From Candidatus Nitrosotalea sp. TS (GTDB lineage: Archaea > Thermoproteota > Nitrososphaeria > Nitrososphaerales > Nitrosopumilaceae): 64,000 bases of DNA. The stretch spans positions 1 through 64,000 of the forward strand of contig NZ_RCMB01000007.1 of assembly GCF_011319465.1 (NCBI RefSeq), read 5' to 3'. Each line of letters starts with the position of its first letter. Within the stretch, counting starts at the first letter, position 1. Positions 1-64,000 of this stretch are shown one piece after another. The translations under genes were made by a program, and so were the position numbers. Under the pieces are notes generated by a model. That model was not told the DNA's origin. It worked only from the letters and a program-made list of their open reading frames with translations, and did not search any database.

Positions 1-214
1 ATTAACTGACAAGTGTTTTACATTTCCTGACAAGCGTACATTTTGTACAGATGACAAATACAGTCTCAAGTTCTTTGTAAACCACCATCAACTCCAAGAC
101 ATTAGTAATTATGTCATAAAACAAAACTGATCGAGTCCTCATATCATACGGCAATGAGAACTCTACTCAGATATCTAACCAGTTAGCACAATTAGATTCT
201 TTCACGCTCGTACC

Positions 215-1036
215 TTAAGGTTCACTTAGAGCATCTTTTAGTACCTTAAATTCCTCAATTGTAATCTCGCCTTTAGCCAATCTGTTTTTTAGAATACCTA
301 GTGCATAATTTCCTCGAGTTTCATCCCCCTGTGTATAGCGATGTAGATTCAGAACTTGACAGTTCCAGATTTAGAAGCGTCTTACTTTTTTACGATACAA
401 GATAAATCCTACTATACCTGCTCCAGCAAATAGCCATAACAGGATAAAGAATATTTTTAAAATCATAACTGGGTTGAGATGGTTCTGAATCCGAGAATGC
501 AGGATTGATTTTGGTCAAGGCCATAGTGTCGTTAACAGATATGCTTTCACGCAATGCCAATTCATGTTGATTAAAAGTCTGCGATATTGGGTTACTTTCA
601 TTAGGATTCTGGGAGAATTGTGTGTTGTTTTGAGTTACAGGAGTTTGATGGACTATTGGCGAGCCATTAGGAGAGAAATCAAAAAGTATAGGTCTTTTTA
701 CCAGATTCGTCACCAACAAATGCTGTTGCATCATATGTTCCTGCAAGTGAGAACTGGGTCGTGATCGTCTGTGTTGATAGTTATCTGAAAACTTCCATCA
801 GGTTTAGAGACAGTACCAGTAATCAAGACGAGTTTACCATTAGGATCATGTATTACAAGATTTACTGCTTTTTGTGAGTCTGTTGCATCTACAGTACCTG
901 TAAAATACACATTCATATCTATCAGCATATAATGTCCTATCAGTTTGTAATGATATTACTTCAGCATATGCTGGAATAACAGTCAATGAGAATAGACCTA
1001 ACGTATCAATAACAACACTATATGCCGCATCATCAT
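215..1036 (-). CDS. Exported, membrane-anchored protein with C-terminal SHOCT domain (frame-broken)
   Basis: The protein must be read in pieces from several frames. The start near 1028-1036 leads into a signal-peptide-like stretch ending IPAYAEV. A beta-rich body follows, with FTGTVDATDSQKAV, then LAGTYDATAFVGDESGKK, then FDFSPNGSPIV. A transmembrane helix (IFFILLWLFAGAGIVGFIL) with a basic RKKVRR tail lies at about 371-470. The last part, 215-335, encodes a SHOCT-like helix pair (ALGILKNRLAKGEITIEEF). At least four frame changes are needed, near 910, 755, 695 and 480, and probably another near 340-370 to join the SHOCT part. The order of secretion signal, extracellular domain, helix and short C-terminal domain is common in thaumarchaeal surface proteins. 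No precise function is assigned. If the TAA at 371-373 is real, the SHOCT segment would be a separate remnant. Confidence 0.6.
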
Positions 1037-1274
1037 CCTTCCAATAACAAAAATTATTAAAAATAGGTAGAATTGTGAAGAAGTGTTAATTAAATTAGAA
1101 ATAATTGACCAATTTAGTACAAGTCAAAAAGTACCCTCTTGTAAACAAATTCTAGGTAGTTTGTTCACCTCAGTAAAGCTATAGATTTAGTGACTTTTGC
1201 AATATAGTTTGAAAATAGAAATGTGGTTAATTCAATTACAGTCTTTATACCTAGGCACCAAGTGATATAAGAAA

Positions 1275-2712
1275 ATGATACGTAAATTTAGTTCAAGATC
1301 ACCACGTAAAACAAAGATCCTAATACTTGGAGGAGGTTTTGCAGGCAGCAATGTGTTGCGAGAGATTCAGAACAAATTTGGCAATAACGCAGAAATAACT
1401 TTGATCAGTCAAGATAATTTTTTCCTCTTCACACCAATGCTGCCCGAAATTTCTTCTGGCATGCTCCATCCAAGCGACATCTCAACTCCAATCAGAACTT
1501 TTTGTAAGACAGCAACCTTTTGCCACGCAAGAATTCTTTCAATTGATCTAGAAAATAAAGCAGTATCAGTAATCAGAATATTTGACCAGAAAGAAACTAT
1601 GCTTGAGTATGATTATCTAATTCTTGCAATGGGAAGCAAAGATAACTTTTTTGGAAATGTGAAACATTGAAGAATTCGCGTTTACAATCAAGACATTAGA
1701 AGACGCCATCGCAATTAGAAATCACATAATCAGTGTACTAGAATGTGCAGATCAGGAGAGAGACAAAATACTTCAGGAGCAATTACTGCGATTTGTTGTG
1801 GTAGGGAGGAGGATTTGCTGGAATAGAAATTGCGACAGAGATCAATCATTTCCTACATGATGCAGTAAGAAACTTTTACAAAAATATCGATTCAAAGAAT
1901 ATACGCGTAATAATAGTCTCAGCAAGAAATGGAATTCTGCCAGAGGTTGGAGAAGAACTTGGCGAGTTTGCGTTACAGTATGTACGAAAGTCAGGAATTG
2001 AGGTAATAACAAACACAAAAGCAGTTGATGCAGGAGAAGATCATGTCTTACTCAGCGATAACACAATTATACCATGTGCAACTTTGGTGTGGGCAGGAGG
2101 AGTCATAGTAGATCCCCTAATATCTTCACTCAAGTGTGAACATGGAGGCTCTGGCAGGGTAGTAGTTGACCAGCTATCTCAGACTCAAAGAATATCCCAA
2201 CATATTTGCGCTTGGAGATTGTGCACATTTGATAGATCCTCGCAATGACACTGTATATCCAACTACAGCGCAAATCGCAATAAGACAAGCAAAAATGGTA
2301 TCAGAAAACCTAGCAGCGGAAATAAAAGGTCACGAAGATGCAATGAAAATGTTCGATTATAAAAACAAAGGGAGTCATGGCCACAATTGGGAAATGTACC
2401 GGAGTAGCATTAATCAATGGAAGAAAAGTATACGGATTTCGTGCTTGGCTCTTGTGGAGATTATTTTATTGGTCGCACCTACCCACAAATGAGAAGAAGG
2501 TAAAAGTTGCCTTTGACTGGTTACTGCATTCCATATTTCGAGCAGATATCATGACGGTAGGATTCATCAAGAAAAAAACGCTAACAAGACTTGAACCCCC
2601 ATGTATTCCATATTGGAAAGAAGCCAGGAGGAATCTTCTGAAAACTTATCTTATCTATAAGGTAAAAGGCAAGTATTTTAAAAAGGATTTGAGTACAAGT
2701 ACAGAAATATGA
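1275..2712 (+). CDS. FAD-dependent pyridine nucleotide oxidoreductase, type II NADH dehydrogenase-like (frame-broken)
   Basis: This is a two-dinucleotide-fold flavoprotein of the NDH-2 family, expected to pass electrons from NAD(P)H to quinone at the inner face of the membrane. The N-terminal FAD site is ILGGGFAGSNVLREI. The second, NAD-binding glycine motif near 1800 reads VVVGGGFAGIEIATEI once one extra G is removed. The late FAD motif NIFALGDCAHL is at about 2200, followed by the typical YPTTAQIAIRQ. The C-terminal part contains aromatic-rich helices (GFRAWLLWRLFYWSHL) that would lie on the membrane. Frame breaks fall near 1665, 1810, 2165 and 2370. Length after joining, about 475 residues, suits the family. 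It could instead be a related sulfide:quinone-type enzyme, but I see no paired catalytic cysteines. Confidence 0.8.
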
Positions 2713-2863
2713 TGAGCATAGGATTTTGGTCCAGTAAACATCTTAACATGTTTTACAACATGACTGCTGAAACTGGATAAACTTTCAAAATGTCTGGTTA
2801 TGAATGATTTTCTTATTTAAAATGGCAAAGTACAAAACGTGCCACCGATTTTAAGAAATCAGA

Positions 2864-4134
2864 TTGAAAAATAAGTCGACATCAAAATTGTGGATTTTCA
2901 TTCCTTTCATGTCATTCATTATTTGCATTTTATTCATTTCACTATATCATTCCATATGCAAATGCACAATCCAACCAAAATGTAATTATTTCATCTGGTA
3001 CAACCAGCTCACCAATTCAGTTTGACAAAAAGGTGTTTTCTTGGACAGATCGTGTTAACATTACAGTATATGCACCAGATTTCAATTCTGATCCAAACCT
3101 GATTGACACCATAGGCGACACACAGGATGACAAGGTGAATGTCTGTACTACGGGACATTGTATACCATACAAACTAGTTGAAACAGGGGTCAATACAGGC
3201 ATTTTTTCTGGATACATTGATCTTACCGGCGACCCAAGTCAAAAAGGATCAGGAGGAATAGATGGGAAATGGTGAGAACCCATCAGGTATCATGTCTACA
3301 TGCAACTCCATCTGCGGTCCCACCGATGGCATGATTCCAAGCACAGGAAACGACGGAATATCAGTCTCGTTTGAATATTCTCGAGACCAGACAGTAACAG
3401 GCTCTGCACTTATTCGATGGCACATGGGAGAAATCCAGTGGTTACAATCAAACTATCCATCAAATGGCCAAGGAATACTACAAATTATTGACCCCGACAT
3501 GAGTTTGAATCCAGGCACAATAAGCAAGTTTGATACAAGTGTCTGGTCAGATTCTGATTCTGGAGGCACCAAGATCACCATGACCGAAACAAGTGCTGGA
3601 TCAGGCATTTTTCAAGGAACAGTAAACTTTGTCACGCAATACCCTTCTTCTGGAAACAGACTACATGTATCTGATGGAGATACTGTTACAGGAGAATATA
3701 TCGACAGGACGTTGCCTTCTCCATATTCTTCAACTGCATCAATCACAATTACTTTCAACCACTACAGTTGGCACAATTCTACCTCCACTAGAAAGAGTTC
3801 CTGTCAGCAATGCAAGAATGATTGATTCTACTGGAAAGACTCTTGACAAGGTAATGACCGGTCAACAGGTACAAATCGTATCAGATGTCACAAACAAAGT
3901 AAACAAAGATCAGTCATTTGCATATCTTGTGCAAATTCAAGACAGCAATGGAATCACGCTTTCCCTATCATGGATAACTGGTTCATTACTACCTGATCAA
4001 AACATGAGCTTGAGTCCAATCATGGATACCAAAAACATCTGGAACTTATACTGCTCAGATATTTGTGTGGCAAGGAGTAACAAATCCTGATGCATTATCT
4101 CCTACCATTGATACTACAGATTCCTGCATCATAG
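2864..4134 (+). CDS. Secreted thaumarchaeal surface protein (frame-broken)
   Basis: A TTG start at 2864 opens a signal peptide (MKNKSTSK followed by the hydrophobic run LWIFIPFMSFIICILFISLY). It ends in a signal peptidase-like site, PYANA before QSNQN, after one frame break near 2950. The body is beta-rich and repeats a module of the type 'FS.TDRVNITVYAPDFNSD', 'ETGVNTGIFSG', 'TETSAGSGIFQGTV', which looks like tandem immunoglobulin-like surface domains. Further breaks are near 3265 and 3775. The C-terminal IFVWQGVTNPDALSP followed by a TT-V-ending is characteristic of large extracellular thaumarchaeal proteins; the true stop is probably at 4132-4134 after one more indel, otherwise 4194. I recognise the family style but not a named function. 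Confidence 0.6.
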
Positions 4135-4352
4135 CACAGATTATAATTATTCTACATGTATACGTGTCAAATATTTTTAGGGTTTTAGAAACATAATAAA
4201 ATATTCGCTAACACACGTAAAATGAGGACAAGCTTGTTTAGATCGAAAACAACATAATTGATTATAACATATATCAGAGACAAATGCATGGAATATAACT
4301 TCAAATTTTTACATGTTCATGGGAAAAAAACGGTTTACCAGGTCATGAAATA

Positions 4353-5939
4353 ATGATAGATATGGAATCACATACACAATACAGTGCTGAGAAAACTAAG
4401 GAATATGAAAATTTTATTGAAAAAAATCTTGATGCACTAATGGAACGTTACAGTAGTGTCGAACAGAAATATCGAAGTTTGTATGACAATTCTCCTGATC
4501 TTTTACGCACAATAAATTTGGACGGAGTCATAATAGACTGCAATCAAACCTACGCAAAAAAATTGGGATATGCAAGAGGAGAAATTATCGGTGCATCCAT
4601 ATTTGAACATGTGACAGAAAATAGTTTAGATGCATTAAAAGAATCATTTAGGATTTGGAAGACAAATGGAAACGTTCTGGACAGAGAGATTTGGCTTAAA
4701 AGAAAAGACGATACTATTTTTCCTACATTACTTAGTGCCACTAACCTTTATGACACAGATGGGAAACTGATTGGAAGTAATACAACTATCAAAGATATTT
4801 CTGAAATTCACAATGCCCAAAAGCGACTGGTGGAGCATGAGAAGATTTTGCAAGAGCAATATGAACAGATTCGCACCTCAAATGAAATTCTATTGGAGAC
4901 AGAATTAAGATATAGGAGTCTTTACGAACATTCTCCCGACCTTTTGCGTACAATTGACACTAGATGGACGAATTTTAGATTGTAATAAGACTTATGCTAA
5001 AAAACTGGGTTATTCAAAAGAAGAAATCCTTGGAAAATCAATATTTTTCCATACTGCTGATCAGAAGTATCGCATGAAATGCAGGATGCTCTAAAAAAAT
5101 GGAGAGAGACAGGCATAATAATAAACCGAGAGATTTGGCTTAAAAGAAAAGACGATACTATTTTTCCTACATTACTTAGTGCCACTAACCTTTATGACAA
5201 AAATGGTGACCTCATCGAACGCATAGCAGCCCTAAGAGACATGACAGAAATGTACATTGCAAGAGAAGAAATAGAACAACAAAAAGTAAAGCGGATCAGC
5301 GACATGGGAGTACTTTCAGCTCGTATTGCGCATGACCTTAAGAATCCATTATCAGTTATTAAAAATAGCATAGAATTGATGAAGATGAGAACCAACAATC
5401 AAGATGATAAAACAAGAGTAGATCTTGAGAGAATAGAAAGAGCCACTGTTAGAATATCTCATCAAATAGAAGAGGTACTAGAATATGTTTGGCCTAAACC
5501 TTTGGATCTTCATGATAGTTCGTTGCTTGATATTTTGAATGTAGCCATATCAAAAATTAATTTACAACAGGTTGCAATAGATCTTCCAAAAACAGATACA
5601 AACGCAATCTGTGATGCATCCAAATTAGAGATAGTTTTTTCAAATTTGATAATGAATGCAGTTCAGGCTATGAATGGAATAGGGAATATAGACATAAGAA
5701 TAAAAAATGAAGAAAAAACAACAACTATTGAAATAGAAGATACTGGTCCTGGAATCCCACAAGACCTATTGCCAAAAATATTTGAACCATTATTTACAAC
5801 AAGACAGATAGGAACTGGTTTGGGACTGGTAAGTTGTAAGAGTATCATTGAAAAACATGGCGGCACAATAACATCGCAGACTCAAATAAACAAAGGTACA
5901 ACATTCATCATTGAATTACCAAAAATTTGCAACAACTAA
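4353..5939 (+). CDS. Two-PAS-domain sensor histidine kinase (frame-broken)
   Basis: A soluble sensor kinase with no transmembrane segment. A short coiled N-terminus precedes two PAS domains: the first from RSLYDNSPDLLRTI, the second from RSLYEHSPDLLRTI. The histidine kinase core follows. The H-box is RIAHDLKNPLSVI (His in the first third of the core), the N-box NLIMNAVQAM, the G1 box EDTGPGIP, the F-box FEPLFTT and the G2 box GTGLGLVSC, so the ATPase domain is complete. Frame breaks lie near 4965 and 5065, both in the second PAS domain. No response regulator gene is adjacent, so it probably acts on an unlinked partner. The two PAS domains share an exactly identical 72-base stretch, listed separately. 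Confidence 0.85.
4684..4755 (+). repeat. Copy 1 of an exact 72-base direct repeat inside the PAS kinase gene
   Basis: This stretch is base-for-base identical to 5128-5199. It encodes the PAS segment REIWLKRKDDTIFPTLLSAT and a few following residues. The sequence on both sides has diverged between the two PAS domains. Confidence 0.9.
5128..5199 (+). repeat. Copy 2 of an exact 72-base direct repeat inside the PAS kinase gene
   Basis: Identical to 4684-4755, 444 bases upstream. Lack of even synonymous differences suggests recent duplication or gene conversion limited to this part of the PAS domain. Confidence 0.9.
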
Positions 5940-6033
5940 AGATTTCGGCTAGTTCAAGAAATTCAGTAAAAATCAACTTACTAATTCTTGAGAAGGCTAA
6001 AATTATACTATCGTATGAGAGTATTGTTATCTA

Positions 6034-7712
6034 ATGGAAATATCAAGCCGAAATGTAGTTGAAGGTCCTTCAAGAGCTCCTCACAGAGCCATGTACAAGG
6101 CCACTGGATTAACAGATAGTGATCTTGAAAAACCATTTGTAGGCGTATCGCATACAGGCAATGAAGCCACTCCGTGCAACATTCACCTTGGCAGATTAGC
6201 TCTACATGCAAAGGCAGGAGTTCAAGAATCCGGTGGAACTCCCCGAGAGTTTTCTACAATCGCAGTGAGTGATGGAATAGCCATGGGTCACGAAGGTATG
6301 AAATCATCTCGCTGGTCAGTAGAGAAGTCATAGCTGATTCTATCGAATTAATGGTCAGAGCACATCAATATGACGGCCTTGTGGGAATAGCAGGCTGCGA
6401 TAAGAGCTTGCCAGGTTCAATGATGGCAATGGCACGATTAAACATCCCATCAGTTTTCGTTTATGGCGGAACCATAATGCCAGGGATGTATGAAGGAAAA
6501 CAGGTTACTATTCAAGATGTGTACGAAGCAGTGGGAGCATATGATGCAGGTCAGTTAACTCTTGAGGCACTCAAGAATTTGGAAAATGTCGCTTGTCCAA
6601 ATGCTGGTTCTTGCGGAGGCATGTATACAGCAAATACCATGGCATCAATCAGCGAAGCCATAGGACTTGCATTACCAGGAAGTGCATCTCCTCCTGCAGA
6701 AGATCCCAGAAGGGAAAAATTTGTTTATCAGAGCGGTAAAGCAGTGATGAATTTACTCGAAAACGGGATAAGACCAAAAGATATTCTCACCTACGAGGCA
6801 TTTGAAAACGCAATAACTATTGCAAATGCCATAGGCGGCTCTACAAATGCAGTGTTGCATCTTCTGGCGTTATCTAGAGAAATTGGCGTAAACCTGACTC
6901 TTGAAGATTTTGAAAAAGTAAGAAAACGAACACCGCATATTGCAGACATGAGACCAGGAGGATTTTACGTTATGTTAGATCTTGACAAAATAGGTGGCAT
7001 ACCACTAGTAATGAAGAATTTGCAGAAAAAAAACCTTTTAAATGAAAACACGTTAACTGTGACAGGAAAGACCTTAAAACAGAATTTGGATTCAATGCAA
7101 CTCTCGTTTGGCGAGAATCAAAAAGTTCTCAAGTCCATAGAAACACCAATTCACGATGTGGGGACTCTAACAATATTAAGAGGAACTCTTGCTCCAGAAG
7201 GCGCAGTTGTAAAAGTAGCTGGAATGCATACAACAGAATTCAAAGGCAAAGCTAGAGTATTTGATAGAGAAGAAGACGCATTTGACGCAATATCAAAACG
7301 CGAGATTAAAGAAAACGATGTAGTAGTAATTAGATATGAAGGTCCAAAGGGTGGTCCGGGCATGCGAGAGATGCTCGGGGTCACAGCAGCTCTAGTTGGA
7401 CAAAAGTTAGGCGAAAAGGTAGCTCTTGTCACAGATGGAAGATTCTCAGGTGCCACACGCGGTTTAATGATAGGACATGTTTCGCCAGAAGCGGCAGTAG
7501 GTGGAACGATCGCACTAGTAAACGACGGCGACGAAATTAGAATAAATATAGAAAAAAATAGTATCGACCTAATGGTGCCTGAAACTGATCTTGTTGAAAG
7601 AAGAAAACGGTGGAGCCCAAGAAAGCCAAATTACGAAAAAGGCGCATTAGCAAAATTTGCCTCGCTTGTCACTTCTGCATCTGAAGGAGCAATAACAAAG
7701 CCCAAGTGGTAG
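6034..7712 (+). CDS. ilvD: Dihydroxy-acid dehydratase (frame-broken)
   Basis: Catalyses dehydration of 2,3-dihydroxy acids to 2-keto acids in valine, isoleucine and leucine synthesis, using an iron-sulfur cluster. The cluster cysteines are visible in [16 protein letters not shown] and [17 protein letters not shown]. Other family signatures are [14 protein letters not shown] and the C-terminal [12 protein letters not shown] with [11 protein letters not shown]. The ATG at 6034 is about 29 bases downstream of an attatac element, so the mRNA is probably nearly leaderless. One frame break occurs at about 6315 (EGMKSS to [11 protein letters not shown]). Joined length of about 559 residues matches the family. 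It stands apart from the ilvB-leuB operon at 28.7 kb; ilvC and leuCD are not in this window. Confidence 0.95.
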
Positions 7713-7728
7713 CCTTAGAATCTGATTT

Positions 7729-7947
7729 TCAGTCATCTTTTGGAAGATGGTATTGGCAGAAGAATCTCATTTTTTGTCCCACCTGTTTTGCAGTTACAGA
7801 GGTGCCTTCCTCCAAGCCCTTATCACAAATGGTGCATGTTGCTTCTTTTACAGTTGATTTTACTGACGCTCTTCTTTTAGAGAAATACAAGTCTTGGAAG
7901 AGCAAGGTTTTACGCCCATCTACGTGCGGAACTAGTATCTGAGACAT
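7729..7947 (-). CDS. Small zinc-binding protein
   Basis: 72 residues. Four likely metal ligands form a C-x2-C (CTIC, around residue 40) and a C-x2-H (FFCQYH, near the C-terminus) pair, with a Lys/Arg-rich N-terminal half. It is transcribed divergently from trpE, and a TATA-like element lies about 25 bases upstream of the ATG, which supports a leaderless start at 7947. The tail is convergent with ilvD with a 16-base gap. I recognise it as a conserved-looking small thaumarchaeal protein but cannot name a function; a nucleic acid or protein contact role is possible. Confidence 0.65.
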   Translation of the reverse strand: MSQILVPHVDGRKTLLFQDLYFSKRRASVKSTVKEATCTICDKGLEEGTSVTAKQVGQKMRFFCQYHLPKDD

Positions 7948-7965
7948 GCATTATAGATCGTCTCG

Positions 7966-7977
7966 ATCGCATATAAA
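7966..7977 (-). promoter_or_regulatory. TATA box for the small zinc protein
   Basis: The minus strand reads cctttatatgcg here, centred about 25 bases from the ATG at 7947, the usual archaeal TATA spacing for leaderless mRNAs. Confidence 0.5.
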
Positions 7978-8018
7978 GGTACCGTACCATACCGTAATTA
8001 TTCGTTAAAATGACTTAA

Positions 8019-8029
8019 TTTTAAATATA
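8019..8029 (+). promoter_or_regulatory. TATA box for the trp operon
   Basis: The element tttaaatata is centred about 26-30 bases before the trpE start. Together with the opposite TATA box near 7970 it forms a compact divergent promoter region. Confidence 0.55.
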
Positions 8030-8054
8030 GTCAAAAACTGGAGGGTCTGTATGG

Positions 8055-9413
8055 GTGGCCACATTTGGGCATTCAAACCTTAAGATAGTACCCCTAGATT
8101 ATTCTGGCTCCCAATTTGATCTGTATAATAAAATTTCAAGAAAATTTCGATTATTCTTTCCTCTTTGAATCATTAACTGGACCAGAAGAACTTGCAGAAA
8201 CTTCAATCATGGGATTTGACCCTCCAATTGTAGCAAAGTGTTTTGCAGATAGAGTGATACTACATTACAAAAACGGCACGTCAACTGTGATTGAAACAAA
8301 AGATCCGTTATCTGAAATCAAAAAACTCCTCTATCAAGTTTCTGATCAGAAATACCGATACGTTGGAGGCGCAGTGGGTGCTATTCAATTATGATGCAAT
8401 ACGATTGTGGGAAAAAATTCCAAATTCGCATGACGAAAATAGCTCGCCCATAATGGAATTTGGAATATACAATGATGGAATTCTCTATGATAACAAACAA
8501 AAAAAGTCATTTTATTTCTATTATGATACAAATAGAATAAACAGCCTAGATTACGACAATACTGACTTTGATACATTTTCTTTATCTGAGATCAAAGAAA
8601 ATATGGATAAAGAGTATTTTGAGAAAATGGTAAAGAAAGCAAAACAGTACATACATGATGGTGACATTTTTCAAGTTGTACTTTCAAAAAAATTCAATTT
8701 CAATGCAAGTGGGGATCTTCTAAGAGTCTACAAATCACTCAGACAAATCAATCCTTCACCATATCTTTACCACATAAAGCTGGGCAATAGAACAATGATA
8801 GGTTCAAGTCCAGAGATGTTGTTACGTGTAACTGGAAACACCGTTGAAACATTTCCCATAGCTGGAACAAGACCTATTACAAATGATGAAAAGAAAAACG
8901 AATTCATGAAAGAGGAATTATTACATGGATGAAAAAGAATTGGCTGAACACACCATGTTAGTAGACCTAGGGCGTAATGATATTGGACGAGTTTGTAGGT
9001 ATGGTTCTGTGTATGTCAAAGAGTTGATGGCAGTGAAGAGATTCAGCCACGTACAGCACATCGTGACTCATGTAGTAGGCACGCTTGACAAAAAATACGA
9101 TGTGTTTGACGCTATCAAGGCAGTATTTCCAGCAGGAACCGTATCTGGCGCTCCCAAAATTCGCGCCATGGAAATAATAGATGAATTAGAACCAGATGCA
9201 AGAGGACCTTACGCTGGAGCAGTAGGATACTTTTCTTTTAATGGATGCTGTGATTTTGCAATTGCAATAAGAACAATTTTCATAGATGGAGAACAAGGAT
9301 TTGTGCAGACAGGAGCAGGGATTGTTTCAGATTCAGTGGCGGAAAACGAATGGATGGAAACTCAACACAAAGCAAATGCCATGATATCAGCATTGAAGGA
9401 GGCGACTAAATGA
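8055..9413 (+). CDS. trpE: Anthranilate synthase component I (frame-broken)
   Basis: Converts chorismate to anthranilate with TrpG, the first step of tryptophan synthesis. Chorismate-binding signatures: [51 protein letters not shown] and [11 protein letters not shown]. The N-terminus [12 protein letters not shown] joins to [20 protein letters not shown] after removing one T near 8144. Other breaks are near 8370 and 8920. I chose GTG at 8055, which gives [16 protein letters not shown] in frame and has ggaggg at 8040-8045. An ATG at 8051 is in another frame and stops after ten codons, but could be the true start if a further indel is present. The 3' end overlaps trpG by ATGA. Confidence 0.93.
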
Positions 9414-9999
9414 AATTTTTAATTATTGATAATTATGATTCGTTTGTGTACAACATAGCCCAACTATTAGGTGAGTTAGGGGTCAATTCAGATGTAATTA
9501 GGAAATGACAGGATAACATTAGATGAAATTAAAAAAGGAAATTATGATGCCATAATTATCTCGCCTGGACCAGGAACACCTGAAGATGAAAAATATTTTG
9601 GCATTTGTACCAAGAGTGATAAAAGAACTAGGCCCCACAAAACCAATTCTTGGAGTTTGTCTAGGTCATCAAGGGATAATACACGCATTTGGAGGCAAGG
9701 TAGTAAATGCTGGAAATGTCAGACATGGAAAAACTAGCTCGGTCAAACATTATGAATCACCATTATTTGAAGGAGTTCAGAATCCATTTAGAGCTACAAG
9801 ATACCATTCCCTAGTTGGAGACAAGACAGTAATCCCAGACGAACTTAAAGTGACGGCAATTGCACAAGATGACACTGAGATAATGGCCATAAGTCACAAG
9901 AAATACCTCATAGAAGGAGTTCAATTCCATCCTGAATCCATCATGACAGGCGAAGGCAAGAAGATCCTAAGTAATTTCATAAAGTTGATTAAAAAATGA
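9410..9999 (+). CDS. trpG: Anthranilate synthase glutamine amidotransferase subunit (frame-broken)
   Basis: Class I glutamine amidotransferase that delivers ammonia to TrpE. It begins [20 protein letters not shown], contains [10 protein letters not shown], the catalytic cysteine in GVCLGHQ, and the catalytic His-Glu in [11 protein letters not shown]. Breaks are near 9505 and 9600. ATG overlaps the trpE stop (ATGA), and its own stop overlaps trpD the same way, so the three are translationally coupled. Because no separate pabA is visible here, it may also serve aminodeoxychorismate synthase. Confidence 0.92.
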
Positions 10000-11043
10000 T
10001 TTTAGAAACAACAATAAAACTTTCAGATAGTAAAGATCTCAGCTATGACGAAATGCGGGACACCATGAATGAGATACTGATGGGTAAGACATCGATTCAA
10101 GATACAACAAATTTTCTCAAGAACCTTACTATAAAAGGCGAATCCAATGATGAGCTTTTAGCAATGCTTGACACGATGCAAAAGCACGCAATACACATAG
10201 AACCAAAATGCAATGGAAGAATAATTGATGTATGTGGTACAGGCGGTGACAAATTGAGCACGTTTAATGTCTCAACGACTGCGTCATTTGTTATTGCTGC
10301 AGGCGGTGGAAAGGTAGCAAAGCATGGAAACCGATCAACTTCAGGCATAAGCGGCAGTGCTGACATATTCGAATACTTCGGATATGATTTGAACATGGAA
10401 CCAAACAAGATCAAAAACATAATTGAGAGATTCAACATTGGATTTATGTTTGCACAGAAATTTCATCCAGCTATGAAAAATGTTGCAGAAGCAAGAAAGA
10501 TTCTAGGAACAAGAACTGCTTTTAATTTACTTGGGCCCTTGAGCAATCCTGCACAGGTCAAAAATCAGCTAGTCGGCGTATTCGCACCTGTCTACCTGCA
10601 ACGAATCATAACGCTACTACAGTCACGCGGTGCAGAGAATGTAATGACAGTGATTTCGGATGACGGATTAGATGAATTATCTATCACTTCAAAAAATTAC
10701 ATTCATCATTTAAAAAATAACGAAGTTCATAATTTTGTGCTAGAACCTTCAGAAATGGGGTTGACAAAAGCTAGTCTCAGCGACATTCAGATACATACCA
10801 AAGATGAAGCAATCAGATCATTTGTTTCAGTTTTAAACGGCACTGGAAAAAAATCAATGATAGAAGTCACAGCATTGAATGCTGCAGCTGGATTTGATGG
10901 TATGCGGCATTTCAGATAAATTCGATGAGGCATTAGAAATTGCATTAGATACAATACATAGTGGAAAAGCATTTGATCTCTTTAGAAATTTTATCAAATA
11001 TTGTGGCGATATTAGCAAATTGGAGGAGTTTGAGAACAATTGA
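9996..11043 (+). CDS. trpD: Anthranilate phosphoribosyltransferase (frame-broken)
   Basis: Transfers phosphoribose from PRPP to anthranilate. The PRPP-binding loop VCGTGGDKLSTFNVST and the anthranilate site KHGNRSTSGISGSADIFE are intact, as are GPLSNPA and the C-terminal dimer-proximal region. One break near 10895 separates the main part from the last 45 residues (ALEIALDTIHSGKA). The stop TGA overlaps the TTG start of trpC. Joined length is normal for the family. Confidence 0.93.
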
Positions 11044-11816
11044 AAGACATGCTAGAGAAACTTGTAGAAAACTCACAGAAGGCAATCAACGATGAAGTTT
11101 ACAACATAGAGCACAGACTAGTAAAATCTGATAAGAATATCATAGATGAGATTAGAAAAAATGCACATGCATCACTCATAACCGAAGTAAAATTTTCATC
11201 ACCATCACTTGGGAACATACGACCAGTTTCAGATCCTGTAATAATTGCAAAAACAATGATAGCGGGTGGTGCCATGGGACTTTCTGTTTTAACCCAACCT
11301 TATCTCTTTCACGGATCCCCACAATATTTTGCTAAAATCCGTCAACATGTTAGTGCTCCCCTGTTGATGAAAGACATAGTAGTAGACAAAGTGCAGATTG
11401 ATGCGGCAGAGAGATTAGGTGCCGATATTGTTCTTTTAATCCAGTCAGTTTTTGACAAAAAGTTTGCAAGAGAAATAGACGAGTTTGTGGATTATGCACA
11501 CAAAAAGAATCTTCTTGTACTAATAGAATCCCATACAAAAAATGAATTTCTAGATTCTGCTAGAACACATGCAGATTTGCTTGGAATAAACAATAGAAAT
11601 CTAGACACATTGGAAATAGATCTAAAGACAACAGAGTCAATTCTCAAAGACCATCGAAGTGACGACAGAATAATCATATCTGAGAGCGGCATAGAAACCC
11701 CTCATGACATCAGATTTCTTAGTAAGCATGGCGCCAATGCCTTTCTTGTTGGTAGTAGTATCATGAAGAGTAAAGATATCAAGGGATTAGTTTCAAGTTT
11801 GGTGTTAGCAATATGA
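11040..11816 (+). CDS. trpC: Indole-3-glycerol phosphate synthase
   Basis: A TIM-barrel enzyme that closes the indole ring. Catalytic lysines sit in [15 protein letters not shown] and [13 protein letters not shown]; the phosphate site is [14 protein letters not shown] and [12 protein letters not shown]. At 258 residues it is the single-domain archaeal type, not fused to TrpF. The start is TTG at 11040 overlapping the trpD stop; ATG at 11049 is an alternative. Its stop overlaps the trpB ATG. No trpF lies between trpC and trpB or elsewhere in the window. Confidence 0.95.
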
Positions 11817-13015
11817 AATTAGAGTACCCAAAAAACGGTAAATTTGGAGAATTTGGCGGTCGATTCATACCTGAAACCCTGGTTCCAGCAGTAGAAGAAC
11901 TGGAACAGGCATATCTGAAATTCAAAGACGATAAAGACTTCAAACAAGAACTAGACTACTATTTACGAGAATATGCCGGAAGACCTACCCCACTTTACCT
12001 TGCTAAAAACCTCTCAGAATTTGTCGGGGGTGCTAAAATATACCTAAAAAGAGAAGATCTCCTACACGGAGGAGCCCACAAGATCAACAACACCCTAGGA
12101 CAGGGACTGTTAGCAAAAAGAATGAAGAAGAAGAGAATCATTGCAGAGACAGGAGCAGGTCAACATGGCGTAGCAACTGCCATGGCATGTGCAACTCTTG
12201 GATTACAATCTGAAGTATACATGGGATACAAAGATACGCAGCGACAAAAATTGAATGTTTTTAGAATGAAACTTTTGGGTTCTGCTGTACATCCAGTAAA
12301 AGAAGGAACCCAGACACTCAAAGATGCAATCAATGAAGCAATACGAGATTGGATTACAAATGTAAAGACTACATACTATCTTTTAGGATCAGCTGTTGGA
12401 CCTCATCCGTATCCAGTCATGGTTAGAGATTTTCAAGCAGTCATAGGAAATGAAATATTATCACAAATGAAGGATCTTGAAAAGAAGTCTCCCGACTCGG
12501 TAGTTGCTTGCGTAGGAGGAGGATCAAATGCAATTGGAACATTTTATCCACTTATTGACGAAGACACCAATATGTTTGGTGTAGAAGCTGGGGGAGACGG
12601 CATTACAACAGACCATCACTCTGCAACACTTGCTGCAGGATCAAAAGGAGTTCTTCATGGCATGCTGACATATCTTCTTCAAGATAGATATGGACAGATA
12701 CAAGACACGCATAGCATAGCTGCGGGATTAGATTACCCTGGAGTAGGACCTGAACATTCGTATCTAAAGGATTCAAAAAGAGTAACATACGATGCGGTAA
12801 GCGACGATGATGCCATACATGCGTTCTTGATGCTTTCAAAACATGAGGGAATCATACCAGCATTAGAATCATCACATGCAGTAGCATATGCAATGAAATT
12901 AGCAAAAAAGATGTCAAAGAGTGAGACTATTGTAGTTACCTTGTCAGGACGTGGTGACAAGGATGTTGAAGTTGTGGAAAAATATTTGAGTGAAAATGTC
13001 AAGAATTCAAGATAA
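11813..13015 (+). CDS. trpB: Tryptophan synthase beta chain
   Basis: PLP enzyme joining indole to serine. The Schiff-base lysine lies in [12 protein letters not shown]; the substrate loop is [16 protein letters not shown], and the PLP phosphate is held by [11 protein letters not shown]. It begins [19 protein letters not shown], the classic start of the TrpB1 form that works with TrpA, in line with trpA directly following. 400 residues, intact. Its start overlaps the trpC stop and its end overlaps trpA by about 20 bases. Confidence 0.96.
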
Positions 13016-13802
13016 ATTCTCAGAGCTCAAATCCAAGAATCAAAAGGCGTTCATAGCCTATGCCATGGCAGGCTATCCTGATGACAAGGAAACAATATCG
13101 ACAGTGAAAAGTTTGGTGAAAGGAGGAGCCGACATTATTGAACTTGGCCTACCTTTCTCAGACCCGTTAGCAGATGGCCCAGTCATACAGAATGCAAGCT
13201 TTCGCGCATTACAGAAAGGAATGAATTTTGATAGATTTGTAAATCTGGTAAAAAAGATTCGAAAAGAAATTAGCGTACCGCTTGTCTTGATGACATATAC
13301 CAATCTGGTATACAGTCATGGATATGACAAGTTTATTTCAACTGTAAAAAAAGCTGGAATTGACGGATTGATATTACCAGACATGTCCATTGAAGAATCA
13401 GACCATTATCTTGACGTTGTTCGAAAAAACAACATGGATGCCATTTTCCTCATATCCCCCAATACCTCAGAAGAGAGAATAAAGAGAATTTCCAACATAT
13501 CATCAGGTTTTGTATATTTGGTTTCAGTATACGGTACAACAGGAGCACAACAACAATTTCAGCAATATACACTAGATGCCATAAAAAATGCAAAGAAGAC
13601 ACTAGGTGGTAAAATACCCCTAGGAGTAGGTTTTGGGGTAAACAATGCAGAACAGGCAAAACTAATTTTACAAACAGGTGCAGATGCCATAATTGTAGCA
13701 AGTGCATTTTTGCGTTTAATTGAAAAAACTCCTAAGACAAAGATCCAGGCAAAAATAACCACGTTTGCAAAAAGTCTGAAAAAAACAACGATCTCAGAAT
13801 AA
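12996..13802 (+). CDS. trpA: Tryptophan synthase alpha chain
   Basis: TIM-barrel enzyme that releases indole from indole-glycerol phosphate. Catalytic Glu and Asp are in [15 protein letters not shown], followed by [14 protein letters not shown]. The phosphate site is [17 protein letters not shown] at 12996 ([11 protein letters not shown]) is preferred over the GTG six bases upstream. It is the last gene of the trp operon; pyrG starts 31 bases further on and may be co-transcribed. Confidence 0.95.
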
Positions 13803-13833
13803 GAAATAAAAATACCATCAATCCATCATAGAT

Positions 13834-15441
13834 ATGCAGTCAGAAACCAAGTACATTTTCGTAACAGGAGGAGTCATGTCAGGGCTTGGTAAAGGGGTTG
13901 TTTCTTCATCCATAGCAAAATTGCTTCAACTTTCAAACCAGAGGGTTTCTTGTGTTAAGATCGATCCTTATCTGAATTACGATGCCGGTACCATGAATCC
14001 AATTGCTCACGGTGAGGTGTTTGTTACAGACGACGGAGGAGAATGTGACATGGATATTGGCAATTACGAACGATTCCTAAATCAAAGCATACCAAGAACA
14101 CACAACATCACTACAGCCCAGATCTATTCAAGTGTGATAGAATCAGAAAGACGAGGCGAATATTTGGGCGCATGTGTTCAGATAATACCCCATGTAACAG
14201 ATGCCATAAAAGACAGGATCAGAAGCATTGCAAAGAGCGAGAGCCTAGATGTTCTTGTTGTAGAATGTGGCGGAACCGTAGGAGATATTGAAAGTTTACC
14301 ATTCCTAGAAGCACTAAGACAAATGAGACTAGAAGAAGGATCTGATAATGTAGTTTTTGTTCATGTAACATTAGCACCATCTCTTGATGTAGTAGGCGAG
14401 CAAAAAACAAAACCTACTCAGCATAGTGTTCAGGAACTAAGAAGGATTGGTATTCAGCCCGACTTGATGGCAGTAAGATGTAGTAGGCTGCTTGAAACTT
14501 CAGCAAAAAGAAAAATTTCGTTGTTTTCTAATGTTTCTGAAAAGGACGTATTCTCATGTCATGATGCAGAATCAATATTAATGGTCCCACAAATGCTGTA
14601 TGACCAAGGAATCATTGATGTAATTTTTAAAAAATTTGGCAAGGTCGGTCTTGTAAACACTTCAACCAACTGGGACAAGTGGAATACCATAGTGAATTCA
14701 TTTGTCAATGTAAAAGACCAGGTAAGAATAGCGATGGTTGGCAAATATGTCAAGTTGGCAGATAGTTATGTCAGCGTGAATCATGCATTAAAACATGCAG
14801 GATCTAAGATTGGTAAAAATGTAGTAATAGATTGGATAGACTCGGAAGAATTGAACGGTGAGGTAGATAGACTTTCACAATACCATGGAATTATTGTTCC
14901 AGGCGGATTTGGCGAGCGCGGTGCAGAAGGCATAATCAAAACAGCAAATTTTGCACGAGAGAAAAACATTCCATACCTTGGCATATGTTTTGGATTTCAG
15001 TTAGCAGCTGTTGCGTTTGGTAGATACGTGTGCGGTCTGTCAAGTGCAAATTCAACTGAGATTAATCCAAATACACAAGATCCTGTAATAGATCTCCTTC
15101 CAGAACAAAAATTCATTGAAAACAAAGGCGGGTCTCTAAGATTAGGAGCAAATGAAATCAAAGTAGAAAATGATACACTTGGGTTCAAAATTTACAAATC
15201 AAATACCATCTTTAAAAGACACAGACACAGATACGAATTTAATCAAAAATATCTAGAGTTATTCAATACAAAAGGGCTACAATTCTCAGGATACAGCGAT
15301 AGCAAAAAGCGTATGGAGATTCTTGAGATACCAAATCACAAGTTCTACCTAGGAGTACAATTCCACCCTGAATTTAGCAGCAGGCCAGGATATCCAGAAG
15401 GATCTTTTGAGGCATTCATACAAGCGGCCTCTAGCGCATAG
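13834..15441 (+). CDS. pyrG: CTP synthase
   Basis: Aminates UTP to CTP with glutamine. The N-terminal amidoligase domain has VTGGVMSGLGKGVVSSSIA (P-loop) and VKIDPYLNYDAGTMNP. The C-terminal glutamine amidotransferase carries PGGFGERGAEG, the nucleophile cysteine in GICFGFQLA, and the His-Glu pair in GVQFHPEFSSRPG. 535 residues, full length and unbroken. The stop directly abuts the stop of the oppositely oriented NAD kinase gene with no spacer. Confidence 0.97.
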   Translation: MQSETKYIFVTGGVMSGLGKGVVSSSIAKLLQLSNQRVSCVKIDPYLNYDAGTMNPIAHGEVFVTDDGGECDMDIGNYERFLNQSIPRTHNITTAQIYSSVIESERRGEYLGACVQIIPHVTDAIKDRIRSIAKSESLDVLVVECGGTVGDIESLPFLEALRQMRLEEGSDNVVFVHVTLAPSLDVVGEQKTKPTQHSVQELRRIGIQPDLMAVRCSRLLETSAKRKISLFSNVSEKDVFSCHDAESILMVPQMLYDQGIIDVIFKKFGKVGLVNTSTNWDKWNTIVNSFVNVKDQVRIAMVGKYVKLADSYVSVNHALKHAGSKIGKNVVIDWIDSEELNGEVDRLSQYHGIIVPGGFGERGAEGIIKTANFAREKNIPYLGICFGFQLAAVAFGRYVCGLSSANSTEINPNTQDPVIDLLPEQKFIENKGGSLRLGANEIKVENDTLGFKIYKSNTIFKRHRHRYEFNQKYLELFNTKGLQFSGYSDSKKRMEILEIPNHKFYLGVQFHPEFSSRPGYPEGSFEAFIQAASSA

Positions 15442-16435
15442 TCATTTTGGGATTTCGTAGATTCTTTGTCTAGTATCTCGAAGTGAGACTCTTCTTTTTA
15501 CATAGCCTTTATCAAGTAAATGTCTAAGTGCTAGTCGTACAGTCCTATCTGGAAGTAAAGTTTTCGCCACCAGTTCTTTTTGTGTCAGAGACCCTTCATA
15601 TTCCAGCGTTTTAAGCAACAACTTTGAGCTTGGCGGCATGTTCAAGAGTTCATCTGCAAGTTGTACTTTTTTTGCCAGTGCAGAAACCGTAGTAGAATCC
15701 TTTTTCATACGAATAACGTTAGCTGATTGTGAAAAATTCGTACATTCTACAATCTTATCAACTTTGAATCGATCTTTTCCATCCAACACCACCTCGCATC
15801 TCAGACTAGACGATATATCATCAACTTCAATGAAGCTGTCTTCTGGCACTATCAATGGACGTCGTGTGATATCAAGAGAGTTTACTGAGACCACACAGAA
15901 CACTTTGGAGCCTTGGTATACTGCAGGTCCACCTGCAGACATGGAATATGCAGATGAGCCAATAGGAGTGGATACAATCAGACCCATCGCTGTTATCATG
16001 CCAAAATTCCTCTCCATTTACACGTAAAACATGTTCCATCAAAGTTGCACTTTTTGAAGAAAAAATTGCTACGTCGTTTAGTGCAGGATATACATTTTTG
16101 TCATCAATTTTAACTCCTACTCTAGTAAGATGCTCTATTGTAAAATCTCCTTTTTTTAATCTATTGAGATAAATCGGAAATTCTTTAAGATCAGTCTGAG
16201 CCAGATATCCACTTGATTCAAACTCATTGATTCCTAGAACGGGTATAGTACTATTGATAAAACGGTGAAAGTATGATCTTACTCCGCGATCTCCTCCAGT
16301 TACAATCACATAGTCAATCTCTTTTCCAAATGTTTTGTTAGTAAGAATATTTGATTCAATTCCATGACTTTCAAGTGATTGCTTGACAGATTTTACAGTC
16401 TGGTCTTGATCTTGACTGTAAATGGCCACTTTCAT
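15442..16435 (-). CDS. nadK: NAD kinase with C-terminal winged-helix extension (frame-broken)
   Basis: Phosphorylates NAD to NADP. The nucleotide loop reads VTGGDRGVRSYFHRF; the aspartate of the usual GGDG motif is kept but the next residue is Arg. Substrate residues are in ALNDVAIFS, and the signature DGLIVSTPIGSSAYSMSAGGPAV is complete once one extra base near 15985 is removed. After the beta-sandwich, about 70 residues (LADELLNMPPSSKLLLKTLE through KELVAKTLLPDRTVRLALRH and GYVKRRV) look like a MarR-like winged helix. ATG at 16435 gives MKVAIYSQD. It follows the sugar kinase gene by about 30 bases, so the two are likely co-transcribed. Confidence 0.85.
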
Positions 16436-16466
16436 ATCAGAGACTGAACCCTTGCACAATAAAAGC

Positions 16467-17342
16467 CTAAACTTGGGAGAACTTTACCAGATTATACAGA
16501 TATGCTGCAGTTTGTTGTATGCTGCCAGAATTCGGTATTTTTGCCATACCAGTAGCTTTTGTCTCCAATGCTGCCTGAGCTGCACCAACTGCAAAACAAA
16601 TAGCCCACAGGGAATCCTTTTCTTTCAAATAAGAACAGGCAAATGCGGCACAGAATATGTCTCCTACACCCGTGGTATCTCTAATCTCCATATTTGGAAT
16701 ATGTAGATTATACAGTCTATCTTTAACTAGCATTGTTATGTCTTGTTTGTTTGTATAAAGAACATGTTTTACTCCTTTCTTTTGTAATGCAAGCATTGCC
16801 TCTTTTTCTTTCAAACCTGTAAGATAGAAAGCTTCATCAGGGTCTGTTTTAATTGCCGTTATCTTTGAAAGGTCAAGTAATGTTTTTTCAAGATATATTT
16901 TACCATTGGAATCAACACGACGCAGGAATCCTTGTGGGTCAAGCAGAAAAAAATCAGAATTCTCTCGTACTTGATCAAGTGTTTCTTCTGACACTTCATC
17001 AAAGACAGGACTTACAATGAACCCATCTACATCAGAATTGCTAAACTCTATTTGATCACATTTTGCCTTGAGATGTAATTCTCGTTCTGTACCAAGAACA
17101 CTTAGTGAAAAACGAGTAGTTGGATTATTTGAAAGTGCACTCTGTGGAAGAAATAGGCCCTTTACCTCAAGATCCTGTTTAAATTTAAAATCAGGCCCAA
17201 TTCGCGTTTGCAGTTCTACACCAAATTTCATATTTTTGGCAGTAATTCCACAATAGGCGGCAGGCCCTCCAGGAGTTTCCACCACTTGTCCATTTCTAGA
17301 TATCTCATCTACAGTACAATGCGACAATATTGCAAGTTTCAT
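16467..17342 (-). CDS. PfkB-family carbohydrate or nucleoside kinase
   Basis: 291 residues of the ribokinase fold. The N-terminal substrate glycine pair is in TPGGPAAYCG, and the C-terminal signature IRDTTGVGDIFCAAFACSYL carries the catalytic base Asp in GVGD. The conserved KTDPDEAFYLTG motif sits mid-protein. Substrate cannot be fixed from sequence; sugars, nucleosides or inositol are all possible in this family. It is upstream of nadK on the same strand, and its start is divergent from S26e. Confidence 0.85.
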   Translation of the reverse strand: MKLAILSHCTVDEISRNGQVVETPGGPAAYCGITAKNMKFGVELQTRIGPDFKFKQDLEVKGLFLPQSALSNNPTTRFSLSVLGTERELHLKAKCDQIEFSNSDVDGFIVSPVFDEVSEETLDQVRENSDFFLLDPQGFLRRVDSNGKIYLEKTLLDLSKITAIKTDPDEAFYLTGLKEKEAMLALQKKGVKHVLYTNKQDITMLVKDRLYNLHIPNMEIRDTTGVGDIFCAAFACSYLKEKDSLWAICFAVGAAQAALETKATGMAKIPNSGSIQQTAAYLYNLVKFSQV

Positions 17343-17541
17343 TGATTGTTCCCTGGCATCTTTCCATTTAGTTCTTTTTGAGTTTGTCCTTTAAGACAGA
17401 AATGATAAACAGTGGATGCCTTTCTATGATGAATTCATGTTAGAATAAGCATTCCAAACCTTACGACAAATAATCAAAATGCTTGTTATAGAATTGTAAC
17501 GTCAAATGCGTTTATTTAGAGGCATATTACAGGTACCATAT

Positions 17542-17829
17542 ATGCCATTAAAGCGTGCAAGTAGAGGCAGAAAGAAGGGTGGAAAAGGATCCTCTGATCG
17601 TGTCCAGTGTTCTAACTGCGGAGCTACCGTACCACGTGACAAGGCAAAGAAAGTAACATCCAGATTGAATCTAGTAGAACACAGTTTAGCAAAAGAGCTT
17701 AGAGCACAAGGAGCATACATTGCCTCACCTACAGTATTGAAGTACTATTGCATATCATGTGCAATTCACTTTGGCATACTAAAGATTAGGTCAGCTGATT
17801 CTAGACGTCAAACCGGCAGACTGCGCTAG
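17542..17829 (+). CDS. rps26e: Ribosomal protein S26e
   Basis: Small-subunit protein shared by eukaryotes and certain archaea. The basic N-terminus PLKRASRGRKKGG is followed by CSNCGATVPRDKAKK and, near residue 73, CISCAIHFG, which together form the zinc site. Start chosen at ATG 17542, which lacks the 12 extra residues of the upstream ATG at 17506. Its last four bases overlap the end of the convergent CDP-alcohol phosphotransferase gene. Confidence 0.95.
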   Translation: MPLKRASRGRKKGGKGSSDRVQCSNCGATVPRDKAKKVTSRLNLVEHSLAKELRAQGAYIASPTVLKYYCISCAIHFGILKIRSADSRRQTGRLR

Positions 17830-18416
17830 TCGCTTATCTTTCTAGACGTAGCAATCATTCTTTGTACAAATGTGATTCCTGCAATAATAATCACAATAAT
17901 TACAGCATAATTTAGAAAGACAGCGCCTGCCATTCCAACGATTGCTATCACAAGCAATCGTTCTGCTCGCTCACCTATTCCTATTCCTTGTAGCTGAACA
18001 CCTAGTGATTCTGCTCTTGCTCTAGTATAACTTACAAGTAATGACAGAGTTATTGCTAAAAGAACAAGATAGCCTTCAGAATAATTTCCAACTAGTATGC
18101 CAAGAAATATGGCAACTTCAGCAATCTTATCAAAAACAGAATCTAAAAAGGCACCTTTTTTAGATGTCTTCCCAGTGATCCGCGCTACTTGACCGTCCAC
18201 AATATCAAAAAATCCAGAAATTAAAAGAAGAACGCCACCTATTACAAACGAATATTGAAAATGGATTCCATATACTATCGCGGATGCAAATGCAAATGCA
18301 AGACCCACTGCCGTCCAAAAATTTGCAGAAAGACCGGTAGAAGCAAACGCCTTTCCTATGTTCTGCAAAGTGGGTTTTAGACCCTCTCGGAAATTGTTAA
18401 GCATCTTGACTCTCAA
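17826..18416 (-). CDS. CDP-alcohol phosphotransferase, probable archaetidylinositol phosphate synthase
   Basis: Membrane enzyme that puts a polar alcohol on CDP-archaeol. The family motif is FFDIVDGQVARITGK followed by GAFLDSVFDK, giving the four metal-binding Asp residues. Several hydrophobic helices (residues about 35-75, 95-130 and 145-185) suit an integral membrane protein. 196 residues, typical length. An inositol-1-phosphate synthase gene at 44.5 kb supplies the substrate that would make this an archaetidylinositol phosphate synthase; that pairing is inference. Confidence 0.85.
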   Translation of the reverse strand: MRVKMLNNFREGLKPTLQNIGKAFASTGLSANFWTAVGLAFAFASAIVYGIHFQYSFVIGGVLLLISGFFDIVDGQVARITGKTSKKGAFLDSVFDKIAEVAIFLGILVGNYSEGYLVLLAITLSLLVSYTRARAESLGVQLQGIGIGERAERLLVIAIVGMAGAVFLNYAVIIVIIIAGITFVQRMIATSRKISD

Positions 18417-18495
18417 TCGTTCTTTGAGATTAAAGCGTTTACGCCTTCACAAATAGACCAAAAATACTCAAATAATATAGGGTAGAATAACTTGC

Positions 18496-18708
18496 ATGGG
18501 CATCATAGCCAAAGGTGCAAAATGTAATGTTATCGGTTGTGATAAAGATGGTCTGCGTTCTTTGACCACGTCCAAGGTTGAAGGTACTGGCTTGAGTATT
18601 TCCGGAGTCGGAAAGAAAACAGCATTGTGTAAAGAACATTACAAAGAATGGAAAAAAGCAACAAAAGATGAACGAGATGTTGAAAGGGCTAGATACGATA
18701 GATTTTAG
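18496..18708 (+). CDS. Small zinc-binding protein (CNVIGC / LCKEHY type)
   Basis: 70 residues with a C-x4-C pair (CNVIGC) near the N-terminus and a C-x2-H pair (LCKEHYKEW) about 35 residues on, then a highly charged tail ending RARYDRF. The pattern suggests one zinc site. It resembles a widespread small thaumarchaeal protein of unknown function. It lies alone between a divergent membrane enzyme and the plastocyanin gene. Confidence 0.75.
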   Translation: MGIIAKGAKCNVIGCDKDGLRSLTTSKVEGTGLSISGVGKKTALCKEHYKEWKKATKDERDVERARYDRF

Positions 18709-18852
18709 CCACCTTCTTTTATTCTCAGGATTTAACAAAGTTATTTGAACGAATTTAGTTGCAATCAGATGCCATTTAGGAATATAGCACATGTTCAAAA
18801 AATATGACAAAAAACGAGGCCTTTATAATGCCCTGATTTGTCAAACAAACCG

Positions 18853-19449
18853 ATGAAGTCAAAACCAATGGGCGCACTATTGGGTATTTTGGCACTAGTT
18901 GCCGTTATTGCAATAGCTCCACAAGCTTTTGCGGCTACTGCCCAAGTAACAATCAGCAAGGGGGCAAGTGTAACAGGCAATGCAACAGCTTGCGGAACAA
19001 CAAACTGCTTTAATCCAAATGTGATAAATATCAACGTAGGCGATAAAGTCACTTGGACAAACACCGATTCGGTTCCACATACTTCAACATATAATGATGG
19101 GAACCTATCAGACAGCGCAGTCGGCTCTGTCTGGGACAGCAGTATGATCAAGGCAGGAAGTTCATATACATCTCCTCCTTTCACAACCGCTGGAACATTC
19201 AATTACTTTTGCGAAGTTCATCCATGGATGGCTGGTCAAGTAATTGTTGGAGCAGCTGCAACTAGTCCACCACCTACCAATGCACCGTCAGGAAACATGA
19301 CTGGCATGAACAACATGACTGGAAACAGTACAATGTCTGGAAATCAGACCGTACCCGAATTTGGTCCTGTAGCGTCACTAGTTCTTGTAATTGCAATTAT
19401 TAGCGTAATTGCATTCACAGCAAAGACTAGAGGCTTACCAAAGCTCTAG
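18853..19449 (+). CDS. Plastocyanin-like blue copper protein with PEFG-CTERM anchor
   Basis: Extracellular electron carrier, plausible in the copper-based respiratory chain of these archaea. A signal peptide (LLGILALVAVIAIAPQAFAA) precedes a cupredoxin domain with the type 1 copper ligands His in SVPHTSTY, and Cys, His, Met in YFCEVHPWMAG. A low-complexity Met/Asn/Gly/Thr linker follows. The C-terminus VPEFGPVASLVLVIAIISV then AFTAKTRG is a PEFG-CTERM sorting tail: motif, helix, basic residues. ATG at 18853 is 28 bases from a tttataa element at 18822-18828, so I prefer it over the TTG at 18838. The sortase at 52.7 kb is a candidate processing enzyme. Confidence 0.93.
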   Translation: MKSKPMGALLGILALVAVIAIAPQAFAATAQVTISKGASVTGNATACGTTNCFNPNVININVGDKVTWTNTDSVPHTSTYNDGNLSDSAVGSVWDSSMIKAGSSYTSPPFTTAGTFNYFCEVHPWMAGQVIVGAAATSPPPTNAPSGNMTGMNNMTGNSTMSGNQTVPEFGPVASLVLVIAIISVIAFTAKTRGLPKL

Positions 19450-19478
19450 ATCTTCCATTTTTCTATTTTTAATTAGTA

Positions 19479-20555
19479 TTACTTTTTTACGTTTTTCTTA
19501 TTGTCAAAATATGAACTGGCAAGATCTTTGTAATACTTGTCCAATTGTTTGTACAGACGTTTTGGTTTTCTAGGCTTTTCGTTGCTTAATGCATAAAGAC
19601 AAAGTACTGGAAATGCAATAGTTGCATCGGTATACACCATTATCACATCTTCATGGGCATCTTTTACTTTGCCCCAGCTTTTGCCTTCTTGCAATGTAGC
19701 CCCAGATAGACCACCGGTATCTGGCCTTGCGTCTGTTATCTGAATTATGTAATTTTGTCCACCATGACCCAATCCAAGTATTTGATCTAACAGAGGTCCA
19801 GTCTGCTGAGCAGTATTTTTTGGCACTCCACCACCCAACTCCACTATGCCTGATTTTTTTGAGTTGTAAACTATCGCAGCTTGTTCCAATATTTCCCGTA
19901 CAAAGTCCAAGTTATACGATTTGTTTGCAAGACGCAGAGGAGCAAGATCCAACGCGAGAGACGAATCCTTCAGGGTTGAGATGTAAACAGGTACATCATA
20001 ATCATACGCAGTCACTACAAAGCTTTTTTCAGGGTGTTTTGAATGTGTTTTTGAGTATTTTCCCATAGCATTACAAAACTCAGCTGTTGTGAATGACTCG
20101 TCAATGAGATTATCTGTGAACATTTTTTGAACTATTTTATCCTCTGCTTTTAGCGTCTCTTCCCCTTTGATGTATACATCCCGAATTCTGACAATGTCTT
20201 TTTCATATAGCACCATATCATCCACTTCAAAATGGCCTTGCTTTACAGGTAAATTCCATGCAAAATGGTCTTCATGGTAGACATTTGCCCCAGTTGAGAT
20301 TATCCAATCTACAAATCCTCTCTCTATCAATGTTTTAAAAAGCCCTCCAAATCCAACTGGTGTCATGGCACCGGCAATAGTAAGACAGATGGTAGCATCA
20401 TCTTCAATCATCTTACAATAGAGTTTAGCAGCATCACCTAGCTGCCTAGCGTTATAGCCAGTACTTGCAAAGATGTCTACCAAGTCATCAATGCCCATGT
20501 TAGGTTTTATTTTTAAATGTGGAATGTCTTTTCCATGAAAATTATGATGATCCAC
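19479..20555 (-). CDS. Deoxyhypusine synthase-like protein
   Basis: 358 residues of the DHS fold. Recognisable segments are TIAGAMTPVGFGGLF, STGANVYHEDHF, VELGGGVPKNTAQQTGPLLD, and SGATLQEGKSWGKVK with the lysine that is catalytic in true DHS. The segment before it (ITDARPDTGGLSGA) differs from the AQEFDGS form of the second copy at 45.7 kb. This copy therefore belongs to the DHS-like group, whose members may act on polyamines to make homospermidine or related products, or on aIF5A. Which reaction it performs cannot be read from sequence. Confidence 0.8.
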   Translation of the reverse strand: MDHHNFHGKDIPHLKIKPNMGIDDLVDIFASTGYNARQLGDAAKLYCKMIEDDATICLTIAGAMTPVGFGGLFKTLIERGFVDWIISTGANVYHEDHFAWNLPVKQGHFEVDDMVLYEKDIVRIRDVYIKGEETLKAEDKIVQKMFTDNLIDESFTTAEFCNAMGKYSKTHSKHPEKSFVVTAYDYDVPVYISTLKDSSLALDLAPLRLANKSYNLDFVREILEQAAIVYNSKKSGIVELGGGVPKNTAQQTGPLLDQILGLGHGGQNYIIQITDARPDTGGLSGATLQEGKSWGKVKDAHEDVIMVYTDATIAFPVLCLYALSNEKPRKPKRLYKQLDKYYKDLASSYFDNKKNVKK

Positions 20556-20639
20556 GAACGGGTAATCTAATTTTGGGCTAAATAAATACTTGCCAACGTC
20601 ATTTGAGCAACATATTTTGTGACACTATACAAGGAAATT

Positions 20640-20765
20640 TCATGCAACAGCTAATTTTACTTCTATTGCATGATGACGCGAGACTTCATTATGCATTGCA
20701 ACATGTGAATGTTCTTTGAAAACCAAGTTGCATTGGTAACATTTCCATGCGGTCATGCTGCTCAT
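20640..20765 (-). CDS. 41-residue C2H2-type zinc finger protein
   Basis: A very short gene. The protein carries WKCYQCNLVFKEHSHVAMH followed by RHH, that is C-x2-C, a hydrophobic finger core and two spaced histidines. It starts at ATG 20765, about 25 bases from a TATA box, which supports a real leaderless gene. Small single-finger proteins of this kind occur in thaumarchaeal genomes; function unknown, DNA or RNA contact likely. Confidence 0.6.
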   Translation of the reverse strand: MSSMTAWKCYQCNLVFKEHSHVAMHNEVSRHHAIEVKLAVA

Positions 20766-20786
20766 GGGTTCATATCACAATTTTTC

Positions 20787-20793
20787 TATATAA
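20787..20793 (-). promoter_or_regulatory. TATA box for the zinc finger gene
   Basis: Reads ttatata on the minus strand, centred 25 bases upstream of the ATG at 20765. Confidence 0.5.
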
Positions 20794-20934
20794 GACCCGC
20801 GTATAATTTGTACTAGTAAATCATCCAATCGAAAAACATTGAAAGTGTGATTTCGATTAATCTTGATTGATAATGGCTTCGTTTTCAGCTCTTTCCATAT
20901 AGTATTTTAATAACAAACAAGAGACTGAAAATGA

Positions 20935-22706
20935 ATGCAGATTCTCAAGCCAGGCAAGTGGAACCTAAGTGAACTTGTGGCCGATCCTTACTCGCCAGCA
21001 TTTAAGAGTAAACTGCAAGAAATCGAGTCCAAGGTCAAAGAATTTGAAAAAAATAAGAAAAATTTAGTTCCTAGCATTTCAGAAAAAAAATTTATGGAAA
21101 TGCTACATTCCTTAGAAGAGATATCAGAAAAATTCGGCATTGTTTCGGGTTACGCATCGTTGGAATATTCTTCAGACACACAATCTGACAAGATAACCTC
21201 ACTTCTTACTAAAATGAGGCAATTGGGTTCAGAGATTGATAACCGTACCTTGTTTTTTGATCAATGGTGGAAGAAACAAATTGATGAAAAAAATGCGCGG
21301 AGGTTAATGCAGCACACAGGTGAATTGCATGAATTTCTCAGGCACAAAAGGACATTGGCTCGATATTCATTATCAGAACCTGAGGAGAAAATAATAAACA
21401 CGTTAGACGTTACGGGCCACTCGGCTCTTGTAAAACTATATGACAAAATCACCAATGCGTTTCAGTTTACCGTAAAAATAGATGGAAAGACAAAAATCTA
21501 TACCAGAGAAGAACTCACCCAACTTGTAAGGAGTCCGAAAGCAAAAACACGAGAGATTGCATACAAATCACTTCTGTCACAATTTGACAAGAATAAGGGC
21601 GTATTAGGTGAGATATATCAAAACATTGTTCTGAATTGGAAAAATGAATGCATACAAATTCGAGGATATGCATCACCCATATCTGTTAGAAATATTGGAA
21701 ATGATGTAGACGACAAAACTGTCAAAGCCCTTATTTCAGTGTGTAGAGGCAATGCAGATGTATTTCGAAAATTCTTCTCATTGAAAGGACGCATTCTAAA
21801 AGTTAAGAAGCTTCGAAGATACGATTTGTATGCACCCATTCAAAAAAAAGAGGAAAAAAAATACACGTATGACAAGGCAGTAAAGATAGTACTTCAAACT
21901 CTCGATAGTTTTAGTCCTACTTTGGGAGAATTTGCAAAAAGAGTGGTTACAGAAGATCACGTAGACTCGCAGATAAGAGTTGGAAAAAGAAGTGGAGCTT
22001 TTTGTAGTACAATAGCGCCAAAGATAACTCCTTTTGTTTTATTAAATTTCAAAGGAAGAACCAACGACGTATTCACCATGGCACATGAGTTAGGACATGC
22101 GATACACAGCATTGCCGCATCAGACAAATCAATTTTCATACAAGAGGCGCCTTTGCCATTGGCAGAAACCGCGTCTACATTTTCTGAGATGTTATTATTT
22201 GATAGAATTCTAAATCAAGTTTCAGATGAAGAACAACAAGCAAACCTCGTAGAGCACATTGATGATCTTTATGCCACTGTTGGAAGACAGGCATACTTTA
22301 CAGTTTTTGAGATAGACGCACATCAAAAAATAGGAGAAAGTGCAACCGTACAAGAAATATCTGAAGAATACATGAAAACATTAAAGGAACAATTTGGGAC
22401 ATCGCTTTCTATTTCTCCAGACTTTGCAACAGAATGGACTTGTATCCCTCACTTCTTTCATTCTCCATTCTATTGTTATTCATATTCATTTGGAAACCTG
22501 CTATCGCTTTCTTTATTCCAGAGATACAGAAAAGAAGGAAAATCGTTTGCGTCTACCTATGTGAAGATCCTTACTGCAGGAGGGCACAAAAACCCGAAGA
22601 ATTGCTCAAAGAGTATGATATCGACATATCATCTGAGAAATTCTGGCAAGAAGGATTTGACTATATCAAAAACCAGACCAGAAGGCTTGAAAGTTTAATA
22701 GATTAA
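20935..22706 (+). CDS. M3-family oligoendopeptidase (frame-broken at 3' end)
   Basis: Cytosolic zinc metallopeptidase that trims short peptides (PepF/M3B type). A helical N-terminal region of about 380 residues is followed by the zinc motif MAHELGHAIH (His, His, with the third ligand in ETASTFSEM about 25 residues on). The tail carries FHSPFYCYSYSFGNLLSLSL, a family substrate-site segment. The frame breaks near 22583 where one G is missing; corrected reading gives AQKPEELLKEYDIDI and ends at 22706 with RLESLID. Joined length of about 590 residues is normal. Confidence 0.92.
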
Positions 22707-22710
22707 AATC

Positions 22711-22762
22711 GCCTGGCAACCAAGCGCCCCCAGTTGCCAGGCATGTTCCCCTACGGTTTGAA
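22711..22762. ncRNA. GC-rich double hairpin, possible structured RNA or transcript end
   Basis: A perfect 10-base inverted repeat, gcctggcaac at 22711-22720 and gttgccaggc at 22733-22742, encloses a C-rich 12-base loop. A second small hairpin, cggt-ttga-accg, follows at about 22754-22765. The stretch is clearly richer in G and C than its surroundings. It lies just after the peptidase stop codon and before a tiny zinc protein gene. It could be a small RNA on either strand, a 3' end structure, or a protein binding site; strand is not decided. Confidence 0.4.
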
Positions 22763-22854
22763 CCGATGTCAGTAACTCAAATGATGCATTATAATTTAAA
22801 CTATTTGGAATAGATCTGAAACTATTTTATTTTATAACACCAACTAATTTGCAA

Positions 22855-23010
22855 GTGAAATACCCTCGATGTTGCCATAAGAAAGCTGAATATCTAATTA
22901 CTTATGATTGCGGTCCAGATCCTCAAGAGACAATACTTGTATGCAAGGATCATTTCAAAGAGGAACCGTTTCAGCGGTTTGCAGTAAAGATAGAAAAGTT
23001 GCGTGGGTAG
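22855..23010 (+). CDS. Small zinc-binding protein (CC-H / C-x2-H type), about 51 residues
   Basis: Reads KYPRCCHKKAEYLI through TILVCKDHFKEEPFQRF and stops at TAG 23008-23010. Putative ligands are CC-H at the N-terminus and C-x2-H (VCKDHF) about 30 residues on. GTG at 22855 is 21 bases after the centre of tttataa (22831-22837) and is preferred to TTG at 22849. The second half resembles the LCKEHY protein at 18.5 kb. Function unknown. Confidence 0.6.
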   Translation: MKYPRCCHKKAEYLITYDCGPDPQETILVCKDHFKEEPFQRFAVKIEKLRG

Positions 23011-23042
23011 ACTTAATAATTCGAGCTCAAAAGTGGCATTAA

Positions 23043-24233
23043 ATGAGATCGGTCATTACAGCATTACTGATTTTTGCAGTTTTAATGGGTTCAATTACAA
23101 GTGTACATGCACAACAACCTCAACTTGCAACATATCGTGAGACTGCACAAGTGCTTGTTGATGAAAAAATACAAAATCAGACTACAGCGTTTATCACACT
23201 AAGTAGTACGAGTCCTCTTGAAATGCGCGTTCCTACTACGTTAGATCAAAAGATTGCAAATGCCGCAAATGTTACATCTGTTGCAATAACTAATGCAAAT
23301 TCATGTGTACTTGGAGTCACCGACCAAATGTGTGTTGTAATAACCATCTATTCACCATCATTGATAGAAAGCTACAACATAACAAAAATACAAACAGATT
23401 CCAAAGCAATCGGGGATACATTGATAGATGATATCAACAAGGCATTTTTGTTGGATGCTTCATTCAATTCCGCATATGTAAATCCAAAAGGAGACTTGAA
23501 TAAAGCTCTTGGTACCTCAGGCTCATTATCTGGAAATAGAACAATTTCAGTGGTATACACTGCACCGCAACAAAAATCTTCATACATGTTTGATCAATTA
23601 ACATCAGTACTTGTGCCAACACAAATACGAGATGCAGGAGGATTTTATGATGTTGCAAAGAAAATGGCAGACTCTACCAACTCTACTGTTACTTTTGCAA
23701 TAACTCCTACAACCAACGGCCAGTCAATCTACCAACTGCAGGTATCAAAACAATCACCAATCAAGGGCAGCGTGACATCCATTAGACCATTGGATCTTTT
23801 TGGCGTTAGTATGCTAAATAGATCATCTTATTTTAATGGAGGCTTCTTCCCACTCAATTCCCTCTTTGAACTTTCAGTCATATCAAATAATTCTACTACC
23901 ATAACAAGCCACGGAGGAGAGATAGCCCCAACTACACTTAGAAATGGCCAGCAGGTTCCGACAAATCTCAGCCAACCAGGTTGGATTTTTGATCCTAGTT
24001 CAGGACAGCAAATTACTGGGATTTACCTTTTTGGAACAACAACGTCTGTAACAGCCGATGACTTGGCACTTACACTAGGATCAGGAAATACAGGGCAGAC
24101 TACCCAACCATTAACAAATTCAAGCGGTACAACAATTACCAATTCAAGTGGTCCTGACTATTCAATATACGCATTAATAGGAATTGTAATTGCAGGCGGC
24201 GCAGCAGTCTATCTTTTCATGAAAAGAAGATAA
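23043..24233 (+). CDS. Exported, membrane-anchored protein of unknown function
   Basis: 396 residues. A signal peptide (VITALLIFAVLMGSITSVHA) is followed by a large Thr/Ser/Asn-rich outer domain. The C-terminal helix YSIYALIGIVIAGGAAVYLF ends in MKRR, so the protein is anchored with its bulk outside. Only two cysteines (SCVLGVTDQMC) are present and could form a disulfide. The gene starts 32 bases after the small zinc protein, so the two could share a transcript. No domain I can name. Confidence 0.75.
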   Translation: MRSVITALLIFAVLMGSITSVHAQQPQLATYRETAQVLVDEKIQNQTTAFITLSSTSPLEMRVPTTLDQKIANAANVTSVAITNANSCVLGVTDQMCVVITIYSPSLIESYNITKIQTDSKAIGDTLIDDINKAFLLDASFNSAYVNPKGDLNKALGTSGSLSGNRTISVVYTAPQQKSSYMFDQLTSVLVPTQIRDAGGFYDVAKKMADSTNSTVTFAITPTTNGQSIYQLQVSKQSPIKGSVTSIRPLDLFGVSMLNRSSYFNGGFFPLNSLFELSVISNNSTTITSHGGEIAPTTLRNGQQVPTNLSQPGWIFDPSSGQQITGIYLFGTTTSVTADDLALTLGSGNTGQTTQPLTNSSGTTITNSSGPDYSIYALIGIVIAGGAAVYLFMKRR

Positions 24234-24237
24234 CAAT

Positions 24238-24789
24238 CTAAAGTATCAGAACAGCAGCTGAAAACACTGTTGTCCATCTGCCCTGCGGGTCACCGACGGC
24301 ACTTTGAGTTATGTTTCTTGTTTTGTATATTTGTCCAGATATTTTCCATTGTTGCTTTTTTTCATCCCAACTCTTGTTTACGTCAAATTCTATCCCTAAT
24401 GAAGATGCAAGCATCTGAGCCGCGATATCTTCTGCATATTCTCCGGCTTCTTTTTCGGTTTCACCAAATGAGTGATATTCTGAGAGATATCCGTACTTTG
24501 TATTGTCTTTGGGCGCTGCAATTCCTACCGATGAGGCCAAAAGCCTATGTGGTTCATTAGTGTCGTTTCTTGCATAGATTACAAACTGGACACTTCCCGG
24601 CCTTATCAATTTAAGACCTTCTGCTTTTGAGATCAGTTTTGCACCAGGCGGAAAGATGCTTGAGATTAGAACAATATTAGTGCCTGCGATTCCAGCATCA
24701 CGTAAAGCATACTCAAAACTTGTCAGTCTATCAGGATGTACGCCCTTACCTCTGGTAAGGAATAGTTTTTTTGCAACAAGGTCTAACAC
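24238..24789 (-). CDS. pdaD: Pyruvoyl-dependent arginine decarboxylase
   Basis: Makes agmatine from arginine, the entry to archaeal polyamines and hypusine. The self-cleavage region is NIVLISSIFPPGAKLI, where cleavage before a serine would create the pyruvoyl group. Other family segments are VQFVIYARNDTNEPHRLLAS, GYLSEYHSFGET and GRWTTVFSAAVL. 183 residues, typical. The start appears to be GTG at 24789. The gene is convergent with the exported protein upstream, gap 4 bases. Confidence 0.93.
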   Translation of the reverse strand: MLDLVAKKLFLTRGKGVHPDRLTSFEYALRDAGIAGTNIVLISSIFPPGAKLISKAEGLKLIRPGSVQFVIYARNDTNEPHRLLASSVGIAAPKDNTKYGYLSEYHSFGETEKEAGEYAEDIAAQMLASSLGIEFDVNKSWDEKKQQWKISGQIYKTRNITQSAVGDPQGRWTTVFSAAVLIL

Positions 24790-24841
24790 GATTCCATTCT
24801 AATTTTAGATCTTATAAAAATTTATTGAAAACAAGGAAAAA

Positions 24842-25299
24842 TCAATTCAGTGACTGTAGTGCCTGTATGATTTCTTGCCCATGTGACTCGGCATTGACGT
24901 CTCGAAATATCTTGGCAACTTTTCCATCTTTATTTATAACAAAGGTGGATCTTTTTGCAAGTCCCGCCAAATTCAGCCCGGCATAGGCCTTGCACGTAGA
25001 CTTGGCAGTATCACTTAGATGCAGATATGGAACCTTGTACTCGCTGACAAACTTCTTTTGGTCCTCAACAGTGTCTACAGATATTGCAAAAAGCTCGGCA
25101 TTTTGCTCTGCAATCTTAGGATAGGCATGTATTGTGGCTTCTGCCATCTGGAAGGTTTTCTTTGACGGGCAGGCAAAGAGATGATTTTTTGGATAAAAAC
25201 AAAGTACGACATTTTTTCTACCTAAAAAGAACTTAATTTTACCACATTACCGTCATTTGCGACAAGTTCAAAATCAAGTGCAGAATCTCCTTCTTTCAT
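24842..25299 (-). CDS. Peroxiredoxin, BCP/AhpC type (frame-broken)
   Basis: Thiol peroxidase of the Prx fold. It starts MKEGDSALDFELVANDGNVVKLS, changes frame near 25225, and continues LGRKNVVLCFYPKNHLFACP, then SKKTFQMAEA. The peroxidatic cysteine is the one in FACPSKK, in place of the more usual T-x2-C context. A second cysteine in KSTCKAYAG may be the resolving one. C-terminal KRSTFVINKDGKVAKIFRDV is typical of the family. About 150 residues joined. Confidence 0.85.
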
Positions 25300-25352
25300 G
25301 CATATAGTTTCGCATTATAGGTTTAAGACTATTTTGGATAAAATATGAGAAA

Positions 25353-25895
25353 TCAGATCAGATATGACTTTTTGAAGGTCTTTTGATAGAGTTTTACTGC
25401 TCCGATCACGACTTTTTTTGCGCTTTCAACGTTCTTCCAGCCCACAATCTCAACTTTCTTTCCCTCCAGTTGTTTGTAGACTTGGAAGAAATGAGCTATT
25501 TCCTTTAGGTGATGTTTTTCTAGATCAGAAATATCCTTCAGACCAGCATATCTTGGATCATCTTTTGCCACGCAGAGAATCTTGTTATCCATTTGGTTCG
25601 AATCTTTCATTCGCAACAAGCCAATCGGTCTTGCCTCTATTAAGACTCCTGGAAATGTCGGATTTGTAACTAGAACTAGTGCATCTAGTGGATCACCGTC
25701 TTCGGCATAAGTCTGTGGGATGATACCATAATCTCCAGGATAGTACAACGGTGAAAAAAGAACACGGTCCAGTTTGATGATGCCGTTTTTTTTATCATAT
25801 TCATACTTGTTTTGAGAACCTTTTGGTATCTCCACTATCACATTCAGAATTGATGGAACTTTCGGACCTGTTTCAATATCATGCCACAAATCCAT
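25353..25895 (-). CDS. ppa: Inorganic pyrophosphatase, family I
   Basis: Hydrolyses pyrophosphate in the cytosol and pulls biosynthesis forward. Metal and phosphate residues are in EIPKGSQNKYEYD, LDRVLFSPLYYPGDYGIIP and the hallmark EDGDPLDALVLV, with KDDPRYAGLKDISDL further on. 180 residues, unbroken, matches the archaeal and bacterial hexameric enzyme. Confidence 0.96.
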   Translation of the reverse strand: MDLWHDIETGPKVPSILNVIVEIPKGSQNKYEYDKKNGIIKLDRVLFSPLYYPGDYGIIPQTYAEDGDPLDALVLVTNPTFPGVLIEARPIGLLRMKDSNQMDNKILCVAKDDPRYAGLKDISDLEKHHLKEIAHFFQVYKQLEGKKVEIVGWKNVESAKKVVIGAVKLYQKTFKKSYLI

Positions 25896-26122
25896 AATGA
25901 ATACTTTCAGAAAAAAAGCCTAATTTAATTGCCAGCTAGTAAAAATATACTTCTAATCATCAATCTTTTTTTGACTTTTTAATTCATGACTGTTATTTTT
26001 AGTCATTAGATCTTAAATTTGAGATAAAATATATCGCCAACTAAAAAACGTTCAAATAATTACTGATGGTCAAATCAGAGAATACAAATAAGAAAGAATT
26101 CAAAGTGATTTAGGATTACAAT

Positions 26123-27169
26123 ATGAAAGCAGCTTACGTAAAAGGACCATCAAATGTTGAGATCAGAGACGTCGAAGAGGCCACAAATAGGAAATAATGA
26201 CGTCATTAGTGACAATGAAAGCTTGTGGGGTATGCGGATCAGACCTAGAAAAAATCTATGGACAATACAGTCAACCTTCAATGAGACTTGGCCATGAGCC
26301 GTCTGGAATAGTGTCTGAGGTTGGATCAAACGTAAAAGAATTCAAAAAAGGAGACAGAGTTTTTGTACACCATCACGTACCATGCCACTCATGTCACTTT
26401 TGCTCACATGGAAACGAAACAATGTGTCAAAAGTATTCTGAGACAAATCTTAGTCCATGTGGTCTTGCAGAAGAATTTCTTGTGCCCGACTGGAACGTGG
26501 CCCATGGCGGAATGATAAAGTTACCAGATCACATAAGCTTCGACGAAGCATCCATGATAGAACCTCTTGCGTGTTGCGTTAGAGCGTGGAATAAAATCAA
26601 ATTCAAGCAAGGAGACTCGGTTGCAATCTTAGGTGCAGGACCTACTGGTATGATGCATGTAATGTTAAGTAAGATTTTTGGGATGGGAGATATTTTTTGT
26701 TTTGATATAAACAACTTTAGATTAAGTTTTGCCAAACAATTTGGAATAACAGAATCTATTCTTTCAACTGATCCTAGTGCACACCAAAAAATTCTTGCCA
26801 AAACTGGAAACAGGGGAGTAGACGTAGTAATAGTATCTACAGGAAGCCTAAATGCCATTGCGCAATCAATAGAGATTGTCAGAAAAGGTGGAACCGTTGT
26901 ACTTTTTGGGGTACCAACAAAAGATGCAAAGATGTCACTAGATATCAGCAAAGTATACTCAAAGGAAATTACAATAACACCAAGTTATGCAGCATCTGAA
27001 ATAGATACAAATGCGGCATTCAAGCTAATAGAAGAAAAAAAAATAGAGATAAACAAATTGATTACACATAGATTCGATCTTATCTGAATCTGCAAAGGCG
27101 CTTGAATATGCTCACCAAGGAAATGATTCAATGAAGATAATTGTAACAAATTCAGAAAGGCTTAACTAA
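26123..27169 (+). CDS. Zinc-dependent alcohol/polyol dehydrogenase (frame-broken)
   Basis: Medium-chain dehydrogenase. Catalytic zinc ligands: Cys in KACGVCGSDLEKIYG and His-Glu in RLGHEPSGIV. The structural zinc loop has cysteines in CHSCHFCSHGNETMC. The Rossmann motif is AILGAGPTGMMHVML, with FDIN after the second strand suggesting NAD. Breaks near 26180 (start MKAAYVKGPSNVEIRDVEE) and 27082. The following aldolase gene begins ten bases later, so both may act in one sugar or polyol path. Substrate not predictable. Confidence 0.87.
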
Positions 27170-27179
27170 GGCAAATTTT

Positions 27180-28027
27180 TTGGAAGAAGATATGGATTGG
27201 GGATTAAAAAATCGCCTTGCACGGATAATAAAACCTCATGATAAACGAGGAGTAATGCTTGCAGTAGACCATGGATATTTCCTAGGTCCAACAGAAAGAC
27301 TCGAAGAGCCAAGAAAGACTATTGCTCCATTGTTGCCTCATGCTGACTCGTTAATGCTAACACGAGGTGTTCTAAGAACATCTGTAGATGCCACATACCC
27401 AGTACCAGTGGTACTCAGAGTTTCAGGCGGCTCTAGTATAATCGGCAAAGACTTGTCAAATGAAAAGATAACAACATCAGGTTAAAGATGCAATCAAGTT
27501 GAATGTATCAGCACTTGCAATGTCAATATTTGTTGGGGCACCGCATGAACATGAATCGCTTGTAAGCCTAGGTAATCTAGTAAATGAGGGCGAAGAATAT
27601 GGGATACCGGTTCTTGCAGTTACTGCAGTAGGCAAGGAGTTAGAAAAAAGAGATGCCAGATATTTGGGTCTTGCATGTAGAATAGCTGCAGAGTTTGGCG
27701 CACATTTAGTTAAGACATATTATTGTGAAGATTTTGAAAAGGTTGTAAGGGCTTGTCCTGTTCCAGTCATAATTGCAGGAGGACCAAAACTTGCAACAGA
27801 ATTGGATGCGTTAAAACTTACTTTTGATGCAATACAATCAGGTGCCTGCAGGAGTTGACATGGGCAGAAACATTTGGCAATCAGACTATCCTGTTGCAAT
27901 GATCAAAGCTGTAAAAGCAATAGTACATCAAAATGCAACAGTAAAAGAAGCCCATGAAATGTTCAATGCTCTAAAGGGCACCAAAAAGCCAGTTAAACCT
28001 GTCATTAGATCTAATCAGAAATCTTAG
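27180..28027 (+). CDS. DhnA/LsrF-type class I aldolase (frame-broken)
   Basis: TIM-barrel aldolase forming a Schiff base. It begins [14 protein letters not shown], then [20 protein letters not shown], and carries the likely Schiff-base lysine in GAHLVKTYY and the phosphate site VIIAGGPK with VDMGRNIWQ. Breaks are near 27478 and 27845. The start of the sequence looks most like LsrF-type thiolase/aldolases; archaeal relatives include fructose-bisphosphate aldolase and the ADH synthase of aromatic synthesis, so the exact substrate stays open. It sits directly behind the dehydrogenase and overlaps the 3' end of the next gene by 17 bases. Confidence 0.8.
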
Positions 28028-28509
28028 ACAAGTGTACGTGTACAATTTTCCATTTTTGTGACTTGATTAGAACAAATGTTCCTCTACTATCCATGGAAAG
28101 ATGTTGCCCCCTAAAGCTATAGTTATCAACTATCATTCCGTTTGACGTATAGTAAAAGTTACCACCGCGCAGTTATCAAATATGTCTACGCGCATATTTT
28201 TAATTTCATGCTCATAGTCAGATATGCTAACAAATCTTAGTTGTTGCAATGCAATAGTGGTGGCATAGTCTTTCAAGTCAAACGGCGGGACATCACCATA
28301 ACTTGAAAATCTCGGATCATCAAGCTGGATTGCACTTAATGGAGCCAAGTTCTTTGTTTTACCAGAGTCAAAGAAAGTTGTAATTACATCCAATATCTCG
28401 TCTTTGTCTCCCAAAATCGATATTGTTTGACATAATTCTAGTTTAAGTCTTGTGAAGCCCAAGTCAAATCTGTCTCTAGCGTTGAAATATTCACAGGGCA
28501 GTAATGCAT
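28011..28509 (-). CDS. NTF2/SnoaL-like domain protein (frame-broken)
   Basis: About 165 residues after joining: [59 protein letters not shown], then, past a break near 28130, [20 protein letters not shown] and [15 protein letters not shown]. This helix-then-curved-sheet pattern is a SnoaL_3-like fold, a pocket protein with varied roles. The likely ATG is 28507-28509, requiring one indel near 28490. It is transcribed away from the ilvB leader region. Function unknown. Confidence 0.7.
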
Positions 28510-28543
28510 TTTTTAATAATTTTGTTCAATTTTACTAGTAATA

Positions 28544-28552
28544 TTTATAAAT
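28544..28552 (+). promoter_or_regulatory. TATA box of the ilvB operon
   Basis: The element tttataaat would place transcription start near 28573-28577, only a few bases before the short ORF at 28582 and about 100 bases before ilvB. Confidence 0.5.
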
Positions 28553-28581
28553 TATTTCATATGAAAAATCATAGGACTAAA

Positions 28582-28644
28582 ATGAAGTTAGGAGGCTCGG
28601 CAAGCATTTCTGGTATTCTGCTGCTAGTCGGCCTTATGCTGTAG
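28582..28644 (+). CDS. Possible 20-residue leader peptide rich in Leu, Ile and Val
   Basis: The first ATG after the predicted ilvB promoter opens a 20-codon ORF starting MKLGGSASIS and ending GILLLVGLML, with nine Leu/Ile/Val codons. It stops at TAG 28642-28644, inside a 17-base palindrome. ilvB follows 32 bases later with its own ggag at 28662-28665. It may be a leader peptide controlling the branched-chain operon, a tiny membrane peptide, or chance. Confidence 0.4.
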   Translation: MKLGGSASISGILLLVGLML

Positions 28645-28653
28645 ACTACAGCA
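28637..28653. promoter_or_regulatory. 17-base palindrome upstream of ilvB
   Basis: tgctgtag-a-ctacagca, perfect 8-base arms around one base. It lies between the predicted promoter and ilvB and contains the leader ORF stop codon. As DNA it suits a dimeric regulator such as an Lrp/AsnC protein; the one-base spacer makes an RNA hairpin of full length unlikely. Confidence 0.45.
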
Positions 28654-28676
28654 AGTTAGTCGGAGTTAGAAAAATT

Positions 28677-30367
28677 ATGGAAAAAATGTCAGGTGCTAGA
28701 TCTTTAATGGTTGCCCTCGAGAAAGAGGGTGCAAACATAGTCTTCGGACTACCCGGAGGAGCAAATCTTCCGATATATGATGAGCTCTACAAGAGCAACA
28801 TACGACACATCCTTGTTCGACACGAACAATCTGCATCACATATGGCAGATGGTTTTGGAAGAGTCAGTAGAAGGCCAGGAGTATGTTTTGCAACTTCAGG
28901 TCCCGGGGCAACAAATATTGTAACAGGGATTGCAACTGCCCAAGCAGATTCTTCCCCAATGATTGCAATTACTGGACAAGTTCCAACAAAAATGATTGGA
29001 CGGGATGCTTTTCAGGAAAGCGACATAATTGGAATTTCAAATCCAATAGTAAAATATGCATTTCAACCCATGACGGCGGCAGAAGTTCCCGAAGTAGTTA
29101 AAAAAGCATTTTACATTTCATCCACTGGCAGACCAGGTCCAGTACTAATCGACATTCCAAAAGATGTTCAACAAAACGAAGCAGAGATTACATTTCCGTC
29201 TGAAGTAAAGATAAGAGGATACCATCCATGGGTAGACCCTGACATTAGAGAAATTGAACGCGCCATAGACATGCTACTTGCTTCTGAAAAACCAGTAATC
29301 TTGGCAGGAGGCGGAGTGATAATTTCAGGAGCTTTTGCAGAACTTCAATCAATAGCAGAATTACTAATGATTCCAGTAGTAACAACATTCAAAGGAAAAG
29401 GCGCATTCCCAGAAAACCATCCGCTTTCACTAGGACCCATAGGAATGCATGGCCATGCAGAAGCCAACAAGATCATGGTAGAAGCTGATTGCGTACTTGC
29501 ATGCGGTTCTAGATTTTCAGATAGATCTGTTGGAACATTTGAAGAATTTGAAAAAAATCTCAAGATAATACACATGGATGTAGACCCGGCAGAGATAGGA
29601 AAGAACCAGACAACTCACATTGCAGTAGTTCGGAGACATAAAGGCCTCCCTTAGGATAATGGTAAAAATGCTAATCCAAAAAGCCATCAAACGTGCAGGA
29701 GACAACCCATGGCTAAAACGCGTTAATGAGACAAGAGAGTACTTTAGACAGAATCTAAAACTTCATTCACACCCATTAGGGGCTGCAAAGGTTTTAAGAA
29801 AATTAAGAGAGGTTCTCCCTCCGCAGTCAATTGTAACAACGGAAGTAGGCCAACACCAGATGTGGGCATCATTATTTTTTGATGTAATACAGCCTGGGAC
29901 ATTTCTTTAGCTCCACAGGTCTTGGCACCATGGGGTGGGGATTTCCAGCTGCAATTGGTGCAAAAGCTGCAAGACCAGACGTTCCAGTAGTTGACATTGC
30001 AGGAGAAGGAAGTTTTAACATGACTGAAAATTCACTTGCTGTCTCAGTTCTAGACGACTTGCCTGTGATAGTATTTTTGTTAAACAACTTTTCACTTGGA
30101 ATGGTTGCTCAATGGCAGAGAACATTTTATGACAGGCGCATGATTGGAATAGACCTTAAAAATTGCCCAGACTATGTCAAGCTAGCTGAATCTTACGGAG
30201 CTCAAGGCATCAGAGCCCAGAGCATAGACGAGATTGGAAAGGCAGTCCAGACAGCTCTTAAGAGCAACATAGCTACAGTCATAGACATTCCAATTGATCC
30301 CCAAGAGGACGTATTGCCATTTGTGGCTCCTGGAACATCTCTCAAAGATATGATTTTACCATCATAG
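28677..30367 (+). CDS. ilvB: Acetolactate synthase large subunit (frame-broken)
   Basis: ThDP enzyme for the first common step of valine and isoleucine synthesis. The catalytic glutamate for ThDP is in VRHEQSASHMADG; then SGPGATNIVTGIATA and ITGQVPTKMIGRDAFQE, and ILAGGGVIIS in the middle domain. In the C-terminal ThDP/Mg site the usual GDGS reads GEGSFNM, an Asp-to-Glu change, with LLNN downstream. Breaks near 29640 and 29908 (joining to STGLGTMGWGFPAAIG). The gene starts an operon ilvB-ilvN-leuA-leuB with tight spacing. Alternative start: ATG 28686. Confidence 0.94.
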
Positions 30368-30375
30368 TGATATCC

Positions 30376-30867
30376 ATGTGGTCCATAATTTCCGTACTTG
30401 TAGAAAATAAACCAGGAGTACTATTCAAAGTCACCAATCTCTTCAGATCAAGAAATTATAACATAGATAGCATATCTGTTGGCATAACAGAGAATCCAGA
30501 GTTTTCCAGAATGACCATCACAACATCAGCTGACGAAAAGCAACTCAATCAAATAATCAAGCAACTTGACAAGATGATAGATACCGTAGAGGTAAAACTA
30601 TTAGACGAGAAAAAGAGCATATACCGCGAACTAGTATTGATGAAGATAAAAATAACAAAACCGACAGATATCATGGAAATAACTGATCTTGCAAATGCTT
30701 TCAAATGCAATGTTCATGATGTGAGGAAATCATCAATTATCGTTGAGATTACAGCAACACCTGATAGAATCAACGCATTTGAAGATCTTGTGAAAGCATA
30801 TGGCATACTTGAGATAGCAAGAACCGGAATGTGTGCACTTGAGAGAGGAGTAGGCAATGAAAGTTAG
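30376..30867 (+). CDS. ilvN: Acetolactate synthase regulatory subunit
   Basis: ACT-domain subunit giving valine feedback to IlvB. The N-terminal ACT domain reads IISVLVENKPGVLFKVTNLF, then RNYNIDSISVGITEN and SRMTITT. The C-terminal half (LMKIKITKPTDIMEI through VVEITATPDRINAF-like segments) is the second alpha-beta domain of IlvN. 163 residues, complete. ATG 30376 lies nine bases after the ilvB stop; its own end overlaps the leuA start. Confidence 0.95.
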   Translation: MWSIISVLVENKPGVLFKVTNLFRSRNYNIDSISVGITENPEFSRMTITTSADEKQLNQIIKQLDKMIDTVEVKLLDEKKSIYRELVLMKIKITKPTDIMEITDLANAFKCNVHDVRKSSIIVEITATPDRINAFEDLVKAYGILEIARTGMCALERGVGNES

Positions 30868-32374
30868 GATTTTTGATACCACCTTAAGAGATGGAGAGCA
30901 GACACCGGGTATTGCATTAACCCCAGAGCAAAAACTTGCAATTGCTCAAAAGTTAGACGAATTGGGCGTGGATGCAATAGAAGCTGGATTTCCCATAATA
31001 TCAGACGGTGAAAAAAAGGCGGTAAAAGACATTGCTCACGCAAATCTCAAAGCAGAGATTTGTGGCTTGGCAAGAACTGAGAAAAAAGACATCGATGCAG
31101 CAGTAGCTGCAGGGTTAAAGTACATACACACATTCATTGCAACATCTGATATTCATTTAAAATACAAACTCAACCTCACACGAGAACAAGCAGTTGCAAA
31201 GGCGATCGAGGCAGTAGAATACGCAAAATCACTTGGATTGCAGGTAGAGTTTTCTGCCGAAGATGCAACAAGAACAGATAGAGAGTTTCTCAAAAAAGTT
31301 TTCAAATCAGTCACAGAAGCTGGCGCAGACAGGATAGACATACCTGACACTGTAGGTTATTCCACTCCCCAGTATATTGCAGAAATCACAAAAGATGCTA
31401 TCGATGCCACTCACTTGCCTGTTAGCGTTCACTGTCATAATGATTTCGGGTTAGCTGTAGCAAATGCAATCTCTGCAGTTCAAGCAGGAGCACAATGCGC
31501 ACATGTTACAATAAACGGCATAGGGGAGAGAGCAGGCAATGCATCACTTGAAGAATTTGTCATGGCGCTACAATGCTTACAATTTGACAAAAAATTCGAG
31601 ACAAACATCAATACCAAACTTCTTTACGAAACATCGCGATACGTTTCAAAAATTGTTGGAGTTCAGGTCCAACCAAACAAGGCAATTGTTGGAGAAAATG
31701 CGTTCGGACATGAATCTGGAATTCACACACATGGTGTATTGAACAATCCATTAACGTATGAGCCGATTAGCCCAGAACTTGTAGGCAGAACACGTTGGTT
31801 CCAAGTAGGAAAACACGCAGGAGCACATGGAATTGCCGCAATGCTAGAAGAATATGGGATTCAACCGTCAAGGGACCAGACCCGCGAGATTCTAGAAAGA
31901 GTCAAGAAATTAGGAGATTTGGGAAAACATGTCACTGATGTAGAACTACTCTCAATCTCAGGCGAAGTGATGCACCAAGAGGGTCTGAAAAGACTAGTCC
32001 ACATAACAGGATTTTCAGTATCAACAGGAATTGGCAATATGCCATACGCATTTGTCAAATTAAACATAGAAGGAAAGGACTTCATAGGAACTGACTATGG
32101 TGTGGGTCCAGTAGACGCATCAATTAACGCAATACAAAAGATTACTGGCGAGACTTCCAAAGTCAGAATAAAAGAATACAAATTGGATTCTATTTCCGGC
32201 GGATCAGAGGCATTGTGCGAAGTAACAATAAAGGTTGAAGACGCATACGGCAACCAGGCTTCTGCAAAATCCATCGGCGAAGATATCGTAATCACCAGCG
32301 TTCAAGCCATGATCGACGGCCTAAACAGGATAATGCTCAAAAAAATCCTCAAACAAAAAAACTTGGGACATTAG
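30857..32374 (+). CDS. leuA: 2-Isopropylmalate synthase family protein
   Basis: Condenses acetyl-CoA with 2-ketoisovalerate (Leu pathway). The N-terminal HMGL-like barrel begins VRIFDTTLRDGEQTPGIAL, metal ligands in SVHCHNDFGLAVANAI and INGIGERAGNASLEE, then GHESGIHTHGVL. The C-terminal third (FVKLNIEGKDFIGTDYGVGP, INAIQKITG, ALCEVTIKVED) is the regulatory LeuA dimer domain. 505 residues, intact. Citramalate synthase for isoleucine has the same build and cannot be excluded, but leuB directly behind supports LeuA. Confidence 0.92.
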   Translation: MKVRIFDTTLRDGEQTPGIALTPEQKLAIAQKLDELGVDAIEAGFPIISDGEKKAVKDIAHANLKAEICGLARTEKKDIDAAVAAGLKYIHTFIATSDIHLKYKLNLTREQAVAKAIEAVEYAKSLGLQVEFSAEDATRTDREFLKKVFKSVTEAGADRIDIPDTVGYSTPQYIAEITKDAIDATHLPVSVHCHNDFGLAVANAISAVQAGAQCAHVTINGIGERAGNASLEEFVMALQCLQFDKKFETNINTKLLYETSRYVSKIVGVQVQPNKAIVGENAFGHESGIHTHGVLNNPLTYEPISPELVGRTRWFQVGKHAGAHGIAAMLEEYGIQPSRDQTREILERVKKLGDLGKHVTDVELLSISGEVMHQEGLKRLVHITGFSVSTGIGNMPYAFVKLNIEGKDFIGTDYGVGPVDASINAIQKITGETSKVRIKEYKLDSISGGSEALCEVTIKVEDAYGNQASAKSIGEDIVITSVQAMIDGLNRIMLKKILKQKNLGH

Positions 32375-33390
32375 ATGTATAAAATATCACTCATAACTGG
32401 AGACGGCATAGGTCCAGAACTATCAGAATCTGTTACAGACATACTACATACAATAAATGACAAGATTGGAGTAAAATTAGAAATCAATATTGTTGAAGCC
32501 GGCGATGCCGCACTGAAAAAAACAGGCAAGGCACTTCCTGATTCAACTTTTGATACAATAAAAAAATCTGATGCGTGTCTTAAAGCCCCGGTAGGAGAAA
32601 GTGCTGCAGATGTGATTGTATTTCTACGAAGAGCGCTGGATCTTTATGCCAACATAAGACCAGCAAAATCATATCCCAATATGCCGTCTCTTAAAGAAAA
32701 CATAGACCTTGTCATAGTGAGAGAGAATACCGAAGACCTCTACACGGGAATGGAGTTTGATGTCGGCAGTTCTGCGGTCGCACTAAGAACCATATCAGAA
32801 TATGCATCAAAACGTATTGCAAAATATGCCTGCATTACAGCAGGTCAAAGAAACAAGCAGAGAAAAGTAACCTGCGTTCACAAATCAAATGTAATGAGAA
32901 AAACAGACGGTCTTTTTGCAAGATCATGTGCTCAGACAGCAAAGGATTTTCCAGATATCAAATTTGAGCAGATGTATGTTGACGCATGTGCCATGAATCT
33001 AATCAGACAACCAGAGTCTTTTGATGTCATAGTGACAACAAACTTGTTTGGAGATATCTTGTCTGATGAGGCAGCCCAAGTTGTAGGTGGACTGGAATGG
33101 CACCAGCGGCCAATATCGGAGACAATTTTGCCTTGTTTGAACCGGTCCATGGTGCAGCTTTTGACATTGCAGGAAAACAGGCTGCCAATCCATCTTCTTT
33201 CATCTTATCTACAAAGATGATGTTTGAGTGGTTGGGAATGAAAAACAATGACTCTGCATCTTTTGCAGTGGCAAAGAAGATAGAAGATGCAGTCTATGGA
33301 GTAGTAAACGAAGGCAACAAGACAAAAGACATTGGCGGAAACAAGACCACCAAAGAATTTACCCATCAGGTAATCTCAAAACTTATTTGA
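32375..33390 (+). CDS. leuB: 3-Isopropylmalate dehydrogenase / isocitrate dehydrogenase family (frame-broken)
   Basis: Beta-decarboxylating dehydrogenase. It opens [17 protein letters not shown], has [29 protein letters not shown], the catalytic Lys region [14 protein letters not shown], and [20 protein letters not shown] with the metal aspartates. After a break near 33095 it continues [19 protein letters not shown]. Joined length of about 338 residues fits IPMDH rather than longer isocitrate dehydrogenases, and the operon position agrees. Its last bases overlap the convergent zinc membrane protein gene. Confidence 0.9.
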
Positions 33391-33739
33391 GATCTGACAC
33401 TGGCGGTTCTCTTGACCAAAAGAACATTGCAAAGCCAATCGGTATCATGATAGTTACTGCCACCCCAAAACACACCCAATAGAAGGTAGGGTCAATTCCT
33501 TTGATCAAGGGCACTGGAAATACGGTATATGCCCACACAAAGGCGATAAATCCAAGTATTATTTTGTTGCGTTTGAAAACTCGCCATCCAAGTTTTCGTT
33601 TTGAGATATAACATTTCTTGCAGCGGGTTCTGTCATCTGTCATACAAGCATTACAGCAGTGCTTGTCACAAAAGTAACAAGTGTGGTCACCAAAACCCGA
33701 GCCGCAAAAGTCGCACTGTTGCACAAGTAATTGCCGCAA
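33383..33739 (-). CDS. Cysteine-rich zinc domain with two membrane helices
   Basis: 118 residues. The first 45 hold nine cysteines and a His in [21 protein letters not shown] and CKKC, suggesting two zinc sites of a cross-brace or ribbon type. Two hydrophobic helices follow ([19 protein letters not shown] and [20 protein letters not shown]), leaving the zinc part probably in the cytosol. Unknown function; comparable small zinc-plus-membrane proteins are common in archaea. Confidence 0.7.
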
Positions 33740-33756
33740 GATCCAGATTTATCTTT

Positions 33757-35050
33757 TTATGGAAATAGCCTTTCAGGATCTCTTGGATATAAAACGACTT
33801 CCCTTACATTATCAATTCTAGTCAGAACAGACATTAGCCTGTCAAGGCCCAACCCCCATCCAGAATGAGGTGGCATTCCCCAATCAAATGCTTTGAGGTG
33901 GTCCTCAAATTGTGACGGGTTTAGTCCTTGTTCGACCAGTCTTTCCCTAAGCTTGTTTGGATCATGCAGACGTCTTCCACCAGATGATAATTCTAGATAC
34001 CCATATTGCAAATCAAATGATTTGGACGATGACGGGTCATCTTCCTTTTCATGGTATATAGAATGGTTTTAACTTCATAGGCCAATCTATCAAAAAGTAA
34101 AATCCAGGATGCAGTTCACCAAGTTTTCGCAAATGGGAATCCAGTAGATCATCACCGAGTTTGAGGGGAATTCCTTCACGACCAAGTTCTTCCACAGCTT
34201 GCTTGTAGGTGATCCTCTCAAATGGTGTTGCAGGCCTTTTCACATCAATTCCAAGAGTCTTTTGTTCTTCAATACAGTTCTTTTCAACATGCTCAAAAAC
34301 ATTGGCTACAACTGTTTCTAGAACTTCAATGACGTCAAGATAATCCATAAAATCAGCTTCAACTATCCACACTTGTAAATTCAGTAAGATGTCTTACAGT
34401 ATGAGATTTTTCTGCTCTGTAAAATGATGCTATCTCAAAAACTCTTTCAAGACCAATTGTCAATTGTTCTTTGTAAAGTTGTGGGCTCTGTGCAAGATAT
34501 GCTTGCTTGTCAAAATATTTTAGAGAAAACAAGTTTGCGCCGCCTTCACTTGCGCTTCCAATTATTTTGGGTGTGTTTACCTCAATGAAACCAAGTTCTA
34601 CAAGGGTTTTTCGTATTGATTGTAACGCATGGTGACGTATTTTAAAAATAGATGCAGTTTTTTGATTTCTCAGGTCTAGGGCTCGAGCATTTAGTCTGTT
34701 ATCGATGTTGCTTTCCAGTCGCCCTATTGGATCAATTGGTAATGGGGTGCACAGCACGCGACAATATTTCTATTTTTTCAGATTTTACCTCAAATGGAAA
34801 ATCACGTGACTTGGTCTCCTGCACTGCACCCGTGATTCTTACTACACTTTGTCTATTGAGATCTTTTACCTGCTTGATGCCTTCTTCTCCGACCACAACT
34901 ACTTGCGCAACCCCTGTGAACGTCTCTTAATGTGAGAAAGGTAAGTTTACCCAATTCACGAAGATCTTCCACCCATCCACCAACTGTTACCTTCTGGCCT
35001 TTTAGAGAGGCATTCAGGCTGCCTATGTAATGAGTCCTTTTCAAGTCCAA
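33757..35050 (-). CDS. aspS: Aspartyl-tRNA synthetase (frame-broken)
   Basis: Class II synthetase of the archaeal type. The N-terminal OB domain reads RTHYIGSLNASLKGQKVTVG and GWVEDLRELGKLTFLTLRD. Motif 2 is FYRAEKSHTVRHLTEFTSVD, motif 3 GWGLGLDRLMSVLT. The acceptor specificity region includes SPQLYKEQL. Breaks near 34920, 34760, 34370 and 34045. Joined length of about 430 residues is right. Whether it also charges tRNA-Asn cannot be told here; no gatCAB gene lies in the window. It ends 17 bases from the zinc membrane protein gene. Confidence 0.92.
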
Positions 35051-35059
35051 TTTAGCTTC

Positions 35060-35656
35060 TCACTTTCTTTCAAATTCAACAACTAGTTCTATCTTTCGCA
35101 GATGTTGCGATATTACTATGATTTTATCAATATCAATTGGGAATCTTGATGTTTTCCTTCCTGAAACTATGACTTTGGTCTTTCTAACACCGCCCGGCGC
35201 CCACAATTGGTTAATTGTTAGAATCTTGATTGGAAAGAACATGTCTTCAATGAATTTTTTATCATCACATCCTTGCTCGACTAGCCAGATCTTTCCAGCA
35301 AATTCTCCTTGGAGTATCCTGTAAAGCTCTCGGCTTTGCCTAATAGTCATGATATCAGTACTGCTAAGATACAGTACGTAATTTCCATTTGACTCCAAAC
35401 AAGAATTGAGTGTGAATTTTTCAATTTGTGGGATTTTTTGAGACAGCTGGACTAGTTTTATCGAGGCATCTACATCGGACTTTGTCAGTTGCCCAGAATC
35501 CAACTTGGATTCGCATTGTGGGCAAAGAATGCCATTCATGGCATCAAAGCTACAAATAGGCGTCCTCAAGGAAATCGGTTTTTTGCTTACTGGAACTGGA
35601 AGATAAACCATACGAATAGGGTTTTGTTGCGATCTAGGATCATATTTTGAATCCAA
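35060..35656 (-). CDS. NusA-like KH domain protein with zinc-knuckle-like start
   Basis: 198 residues. A cysteine group near the N-terminus (PICSFDAMNGILCPQCESKL) is followed by a helical part and a KH-like RNA-binding region with KIWLVEQGCDDKKFIEDMFF and KVIVSGRKTSRFPIDIDKI. Archaeal proteins of this type are often named NusA-like transcription factors. The start is uncertain: MVYLPVPVSKK (about 35611) may be more realistic than 35656. It precedes aspS on the same strand by nine bases, suggesting a shared transcript. Confidence 0.65.
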   Translation of the reverse strand: MDSKYDPRSQQNPIRMVYLPVPVSKKPISLRTPICSFDAMNGILCPQCESKLDSGQLTKSDVDASIKLVQLSQKIPQIEKFTLNSCLESNGNYVLYLSSTDIMTIRQSRELYRILQGEFAGKIWLVEQGCDDKKFIEDMFFPIKILTINQLWAPGGVRKTKVIVSGRKTSRFPIDIDKIIVISQHLRKIELVVEFERK

Positions 35657-35673
35657 AGATCATGATGACGGCC

Positions 35674-35970
35674 TCAATTTTCCATAATTTTAAAAAAATG
35701 CGCAATGTCTTGTTCCGCAATCAGGTCTTCGCCTAAATGTAATTTGACCTCATCTATGATCAAGCTATAATTTTCTCCATATACATCTTGGAGGATATCT
35801 CTCAGGTATGTCGGATATTCATAACAATCTATAAAATTTCTATTGCAGATAGCATTTAGTCTAGCTTGAATCAAATGAAAATCAGCACTATTTCTCCTCA
35901 TTATGACTACTTCAATGCATGACATTAAGGCAACCCTATGTTGCTCATCAAAACCCCCCACACAATCCAA
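35674..35970 (-). CDS. Conserved-looking small protein of unknown function
   Basis: About 85-98 residues. The core reads IEVVIMRRNSADFHLIQARL, FIDCYEYPTYLRDILQDVY and EQDIAHFFKIMEN. Alternating strands and helices, no membrane segment. I favour ATG at about 35922 (MSCIEVVIMRRN) as start since the upstream 16 residues look non-coding. It lies 17 bases upstream of the NusA-like gene, same strand. Confidence 0.65.
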   Translation of the reverse strand: MDCVGGFDEQHRVALMSCIEVVIMRRNSADFHLIQARLNAICNRNFIDCYEYPTYLRDILQDVYGENYSLIIDEVKLHLGEDLIAEQDIAHFFKIMEN

Positions 35971-35989
35971 TAGCAGTCGTAGTTTTAAC

Positions 35990-36041
35990 TATTTCCAAAA
36001 ATTACTCAAATTGGTCATGTTTTCCCGTATTTTTGGAAATA
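35990..36041. repeat. 13-base inverted repeat upstream of a small gene
   Basis: tatttccaaaaat at 35990-36002 and atttttggaaata at 36029-36041, perfect, spaced by 26 bases. It falls in the 200-base gap between the phosphate transporter stop and the small gene at 35674-35970, so it may be an operator for the latter or a 3' structure of the former. Confidence 0.5.
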
Positions 36042-36167
36042 CTGTCATCCATTCATTGACTCATTACCACAATTCCTACAATTTCATCAGCTATTTGTCT
36101 AAACTTACACTAGATTGTTCTTGTTTTCTTTCATATTTTTAGTGCAATCCATTTATCAACAATGTAA

Positions 36168-37125
36168 TTAGAACGAAACTGACGCGCTGGCAGGAATTGT
36201 GATTATCCATGCCCATACAATTCTTTTTCCTACTCCCCATCTAACAGCAGATAATCGTCGAACTGCCCCAACTCCCATTATCCCTCCAGAGATTGCATGA
36301 GTAGTACTTGCAGGAATTCCAGCCCAAGCTAGAGTTGCAAGAAGTGTTGCAGCCCCCGTTTCTGCTGAAAATCCCTGGTATGGTCTAAGATTAGTTATTC
36401 CTCATGGCCATTGTTTTGATTATTCTCCATCCGCCAAAAAATGTTCCAAGACTCATTGCGGTTGCAGCCATTATAATCACATAAGATGGAATCTCAAATT
36501 TTGTAATAACTCCCTGTGTAAGTAAAATAAGTGCTATTATACCCATTGTTTTTTGTCCATCATTGGCACCATGGGTTAACGAAAAGTATGTTGATGAAAC
36601 AAGTTGTAATTTTCCAAAAACAGAGTTTACTGTACTTGGTTTTCTTTTTGCAAAAATTTTCATTATTAACAATGCCACTAGAAAAGATAACACCAATCCT
36701 GCTATTGGTGATATTACTATGCCTGTCACTACAGTCTGAAGACCACCCAGAATTACTGCTTTGTATCCTGCTCCGGCTATGCCTGCACCTAGAATACCAC
36801 CGATTAATGCATGGCTACTAGATGTCGGCAATCCTAAAACCCAAGTTATGACATCCCACACTATTGCTCCTGCCAAAGCACCTATGATGATGTTAAGTGT
36901 GACAAAATCTGGATGAATGATTCCTTTTCCTATTGTAGTTGCCACTGCTACACCAAAGAGAAATGGGCCGGCAAAGTTTGCAAAGGCTGCGATACCAACT
37001 GCAGGAAGAGGTTTTAGAATACGAGTTCCAATAACGGTTGCAATAGAATTTGCTGCATCATGAAATCCATTTAGAAAATCAAAAGCTAGTGCCACTACTA
37101 TAGCACATATGGCAAGCACTATCAT
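36168..37125 (-). CDS. PiT-family inorganic phosphate transporter (frame-broken)
   Basis: Integral membrane phosphate carrier. The PiT signature occurs twice, in FDFLNGFHDAANSIATVIG plus GLPTSSSHALIGGILGAGI in the first half, and THGANDGQKTMGII plus AGIPASTTHAISGGIMGVGA in the second. A break near 36400 separates the last 75 residues. About 318 residues and eight to ten helices. It follows the DUF47 gene by seven bases. Confidence 0.92.
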
Positions 37126-37132
37126 ACAAAAT

Positions 37133-37765
37133 CTACGTGTATTTTAGGACGACGTCTTCTATAGAGTCAGCAACATCAAGGCATCGGTCAGAGGCTGTTT
37201 CCAACGCTTCGTAGATGTCTTTTAGTTTTATAATATTAATAATATCAGTTGTTTCCAATAGATCTCCAACCGCCTTTCTGTATATATCATCGGCATGATG
37301 CTCTATTTCGCTTATGGTACGACAATGCTCTATGATGGATTTGTTTACTTTTAGTTTGTTAAGACTTGTAATCATTAGATTGATCTCTTTTGTAGAATAT
37401 TGGATGTCTTTTGCCAACTCTAACATGTACGGAGGTGGAGATTTTATCTTGAAATTTACAATCCTTCCAGAGATGCCCTCGATGTAATCTATGATATCAT
37501 CTGTTTTTGAGGCAATGCGTGAGATGTCTTCCCTATCAAGTGGGGTGATGAACGTTTTGTTTAGTTCTTCAAAAACAGAATGCGTTAATTGATCAGCTTC
37601 TCGCTCTATCTTTTTTATTTGAGCATGGTTCTCATCTAGTTTATCAAAATTACCAAATATGTCTACCAGTAGTTTTGCTGCTTCTTCTGCCTTGCAGGCA
37701 AGGCCATTTAAAAGTGATAAAATTTCTTTTTCATTGGACTTTATCCAAGACATCCATTGCGTCAT
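37133..37765 (-). CDS. DUF47/PhoU-like phosphate transport accessory protein
   Basis: 210 residues, nearly all helical. The segments EAAKLLVDIFGNFDKLDE, HAQIKKIEREADQLTHSVF and ITPLDREDISRIASKTDDII are typical of DUF47, the PhoU-like partner of PiT carriers. Asp/Glu-rich helices suit a metal-binding four-helix bundle. Operon with the transporter gene directly downstream. Confidence 0.9.
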   Translation of the reverse strand: MTQWMSWIKSNEKEILSLLNGLACKAEEAAKLLVDIFGNFDKLDENHAQIKKIEREADQLTHSVFEELNKTFITPLDREDISRIASKTDDIIDYIEGISGRIVNFKIKSPPPYMLELAKDIQYSTKEINLMITSLNKLKVNKSIIEHCRTISEIEHHADDIYRKAVGDLLETTDIINIIKLKDIYEALETASDRCLDVADSIEDVVLKYT

Positions 37766-37895
37766 ATAGCTACTCTAAAACTTCATAGTTAAATGTCTGA
37801 TGCATATAGCCCACATGAACTATATAGTTACAAGATTTTGCTGCGATCAAGTGATTTCAAAAGGCAGATTTACTTGTCAAACCATATTCTAGACA

Positions 37896-38831
37896 ATGAC
37901 CACACTTTCAATTGAAGAACTTGAAGTTCAGTACCAATTACGTGATAAAACGATTCGTGCGGTGGACAAAGTCTCCCTTTTCCTGAAAAACAATGAATCG
38001 TTGGGCATAGTGGGGGAAAGCGCCTGTGGAAAAAGCACTCTTGGGCTTGCAATTATCAGGTCTGTTCCAGGCGGAAAGATTGTCAACGGAGATATCACAT
38101 TAGATGGAAAATCCACGCTAAAAATGACAGAGGCCGAATTTGCAAAGACAGTACGTTGGAAGAAGATATCAATGGTATTTCAAGGAGCAATGAACTCACT
38201 TGACCCAGTTTTTTCAATCAGACAGCAATTCGAAGAGATTTTGCAAGCCCATGATTATAGAGGGGACCGCCAAAAAACGATTAACGATATCATAGATTCG
38301 GTTGGTTTGCCTCCTACAGTGTTGGATAAATTCCCTCACGAACTCAGCGGCGGCATGAAGCAAAGAGTGGTAATCGCAATGGCGCTGGTTTTACGTCCGA
38401 GTCTGGTAATTGCAGATGAGCCTACCACGGCACTTGATGTACTAGTACAAGCCCAGATCCTAAGTTTGCTCAAAAAACTAAAAAAAGAAGGCATGTCGCT
38501 CATACTAATTTCCCATGACCTTGGCATAATATCTGAAATTGCAGATAATGTCGGAATAATGTATGCCGGAAAGATAGTGGAATTTGGCACATTACAAGAG
38601 GTGTATTCAAATCCCAAACATCCGTACACCCAGGCGTTATTCAAGTCCATGCCAAAAATTAAAGGCGAACCAGAACTAATATCTCTCAAAGGCACGCCTC
38701 CTAACTTGGCTAACATGCAAACAGGATGCAGGTTCTACGATAGATGTACACACGCAATGGAAAAATGTAGAAAAGAGCCGCCCAAAATTAAAACAGAATC
38801 AGGCCATGTATTATGCTGGCTCTATGAATAG
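37896..38831 (+). CDS. Oligopeptide-type ABC transporter ATP-binding protein (DppD-like)
   Basis: Walker A VGESACGKSTLG, Q-loop VFQGAMNSLDP, ABC signature LSGGMKQRVVIAMAL, Walker B LVIADEPTTALDV, H-loop LILISHDLG. The C-terminus has the oligopeptide/dipeptide extension with a cysteine group (GCRFYDRCTHAMEKC). 311 residues, intact. A second ATPase of the DppF type lies at 39969, but no permease or substrate-binding protein is nearby. Substrate could be peptides or another solute such as nickel. Confidence 0.9.
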   Translation: MTTLSIEELEVQYQLRDKTIRAVDKVSLFLKNNESLGIVGESACGKSTLGLAIIRSVPGGKIVNGDITLDGKSTLKMTEAEFAKTVRWKKISMVFQGAMNSLDPVFSIRQQFEEILQAHDYRGDRQKTINDIIDSVGLPPTVLDKFPHELSGGMKQRVVIAMALVLRPSLVIADEPTTALDVLVQAQILSLLKKLKKEGMSLILISHDLGIISEIADNVGIMYAGKIVEFGTLQEVYSNPKHPYTQALFKSMPKIKGEPELISLKGTPPNLANMQTGCRFYDRCTHAMEKCRKEPPKIKTESGHVLCWLYE

Positions 38832-38861
38832 GATAAATAAAATTAAAAAATTTCTTAAAAC

Positions 38862-39778
38862 TTAGTGAGAATAGGTTGTTTGGTTAAGACCGTCGCCTTG
38901 ATAGTATGCATTGTAAAAGTTCAGTGCATTCTGTAATGCCATCTGACTTCCATTAGCAATTTCTACATCTCGGTCGTTGTTGTTTTGTTCATTTGTAGTT
39001 GAACTAGTAAGACCAGCATAACCTGTAGATTCATCTTGTGCAAGAGTCTTTGCATGAATCTCCTGGAATATCTGAATTGCTTTGCCTAGTGCATATGCTT
39101 GAGCTGCATCTAGTTGACGACCTTGCGTATTCTCGTTTGTAGTACCACCTGATTGTAGATTCACATAAGCAGTGTCAACCCTAGTAAGAGCGTTTACAAG
39201 AGCAGTTGCTTGTGCATCCATAGAGTCCCAAGTCTTGTCAATTTGAGCTTGTCTGTTGCCTGTGTTTTGTTCATTTGTTGTTCCATGATTCTGCAGATCA
39301 GTGTAAGCTGCATCTATCTGATATAATTGCGATACAATAGATTGAGATGCATTCAACGATTGATCTCTTGCATTAGCAATCAGAGTATTTCTATCCCTTC
39401 CTTGCTCATCAGTCGTTACACTGTTCAAGCCAGTGTAGTTGGTAGATTGCAGATTTTGAAGCTGTTCTACATGAATCTTGTCAAATTGTGCCAAGGCATT
39501 GTCCAAAGATGCTTGTGATCCTGCTGCCAAGTTTCGTCCTACGGTATTCTCATCTGTCGTAGTAAAAGATAGTCCGGACCAGTTTCTTTGTGCTCCGTTC
39601 GTGTTATCAAACTGATACTTGTCAGAATAGACCAATGCGCTCTTTGTTGAGCAGCAAGTTGCCTCTGAGCAATGTCAGACCATTGATCGTCTGCAAATAC
39701 CGTTTTACTTAGGTAAACAGAACTTCCACTTAGAACTAAACCAGTGATCATTACCACGGCTAGGAGTTTGGCGTTCAC
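38862..39778 (-). CDS. Secreted protein with five TT[DN]E repeats (frame-broken)
   Basis: Signal peptide LLAVVMITGLVLSGSSVYL then SKTVFADD at a GTG start (39778), with a tataatta element about 22 bases upstream. One break lies near 39635. The mature protein consists of five repeats of 45-48 residues, each opening with TTDENTVGR, TTDEQGRDR, TTNEQNTGNR, TTNENTQGR or TTNEQNNNDR. Between openings lie Ala/Gln-rich helical stretches. Repeats 1 and 4 share a longer ending (IHVEQLQNLQST.YTGL and IHAKTLAQDEST.YAGL); repeats 2 and 3 share DAAYTDLQNHG and DTAYVNLQSGG. No membrane anchor. I do not recognise the family. It lies opposite to and between the two ABC ATPase genes. Confidence 0.8.
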
Positions 39779-39968
39779 GTTTGAGTATCATAATTATAGC
39801 CTTTAAAACTTTGCGATAGTAAGAAATTGACCAAGTGATCGCCTAATGCCTAGAATATTCACAAATCTCGGTAGTCAGGATTGGATTAACAGAGGCTCCA
39901 GTTACGCTTTAACACTACAGGATACCTTATACAGTTTTCTTGACATACTTGACAGATAGGTAATTGCG

Positions 39969-40928
39969 ATGGAAGAAATCCTTTCTGTAAAAAACCTGAA
40001 AAAATACTTTGTAAAGGGCGGTTTTGCACGCCAAAAAGAAACTGTAAGAGCAGTTGATGATATTTCATTTTCAATAAAGAGCGGCCAGACATTTGTCCTT
40101 GCTGGCGAATCAGGATCTGGTAAGACGACAGTTGCTCGTCTGATATTGAGGTCAATAGAGCCAGAATCAGGAGATATCATTTTTGACGGTATAAAAATAA
40201 CTAATGATGCATCAAGTCTCAAAAAGATAAGGACTGAATGCCAGATGATACACCAAGACCCTTATGCATCAGTAGACCCTAGAATGAAAATTTTTGACAT
40301 AGTAAGGGAGCCGCTGGACATACATGCCATCGGCAAACCAAGCGAGAGAAAAGATTTAGTTTTTGCTGCACTCAGAGATGTGAAATTAGATCCTGAAGAG
40401 ATTGCTTCAAAATATCCACATATGTTGTCAGGGGGTCAGAGACAACGCGTTGCCATTGCAAGATCCATTGCAACCAAGCCCAAATTGATCATAGCTGATG
40501 AACCAGTCTCAATGCTTGATGTATCAGTCAGGGTTGGAATTTTAGAATTGATAAAAGAGTTGCAAAACAAACATGGCATCTCATTTTTGTATATCACACA
40601 TGATCTTTCCACTGCAAGATACGTGGGTCATGTTATTTCCATACTATATCTTGGCAAGATTGTTGAGACAGGTCTTATCAATGATGTATTGTTGCACCCA
40701 AGACATCCATATACGCAAGCCCTCATGGATTCCATTTCTGAACCAAACCCAGCCAACTTGCAAAAAGAGAAAAAAATTCGCATCAATGAACCCATCGAGA
40801 CTGATGTGTATCAAGGATGCAGGTTCAGGGCAAGATGCCCGTATGCCATTGAAAAATGCAAACAAGAACCAGAGCTTGAACCATCCGGCGATAAAAGATC
40901 TGTTGCGTGTTTTGTAAAGATAGACTAG
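39969..40928 (+). CDS. Oligopeptide-type ABC transporter ATP-binding protein (DppF-like)
   Basis: Walker A AGESGSGKTTVARL, Q-loop MIHQDPYASVDPRM, signature LSGGQRQRVAIARSIA, Walker B LIIADEPVSMLDVS, H-loop FLYITHDLS. The oligopeptide C-terminal extension has GCRFRARCPYAIEKC. 319 residues. Partner of the DppD-like ATPase 1.1 kb upstream. Its stop overlaps the smc stop from the other strand by four bases. Confidence 0.9.
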   Translation: MEEILSVKNLKKYFVKGGFARQKETVRAVDDISFSIKSGQTFVLAGESGSGKTTVARLILRSIEPESGDIIFDGIKITNDASSLKKIRTECQMIHQDPYASVDPRMKIFDIVREPLDIHAIGKPSERKDLVFAALRDVKLDPEEIASKYPHMLSGGQRQRVAIARSIATKPKLIIADEPVSMLDVSVRVGILELIKELQNKHGISFLYITHDLSTARYVGHVISILYLGKIVETGLINDVLLHPRHPYTQALMDSISEPNPANLQKEKKIRINEPIETDVYQGCRFRARCPYAIEKCKQEPELEPSGDKRSVACFVKID

Positions 40929-43900
40929 TTTGCTACTTCTTGGGATATGTTTGAAATCCTGTGCGACACAACATGCGATACACCGTTTCTTGGAAATACA
41001 CCGTAGATCAATTTTGCCTTTTGTACTACTGAATCCTTTAGTGATACCATTATGATTTGGCTTCCTCCAGATCTATCTTCAAGTATCTTGGCTAGTCTTT
41101 CGGTATTTAGTGCGTCCAAGTGAGCATCAACTTCGTCAAGAAGATAAAATGGCGATGGCTTTAGTTTTTGAAGAGCAAGTAGGAACGTAATTGCGGCAAG
41201 AGTTTTTTCTCCACCACTAATTGACGTGGATTCTCTTTTTGGTTTGTTTGGAAATTGCACCAGATATGAAATTCCTGATGTAAAGATATCATCCTCATTT
41301 TGAATCTCAAGCCAAGCATTTCCGCCAGTCATCTTGCTGAAAATTTCGCGAATATCTTTGTCTACCTTGTCATAAGACTCCAAAAATGTCTGTCTCTTGT
41401 CCTTGTCTATTTCCTCAATGAATTTTACAATTGAATTTCTTTCAGATTCTAGTTCATTTTTTCGAGTAGACATGGAACGATATCCATCTGAAATCTCAAC
41501 ATATGTCTCAGGAGCCCTTGTGTTAAGAGAGCCTGACATTTTTCTCTTCTCAGATTCTAGTTCTACAAGAATCTCATCAACATCAAATGATTCAAGCAAA
41601 GTCTCATAACCATATGAGAGAAGGGTTTTGCGTATTCTTTCTTCATTTTCGCCAAGATCCTTGATATCACGCAAAATGGAATCAGATTGTCTTTCCATCC
41701 CGTTGATTTCTTTTGTGAGTGTCCTCTCAGATTCATAAAAAGTCTTCAATTTAGCATCGTATTCTTTGAGTGTAGATACCGAAGTGCCAGAAGTAGCTAT
41801 CAGTTGTTGTTCCTTTTCTCTCAACGATACCAATAAGACGTCAGCGCTTTCCTTTTCTTTTGATAGCGTTCTTGACTGTACCTCAAGATCATGTTTTTCG
41901 TGGTTCAGAGAAGACTGTTCTTCAGATAAGCGTCGCATGTTTGCCTTGTGTGAGTTTTCCTCATTGACAAGTTCAGTAATTCTTGTACCTAGTTCACGAA
42001 ATTCAGTAGATATAGTACTCTGCGAAGTCAACAAGGTTGACTTTTTCTCATTTAGTGAAGAAATTGCGGTAGCGATTCTTGCCTGTTCTTCTTCTGCATA
42101 GTTTTCCCGAGTTAGCAATATTCTCTCTTCCAAAGATGCAATATAGGATTCAGTCTTTGAGAGTTCGACTAGAATGTGCTCTTCTCTGCGCCTAAGCTGC
42201 AGTATTCTTGACGATAGTTGGTCAATTGATACAGATATTGTCTTTAACTTTGATCTCACGTCTGTAAGGCTCATGTCCACATTAGCAAGCCCTGTTTCTG
42301 AAGAATGATACCTACCATCCAGATTTCTTGTTATCCTCTCAATTTTCTTTAATTGTCCGCTCTTGTTTTGGATGAATTTCTTTAACAGTTCAAGAGATTG
42401 CACCAGTCCATCTACCGAAGTACTAAGAAGAATTATCTTTGTAAGATTGGAAACCTTGGAATTCATGTCTACAATTACTGCGCTTGCATCTGCCTCAAAG
42501 AAATGCCCATCAAGTGTAACTGCTTTGTATCCTTTCTTCGATAATGCATACGCTGCCTCTTTTGAAGATGCAAGACCTATGCTTCCAAAGATAAAGTTCT
42601 TGAGCGATTCTAGTTTTTCATCACATTTTATAAAATCTGAAATGACTCCAAGTATTCCGTCCTCTTGTGGAATAACAGCTTTTGAGTTAGATACTGCATC
42701 TAATGGAATTATTCTGATTTTTGGAAGTTTTTTCTGCTGAGCAAATTCGGCAATTCCAAGAAGAGTTGCAAAGTCGTTTACAACAAGCGCCTTTAGCCAG
42801 TCAGAGCCCACTGATAAGATCGCTCTCTCATATTGTTTGTCCCACGAAAGTAATTCATAGACAAGTCCTTGAATTCCCAATCGCTTTGAATCTTCTTTGA
42901 GCTTTGCAATAGAATAATCTTCATGCATTACTTCTTTTACAACTTTAATTTTTGCTTCATACTGGGCAGCTGCCTTGCTTGCCTTTTCAAAAATCAAGGT
43001 GGTCTCTTCAACATCTTTTTCTATTTTGGTACGCTTATCACGCAAGTCTGCAAGCCTAGACTTTAGATCGTTAATTGCAAGCTCATGACCCGCTCTTACT
43101 TGCCTGAGCTTTTGTTCAAGATCAAATAGTTTTTCTTTTTCGTCGGATAATGCTTTTGTCTTAAATGAGTTTTGTTCAACCTTGTTTTGAATGTCTAGGT
43201 GTTCTTGTTCTAGTTTTGAACTGGAAAGCTTTGCATCATTTAATGTGCTAGTAAGATTTCTTACCTTTTCATCAGTTTTGATCTTGTTACTTGTGACTAG
43301 AGATTGCTGCCTCATGATTTGACTAATTTCAGAGTCAACCGATGCAAGTTCGGCATTGACGTTCTTTCTTGATTCATTGATAACGTTGATTGATTTTTTA
43401 GTTCTGTAATTTGAGATTCTAAAATGGCGCGTTTTTCATGTATTCCAGTCATGTCAGTTTGAATTTCCGGGAAGCCTGGATTCTATTTGTCCCATTCTCC
43501 TTGCATCAGTAACCAATTTACTATTTGCTGATTCTGACTGGTGCATTGCAGCAGAGAGTTCAGAATCAATTGATGCCTTTGCGATATTGTATGCGTTGAC
43601 CTCTTCCATGAATTTTTGTTTCTCTTCTTCTAATTTCTTGATTTCATCTCTTAACTGCCCACGCTGTTCATCAAGTTTTTTGTATTCAGACTGGATGGCA
43701 TTAAGACTCCTCTCTTTTGATACCTTTTGTGTATCAATGTCTCGAAGCTTATTTGAGGCCTGAATTGCATAAAGTCTCTTCAGTTCCCTGATCTAAGAAA
43801 TCATATCGTAGTTGGTTGTTTCGTTCCTCCTCTAGTTCATCAATGCGTTTTTTTATCTCATCCATCCTGGCTAGCGCAATCTCAAGTCTTCTATCGGCCT

Positions 43901-44453
43901 CGTCTAGTTGTTTTAATGCCTCTGTCTTTTTCTCGTCAAAATAGGCAAGCCCTATGATATCCTCAATTATTCTTCTTCTCTCTTCTGAGTTAAACTCTGA
44001 AATCCTAGTAATTGTACCCTGTTGTACAATATTCAGCTTGTGAATGCCACAGTTTGCAATCTCTAAAAGATCTAAAATGTGGTTTCGCAGTACCTTTTTT
44101 TGGTTCAGATAATAGATATTCTCACCTGATTCGTCCATCTCTCTTGTGATTGTGACTGTATTCGAATCAACTGGGATCTTTCGATCAGAATTATCAAAGT
44201 GACAGCTCACTCGCGCTATCTTTGCGCCATGGTGTGCATTGTCCACATCATGCAACAGCGAACGCAACTTATCCACCCTCATGATTTTTGGCGCGTTCTC
44301 ACCCAAAGCAAATGAGATTGCATCCAAAATGTTGCTCTTGCCAGATCCGTTAGCACCTGAGATGGCTACAAGGCCTGGCTCAAAGTTGACTAGAGTATTC
44401 TTGTATCCAAAGGATTTGAATCCGAAGATCTCTAGCTTGCGTATGTGAACCAA
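40925..44453 (-). CDS. smc: Chromosome segregation protein SMC (frame-broken)
   Basis: Chromosome organiser. The N-terminal head starts IRKLEIFGFKSFG and has Walker A ISGANGSGKSNILDAISFAL, with QQGTITRISEF. Long coiled-coil arms flank a hinge near the middle (GIQGLVYELLSWDKQYERAI, SVGSDWLKALVVNDF). The C-terminal head has ISGGEKTLAAITFLLAL (signature) and FYLLDEVDAHLDALN (Walker B). Breaks fall between about 43390 and 43790. Joined length of about 1,175 residues is right. No scpA or scpB is adjacent. Confidence 0.94.
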
Positions 44454-44534
44454 TGAAGTCGGTGCTTTAACATCTGAAATAACAGATTATTGACAAGTTT
44501 CATTGACTAGGCTAACAATAATTACAATGTGTGA

Positions 44535-45602
44535 CTATTTGTCGCGTTTACCTTCGACAAATTCTGTAAAGGCATTCATTGCCTCAGTGTATGGCATCTG
44601 TATCGGGGGATGCTTGAAGCAGTAAGATGAGATGCTAGTCATTGGTCCAGATAGCTTTCTGTCTAGTGCTATCTTCAATCCACGTATAGCATCGATCATA
44701 ATTCCTGCGCTGTTATACGCATCAATTACCTTGAGCTTTAGATCGAGTTTGATTGGGATCTTGCCAAAGTATTTGCCTTCTATGTTTATGTAGCAGATCT
44801 TTTCATTATCAATAAAGTCGACATAGTCACTTGGACCTATTCTCATTGGTATATCATAATCTGCCATTGCTTTTACTGCACTTGTCTTGCTTATCCTCTT
44901 GTCCTCAAGACGCTCTTCATCGAGCATATTGTAAAAATCCATATCTCCACCAATGTTCAGCTGATACGTACCGTCAATCAATACACCCCTATCTACGAAA
45001 AGCTTCACAAGTGTCTTGTGTACTACAGTAGCTCCGAGTTGGCTCATCACATCGTCTCCAGCAAGTGGGATCTTTTTTTCTGCATACATTTGCTGCCACT
45101 TGGGTTCTGATGCAATAAACACTGGAATGGCGTTAAGAAATCCTATGCCTGCCTCAAGTGCCTGACTTGCATAATTTCTCACAGCTTCCGTGCTTCCAAC
45201 AGGAAGATAATTTACAAGCATTTCTGCCCCAGTGTCTTGCAATACTTTTTTGACATTGACCTCTGGTTCTGGCGAAGGGGTAACTATTCGACTGAGGTGT
45301 CGTCCCAGACCATCTTTTGTGGGCCCTCGTTGTACTATGATACCCGTGCGCGGCACTTCGGCAACAGTGATTGTGTTGTTAGGTCTTGCGTATATTGCCT
45401 CTGAGATATCTTTTCCAACCTTTGTATCTGCAACATCAAATGCTGCTACCACTTCGATATCCCCTGGCTCGTATCCGCCCAGGTTGTAAGCAGTAAGTCC
45501 TATGACATCATTTGGATTATCTGTATAATATTTTGCGCCTTGAATGAGTGCAGAAGCACAATTGCCTACACCGGCTATAGCAATCTTGATCTTCTTTCCC
45601 AA
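44535..45602 (-). CDS. ino1: Myo-inositol-1-phosphate synthase
   Basis: Converts glucose 6-phosphate to inositol 1-phosphate with NAD. The Rossmann start is IAIAGVGNCASALIQGAKYY; conserved segments include NYLPVGSTEA, GDDVMSQLGATVVHKTLV, LNIGGDMDFYNM and the lysine-rich IPIKLDLKLKV. 355 residues is the compact archaeal/actinobacterial form. The product can feed the CDP-alcohol phosphotransferase at 17.8 kb for inositol lipids. Confidence 0.94.
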   Translation of the reverse strand: MGKKIKIAIAGVGNCASALIQGAKYYTDNPNDVIGLTAYNLGGYEPGDIEVVAAFDVADTKVGKDISEAIYARPNNTITVAEVPRTGIIVQRGPTKDGLGRHLSRIVTPSPEPEVNVKKVLQDTGAEMLVNYLPVGSTEAVRNYASQALEAGIGFLNAIPVFIASEPKWQQMYAEKKIPLAGDDVMSQLGATVVHKTLVKLFVDRGVLIDGTYQLNIGGDMDFYNMLDEERLEDKRISKTSAVKAMADYDIPMRIGPSDYVDFIDNEKICYINIEGKYFGKIPIKLDLKLKVIDAYNSAGIMIDAIRGLKIALDRKLSGPMTSISSYCFKHPPIQMPYTEAMNAFTEFVEGKRDK

Positions 45603-45695
45603 CTTAATCGATAGCTACCAAATTATACCTACATATTAATTACTTGTGATTCTCAAGGGCAGAGGATTTTATATCCCAGATTGGACTTTAGACGT

Positions 45696-46634
45696 GTGAT
45701 AAATTCCGGCAGACCTGTAAAGGATATCTCAATTAAAAAAGATGATTCTGTAGATTCTATTTTTGAGCAAATGTCAAAGTCAGGTGGTTTTGAGTCAAGA
45801 AATCTAGCAGACGGATTGAATATTCTGACTTCAATGATAGAAGACAAAGACTGCTTGAAGTTTTTGTCCTTTGTTGGTGCAGTTGTATCCACGGGCCTTA
45901 GAGGAGTAATTACTGACATGGTAAAGAACAAAATGTGCGATGTTATCATAACTACTTGCGGTGCACTTGACCATGACATTGCAAGACATTTTTCAAATTA
46001 TCTAGAAGGATCGTTTACTCTAGACGATAGCGAGTTGGCAGACAAGGAAATTCATCGACTCGGAAATGTTCTGGTACCATTGAAAAGTTATGGTCCTCTA
46101 ATTGAAGAAAAAGTTCAAGCATTTTTAGAAAAAGAATATGCCAGTGGAAAAAAAGAAATGTCAACACATGATGTATGCAAGGCAATAGGTGACAATCTTG
46201 GAGAAGATTCTTTTCTGTATTGGGCAAACAAAAACAACATACCTGTCATAGTTCCCGGGATAATGGACGGTGCGGTGGGCAGCCAGATTTGGATGTTTAC
46301 ACAAAAACACAATGACTTTAGACTAAATGTAGCATCAGATGGCGATTTGTTGTCAGGTTTAATTTTCAAGGCAAAAAAATCTGGCGCTCTAATGATAGGC
46401 GGAGGAATATCAAAGCACCATACATTATGGTGGAATCAGTATCGAGAGGGATTGGACTATGCAGTATACATCACGACTGCACAAGAGTTTGACGGCAGTC
46501 TGAGCGGAGCACTGGTAAGAGAAGCAATTTCATGGGGCAAGGTAACCCAGAATGCAAAACAGACAACAATACATGCAGAGGCAACAACAATTCTGCCTTT
46601 TCTATATTTAGCACTGCTTTCTAGGATCAAATAG
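45696..46634 (+). CDS. dys: Deoxyhypusine synthase
   Basis: Transfers the aminobutyl group of a polyamine to a lysine of aIF5A. Canonical signatures: SFVGAVVSTGLRGVITDM, ITTCGALDHDIARHF, IPVIVPGIMDGAVGSQIW, MIGGGISKHH, and TTAQEFDGSLSGALVREAIS followed by WGK with the catalytic lysine. A ttttatat box at 45667-45674 lies about 25 bases before an in-frame GTG at 45696, so I prefer that start to TTG at 45681. The only other DHS-family gene, at 19.5 kb, lacks the AQEFDGS motif, so this one is the more likely true DHS. Confidence 0.93.
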   Translation: MINSGRPVKDISIKKDDSVDSIFEQMSKSGGFESRNLADGLNILTSMIEDKDCLKFLSFVGAVVSTGLRGVITDMVKNKMCDVIITTCGALDHDIARHFSNYLEGSFTLDDSELADKEIHRLGNVLVPLKSYGPLIEEKVQAFLEKEYASGKKEMSTHDVCKAIGDNLGEDSFLYWANKNNIPVIVPGIMDGAVGSQIWMFTQKHNDFRLNVASDGDLLSGLIFKAKKSGALMIGGGISKHHTLWWNQYREGLDYAVYITTAQEFDGSLSGALVREAISWGKVTQNAKQTTIHAEATTILPFLYLALLSRIK

Positions 46635-47352
46635 TATAGATATTTTTTTGATAAATTTCTTTGAAGCCCAGTTTTGAATAGAAATCAAGTAGAGCATCTT
46701 TCTGATACGTTTCAAGCATGAGTAATTCCAGATTACGTCTCTTTACTTCACTGAGGGCAAAATCAATTAACAAAGCTGCAAGGCCTTTCTTTCTCATGCC
46801 AGGTATGGTTCCAAGACAATAAAGTCCCAATATGGAATTTTTTTCATACAGTGCAACACAGGAGCTAATAGAGTCATCAACAAAGTAACCCACAGAGGAG
46901 GCTGATTTTTTTACAATACGGTCTACTAGCCTGAGCCAATCAGGGCAGTCATATGCATCGCAGAACGTTTTTGACCATATCATGGATTCATCGCTAGATA
47001 TCGTACGAACTTTTGGGGTTCTTGACGAATCAGGCACTTTTGCAAGAACGTGTTGAACATCATAGAGTCTAAAGTTTTTTTTGAGTAGAATTTCTTCAAG
47101 TTCAGGATAATTCAACGTATAAACATACGGAGTTGTATTACGTTTAGCAAAAAGCGCCAGAGCATCATCTAGCATTTTGTTATTGACGCAAGTTATGTTT
47201 GTGAGTTTGTCAAAAAATATATCATTTGAAAGATCTGGATTAAAAAAGAGTGTACCACATTTGAGAGTTTCTGAGCTTGCCCATAAACCAGTGAAAGAGT
47301 TCCCTATTTCTTCTAGCCGTGATATTAGAGTACTATTCCCAGCACTTGACAT
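46627..47352 (-). CDS. GNAT-family N-acetyltransferase
   Basis: 241 residues. The acetyl-CoA site is LYCLGTIPGMRKKGLAALLI, followed by ELLMLETYQKDALLDFYSKL with GFKEI, the usual last strand-helix pair. The N-terminal half is divergent. The ATG lies inside the cysS 3' end (28-base overlap), so the two are probably co-translated. Acceptor unknown. Confidence 0.8.
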   Translation of the reverse strand: MSSAGNSTLISRLEEIGNSFTGLWASSETLKCGTLFFNPDLSNDIFFDKLTNITCVNNKMLDDALALFAKRNTTPYVYTLNYPELEEILLKKNFRLYDVQHVLAKVPDSSRTPKVRTISSDESMIWSKTFCDAYDCPDWLRLVDRIVKKSASSVGYFVDDSISSCVALYEKNSILGLYCLGTIPGMRKKGLAALLIDFALSEVKRRNLELLMLETYQKDALLDFYSKLGFKEIYQKNIYTI

Positions 47353-48485
47353 ATTCGTTGAAAATCATCATATCCTATATTACTTCCTGCAATTACCTTG
47401 GAGCAAATATTTTCAAATATTTCAAGCGCTTTAGGCGAATTTAGATCATCGTCCAATGCAGCAAAAAATGCCTCAACTAGTACGGAGAGTTCAGAATCAG
47501 TTTTTTTAGATGTTTTTGTTCCTGTAATGTTAATTTTTTGTAAGAGCTGTCTTCTTTCAATAATTTGTTTTTCATCAAAATTGACATCTTCACGGTAATG
47601 AGTTGAGAAAATGTAGAGACGGAGTAGATTCTGTCCATATTTTTGTGCCAGATCTTTTGACCATACTACATTGCCAAGAGACTTTGACATCTTTTCGCCA
47701 TTTGAGAGAACAAGACCCACGTGCATCCACATCTTGACTGGATTTTCAGATGTTGAAAACATCTTGTATTGAGCAAGATGTGCCTCATGATGAGGATACA
47801 ATAGTTCTCTTGCCCCACCGTGTATATCATAATTTGCGCCAAAATTTTCTAATGCTACAGTTGTGTCTTGCATATGCCACCATGGGATTCCACTCCCAAA
47901 CTTACTTTTCCATGAGAATCCAAAATCATCAGAGCAATTCCACAGCATAATGTCTTCTTGGCTTTTCTTGTTAGGTCCTATATCCAGCCTGTGAAGTTGG
48001 AGCTGGTTTCGTGACTGTTTTGACAGCATTCCATATTTTCTATCTTTTGATATATCAAGATAGACATTGCCATTTGCATAATATGCAATTTTTTGTTCCA
48101 GCAATTGAGATATGTGGCTTTCCATGTATTCGACATAATCTGAAACATATGCAAATCGGTTTACGCTTTTGATATTCAATATGTTTAGATCTTCGGCAAA
48201 CTTCTGTGCATAGAATCTAGCAACTACATGGTAATCTTTTGATTCATCTTTTGCTTTGTTGAACACATTTTGATTAATATCAGTCATGTTTACTAGAACA
48301 TCAGTATCATATCCTCGTTCCCGCAAATGTCTACACAAAAGGTCGTATGTGAGAAATATTCTAGCATGGCCCACGTGGGTATAATCATACAATGTCGGAC
48401 CACAGATGAATACCTTTACCATATTTTTCTCAAACGGTTCAAACTTATCTTTATTTGAGGAAAAGGAATTGAAAATCTTGATCAT
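47325..48485 (-). CDS. cysS: Cysteinyl-tRNA synthetase, short and zinc-site variant
   Basis: Class I synthetase. It starts MIKIFNSFSSNKDKFEPF; the first zinc Cys is in VFICGPTLYDYTHVGHARI, with HVGH as the HIGH motif. KMSKS is exact in NGEKMSKSLGNVV. The His-Glu zinc ligands are in LLYPHHEAHLAQ. However, the family segment WHIECS reads WHMQDTT, so the second zinc cysteine is replaced, probably by Asp. About 386 residues, shorter than the usual 460 because the C-terminal anticodon part is reduced. An upstream GTG at 48530 would add 15 residues. Confidence 0.88.
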   Translation of the reverse strand: MIKIFNSFSSNKDKFEPFEKNMVKVFICGPTLYDYTHVGHARIFLTYDLLCRHLRERGYDTDVLVNMTDINQNVFNKAKDESKDYHVVARFYAQKFAEDLNILNIKSVNRFAYVSDYVEYMESHISQLLEQKIAYYANGNVYLDISKDRKYGMLSKQSRNQLQLHRLDIGPNKKSQEDIMLWNCSDDFGFSWKSKFGSGIPWWHMQDTTVALENFGANYDIHGGARELLYPHHEAHLAQYKMFSTSENPVKMWMHVGLVLSNGEKMSKSLGNVVWSKDLAQKYGQNLLRLYIFSTHYREDVNFDEKQIIERRQLLQKINITGTKTSKKTDSELSVLVEAFFAALDDDLNSPKALEIFENICSKVIAGSNIGYDDFQRICQVLGIVL

Positions 48486-48577
48486 GACGTGTTCGTTATC
48501 GTTCACTGAGCCATCGATGGAATTTGACACATAAAATGATATCCATGATTTAAAAGGATGTAGTACGATGACAATTC

Positions 48578-49291
48578 ATGGGTAATGAAATAAGTGTCAG
48601 AGAATTAAAATCAATCAATATAGAAGGAGGTTTTGTAGTCGATGGCTTTCCTTATGCTGGACTTGCAAATGCCATAGCCACAGAATCTTTGATAAATACA
48701 ACATCTAAATTTGAATTGGCCGGAGTTCTTGATTCAGATCTTTTTCCTCCCATCAGCATTGTAAGAGATGAGGCACCTAACTTTCCTGCAAGAATAATTG
48801 TAAACGAGGATCTCAAAGTAGCAGTATTTTCATCATATCTGACTCCTCATGAATCACTTCACAGAGAAGTGGCAAGAACCATGCTAAATTGGGCAAACGA
48901 ACACAAATGTTCTCTCATAGTAAGCAGCTCTGCAGTAAAAACAGATGAAAAACCGTTTGTCATAGGAGTTGCCAGTACTGAAAATGCAAAGAAGAGATTA
49001 TCGGATTCAGAAATTCCAATACTAAAAAACGGTACAGTCCCCGGCATTCCCGGAATTTTGTTGAACGAAGGTGCCATTACAAAAACTAACGTAATAGTCC
49101 TCTTGTACAAAGGTCAAGAAACAGGACCAGACTTTAGAGCAGGTGCAGAAATTTGCATGGCAATGGCAAAGCTTGTTCCAGGCGTAGCATGTGATTTCCG
49201 AACTCTAATGAGTGAAGCAGAAAACATCGAACAGAGTTTGAAACAAACAGAGCAAGACGCAGGTCCACTACGAGATGCAATTTACGGATGA
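48578..49291 (+). CDS. PAC2-family protein, proteasome assembly chaperone-like
   Basis: 237 residues beginning KSINIEGGFVVDGFPYAGLA, then VLDSDLFPPISIVRDEAPN and GTVPGIPGILLNEGAI, the recurring PAC2 segments. Archaeal members (PbaA/PbaB group) help assemble or regulate the proteasome. The C-terminus (IEQSLKQTEQDAGPLRDAIYG) ends in a helix and a Tyr-containing tail, which could dock onto the alpha ring (inference). Overlaps the next gene by four bases. Confidence 0.85.
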   Translation: MGNEISVRELKSINIEGGFVVDGFPYAGLANAIATESLINTTSKFELAGVLDSDLFPPISIVRDEAPNFPARIIVNEDLKVAVFSSYLTPHESLHREVARTMLNWANEHKCSLIVSSSAVKTDEKPFVIGVASTENAKKRLSDSEIPILKNGTVPGIPGILLNEGAITKTNVIVLLYKGQETGPDFRAGAEICMAMAKLVPGVACDFRTLMSEAENIEQSLKQTEQDAGPLRDAIYG

Positions 49292-49536
49292 GCTATCAAG
49301 AGCGAGAGATCGCAAAAAATAGTCTGCCAAAATATCTTAGAGTCCTAGATTCTGACGAGGGAATAAGGATTGAAGACAAGATAGGATTTGTTTTCATCAA
49401 CAAAACGTCTAGGAGATATTGTGTTAACATATCAAAAAACGGCACTGATGAATTCTTTTACATGTATAATGCAGAAGAGGTACTGGATTTTTTAGCAAGC
49501 AAGATAGAGCCCACATCAAAAATTTTTGCTTACTAG
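49288..49536 (+). CDS. Small protein of unknown function, coupled to PAC2 gene
   Basis: 82 residues, ATGA overlap with the PAC2 gene. Reads REIAKNSLPKYLRVLDSDEG, IGFVFINKTSRRYCVNISKN and EEVLDFLASKI. No membrane segment or metal motif. The tight coupling suggests a shared role with PAC2. Confidence 0.65.
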   Translation: MSYQEREIAKNSLPKYLRVLDSDEGIRIEDKIGFVFINKTSRRYCVNISKNGTDEFFYMYNAEEVLDFLASKIEPTSKIFAY

Positions 49537-49552
49537 ATACTGAAATGTCTAC

Positions 49553-50170
49553 ATGACTACACTACTAGAATTTGCATTAACAGTCATTACAATCTCAGTT
49601 TCAGGTGTCATGTCGCCAGGACCCCTTTTTGCAGCAAATGTCGCATACGGAACAAGAGGAGGATGGAAAACAGGAATCAAAATGGCTGTTGGACATACAA
49701 TGGTTGAGCTTCCGCTTGTCATATTACTTGGAATTGGCGCAGTTTCCTTTACTGTATTTCCTCAGTTCAGAGAATACATTTCCATACTTGGTGCCATAAG
49801 CCTCTTTGTCTTTGCAGGATTACAGATTAGGACCACTTTGAGAAAAACAAATTCTGACAATTTACCAAAACATGGTCCATTTTTTATAGGAATTCTATTG
49901 AGTGCGCTCAATCCATTTTTCTTGATTTGGTGGATTACGATAGGTTTCAAATTAATTTCTGATGCCATACTGCTATACTCATTTGTTGGAATTGGCATAA
50001 TGTTCGGATTTCACATATGGATGGACTATGCGTGGTTAGGAGCAGTCGGATTTTTGTCTAGCCGCGGAAAAAAGATTCTCTCAACGAAGAACTACAAGAT
50101 TTTCATGATTGCGCTAAGCGGAGTTTTGGTTTATTTTGGGATAAACTTTCTAGCCCAAGCTGCTCGTTAA
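49553..50170 (+). CDS. LysE-family amino acid exporter
   Basis: 205 residues, about six helices. The family start VSGVMSPGPLFAANVAYGTR and the second-half NPFFLIWWITIG are diagnostic of LysE/RhtB translocators. Likely exports an amino acid or related small molecule. Its stop overlaps the stop of the convergent small membrane protein gene by four bases. Confidence 0.88.
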   Translation: MTTLLEFALTVITISVSGVMSPGPLFAANVAYGTRGGWKTGIKMAVGHTMVELPLVILLGIGAVSFTVFPQFREYISILGAISLFVFAGLQIRTTLRKTNSDNLPKHGPFFIGILLSALNPFFLIWWITIGFKLISDAILLYSFVGIGIMFGFHIWMDYAWLGAVGFLSSRGKKILSTKNYKIFMIALSGVLVYFGINFLAQAAR

Positions 50171-50406
50171 CCACAATCAAGTATTTCCAGATTGCCTTTA
50201 CATGAATCATCAAATTGTGATATCTTGTCATTTAATTGAGCACATAATTCTGGATCTTTTGTTTGATCATATTTTTTTAGATTACCCTCAATGTCTATTT
50301 GTTTTAGCGGACATTTATCTACAAATCCAACGTTATACAATACAACTATTGCAATAACACCAGACAATACGATAGCCAAGGAATACTTGAGGGCCTTGCT
50401 AACCAT
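50167..50406 (-). CDS. Small membrane-anchored protein downstream of Alba
   Basis: About 79 residues from ATG 50406, which overlaps the alba stop (ATGGTTAG). An N-terminal helix (LAIVLSGVIAIVVLYNVGF) is followed by a short charged outer or inner part with four cysteines (DKCPLKQ, DPELCAQ, DDSCKGN, EILDCG) that could form two disulfides. Function unknown. Confidence 0.6.
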   Translation of the reverse strand: MVSKALKYSLAIVLSGVIAIVVLYNVGFVDKCPLKQIDIEGNLKKYDQTKDPELCAQLNDKISQFDDSCKGNLEILDCG

Positions 50407-50686
50407 CTTCAGGTTTAGAAACATCAACCTCAATTGTTGATACGTTTCTTTCTTTTCCGTCCTTTGATTCCATTTTTTCTGAAAAAATTCTCACACCACT
50501 GACCTTGTAACCAACTGCGTTCATTCTCTTAACTATCATTTGTGAGACATCTACTGCCGCAGTCATGCTCTTGCCCCTTGCCTTTATTGTCACAGTAGGT
50601 TCATTTGCAAGTAATGTCAAAGTAGCATTCACATAGGTAAGAATTGGTTTTTTGCCGATGAAGACAATATTTGGCGGTCTTGGCAC
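50399..50686 (-). CDS. albA: DNA/RNA-binding protein Alba
   Basis: 95 residues. NIVFIGKKPILTYVNATLTL carries the lysine region used for nucleic acid contact, followed by VTIKARGKSMTAAVDVSQMI and VGYKVSGVRIFSE, the full Alba fold. Packages chromatin or RNA. Start at GTG 50686. Same strand as, and coupled to, the small membrane protein. Confidence 0.93.
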   Translation of the reverse strand: MPRPPNIVFIGKKPILTYVNATLTLLANEPTVTIKARGKSMTAAVDVSQMIVKRMNAVGYKVSGVRIFSEKMESKDGKERNVSTIEVDVSKPEDG

Positions 50687-50710
50687 AGACCAACTCTTTT
50701 TGTGTTTTAT

Positions 50711-50968
50711 TTAATGGTTAAGATTCTTTTTTTCTACGTATTTCTCAATGATATTATCGATATCTTCCAATTTTGCCTGTTTTACTTCATCAACAATTTC
50801 TTTTTCTTCTATTTCATAACAATTTAGAAGGTCGTTTTTGTCCTTGAAAAAAAGCATCACTTTCTCTTGGTAAATGCAATAATACGGTTTATCAACATCC
50901 ATTTTCTCCGGCTGTAGTTTGATTCCTTCTTCGTTTATTGAGACAGGATAGCTCATGATATTTATCAA
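50711..50968 (-). CDS. Small acidic protein of unknown function
   Basis: Up to 85 residues; the start may be MSYPVSINEEG (50956). Reads KPYYCIYQEKVMLFFKDKND, then an acidic/Lys-rich helix (EEKEIVDEVKQAKLEDID). A single CDS-like frame upstream of alba on the same strand with a 24-base gap. No known domain seen. Confidence 0.55.
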   Translation of the reverse strand: MINIMSYPVSINEEGIKLQPEKMDVDKPYYCIYQEKVMLFFKDKNDLLNCYEIEEKEIVDEVKQAKLEDIDNIIEKYVEKKNLNH

Positions 50969-51060
50969 TAAGATCGGTATTTAGATGTAATTTGAAAAAG
51001 AAGACGCTCACACTTGCCAGTCATACCAGAATATAATGAAAAAATGAATTAATTCATTTA

Positions 51061-52217
51061 ATGAACAGTATAAAATCGCTTTACAATAATGTAATAAGTA
51101 AAATCACACTAGAAAAACTTGTGAGTCACAGAGTCGTCTTCCACATTGATTTTGATTATTTTTACGCACAATGCGAAGAATTGAGAACCCCAGAGTTGAA
51201 GACAAAGCCGGTTGCCGTATGCGTATTCTCTGACAGAGGGGGCGACAGCGGGGCCATAGCAACTGCCAATTACATAGCAAGAAGATACGGGGTAAAATCC
51301 GGAATGCCCATAAAATTTGCAAAAAGAAAGCTTGAGAATGTACCCGAGGCAACATTTCTTCCTACAGATTTTGACTATTATTCAGAGATTTCAGAGAATG
51401 TGATGAATTTGATTAGAAAATATGCAGATGTTTTTGAATACGTAGGACGAGATGAGGCATATCTTGACGTTACAAAAAGAACAGAAGGCAACTTTGCAAA
51501 TGCCGCACATCTTGCCCAGCAATTAAAGAATGCGGTTCGCGGCAATACAAAACTTTCATCAACTGTCGGAGTTTCAGCAAACAAGCTTGTGTCAAAGATA
51601 GCTTCTGATTTTAAAAAACCTGGACGGCCTTACAGTAGTAGAGCCAGATAAAATCGAGTCTTTTCTTGATCCACTACCAATCAAGGTCATACCAGGAATT
51701 GGGAAAAAATCTGAAGAAAAATTCCATGAAATGAGCCTCCAGACAATATCAGATCTGAGAAGATTAGACGTGTTCTCGCTTAACAGCCTGTTTGGACGAA
51801 AGACTGGAACCTACATTTACAATGCAGCAAGGGGAATTGATGATGAACCGGTATCTCCAAGAGCAGAAGCCCATACAATATAGCAGAATCATAACATTAA
51901 AGCAAGACACAAAAGATTTTGAGTTTTTATCAAGAGACTTGGAACAACTCTGTTCTGACGTGCATGAAGCAATTGTAAGAGACAATCTTGTTTTCAAGTC
52001 AGTAGGAATACAATTTGTCCAAGAGGATCTGTCAAACAGAACAAAGTCCAGAATGCTGAAAAACCCAACGTCCAGTTTGGAAGAATTGAAAAAAACTGCA
52101 CTTCAATTGCTCAAAGAATCCCTAGAGGATCAAAGACTGCTCATCAGAAGACTGGGCGTAAAAGTTTCTGATTTTTCAGAAGTTGCAGGACAAGTGAACA
52201 TTACAAGATTTTTTTAA
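51061..52217 (+). CDS. dinB: DNA polymerase IV, Y-family (frame-broken)
   Basis: Lesion-bypass polymerase. The first catalytic motif is HIDFDYFYAQCEELR, the second FEYVGRDEAYLDVTKR with the Asp-Glu pair. The thumb helix-hairpin motif is IKVIPGIGKKSEEKF. The little-finger part continues in another frame (QYSRIITLKQDTKDF). The last residues QVNITRFF match the PCNA-binding box. Breaks near 51625 and 51860. Convergent with the HExxH protein, overlapping its stop. Confidence 0.92.
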
Positions 52218-52708
52218 TGTTCAAGCCCTACATGTGTTGCAAGTCTTTTATGCTCATCAGGAGTAATCCACTCCACTTGCAGATAATCTATTATCTCATG
52301 ATGTTTCATGCCTAGTCGTTTTGCCTCTTCAACGGCTACAATATAGGCCTCAATTTCAGTTGGCCTGTCCACATATGAATATGATTTATCATACAAGTCT
52401 AGACCCTGTCTCTGTTGTTTTACATGTACAAGTTCATGTACAATGTCAAGATAGAGAATTATCTTGTCAGAGTTTTTCAGGTGGTTTAATCCAATAACAA
52501 TTGTGGCATCTTCATTTTTTACGTGCATATAGTGACTGCTTGTGTCCACAATTACCTTTGTCTTTGAAAAGACATCATCAAGTTCTGTGTTTGAGCCAAA
52601 GATCTTGCGTAAAATTTCAACTTCCTTTAACCCATCAAAAATATCTTCTATTTCGTATGTTCCCTGATTTACTTCTCTATTGATTTTTATCGTATTCATG
52701 TTCTGCAA
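52214..52708 (-). CDS. Small HExxH zinc-protease-like protein
   Basis: 164 residues. YLDIVHELVHVKQQRQG has the HExxH zinc motif; the third ligand could be Glu in RPTEIEAYIVAVEEAKR. No signal peptide or membrane helix. The 5' end overlaps the sortase gene by about 30 bases, or 23 if ATG 52699 is used, so the two are likely translated together. It may be a cytosolic metallopeptidase or an inactive relative. Confidence 0.7.
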   Translation of the reverse strand: MQNMNTIKINREVNQGTYEIEDIFDGLKEVEILRKIFGSNTELDDVFSKTKVIVDTSSHYMHVKNEDATIVIGLNHLKNSDKIILYLDIVHELVHVKQQRQGLDLYDKSYSYVDRPTEIEAYIVAVEEAKRLGMKHHEIIDYLQVEWITPDEHKRLATHVGLEH

Positions 52709-53630
52709 TTTTTATTTCATTTTTTTTTAATCGCTTTGTTTCCACATATGTGACAATGAGTAAAAAGACAAAGAGCCACGGCAGAAACATTATCTCGCCT
52801 GCAATACCATGAAACGATTGAAATTCATTTACGTTAGTAGATACTTTGAGTACAAATAGCGAAAGAGACAGGATTCTGATTACATTTACTCCGACCGTTC
52901 CAACTACTCCAAGTGCAAAATAAACGGCCTTTCTGTTTCTTGGAATATTCATCTTTAGCAAAAATGCCATCATGACAAGAGAATAGATTATCATACTATG
53001 AACTCCTGCGGATGGCCAGAACACCTGAAGTGCAAAGGGGCCATGATCACCACTTAGGAACATGATGTTTCCGTGTGCACTGGCAATTCCCAGATTAAAG
53101 GTTGTTATCAAAAATACATCTAACTTTACAAGATAAGGTACAACATACTGTAATGGACCAAGTGAGTCATACGGAAAGAATGCATCAAGTGATAGAATTA
53201 TCGCAGTACCAGCGGCATAGATTGGGCCTGCTGGCGATATTCTTATCCACCTCTTGCCAAAAAGTATGGTCAGTGTAGCTACAAAGAAAATTGCAAATAC
53301 GATAAAGTCCCACATCCAGTCCCACGAATCTAACAATAAGACATGAAACTGTGGCGCAATTGTAGCAAGGTAATTTTTGAGGCCAAATTCAATGGCTACC
53401 AAATATACAATGGCCGCTCCTGCTAACGGAATTGCAGCAAAAAGCCTTTTCTTTGGGATCTCAAGTTTTATGCCTATTAATTCTGCTGCAATAAATGCCA
53501 ATGCAAAGAGAAGTCCTCCCCTGCCTTGGTTCCAACCAAGACTGAACGTATCTGGGAATACTGCCAACGCAAACATTATCGGCGATGCTATGATCGCTAT
53601 GGCAATAATCATACTTTTGTTTTGCAACAA
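52677..53630 (-). CDS. Archaeosortase/exosortase-family membrane protein with Cys-to-Ser active site
   Basis: 317 residues, eight or more helices. The three conserved sites of the family are visible: the nucleophile region FWPSAGVHSMIIYSLVM, where most sortases of this type have Cys but Ser stands here; Arg in GVNVIRILSLSLF; and His in FQSFHGIAGEIM. I recall that a thaumarchaeal branch of the family shows this Ser. It should process proteins with PEFG-CTERM tails; such a tail is present on the plastocyanin at 18.9 kb. It overlaps the HExxH gene downstream. Confidence 0.85.
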   Translation of the reverse strand: MLQNKSMIIAIAIIASPIMFALAVFPDTFSLGWNQGRGGLLFALAFIAAELIGIKLEIPKKRLFAAIPLAGAAIVYLVAIEFGLKNYLATIAPQFHVLLLDSWDWMWDFIVFAIFFVATLTILFGKRWIRISPAGPIYAAGTAIILSLDAFFPYDSLGPLQYVVPYLVKLDVFLITTFNLGIASAHGNIMFLSGDHGPFALQVFWPSAGVHSMIIYSLVMMAFLLKMNIPRNRKAVYFALGVVGTVGVNVIRILSLSLFVLKVSTNVNEFQSFHGIAGEIMFLPWLFVFLLIVTYVETKRLKKNEIKIAEHEYDKNQ

Positions 53631-53666
53631 TTAGACTCAAAACGTGTTCAATAAAAACTCTAGCAG

Positions 53667-54869
53667 TTAGAAATAATCTTTTATCGATTTTTGATTTCTT
53701 GCTTTATGCAATTTACTTCTTGCCAGCCATTCTTTCTTGTCTACGCTCATACCTTTGCATGCAAGATCTAGGCCTTGCTCAAAAGTGTATACCATGACTG
53801 GTTTTTGTTTTAGCGCCATTCTGACTCCTTCTCTTACTTGCCAGACACCCACCAGGAACTGCATATTCAGGCCTTATCTCTCGAAGTACCATGACTCCTG
53901 CCTGGACATTGGCTGCCAAAAGATATTCTGCAACTGCAAGACGTGATGCAAAATGGGCCCCCGCAGTCTCTGGATAATGGGAAAGTCCCTTCATGTCTTC
54001 AAAATCAGACCCAAATCCTATGTTTCCTTCCTGATCGTACCATGCCTCTTGCATCTCAAACATCCACCTACTTGGAAACAGAATTACTGCATACAAATTA
54101 CCGAGATGCTCATAGGTGAAAAGACGGCAGCTGTCAATCTCAGAAAAACTTGTTATTTGTTCAACCATGGATTTTGAAATCATGTCATCGGTTGCAGTTA
54201 TGCTCCATCTTGTAGGTACAAGTTTTCTATTTTTTCCAAACATTCCAATACTGAAACATTTTTGAATTTTGCTTACCTCAATACCACGATTGTAGAGTTC
54301 AAGCACTGCATCTTGTGCCAAAATGTCCTTGTCATAAAACAATTTCTGAATGTTCTTGTCTGAAGACGAATTTGAAAACTTGGCAGTCTTTATTTCACCA
54401 ACTGGACCAAAAGGCGCATTTTCTCCATCTACAAATAAAGTTGGACGGGTATTTTTTACAAATTCCACTTCAGAATCAGTTGACTGGGACGACATGGCAA
54501 GCTCTTGTAAACTTTCAATGTATCTTCCCTGAGGCTCTTTTATCTGAACTGCTTGGATTCCTCTTACCAGCGATAGCCTATAGTTTACGATATCCTCCAG
54601 ACTCTTTCCAAGCCAAGACTCTGGCAAGTCCATAACTAGCGTGTTGCCATGAACTGGGGGCACCATTGGCCCTACCAAGACCTTTGGATACCCGTAAGAG
54701 CCGACAAAAACTGAAGGCGGACTGGATCCTTCCACATAGTTTGAAGAAAAGAGATTGGCATATTTTGAAAGATATTCGTTCCAGTTAGACTCTATGGCTT
54801 TTCTTATGTCTGGAGGCAGTTCTGGGCAACTATTTTCTCAGAGTACTTTGTGATTAATATATCTGACAT
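53667..54869 (-). CDS. Nre-family DNA repair protein (frame-broken)
   Basis: Archaeal DNA repair protein. Start ATG 54867-54869 (MSDILITKYSEKIV), break near 54830, then ELPPDIRKAIESNWNEYLSK, PSVFVGSYGYPKVLVGPMVP and ATDDMISKSMVEQI. After a break near 53850: VWQVREGVRMALKQKPV. The C-terminus QKSIKDYF is a PCNA-binding box, as reported for NreA proteins. About 400 residues joined. The cysteine-rich N-terminal finger found in some members is not seen. Confidence 0.88.
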
Positions 54870-54916
54870 GATCACTTTTGAATTATATTCAACCGTCCTA
54901 CAATTAGGATCAAAAA

Positions 54917-55273
54917 TTGGCAGATGCAGAATCTTTTGGAATTGAAAAAGGCTACGGTAAGCAGGCTGTAGACTGGATGAACGAAGAGGCAAAGAAGTTA
55001 GATTTGAAATTCGAGGCAAGGCTGTACGATTATGAGATATCAACCAAAAATTTTGGCAATTTTGAGATGTTTTCATGGATTGGCGGTTCCAAGATTGCAC
55101 GTGACTTGGTCATCAAAGCAAGCAAACGATTTAGAATAAAGGTCATAGAAGGCGGATACACTCCAATACGGTTGGTCATCAAGGTGTCATCACGCAATGA
55201 ATACGGAATTGTTCGAAAGGGAGATCGCGTGTATAGGACAGATCGAGTTTACATCTTCGCGATTAACAAATAG
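54917..55273 (+). CDS. Conserved-looking protein of unknown function
   Basis: 118 residues starting ADAESFGIEKGYGKQAVDWM. A middle part KFEARLYDYEISTKNFGNFE and the C-terminal RLVIKVSSRNEYGIVRKGDR suggest a small alpha-beta domain with a basic surface. Divergent from nreA (47-base gap). The start at 54917 may be TTG; no named domain recognised. Confidence 0.65.
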   Translation: MADAESFGIEKGYGKQAVDWMNEEAKKLDLKFEARLYDYEISTKNFGNFEMFSWIGGSKIARDLVIKASKRFRIKVIEGGYTPIRLVIKVSSRNEYGIVRKGDRVYRTDRVYIFAINK

Positions 55274-55309
55274 CAAATGGGTTGTAAGCAAGGAAGAACG
55301 AAAGTAGGG

Positions 55310-55885
55310 TCAGGATTTCAAATCAAGTTCTGCCTTGGCAAGAATTTGTGCGACTCTTAATGGTTCAGGTATTGCGCCTTGCAACGTAAATGCGTCAAGT
55401 AGTTTTTTTGCTTCTTTCATGTCACATCCTTCCACCCGGAGGTAAATGTCATGTTTTGTGTGCAACGATACCTTGGTCCTTGTACCGAGATTTTTGTACT
55501 GTTTTATTTTTGATTCGCAGGAATTTGGAAAATGGTGTCTGATTGCATCTTCTATTCCATCCGACTCTTCATAGGTGACACCGATAATTGGCATATTGGT
55601 ATTTTTCCAGAGTTTTTTCATGTCAACTATATTATACATGGAAATAATCAGTCCTGAGACCAAAATGAAGCTAATATCATCACGGTCTAGCTTTTCATAC
55701 ATTGATATGATAACATCAGTTGCATCGTCTCCCTCAACTGTGGCACTACCAAAAACAAATCCATCAATTACAAAATCCCTACGCATGACAACTCCTGCCA
55801 ATTTTGATTTTAAATCAGTCTCACGAAAGCTCTCTGCAATGGCTAATCCACGTAAGCCTTTTTTCTCAAGCCGGAGGTGATTCAT
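55310..55885 (-). CDS. DUF99-family protein
   Basis: About 191 residues. LEKKGLRGLAIAESFRETD, LAGVVMRRDFVIDGFVFGSA and VSGLIISMYNIVDMKKL are DUF99 segments, a group with a ribonuclease H-like (endonuclease V-like) fold whose role is unknown. Start at ATG 55885 (MNHLRLEKKG); an upstream ATG at 55903 adds six residues. The start overlaps the end of a tiny membrane protein gene. Confidence 0.85.
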   Translation of the reverse strand: MNHLRLEKKGLRGLAIAESFRETDLKSKLAGVVMRRDFVIDGFVFGSATVEGDDATDVIISMYEKLDRDDISFILVSGLIISMYNIVDMKKLWKNTNMPIIGVTYEESDGIEDAIRHHFPNSCESKIKQYKNLGTRTKVSLHTKHDIYLRVEGCDMKEAKKLLDAFTLQGAIPEPLRVAQILAKAELDLKS

Positions 55886-55991
55886 TTCTGTCTCTTTTTG
55901 CAAATTTCTTATAGACCAACCCTGTTACGATAACAGAGATAGCTGTAATAGATGACCACGAGATAAAGGCGACCATATCAAAATTAGCCAT
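55866..55991 (-). CDS. 41-residue single-helix membrane protein
   Basis: Reads MANFDMVAFISWSSITAISV then IVTGLVYKKFAKRDRNESPP. One membrane helix with a basic cytosolic tail. Its stop lies inside the DUF99 gene (about 20-base overlap), suggesting translational coupling. Too short to assign. Confidence 0.5.
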   Translation of the reverse strand: MANFDMVAFISWSSITAISVIVTGLVYKKFAKRDRNESPPA

Positions 55992-56271
55992 GTATGACAA
56001 CCGTGTCATTTACAGATATTTTAGTTCATGTCATGTTCTATTTTTCAATGCAAGACATCAATCCAGTTAAATATTTAACCAAAACAAACTCTGTCCGTTT
56101 TGCGGCCAGTTTTGTTCGTAAATCTGTCCGGAATTTTGTGTCATGGAGTATACTTGGGTTTCATTCACATTTTACATACGTGTATCCAACTCATAAGATT
56201 GTTGAAAAAAGAATTTGAGAGGAAACGGTAAAAACAGTTGATCTAAACAGGTATGTCTACACTACATACCA

Positions 56272-57193
56272 TTACGTGATAATCTGTCCGCTTCCCACTA
56301 TACGTATTGTCTGCGATTCAGGTTTTAGAATTACGCAGATATCATTTTTCACAAATGATGCAGGTTTGTTGAGCGAAAGTTTCATTGGTTTAAGAGAGAC
56401 TATTTTGGCAGCCCTTGTCTGCAAGCCTATATTGACAAGAAATGTCTGATTTTCTGTCAGATTATCCTTGAAGAATTTATTTTGCAAGTAATCCAGTGCG
56501 ATATCTTGTGATATAGTAACTTCATCCCCTATACACAATTGGTCTCCTCTTTGAACATCATCTGATACAATTCCCTTAACAGCAAGCCCGACTCGTGCTG
56601 GGGATACTGCCTCTTCTACCGGATCATCGTGCATCTGGATTGACTTTATCACGACCTCGTCTCCTTTTGGCAGCAGCTTGAGCTTGTCATATGCCTTGAT
56701 TTTGCCTTGAGCAACTTTGCCAAGTATGACTGTTCCTACACCTTTTACATCAAAACAATGATCAATTGGAATTCGTGCATTTCCTTCATGAGATACTGGT
56801 TCGAGGGAATCCATTTCTTTTTTAAGATCTGACAGTTCCACCAGTTTGTATTGCTCCACAACAGTTCCCTTTATCATCAAGAGGAGTTTTTCTCTATCTA
56901 CCTTCATAAGAGTGAGTTAACAAGCCCTTATTCTTTTTGAGCACATCAAGGGCTACAATCTGCTCACCTGTAAACTTGTCAAGCTTGGATACATGAAAAA
57001 TGACATACTCCCCCATGTTTATTGCCTGAAGAAGTGGAGGAATCTTTTCTGGAAACCCCGTAGGTATGGTCCATGTCTTTACAAATCCTGCGTCTTTTTT
57101 ATCATATATGGTAATATCAGTGGCAGTCCCTTTTTTGCCAAAATCCTTGGCTACAGATTCATCTCCAAGTAACGTATAGTTGATCGATTTCAT
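56272..57193 (-). CDS. SelB-like pseudo-GTPase (aSelBL type, frame-broken)
   Basis: The C-terminal part has EF-Tu domain 2 and 3 character: DHCFDVKGVGTVILGKVAQG, AYDKLKLLPKGDEVVIKSIQ, GIVSDDVQRGDQLC. The N-terminal part takes the place of a G domain but lacks a P-loop GKS/T, the DxxG and NKxD motifs (it reads INYTLLGDESVAKDFGKKG, ITIYDKKDAGF and VIFHVSKLDKFTGEQIVAL). This fits the archaeal SelB-like family that cannot bind GTP normally. Break near 56905. Start at ATG 57193. Confidence 0.8.
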
Positions 57194-57308
57194 TTTACTT
57201 GTGAGAATTGGCAACTAGTAAAATATCTTGTGGAGTTGCATCAAAAACAGATTATACATTACATGACACGGTACAATAAACAGACAAGACAGATTTTATC
57301 GAGTTGTA

Positions 57309-57623
57309 CTATACCACGCCTGTTTTATGTACAGTAACAAGTCCGTTATCTCCAATAATTTCTTTAATCTCTGGCAATATGCTCTCGATTTTTTCTAGAT
57401 CATCTATTACCTCAATTATTAACGGCATGTTAACTGATATTCCCTCTATTTGGAAATTTGATTTTCCGCGCTTACCATACCCTGAGACTCCTGTCCACAC
57501 AGTAGCTCCTGAGATGTTCCCTTTCTTTAGAATATCCAATATCATGTTATGAACGCGTTTTCCTTTGAATGTATCATTACGCTTTATCCTTATCACAAGA
57601 GACCACATGTCCAGAGTTCTCAT
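57309..57623 (-). CDS. DUF190 protein, CrcB partner
   Basis: 104 residues, PII-like ferredoxin fold: WSLVIRIKRNDTFKGKRVHN, ILKKGNISGATVWTGVSGYG, IIEVIDDLEKIESILPEIKE. DUF190 genes accompany fluoride channel genes. The start overlaps the crcB stop (ATGA), so the pair is co-translated; a role in sensing or modulating fluoride export is inferred. Confidence 0.88.
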   Translation of the reverse strand: MRTLDMWSLVIRIKRNDTFKGKRVHNMILDILKKGNISGATVWTGVSGYGKRGKSNFQIEGISVNMPLIIEVIDDLEKIESILPEIKEIIGDNGLVTVHKTGVV

Positions 57624-58009
57624 CTAAATCCCCCTCCTAGAATAACACTCGTTAGAGCCCTGCCGCCAAATATTGCTCCAAGCGACAATCCTACATTAGT
57701 CATGACATTAACTGCGACTATGATGTATTGTTTGTTATCAATTAGATTTGAAGTTTCAAGCGCAAATGATGACATGGTTGTTAGTCCTCCGCAGAACCCT
57801 ATTGCTACAAGCAATGCATATTTTTCATCAAGATTCCATTGTTGCGAAAAGACCGCAAATGCACCAAGAATAAAACTTCCAATTACATTTACAATCAATA
57901 CGTTTACGGGTAATGCACCAAGTAGCAATGGAGATTTTGTGATACCATACCTTAGGAAAGTTCCAGCCGCTCCACCCACTGCAAGAAATACCAGTTCTAT
58001 CATTTTCAT
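57620..58009 (-). CDS. crcB: Fluoride ion channel CrcB/Fluc
   Basis: 129 residues, four helices. Signatures: VGGAAGTFLRYG, VNVIGSFILGAF and GFCGGLTTMSSFALE, the latter carrying the central Na/phenylalanine-box region. Dual-topology dimers export fluoride. I do not see a fluoride riboswitch in the 100 bases upstream. Coupled to the DUF190 gene. Confidence 0.93.
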   Translation of the reverse strand: MKMIELVFLAVGGAAGTFLRYGITKSPLLLGALPVNVLIVNVIGSFILGAFAVFSQQWNLDEKYALLVAIGFCGGLTTMSSFALETSNLIDNKQYIIVAVNVMTNVGLSLGAIFGGRALTSVILGGGFR

Positions 58010-58113
58010 ACCTGACTAGCGCATTGGTTACTTAAATTAACTACATTTTGGGTTTTGATTTTTTTGCTCATTTGTATATCAATTCTCTACATGTCTTACC
58101 TAGTCACCAGAGA

Positions 58114-59608
58114 TCATATGGGTGATTTTTTCTCAAACGTCTTATTGCTTTTATGTATAGTTTGAACACTTTTTTCTGATCTTTTTCCTTTGATCTTAAG
58201 GAAGTATACCCCTGCTATAGCTATCCCAGCAGGTACAAAGAACATAGGCATAAGCCACCACGAGATCTCCAAGTTTCTTGCAGGTTCTACTATTGGCATG
58301 TTCATGTTGCTCATGCTAGAGTTTCCTTGTTTAACTATAGTAGAATACTGCACCGACTGTCCCGTATGAGCAACATCGTCAAACTCAAATGTCACAGGAC
58401 CTGGGTTGTCAAATTGGAAATACTGGTATGCGCCTCCATACTGTGTCGAGTCATCAACCTTGTACAACTGTTGTCCATTTTGGGTAATTGTAAATACATA
58501 GTGAGCAGGTATTGCCAGAAATTTGATGTTGTCATAGATCTGGTATACGAAGGTAATCTTTTGCCCTGTTGTGATGTAGTGAGGCTCCCAATCAAGGTCC
58601 ATTTCATATGCTCTGTCTTGAGTGAGGCGCACAATGGGAAACTTGGTAATCTTCATGTCCTTCTGCATCGGTAGGGACGGGTTGTGCTTGCTGCACTATG
58701 ACAAAACCTTGCATCCAGGGATGTATTGTACAAAAGTACTCAAATGTACCTGCTTGTGTGAACTTGTGGGTCCACGATTGTCCAATGTTGATGTTTCCGC
58801 TATCAAAAAGACCATCTGGCAGCCCTACGCTATTTCCAATAAGGCCTGCTCGCCCTGCAGACTTGCCGCTTGTTACAGTATGAATCTCTTTATCTTGGTT
58901 TATCCAAGTTACACTTTGATTCACACTTATTGTGACAAACGGTGGTTGGTACCAAGTTGGCGCGGCAGTATTGTAGTTTGGATCATATGCGCCATATGGG
59001 ATGGTAATTACTTGATTTGTTTCTGCAGGAGCTTCTGATACTGCAGTGTGATAGCTGTATTTCTGGCCAATGGTTATCTCAACTATCTCATTTGGTCCGG
59101 TCCATTCAGTGATGCTGGTGTCTGGCATGCCTGCACCTTGTAGTTGCACCTGAAAGTTGATTGGACTTACATTTTGTAATGAACCTGTAACCTGTATGTC
59201 TTTTCCATTGACTGCAAGGGCAGACTCGTTTGAAAGCAACAGCATGCCATTGCTATCCATCTGTTGTGCCCTTATGCCATAATGTTCATACGGAATCAGA
59301 TTTCCATGAGGATCAGTGAATGCTATTTGCAGAGCAAGTGGTTGGTCTGCTTCTATTTGTGTAGAGGTTATTGTAACGTGAACCGAACCGTCTGAAGAGA
59401 CACCTTTTGCTACCACTAGTGAGTTGCCAGATTCAGTTTGTGCAAATGCTGTACCATGCATCAGATACAAGCTAGACAATACAGAGATAATGGCACTAAC
59501 TACAAGAATGTCTTTAAAGATTCTATTGGTTTTGACGTATGACAGAAGCGAGATGTCTGTTATTGATGAAGCTATTCTTGTTTTTTTGGTTTTGATTTTT
59601 GTGTTCAT
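58114..59608 (-). CDS. Large membrane-anchored cupredoxin protein (frame-broken)
   Basis: About 495 residues. A basic N-terminus and signal/anchor (ILVVSAIISVLSSLYLMHG then TAFAQ) lead to a beta domain (ITSTQIEADQPLALQIAF), a type 1 copper domain with His in DKEIHTVTSG and Cys/His/Met in YFCTIHPWMQG, and, after a break near 58660, a second domain (ITTGQKITFVYQIYDN) resembling a copper oxidase or methylated-amine-type beta sandwich. A C-terminal helix (WWLMPMFFVPAGIAIAGVYF) anchors it. Likely an extracellular electron-transfer protein. It has no PEFG tail, unlike the plastocyanin at 18.9 kb. Confidence 0.85.
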
Positions 59609-59781
59609 TTGTCTACCCATTAATTTCCATTAGGTAGACATTATCAGCATCAAGCGATGCGGTTTAGAAATTTTTTATTTCAAGGCTAATGTCATAGCCG
59701 CGCATTTTGTATTCTACCATGCACATTTATAACTTTTGGTCAGTGTAGATTTGCCTCACACAAATACAATATGTAGGAAAA

Positions 59782-60321
59782 TCAGCTTTTAGAATACATT
59801 CCCATCAGCTCAGTCTTGTCTATGACATGTCCATTCATGGCCTGTTCCAGATCACTTCTTGTCGAATTCTGATCAAGATCAAGCAAAGTATCCAAGGCAT
59901 AGAGTGTAAAGAAATACCGGTGTGTGCCAGACGGAGGACATGGTGCTTTGTAGCCATGCGTTCCAGCGCTTGTAACCCCTTGAGGAAATATCATCTCTTC
60001 ACCTGGAGAAAATGAGGCCTCATTAGTAGAAATGTTCCACATTACCCAATGCGTAAATGGTCCCTTTGGCGCATCAACATCGACAACAGTTAGTGCAAGG
60101 CTTTTTGCAGTTTGTGGAACACCAGATATTTCAAGTGGTGGCGAGATACTGTTGCCGTCACACGTATATTGTGATGGAATTGTTCCACTGTTTTCAAATG
60201 CAGAACTTGACAATACAAAAGACGAATTGTGTCCAGTTTGGAAAACATTTTCCTGTATGAGTATAGTAGATATTGTAAAAATGATGGCAGAGACAAGTGT
60301 CAGATAAATCCAAGATCGCAT
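59782..60321 (-). CDS. YbhB/PEBP-family protein, exported
   Basis: 179 residues. An N-terminal helix (IYLTLVSAIIFTISTILI) precedes the Raf-kinase-inhibitor-like domain: SQYTCDGNSISPPLEISGVP, TVVDVDAPKGPFTHWVMWNI and KAPCPPSGTHRYFFTLYALD. The fold binds small anionic ligands; role unknown in archaea. Next upstream gene is the divergent radical SAM gene. Confidence 0.9.
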   Translation of the reverse strand: MRSWIYLTLVSAIIFTISTILIQENVFQTGHNSSFVLSSSAFENSGTIPSQYTCDGNSISPPLEISGVPQTAKSLALTVVDVDAPKGPFTHWVMWNISTNEASFSPGEEMIFPQGVTSAGTHGYKAPCPPSGTHRYFFTLYALDTLLDLDQNSTRSDLEQAMNGHVIDKTELMGMYSKS

Positions 60322-60427
60322 GTGAACGCTAGGCTCTGCTTTTAAATAAATTAACTCAAAAAAACCCTTTTTAAAAACAGGTCATGTGATTACAAGATTT
60401 TAATAGATTTAGAATAGAACCAGAACT

Positions 60428-61500
60428 GTGGTAGTAGACGTAGTTAGGACAATCAACAGAGTGGGCAAGTGGTCTTTGAATAGAGCGGTAGGAAGAAGGA
60501 GGCCCATAATTGCAGTTTTTAGTCTTACCCATTATTGTAATTATTACTGTCCCATGTGTCCATTTGGGGATTCAGACAAGCAAGGCCAGATAAAACTTGC
60601 AAGCAAAAACGACCTAACAACTGATCAATGGAAGCAGATTTTTGACAAAGTTGCACAATATTGCATTTGGTCCATAATAGAGGGAGGAGAAGCCTACAAG
60701 CAGGCCGGATTTCATGGAGCTTCGTGCGGTATGTGTACGGCCTCAAATTGCCAATTACATTGATTACAAACTGTTCATTGTTGCATACAATTGATCTTGA
60801 TGAGCTGAAAAACTACATCCAGTTTATCACATGCAGCATAGATTCTGTGTTTGAGGAATCCTACTGCAAAGTTCGCGGAGTTACGCCGCAGATGTATCAG
60901 CGCGTAATGCAAAACTTGCAATTGTTGACAGATCACAAGGTTCCACATTATTTTAATTCGGTCATAACCAAGTTTAACACAAAAGAATTCATTGACAAGT
61001 CATATTTTAAGAGGGCAAAAGAGCTCGGTGTCAGTTCAGTTTCTCTTACATTTGTAGAAGACAGATCAGATGTGGATTATTCCTTGCTTCCCGACAGGGA
61101 GACCATTGTGAAGGTTTGCCAGAGTGTACTAGAACACATACACAGTAAAGAAGACCCTCAAGTGATGATACCTCCACAGTACTTTGAGCAGATAATCGAG
61201 CATGGACGCGGAGTATATGACGAGTGCGGAGTCTGGAAAAGCATCTTTGTAAACGGAAATGGCACAGTCATGGTGCCATGTTGGAAGTATAGCAAACCTG
61301 AGAACACATACAACCTGCTTGAAAAGAGCGTGGATGAAATATGGAGCGCACCACAGTGGGAGATTGCAAAGACATGTCATGACTGTGAAGTGTTGGGATG
61401 CATATGGTATTCTTCCCAGCCTGTAACTACTTTTGCCCAAAACTATATGCGAGGACTATCCAAGATGATCAACCAGCGCGTCCCAGATGTACAAGTCTAG
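60428..61500 (+). CDS. Radical SAM protein with SPASM-like C-terminus (frame-broken)
   Basis: The cluster motif C-x3-C-x2-C is HYCNYYCPMCPFGDSD. The GGE motif is IIEGGE, just before a break near 60690-60725; reading resumes RYVYGLKLPITLITNCSLL. C-terminal cysteines (CGVWKS, VPCWKY, CHDCEVLGCIW) suggest a second cluster of SPASM/twitch type. About 355 residues joined. Such enzymes modify peptides or lipids or sugars; substrate unknown. It meets the methyltransferase gene tail to tail with no gap. Confidence 0.87.
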
Positions 61501-62370
61501 TTATTTTTTCGCAACAATCAGATCTACTTTATAGTTAAGATTCAGTCTTGAATTTACATTTAATTTCCATGGAATAAAACTAGGGCGATTTGTTCTCTGA
61601 ATTAATCTAAATCCTGCATTCCTCAAGTGCAGCCTTAACTCTTCTGGGCCTGTTTTTGATTTTACCGAATCTTTTCCTCGTTCAAAATCATATGGGTCAG
61701 ACAATACGAGAAACTTTCTAGTCTGACGCGAAACAGTGCGCAAAAGCTCTGTCGGTTCAACAATATCAAGCAAGTTTAAGGCAATTACCAGATCAAACTT
61801 TCTATTCCCAAAAGGGGCGTTCAGCGAGTCAGCCACCACAAAATCAGAATTTTTCCTCTGATTCTTCTTTGCTTCCAGGATTCCGTAAAATGATTTATCG
61901 ATTCCAAGTACATGCAAGTTTTGTTTTGCAGATTCTCGTGTTACATGTCCTATTGAACACCCATGTTCCAACACCAAATCACATCTAGGCAGTTTTTGAA
62001 GTAAATCTTTAACATGAGCGTAAAATTTTGAGCCCGTACTACGTTTGTAAATCCCACTCCAATTTCTTTCAAGATTTGAAGTATCCTTTGATGTGGGAGA
62101 TATTTTTCCAAGGGCAGACTTTACAAATGACTTCATCTTTTGAGACTTTGCCATTAGCATCAGCTGTCCTCCCAAAGTCATCCGAATTGATAAGTATGAC
62201 GAAAAATTGTCCAACATGAAAGGTATTGATGATATCACTGGATAACTGTGACCGCATTTTACACAGTTGAGAAATCCCTCCTGCAGCTCATCATCAGATA
62301 TCAGTGGTTCAGTTGATAGATCAGACTTGCAATTTATGCAACGCAAATATTTGGCAGTAAAGTCAAACAA
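61501..62370 (-). CDS. SAM-dependent methyltransferase with N-terminal zinc ribbon
   Basis: 289 residues. The first 50 form a Trm112-like ribbon (YLRCINCKSDL, LNCVKCGHSYPVISSIPFML). The Rossmann SAM site is LVLEHGCSIGHVTRESAK, with VLGIDKS and DSLNAPFGNRKFDLVIALNL further on. Probably modifies a small molecule or lipid. Preceded on the same strand by a regulator gene (40-base gap). Confidence 0.85.
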   Translation of the reverse strand: MFDFTAKYLRCINCKSDLSTEPLISDDELQEGFLNCVKCGHSYPVISSIPFMLDNFSSYLSIRMTLGGQLMLMAKSQKMKSFVKSALGKISPTSKDTSNLERNWSGIYKRSTGSKFYAHVKDLLQKLPRCDLVLEHGCSIGHVTRESAKQNLHVLGIDKSFYGILEAKKNQRKNSDFVVADSLNAPFGNRKFDLVIALNLLDIVEPTELLRTVSRQTRKFLVLSDPYDFERGKDSVKSKTGPEELRLHLRNAGFRLIQRTNRPSFIPWKLNVNSRLNLNYKVDLIVAKK

Positions 62371-62409
62371 TGATATTTCAGAATATGTTACAGATTAAAT
62401 TTATACTGT

Positions 62410-63211
62410 TTACTCTTGAATTTTGCTTTCCTGAAACAAGTCAGAGTTATACCAGCAATATCTGAAATAATCCAAGCACCATTCGTGGAACAGAGGATCT
62501 GCACTGTAAAACATCTCACGCATATCGGTGATACCATCCATGGTTGGAAAACCAACACATGCTTCTTTCTCATTTAATACTACAATCACATTTGTACCGG
62601 CTCTCATTTTTCGCTCAACCAGACCTTTGTCAAGTAAAGATTTCATACCTAATTTTTTGAGCAGGTCACGTCTGCCTTTTGGAACTATGACAGATTCTGA
62701 AAAGATGTAATGTAGTTTTATTCCCTGTTTTACTTTGATCAAAAGCGGCTCTATTAGATCAAGTGGCACTTCGGTAAAAATCTCATAAACAAATTCATCT
62801 GCATTTTTATAAATTGACTTCCACTGCTCTAGTACCTTGACAAATCCTTTAACCTGTTGTCCGCCTGCAAGTGCACCTATTCTTTGCATAAACTTCATTG
62901 GAATATCTCCAAAGTCGTGACTTTCAAAATATTTCCTGTTCTTAGAAAGAAATAGCAGTGGACGGAACCTGCGTACATATTGTTTTGCCATAGGTAGTAA
63001 GATCATACATGCCATCACGATCCTTTACAATCAACCCTGCAGATGCAAGCCGCTCAAAATTCCTATGAACTTCCTGAACCGTAGCATGTAGTTCTTTTGC
63101 CATGTTTGAAATCTTGGATTTTTTCTCTAAAAGTTTGAAGATTATGTTCAGGCGTTGTTCGCTTGCAAGTTCAAGAAAGTCATTTGCGGCATTTTCATAT
63201 ATGTCAGCCAC
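62410..63211 (-). CDS. Winged-helix regulator with DUF1724-like (FilR1) domain (frame-broken)
   Basis: N-terminal winged helix, residues about 1-80: EQRLNIIFKLLEKKSKISNM, AKELHATVQEVHRNFERLAS. After a break near 62985 the C-terminal sensing part reads YFESHDFGDIPMKFMQRIGA, GIKLHYIFSESVIVPKGRRD and VVLNEKEACVGFPTMDG. This arrangement occurs in archaeal FilR1-type regulators. It may control the methyltransferase gene downstream and its own promoter. About 265 residues joined. Confidence 0.83.
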
Positions 63212-63400
63212 TGACAGAACTTCATCAAGTTATTTATCTAAATCTTTGCCCTTGTTTTGCTACAGATTATTTCAAAGGCAACAGATCAAAGATCTTTTGT
63301 ATTAGATTTTTATTTTAAAACACTGGAAGATAGCATGTACAAAAAGGCTAGTTAACTTTGTTAAGTAACCCATTAAATCAAAGAAACAAAATTAAGAGTA

Positions 63401-63688
63401 ATGCTTGAGATTGGAGATATTAACGAGGAGATGATGCAAGATCTCTTGTCAGATAAAGCCAACAGGATGATACTAAAATCAATTATGACCGCCCCAAAAT
63501 CTACAACTCAGCTCTGCATAGAATGCGACATACCTACAAGTACAGCATATAGAAAGATGCAGAAACTACTTGACTACAAGGTAATACGTAGAATTGGCAC
63601 CATAAATGAGGCAGGCAAAAGAGAGATACTCTACAGGAGCAATTTTTCAGTTTTGAAGAAAGCTTCTCAATGGGAAGAATTTTGTTAA
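63401..63688 (+). CDS. Small winged-helix transcription regulator
   Basis: 95 residues, almost wholly one ArsR-like winged helix: NRMILKSIMTAPKSTTQLCI, CDIPTSTAYRKMQKLLDYKV, then the wing (IRRIGTINEAGKREILYRS). Two cysteines (LCIECD) sit before the recognition helix and could sense metal or redox, but this is not shown. Divergent from the FilR1-type gene. Confidence 0.8.
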   Translation: MLEIGDINEEMMQDLLSDKANRMILKSIMTAPKSTTQLCIECDIPTSTAYRKMQKLLDYKVIRRIGTINEAGKREILYRSNFSVLKKASQWEEFC

Positions 63689-63719
63689 ACTAAAATAAAG
63701 TGCCGCCTTGGCATACAAT

Positions 63720-64000
63720 ATGATCACTGTTAACTGTAGAGACATCCTTCCCATAAAATCAACACTAGCTGTTTATACTTCTGACCAAGTGGGTGCAGTT
63801 CCTGCGTTAAAATCACGTGAGTTTATGCTTGCCCCAATAGAAGACGAGGAGATCAATGCGGCAAACGTAATCACGGCAATCAAAATGTTCCTTGCGTCAC
63901 TAGGATGTGAAAGACATTTTGCAGTAATACAGAAAAATGATGTAATTTCAGTAGTCGCACTTGATGGATACAAGATAGATGTACCGCCACAAGGTGTCAC
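63720..64000 (+). CDS. Start of an unidentified protein, cut by window end
   Basis: ATG at 63720 opens a frame that stays open to the end: MITVNCRDILPIKSTLAVYT, SREFMLAPIEDEEINAANVI, MFLASLGCERHFAVIQKNDV, SVVALDGYKIDVPPQGV. A mixed alpha-beta domain, no membrane segment. It starts 32 bases after the small regulator, so it may be its operon partner. Family not recognised. Confidence 0.6.
   Translation, partial: MITVNCRDILPIKSTLAVYTSDQVGAVPALKSREFMLAPIEDEEINAANVITAIKMFLASLGCERHFAVIQKNDVISVVALDGYKIDVPPQGV

Follow-up and report, generated by a model that had tools for sequence, protein, structure and literature searches.

We propose that a short upstream open reading frame (uORF) directly ahead of the ilvB-ilvN-leuA-leuB operon of Candidatus Nitrosotalea sp. 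TS is probably a leader-peptide attenuator, one that would sense charged tRNA-Leu and tRNA-Val. Its translation, the stalling of ribosomes on it and the induction of the operon upon starvation are what we would expect from the sequence evidence set out below. Leader-peptide control of amino-acid operons is a textbook mechanism in bacteria, and the original prediction for this DNA had been of just such a branched-chain amino acid leader peptide. That prediction is supported by a uORF that has been kept among relatives, by its Leu/Val-rich end, by its distance from a TATA box and by accompanying hairpins, at the level of genus and family and across most of the class.

The window, by which we mean the whole 64,000-nucleotide stretch of DNA that was analyzed, contains the features listed in Table 1. 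Direct reading of positions 28582-28644 showed the predicted description to be exact: after a predicted promoter comes a 20-codon ORF with nine Leu, Ile or Val residues (L3, I9, I12, L13, L14, L15, V16, L18 and L20). The candidate regulatory codons are those of the Leu/Val run, codons 13-20. The uORF ATG lies 38 nt downstream of the first base of the TATA box, from which transcription is predicted to start at about 28570-28576, making the uORF almost leaderless. From the uORF stop to the ilvB ATG (28677) the distance is 32 nt, and relatives carry GGAG or GGTGA at the position equivalent to the Shine-Dalgarno-like GGAG of the window. At uORF codon 17 (28630-28632) the window has Gly (GGC), whereas all other uORFs of the genus have Asp or Glu; the difference could stem from a sequencing error or be private to this genome.

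Table 1. Features of the ilvB leader and operon in the window.
Feature	Position	Strand	Details
TATA box, TTTATAAA	28544-28551	+	Read directly
Leader-peptide ORF (uORF), MKLGGSASISGILLLVGLML then stop	28582-28644	+	20 sense codons; ATG at 28582, TAG at 28642-28644
Hairpin 1, inside the uORF	28592-28635	+	Arms 28592-28606 and 28622-28635; predicted fold
Hairpin 2, TGCTGTA...TACAGCA	28637-28653	+	Overlaps the uORF stop codon in the genus; predicted fold
Shine-Dalgarno-like GGAG of ilvB	28662-28665	+	Read directly
ilvB, acetolactate synthase large subunit	28677-30367	+	Three frames here: 28677-29654, 29659-29910, 29930-30367
ilvN, acetolactate synthase small subunit	30367-30867	+	TIGR00119 and NF008864, over cut-off
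leuA-like, 2-isopropylmalate synthase	30857-32374	+	NF002085 and TIGR02090, over cut-off
leuB-like, archaeal LEU3-type dehydrogenase	32375-33390	+	TIGR02088; two frames: 32375-33220, 33097-33390

The operon downstream had been read as ilvB-ilvN-leuA-leuB, which makes these same amino acids, and the NCBIfam assignments agree; the second piece of the leuB-like gene was assigned by its position, the NCBIfam scan having covered the first piece. In relatives, ilvB is a single open frame of about 560-595 codons. The assembly that contains the window (1.54 Mb in 24 contigs) splits ilvB, trpE (about 8055-9371) and leuB between frames where relatives have a single one, and ilvC is also frame-split (G000 contig 4, near 54690-55183). 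These splits are likely small assembly indels, and single-base differences in this assembly therefore need to be treated with caution.

When the upstream region was aligned across relatives, the check proposed with the original prediction, both the short ORF and its codon bias proved to be kept. With the transcription start predicted from the TATA box lying ahead of the ORF, neither of the refuting outcomes named with that prediction was seen, as far as sequence can tell. Of 37 genomes of the genus, 36 gave a match to the leader region. We then collected 80 ilvB loci from named Nitrosopumilaceae (Nitrosotalea, Nitrosopumilus, Nitrosopelagicus, Nitrosotenuis, Nitrosarchaeum and others), and a uORF of 16-20 codons was seen in the same place in 79 of the 80 leaders with enough upstream sequence, that of the window included; the exceptions among the family leaders are L085, which lacks an ATG-started version, and L096, which is cut off. 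In 75 of 77 family leaders, 33-40 nt separate the best TATA-like box from the uORF ATG, a distance that would put the beginning of the uORF no more than about a dozen bases from the mRNA 5' end. The 79 leaders encode 65 distinct uORF peptides, in which the last eight residues are 78% Leu, Val or Ile, versus 26% in the rest of the peptide. This tail, 520 residues in all, comprises 295 Leu, 108 Val and only 7 Ile, in contrast to IlvB itself, where Ile is the commonest of the three. Leu and Val thus stand as the putative sensed residues of the original prediction, but Ile, so rare in the tail, hardly does.

A single ORF of this kind is unimpressive. Among random ATG-started ORFs of 15-30 codons in the same sequences (n=3,174), 3.7% have at least five Leu, Ile or Val in the last eight residues, and 0.7% (21 ORFs) have at least six, as the window uORF does; on its own, the latter is only moderately unusual. 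At least five Leu or Val in the last eight residues, however, are found in 64 of the 65 distinct uORF peptides versus 1.6% of random ORFs, and the conservation of the uORF across relatives is far beyond chance.

The codons of the tail point to the amino acid rather than to base composition. At T-T-N codons a purine (Leu) is found 58 times and a pyrimidine (Phe) 6 times, compared with 212 purines and 98 pyrimidines at C/G-T-N codons; the contrast has a Fisher p of 2e-4 on distinct blocks, a value made optimistic by the relatedness of the sequences. Because of this purine excess at T-T-N codons, Leu appears to have been selected itself, and not U-richness. Against the reading, the pN/pS ratio in the uORF frame is only 0.65 and does not differ significantly from column shuffles, 26 of 200 of which are as low; perhaps the reason is that RNA structure also constrains the uORF sequence. 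The genome of a close relative, Nitrosotalea devanaterra (G002), has tRNA-Leu genes with CAG, TAG and GAG anticodons, which we count in favor of the leader-peptide reading. A rare-codon argument was considered and rejected: CTG makes up 43% of the tail Leu codons versus 3% in ilvB, and once the last two codons, which lie in hairpin 2, are left out, it makes up 22% versus 11% of Leu codons in the window genes, a weak point at most.

The leader is also structured. In hairpin 1, the 3' arm is made of the Leu/Val codons themselves, and across the family the pairing of its two arms is stronger than in dinucleotide shuffles (z -12.2). Exchanging the partners between species also weakens the pairing (z -3.8 and -5.5), although swapped-partner tests retain some effect of shared ancestry and of base composition, the latter being removed by composition-matched tests. 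Nitrosopumilus and its allies have a different pairing, between the beginning of the ORF and the bases that directly follow its stop, again with matched changes (GAGCACA/TGTGCTC, GAGCAAA/TTTGCTC and GACCACA/TGTGGTC; z -4.5). Within the genus the leader is too conserved for column-wise covariation. An Rfam scan gave no match to an ilv or leu family over the gathering score, and its two weak matches (isrA and snoR83) are unrelated and far below the cut-offs. Some 24 nt upstream of the aligned ilvB start, the sequence AACACATTAAAATTATGG hardly varies among Nitrosopumilus and its allies (L075-L111). The ATG within it opens the ilvB frame in most species and leads to a stop in some, and the element may be an alternative start, a second promoter or something else.

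Within the set of genes tested, the device is specific to the ilvB operon rather than shared by branched-chain amino acid genes generally. We scanned for the best ATG-started ORF ending 5-100 nt upstream of each gene with at least five Leu or Val in its last ten residues. This ORF was found in 76 of 78 ilvB leaders and in none of the 70 ilvC, ilvD and hisG leaders (26 genomes) that served as a negative control. An apparent trpE leader peptide with a conserved Trp codon was discarded as an artefact, an out-of-frame view of the TrpE N-terminus: the GTG at which TrpE begins lies 4 nt downstream (GTG GAC ACC TTT GGA), and the 'Trp' comes from its conserved Phe-Gly codons. The out-of-frame ATG, 4 nt before the presumed trpE GTG (ATGGGTGG, about 8051-8083 in the window; loci L142-L168), is nevertheless kept in nearly all Nitrosopumilaceae, which is odd though the short overlapping ORF looks artefactual. 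The ilvB uORF is not an artefact of this sort, since in the window it ends before ilvB begins, since its spacing to ilvB in the genus (26-32 nt) varies irrespective of the ilvB frame, and since other families keep it although their nucleotide sequence there is unrelated.

To follow the leader beyond its own family, we located IlvB across the class and read 60 leaders from 18 further families (families other than that of the window are labeled by number, f2 to f61); the ilvB start could be placed in 55 of them. A Leu/Val-rich uORF is present in 36 of these 55 leaders, 34 of them by automatic table and two (L266 and L268) by eye. All but one of the 18 families are represented (f2, f3, f4, f5, f6, f9, f10, f11, f12, f13, f14, f15, f16, f17, f18, f19 and f21), f11 and f19 by weak or single cases. 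The uORFs are 18-40 codons long and much diverged, with a Leu/Val-rich end, as in MPNTGSERSRHKVKILVLLVLA (f12), MLSTYSETTSLPVGLLLLVVLLD (f14), MKVMSGCQPNIHLGLTVVVGLAPLVLVVV (f15), MRGGAETGRRLSVQVVLLVLNVLPLVVLL (f6) and MSERVSASSSSVALIVLLIVV (f17), each followed by its stop. It is thus the composition, and not the peptide sequence, that is conserved, as expected for tRNA sensing. Most of these leaders have a stable hairpin immediately behind the stop (z -15 over 32 leaders), the sequence of which is unrelated between families: GGACCCC..GGGGTCC in f17, GGACTCACA..TGTGAGTCC in f9 and CCCACAG..CTGTGGG in f15.

The uORF is weak or absent in some f12 genera (weak in g45, none in g49-g52), in most of f19 and in parts of f11 and f15. 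It seems to have been lost or eroded in L113, L114, L115, L124, L128-L131 and L133 of f12, and in L289 and L293-L295 of f19; the uORF-less lineages of these two families are possible natural controls for a regulatory role. Of 39 leaders read from other classes of the phylum, four in three families (L296 and L297 of f35, L299 of f55 and L311 of f61) have the full pattern, with Leu/Val/Ile-rich uORFs and strong post-stop hairpins, such as AAGCGCCTTAAG..CTTAAGGCGCTT in f35. A few other leaders from outside the class pass the Leu/Val threshold with no hairpin, and these look like chance.

We suggest that the leader could work as follows. The ilvB-ilvN-leuA-leuB mRNA would start just before a conserved ORF of 16-40 codons ending in Leu/Val codons, and ribosomes would load almost at the mRNA 5' end and read the Leu/Val run. 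Were Leu-tRNA or Val-tRNA scarce, ribosomes would slow or stop within that run, and their position would decide whether the in-ORF hairpin, where there is one, and the hairpin at or after the stop form while RNA polymerase is near. The outcome would in turn set the amount of ilvB operon mRNA or enzyme. The output is the least certain step. We would prefer one in which ribosome position governs a coupling-dependent early termination of the aCPSF1/FttA type, because neither a U-tract terminator nor a trp-type alternative pairing is conserved, and we see no conserved pairing that would hide the ilvB start region. The idea that on archaeal RNA polymerase a coupled ribosome and the termination factor aCPSF1/FttA exclude each other comes from the literature (PMC8116511, PMC12548453).

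Runs of at least five Ts between the uORF and ilvB were seen in only 5 of 41 and 11 of 38 leaders, and there is none in the window. The one clear hairpin followed by six Ts (GCGGCC..GGCCGCTTTTTT) is that of L288 (f16), where it precedes the ilvB Shine-Dalgarno motif; a terminator-type output is possible there. A trp-type 2:3 pairing seemed positive with partners swapped between genomes (z -3.1), but was dropped after composition-matched shuffles gave a z of -1.1; for 2:4 pairing z was -1.7.

The output might also be translational, through termination-reinitiation or opening of the ilvB start, in a device that still senses Leu/Val-tRNA. This is a variant of our best explanation, so that confidence in the two overlaps, and we regard it as possible but doubtful. 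The uORF of the genus does stop within a short distance of ilvB (26-32 nt), Shine-Dalgarno-like motifs follow the hairpin, and no U-tract would be necessary. However, nearly all leaders have 26-77 nt between the uORF and ilvB (two have 13 nt), and reinitiation is disfavored by such spacings since coupling in Haloferax fades beyond 30 nt (PMC12548453). Moreover, pairing between the Leu/Val tract at the uORF tail and the ilvB start region is not above shuffles (z -1.1 in other families, +1.9 in the window's own), and masking by a ribosome on the Leu/Val run or at the stop produced no consistent change in access to the ilvB start region in predicted folds.

The hairpins could suggest a structured RNA element, be it a riboswitch, a protein-binding hairpin or a stability element, in which the ORF is incidental. 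Hairpin conservation (z -15 across families for hairpin 2, z -12 in the family for hairpin 1) speaks for it, as does the constraint seen at synonymous sites as well. We nevertheless consider it improbable: the ORF, with its stop and Leu/Val tail, is retained from family to family although the hairpin sequences are wholly different, Leu is preferred over Phe at T-T-N codons, and we saw neither an Rfam match nor a shared ligand-binding loop or sequence motif among the leaders. An arrest peptide of the TnaC type, sensing the free amino acid through nascent-chain contacts and not charged tRNA, is very unlikely. In its favor, nearly all uORFs of the family place a Leu codon right before the stop, but TnaC-type peptides conserve key residues, whereas between families these uORFs conserve only Leu/Val content and end variously in L, A, S, V, D, Q or G. 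Small membrane peptides are common, and the tail is hydrophobic, the caveat raised with the original prediction; that the uORF makes such a peptide, acting as a protein, is scarcely credible, as Ile, Phe and Ala, all common in membrane segments, nearly vanish from the tail though Ile tops Leu and Val in IlvB, the hydrophobic stretch of only 8-10 residues is too short to span a membrane, the sequence is not conserved across families, and of the genes tested, ilvB alone is preceded by the uORF.

The attenuator that we propose resembles several bacterial systems and matches none of them entirely. The enterobacterial trp, his, leu and ilv attenuators have cognate codons in a 5' mini-ORF, with one hairpin within the ORF and one after it. 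The archaeal leaders are alike in having a mini-ORF with cognate codons ahead of the operon and hairpins in and after it, and thus a short ORF near the predicted mRNA 5' end with a run of end-product codons. Unlike the enterobacterial attenuators, they have neither a conserved 2:3 antiterminator pairing nor a hairpin-plus-U terminator. As the terminator and antiterminator are two defining features, we do not class them as classical attenuators.

The closest known system is the Corynebacterium ilvB-II motif, the ilvBNC leader uORF, for which the reported model is ribosome-mediated attenuation (PMC10272879; attenuator, PMC11857589). In both, ilvB is immediately preceded by a short uORF with many branched-chain codons, and the leader has hairpins. 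The Corynebacterium system is bacterial and its reported mode is transcription attenuation, whereas the archaeal leaders mostly lack a U-tract terminator and have an archaeal TATA promoter, an almost leaderless uORF and a Leu/Val tail with little Ile. The bacterial ilvB-OMG motif (described in PMC10272879) is likewise a structured RNA with a uORF rich in branched-chain codons before ilvB, although the Rfam scan here gave no ilv or leu match. Leader peptides without recognizable terminators are known from Actinobacteria, in cys operons and in the leuA LEU element (PMC1262725), and like the archaeal uORF they are small ORFs in which runs of cognate codons lie close to the stop. In the LEU element the Leu codons pair with the Shine-Dalgarno box, a pairing that is not conserved in the archaeal leaders; nor do these have the conserved start-hiding pairing of translational attenuators (ermC type, LEU element) generally.

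We would therefore entertain, tentatively, an ancient class-wide attenuator that dispenses with terminator hairpin and antiterminator, in which the position of the ribosome on a near-leaderless Leu/Val uORF would control its coupling to RNA polymerase, and through this the early termination of the ilvB operon by aCPSF1/FttA, and which may already have existed in the ancestor of the class, that of the ammonia oxidizers and their relatives. Given the clear cases in three outside families, it is perhaps older still.

The original prediction held that, as far as its author knew, nothing comparable is established in Thaumarchaeota. In the open-access literature searched, we came across no previous account of archaea using a leader peptide for an amino acid. 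To our knowledge, amino-acid sensing by way of a ribosome on a leader peptide has so far been established only in bacteria. Judging from these leaders, the archaea studied here probably sense their amino-acid supply through the ribosome. If confirmed, this would place the mechanism in a second domain of life, with a different promoter, RNA polymerase and termination machinery, and in some of the most abundant microbes of ocean and soil. It would also provide a natural and testable read-out of transcription-translation coupling in archaea.
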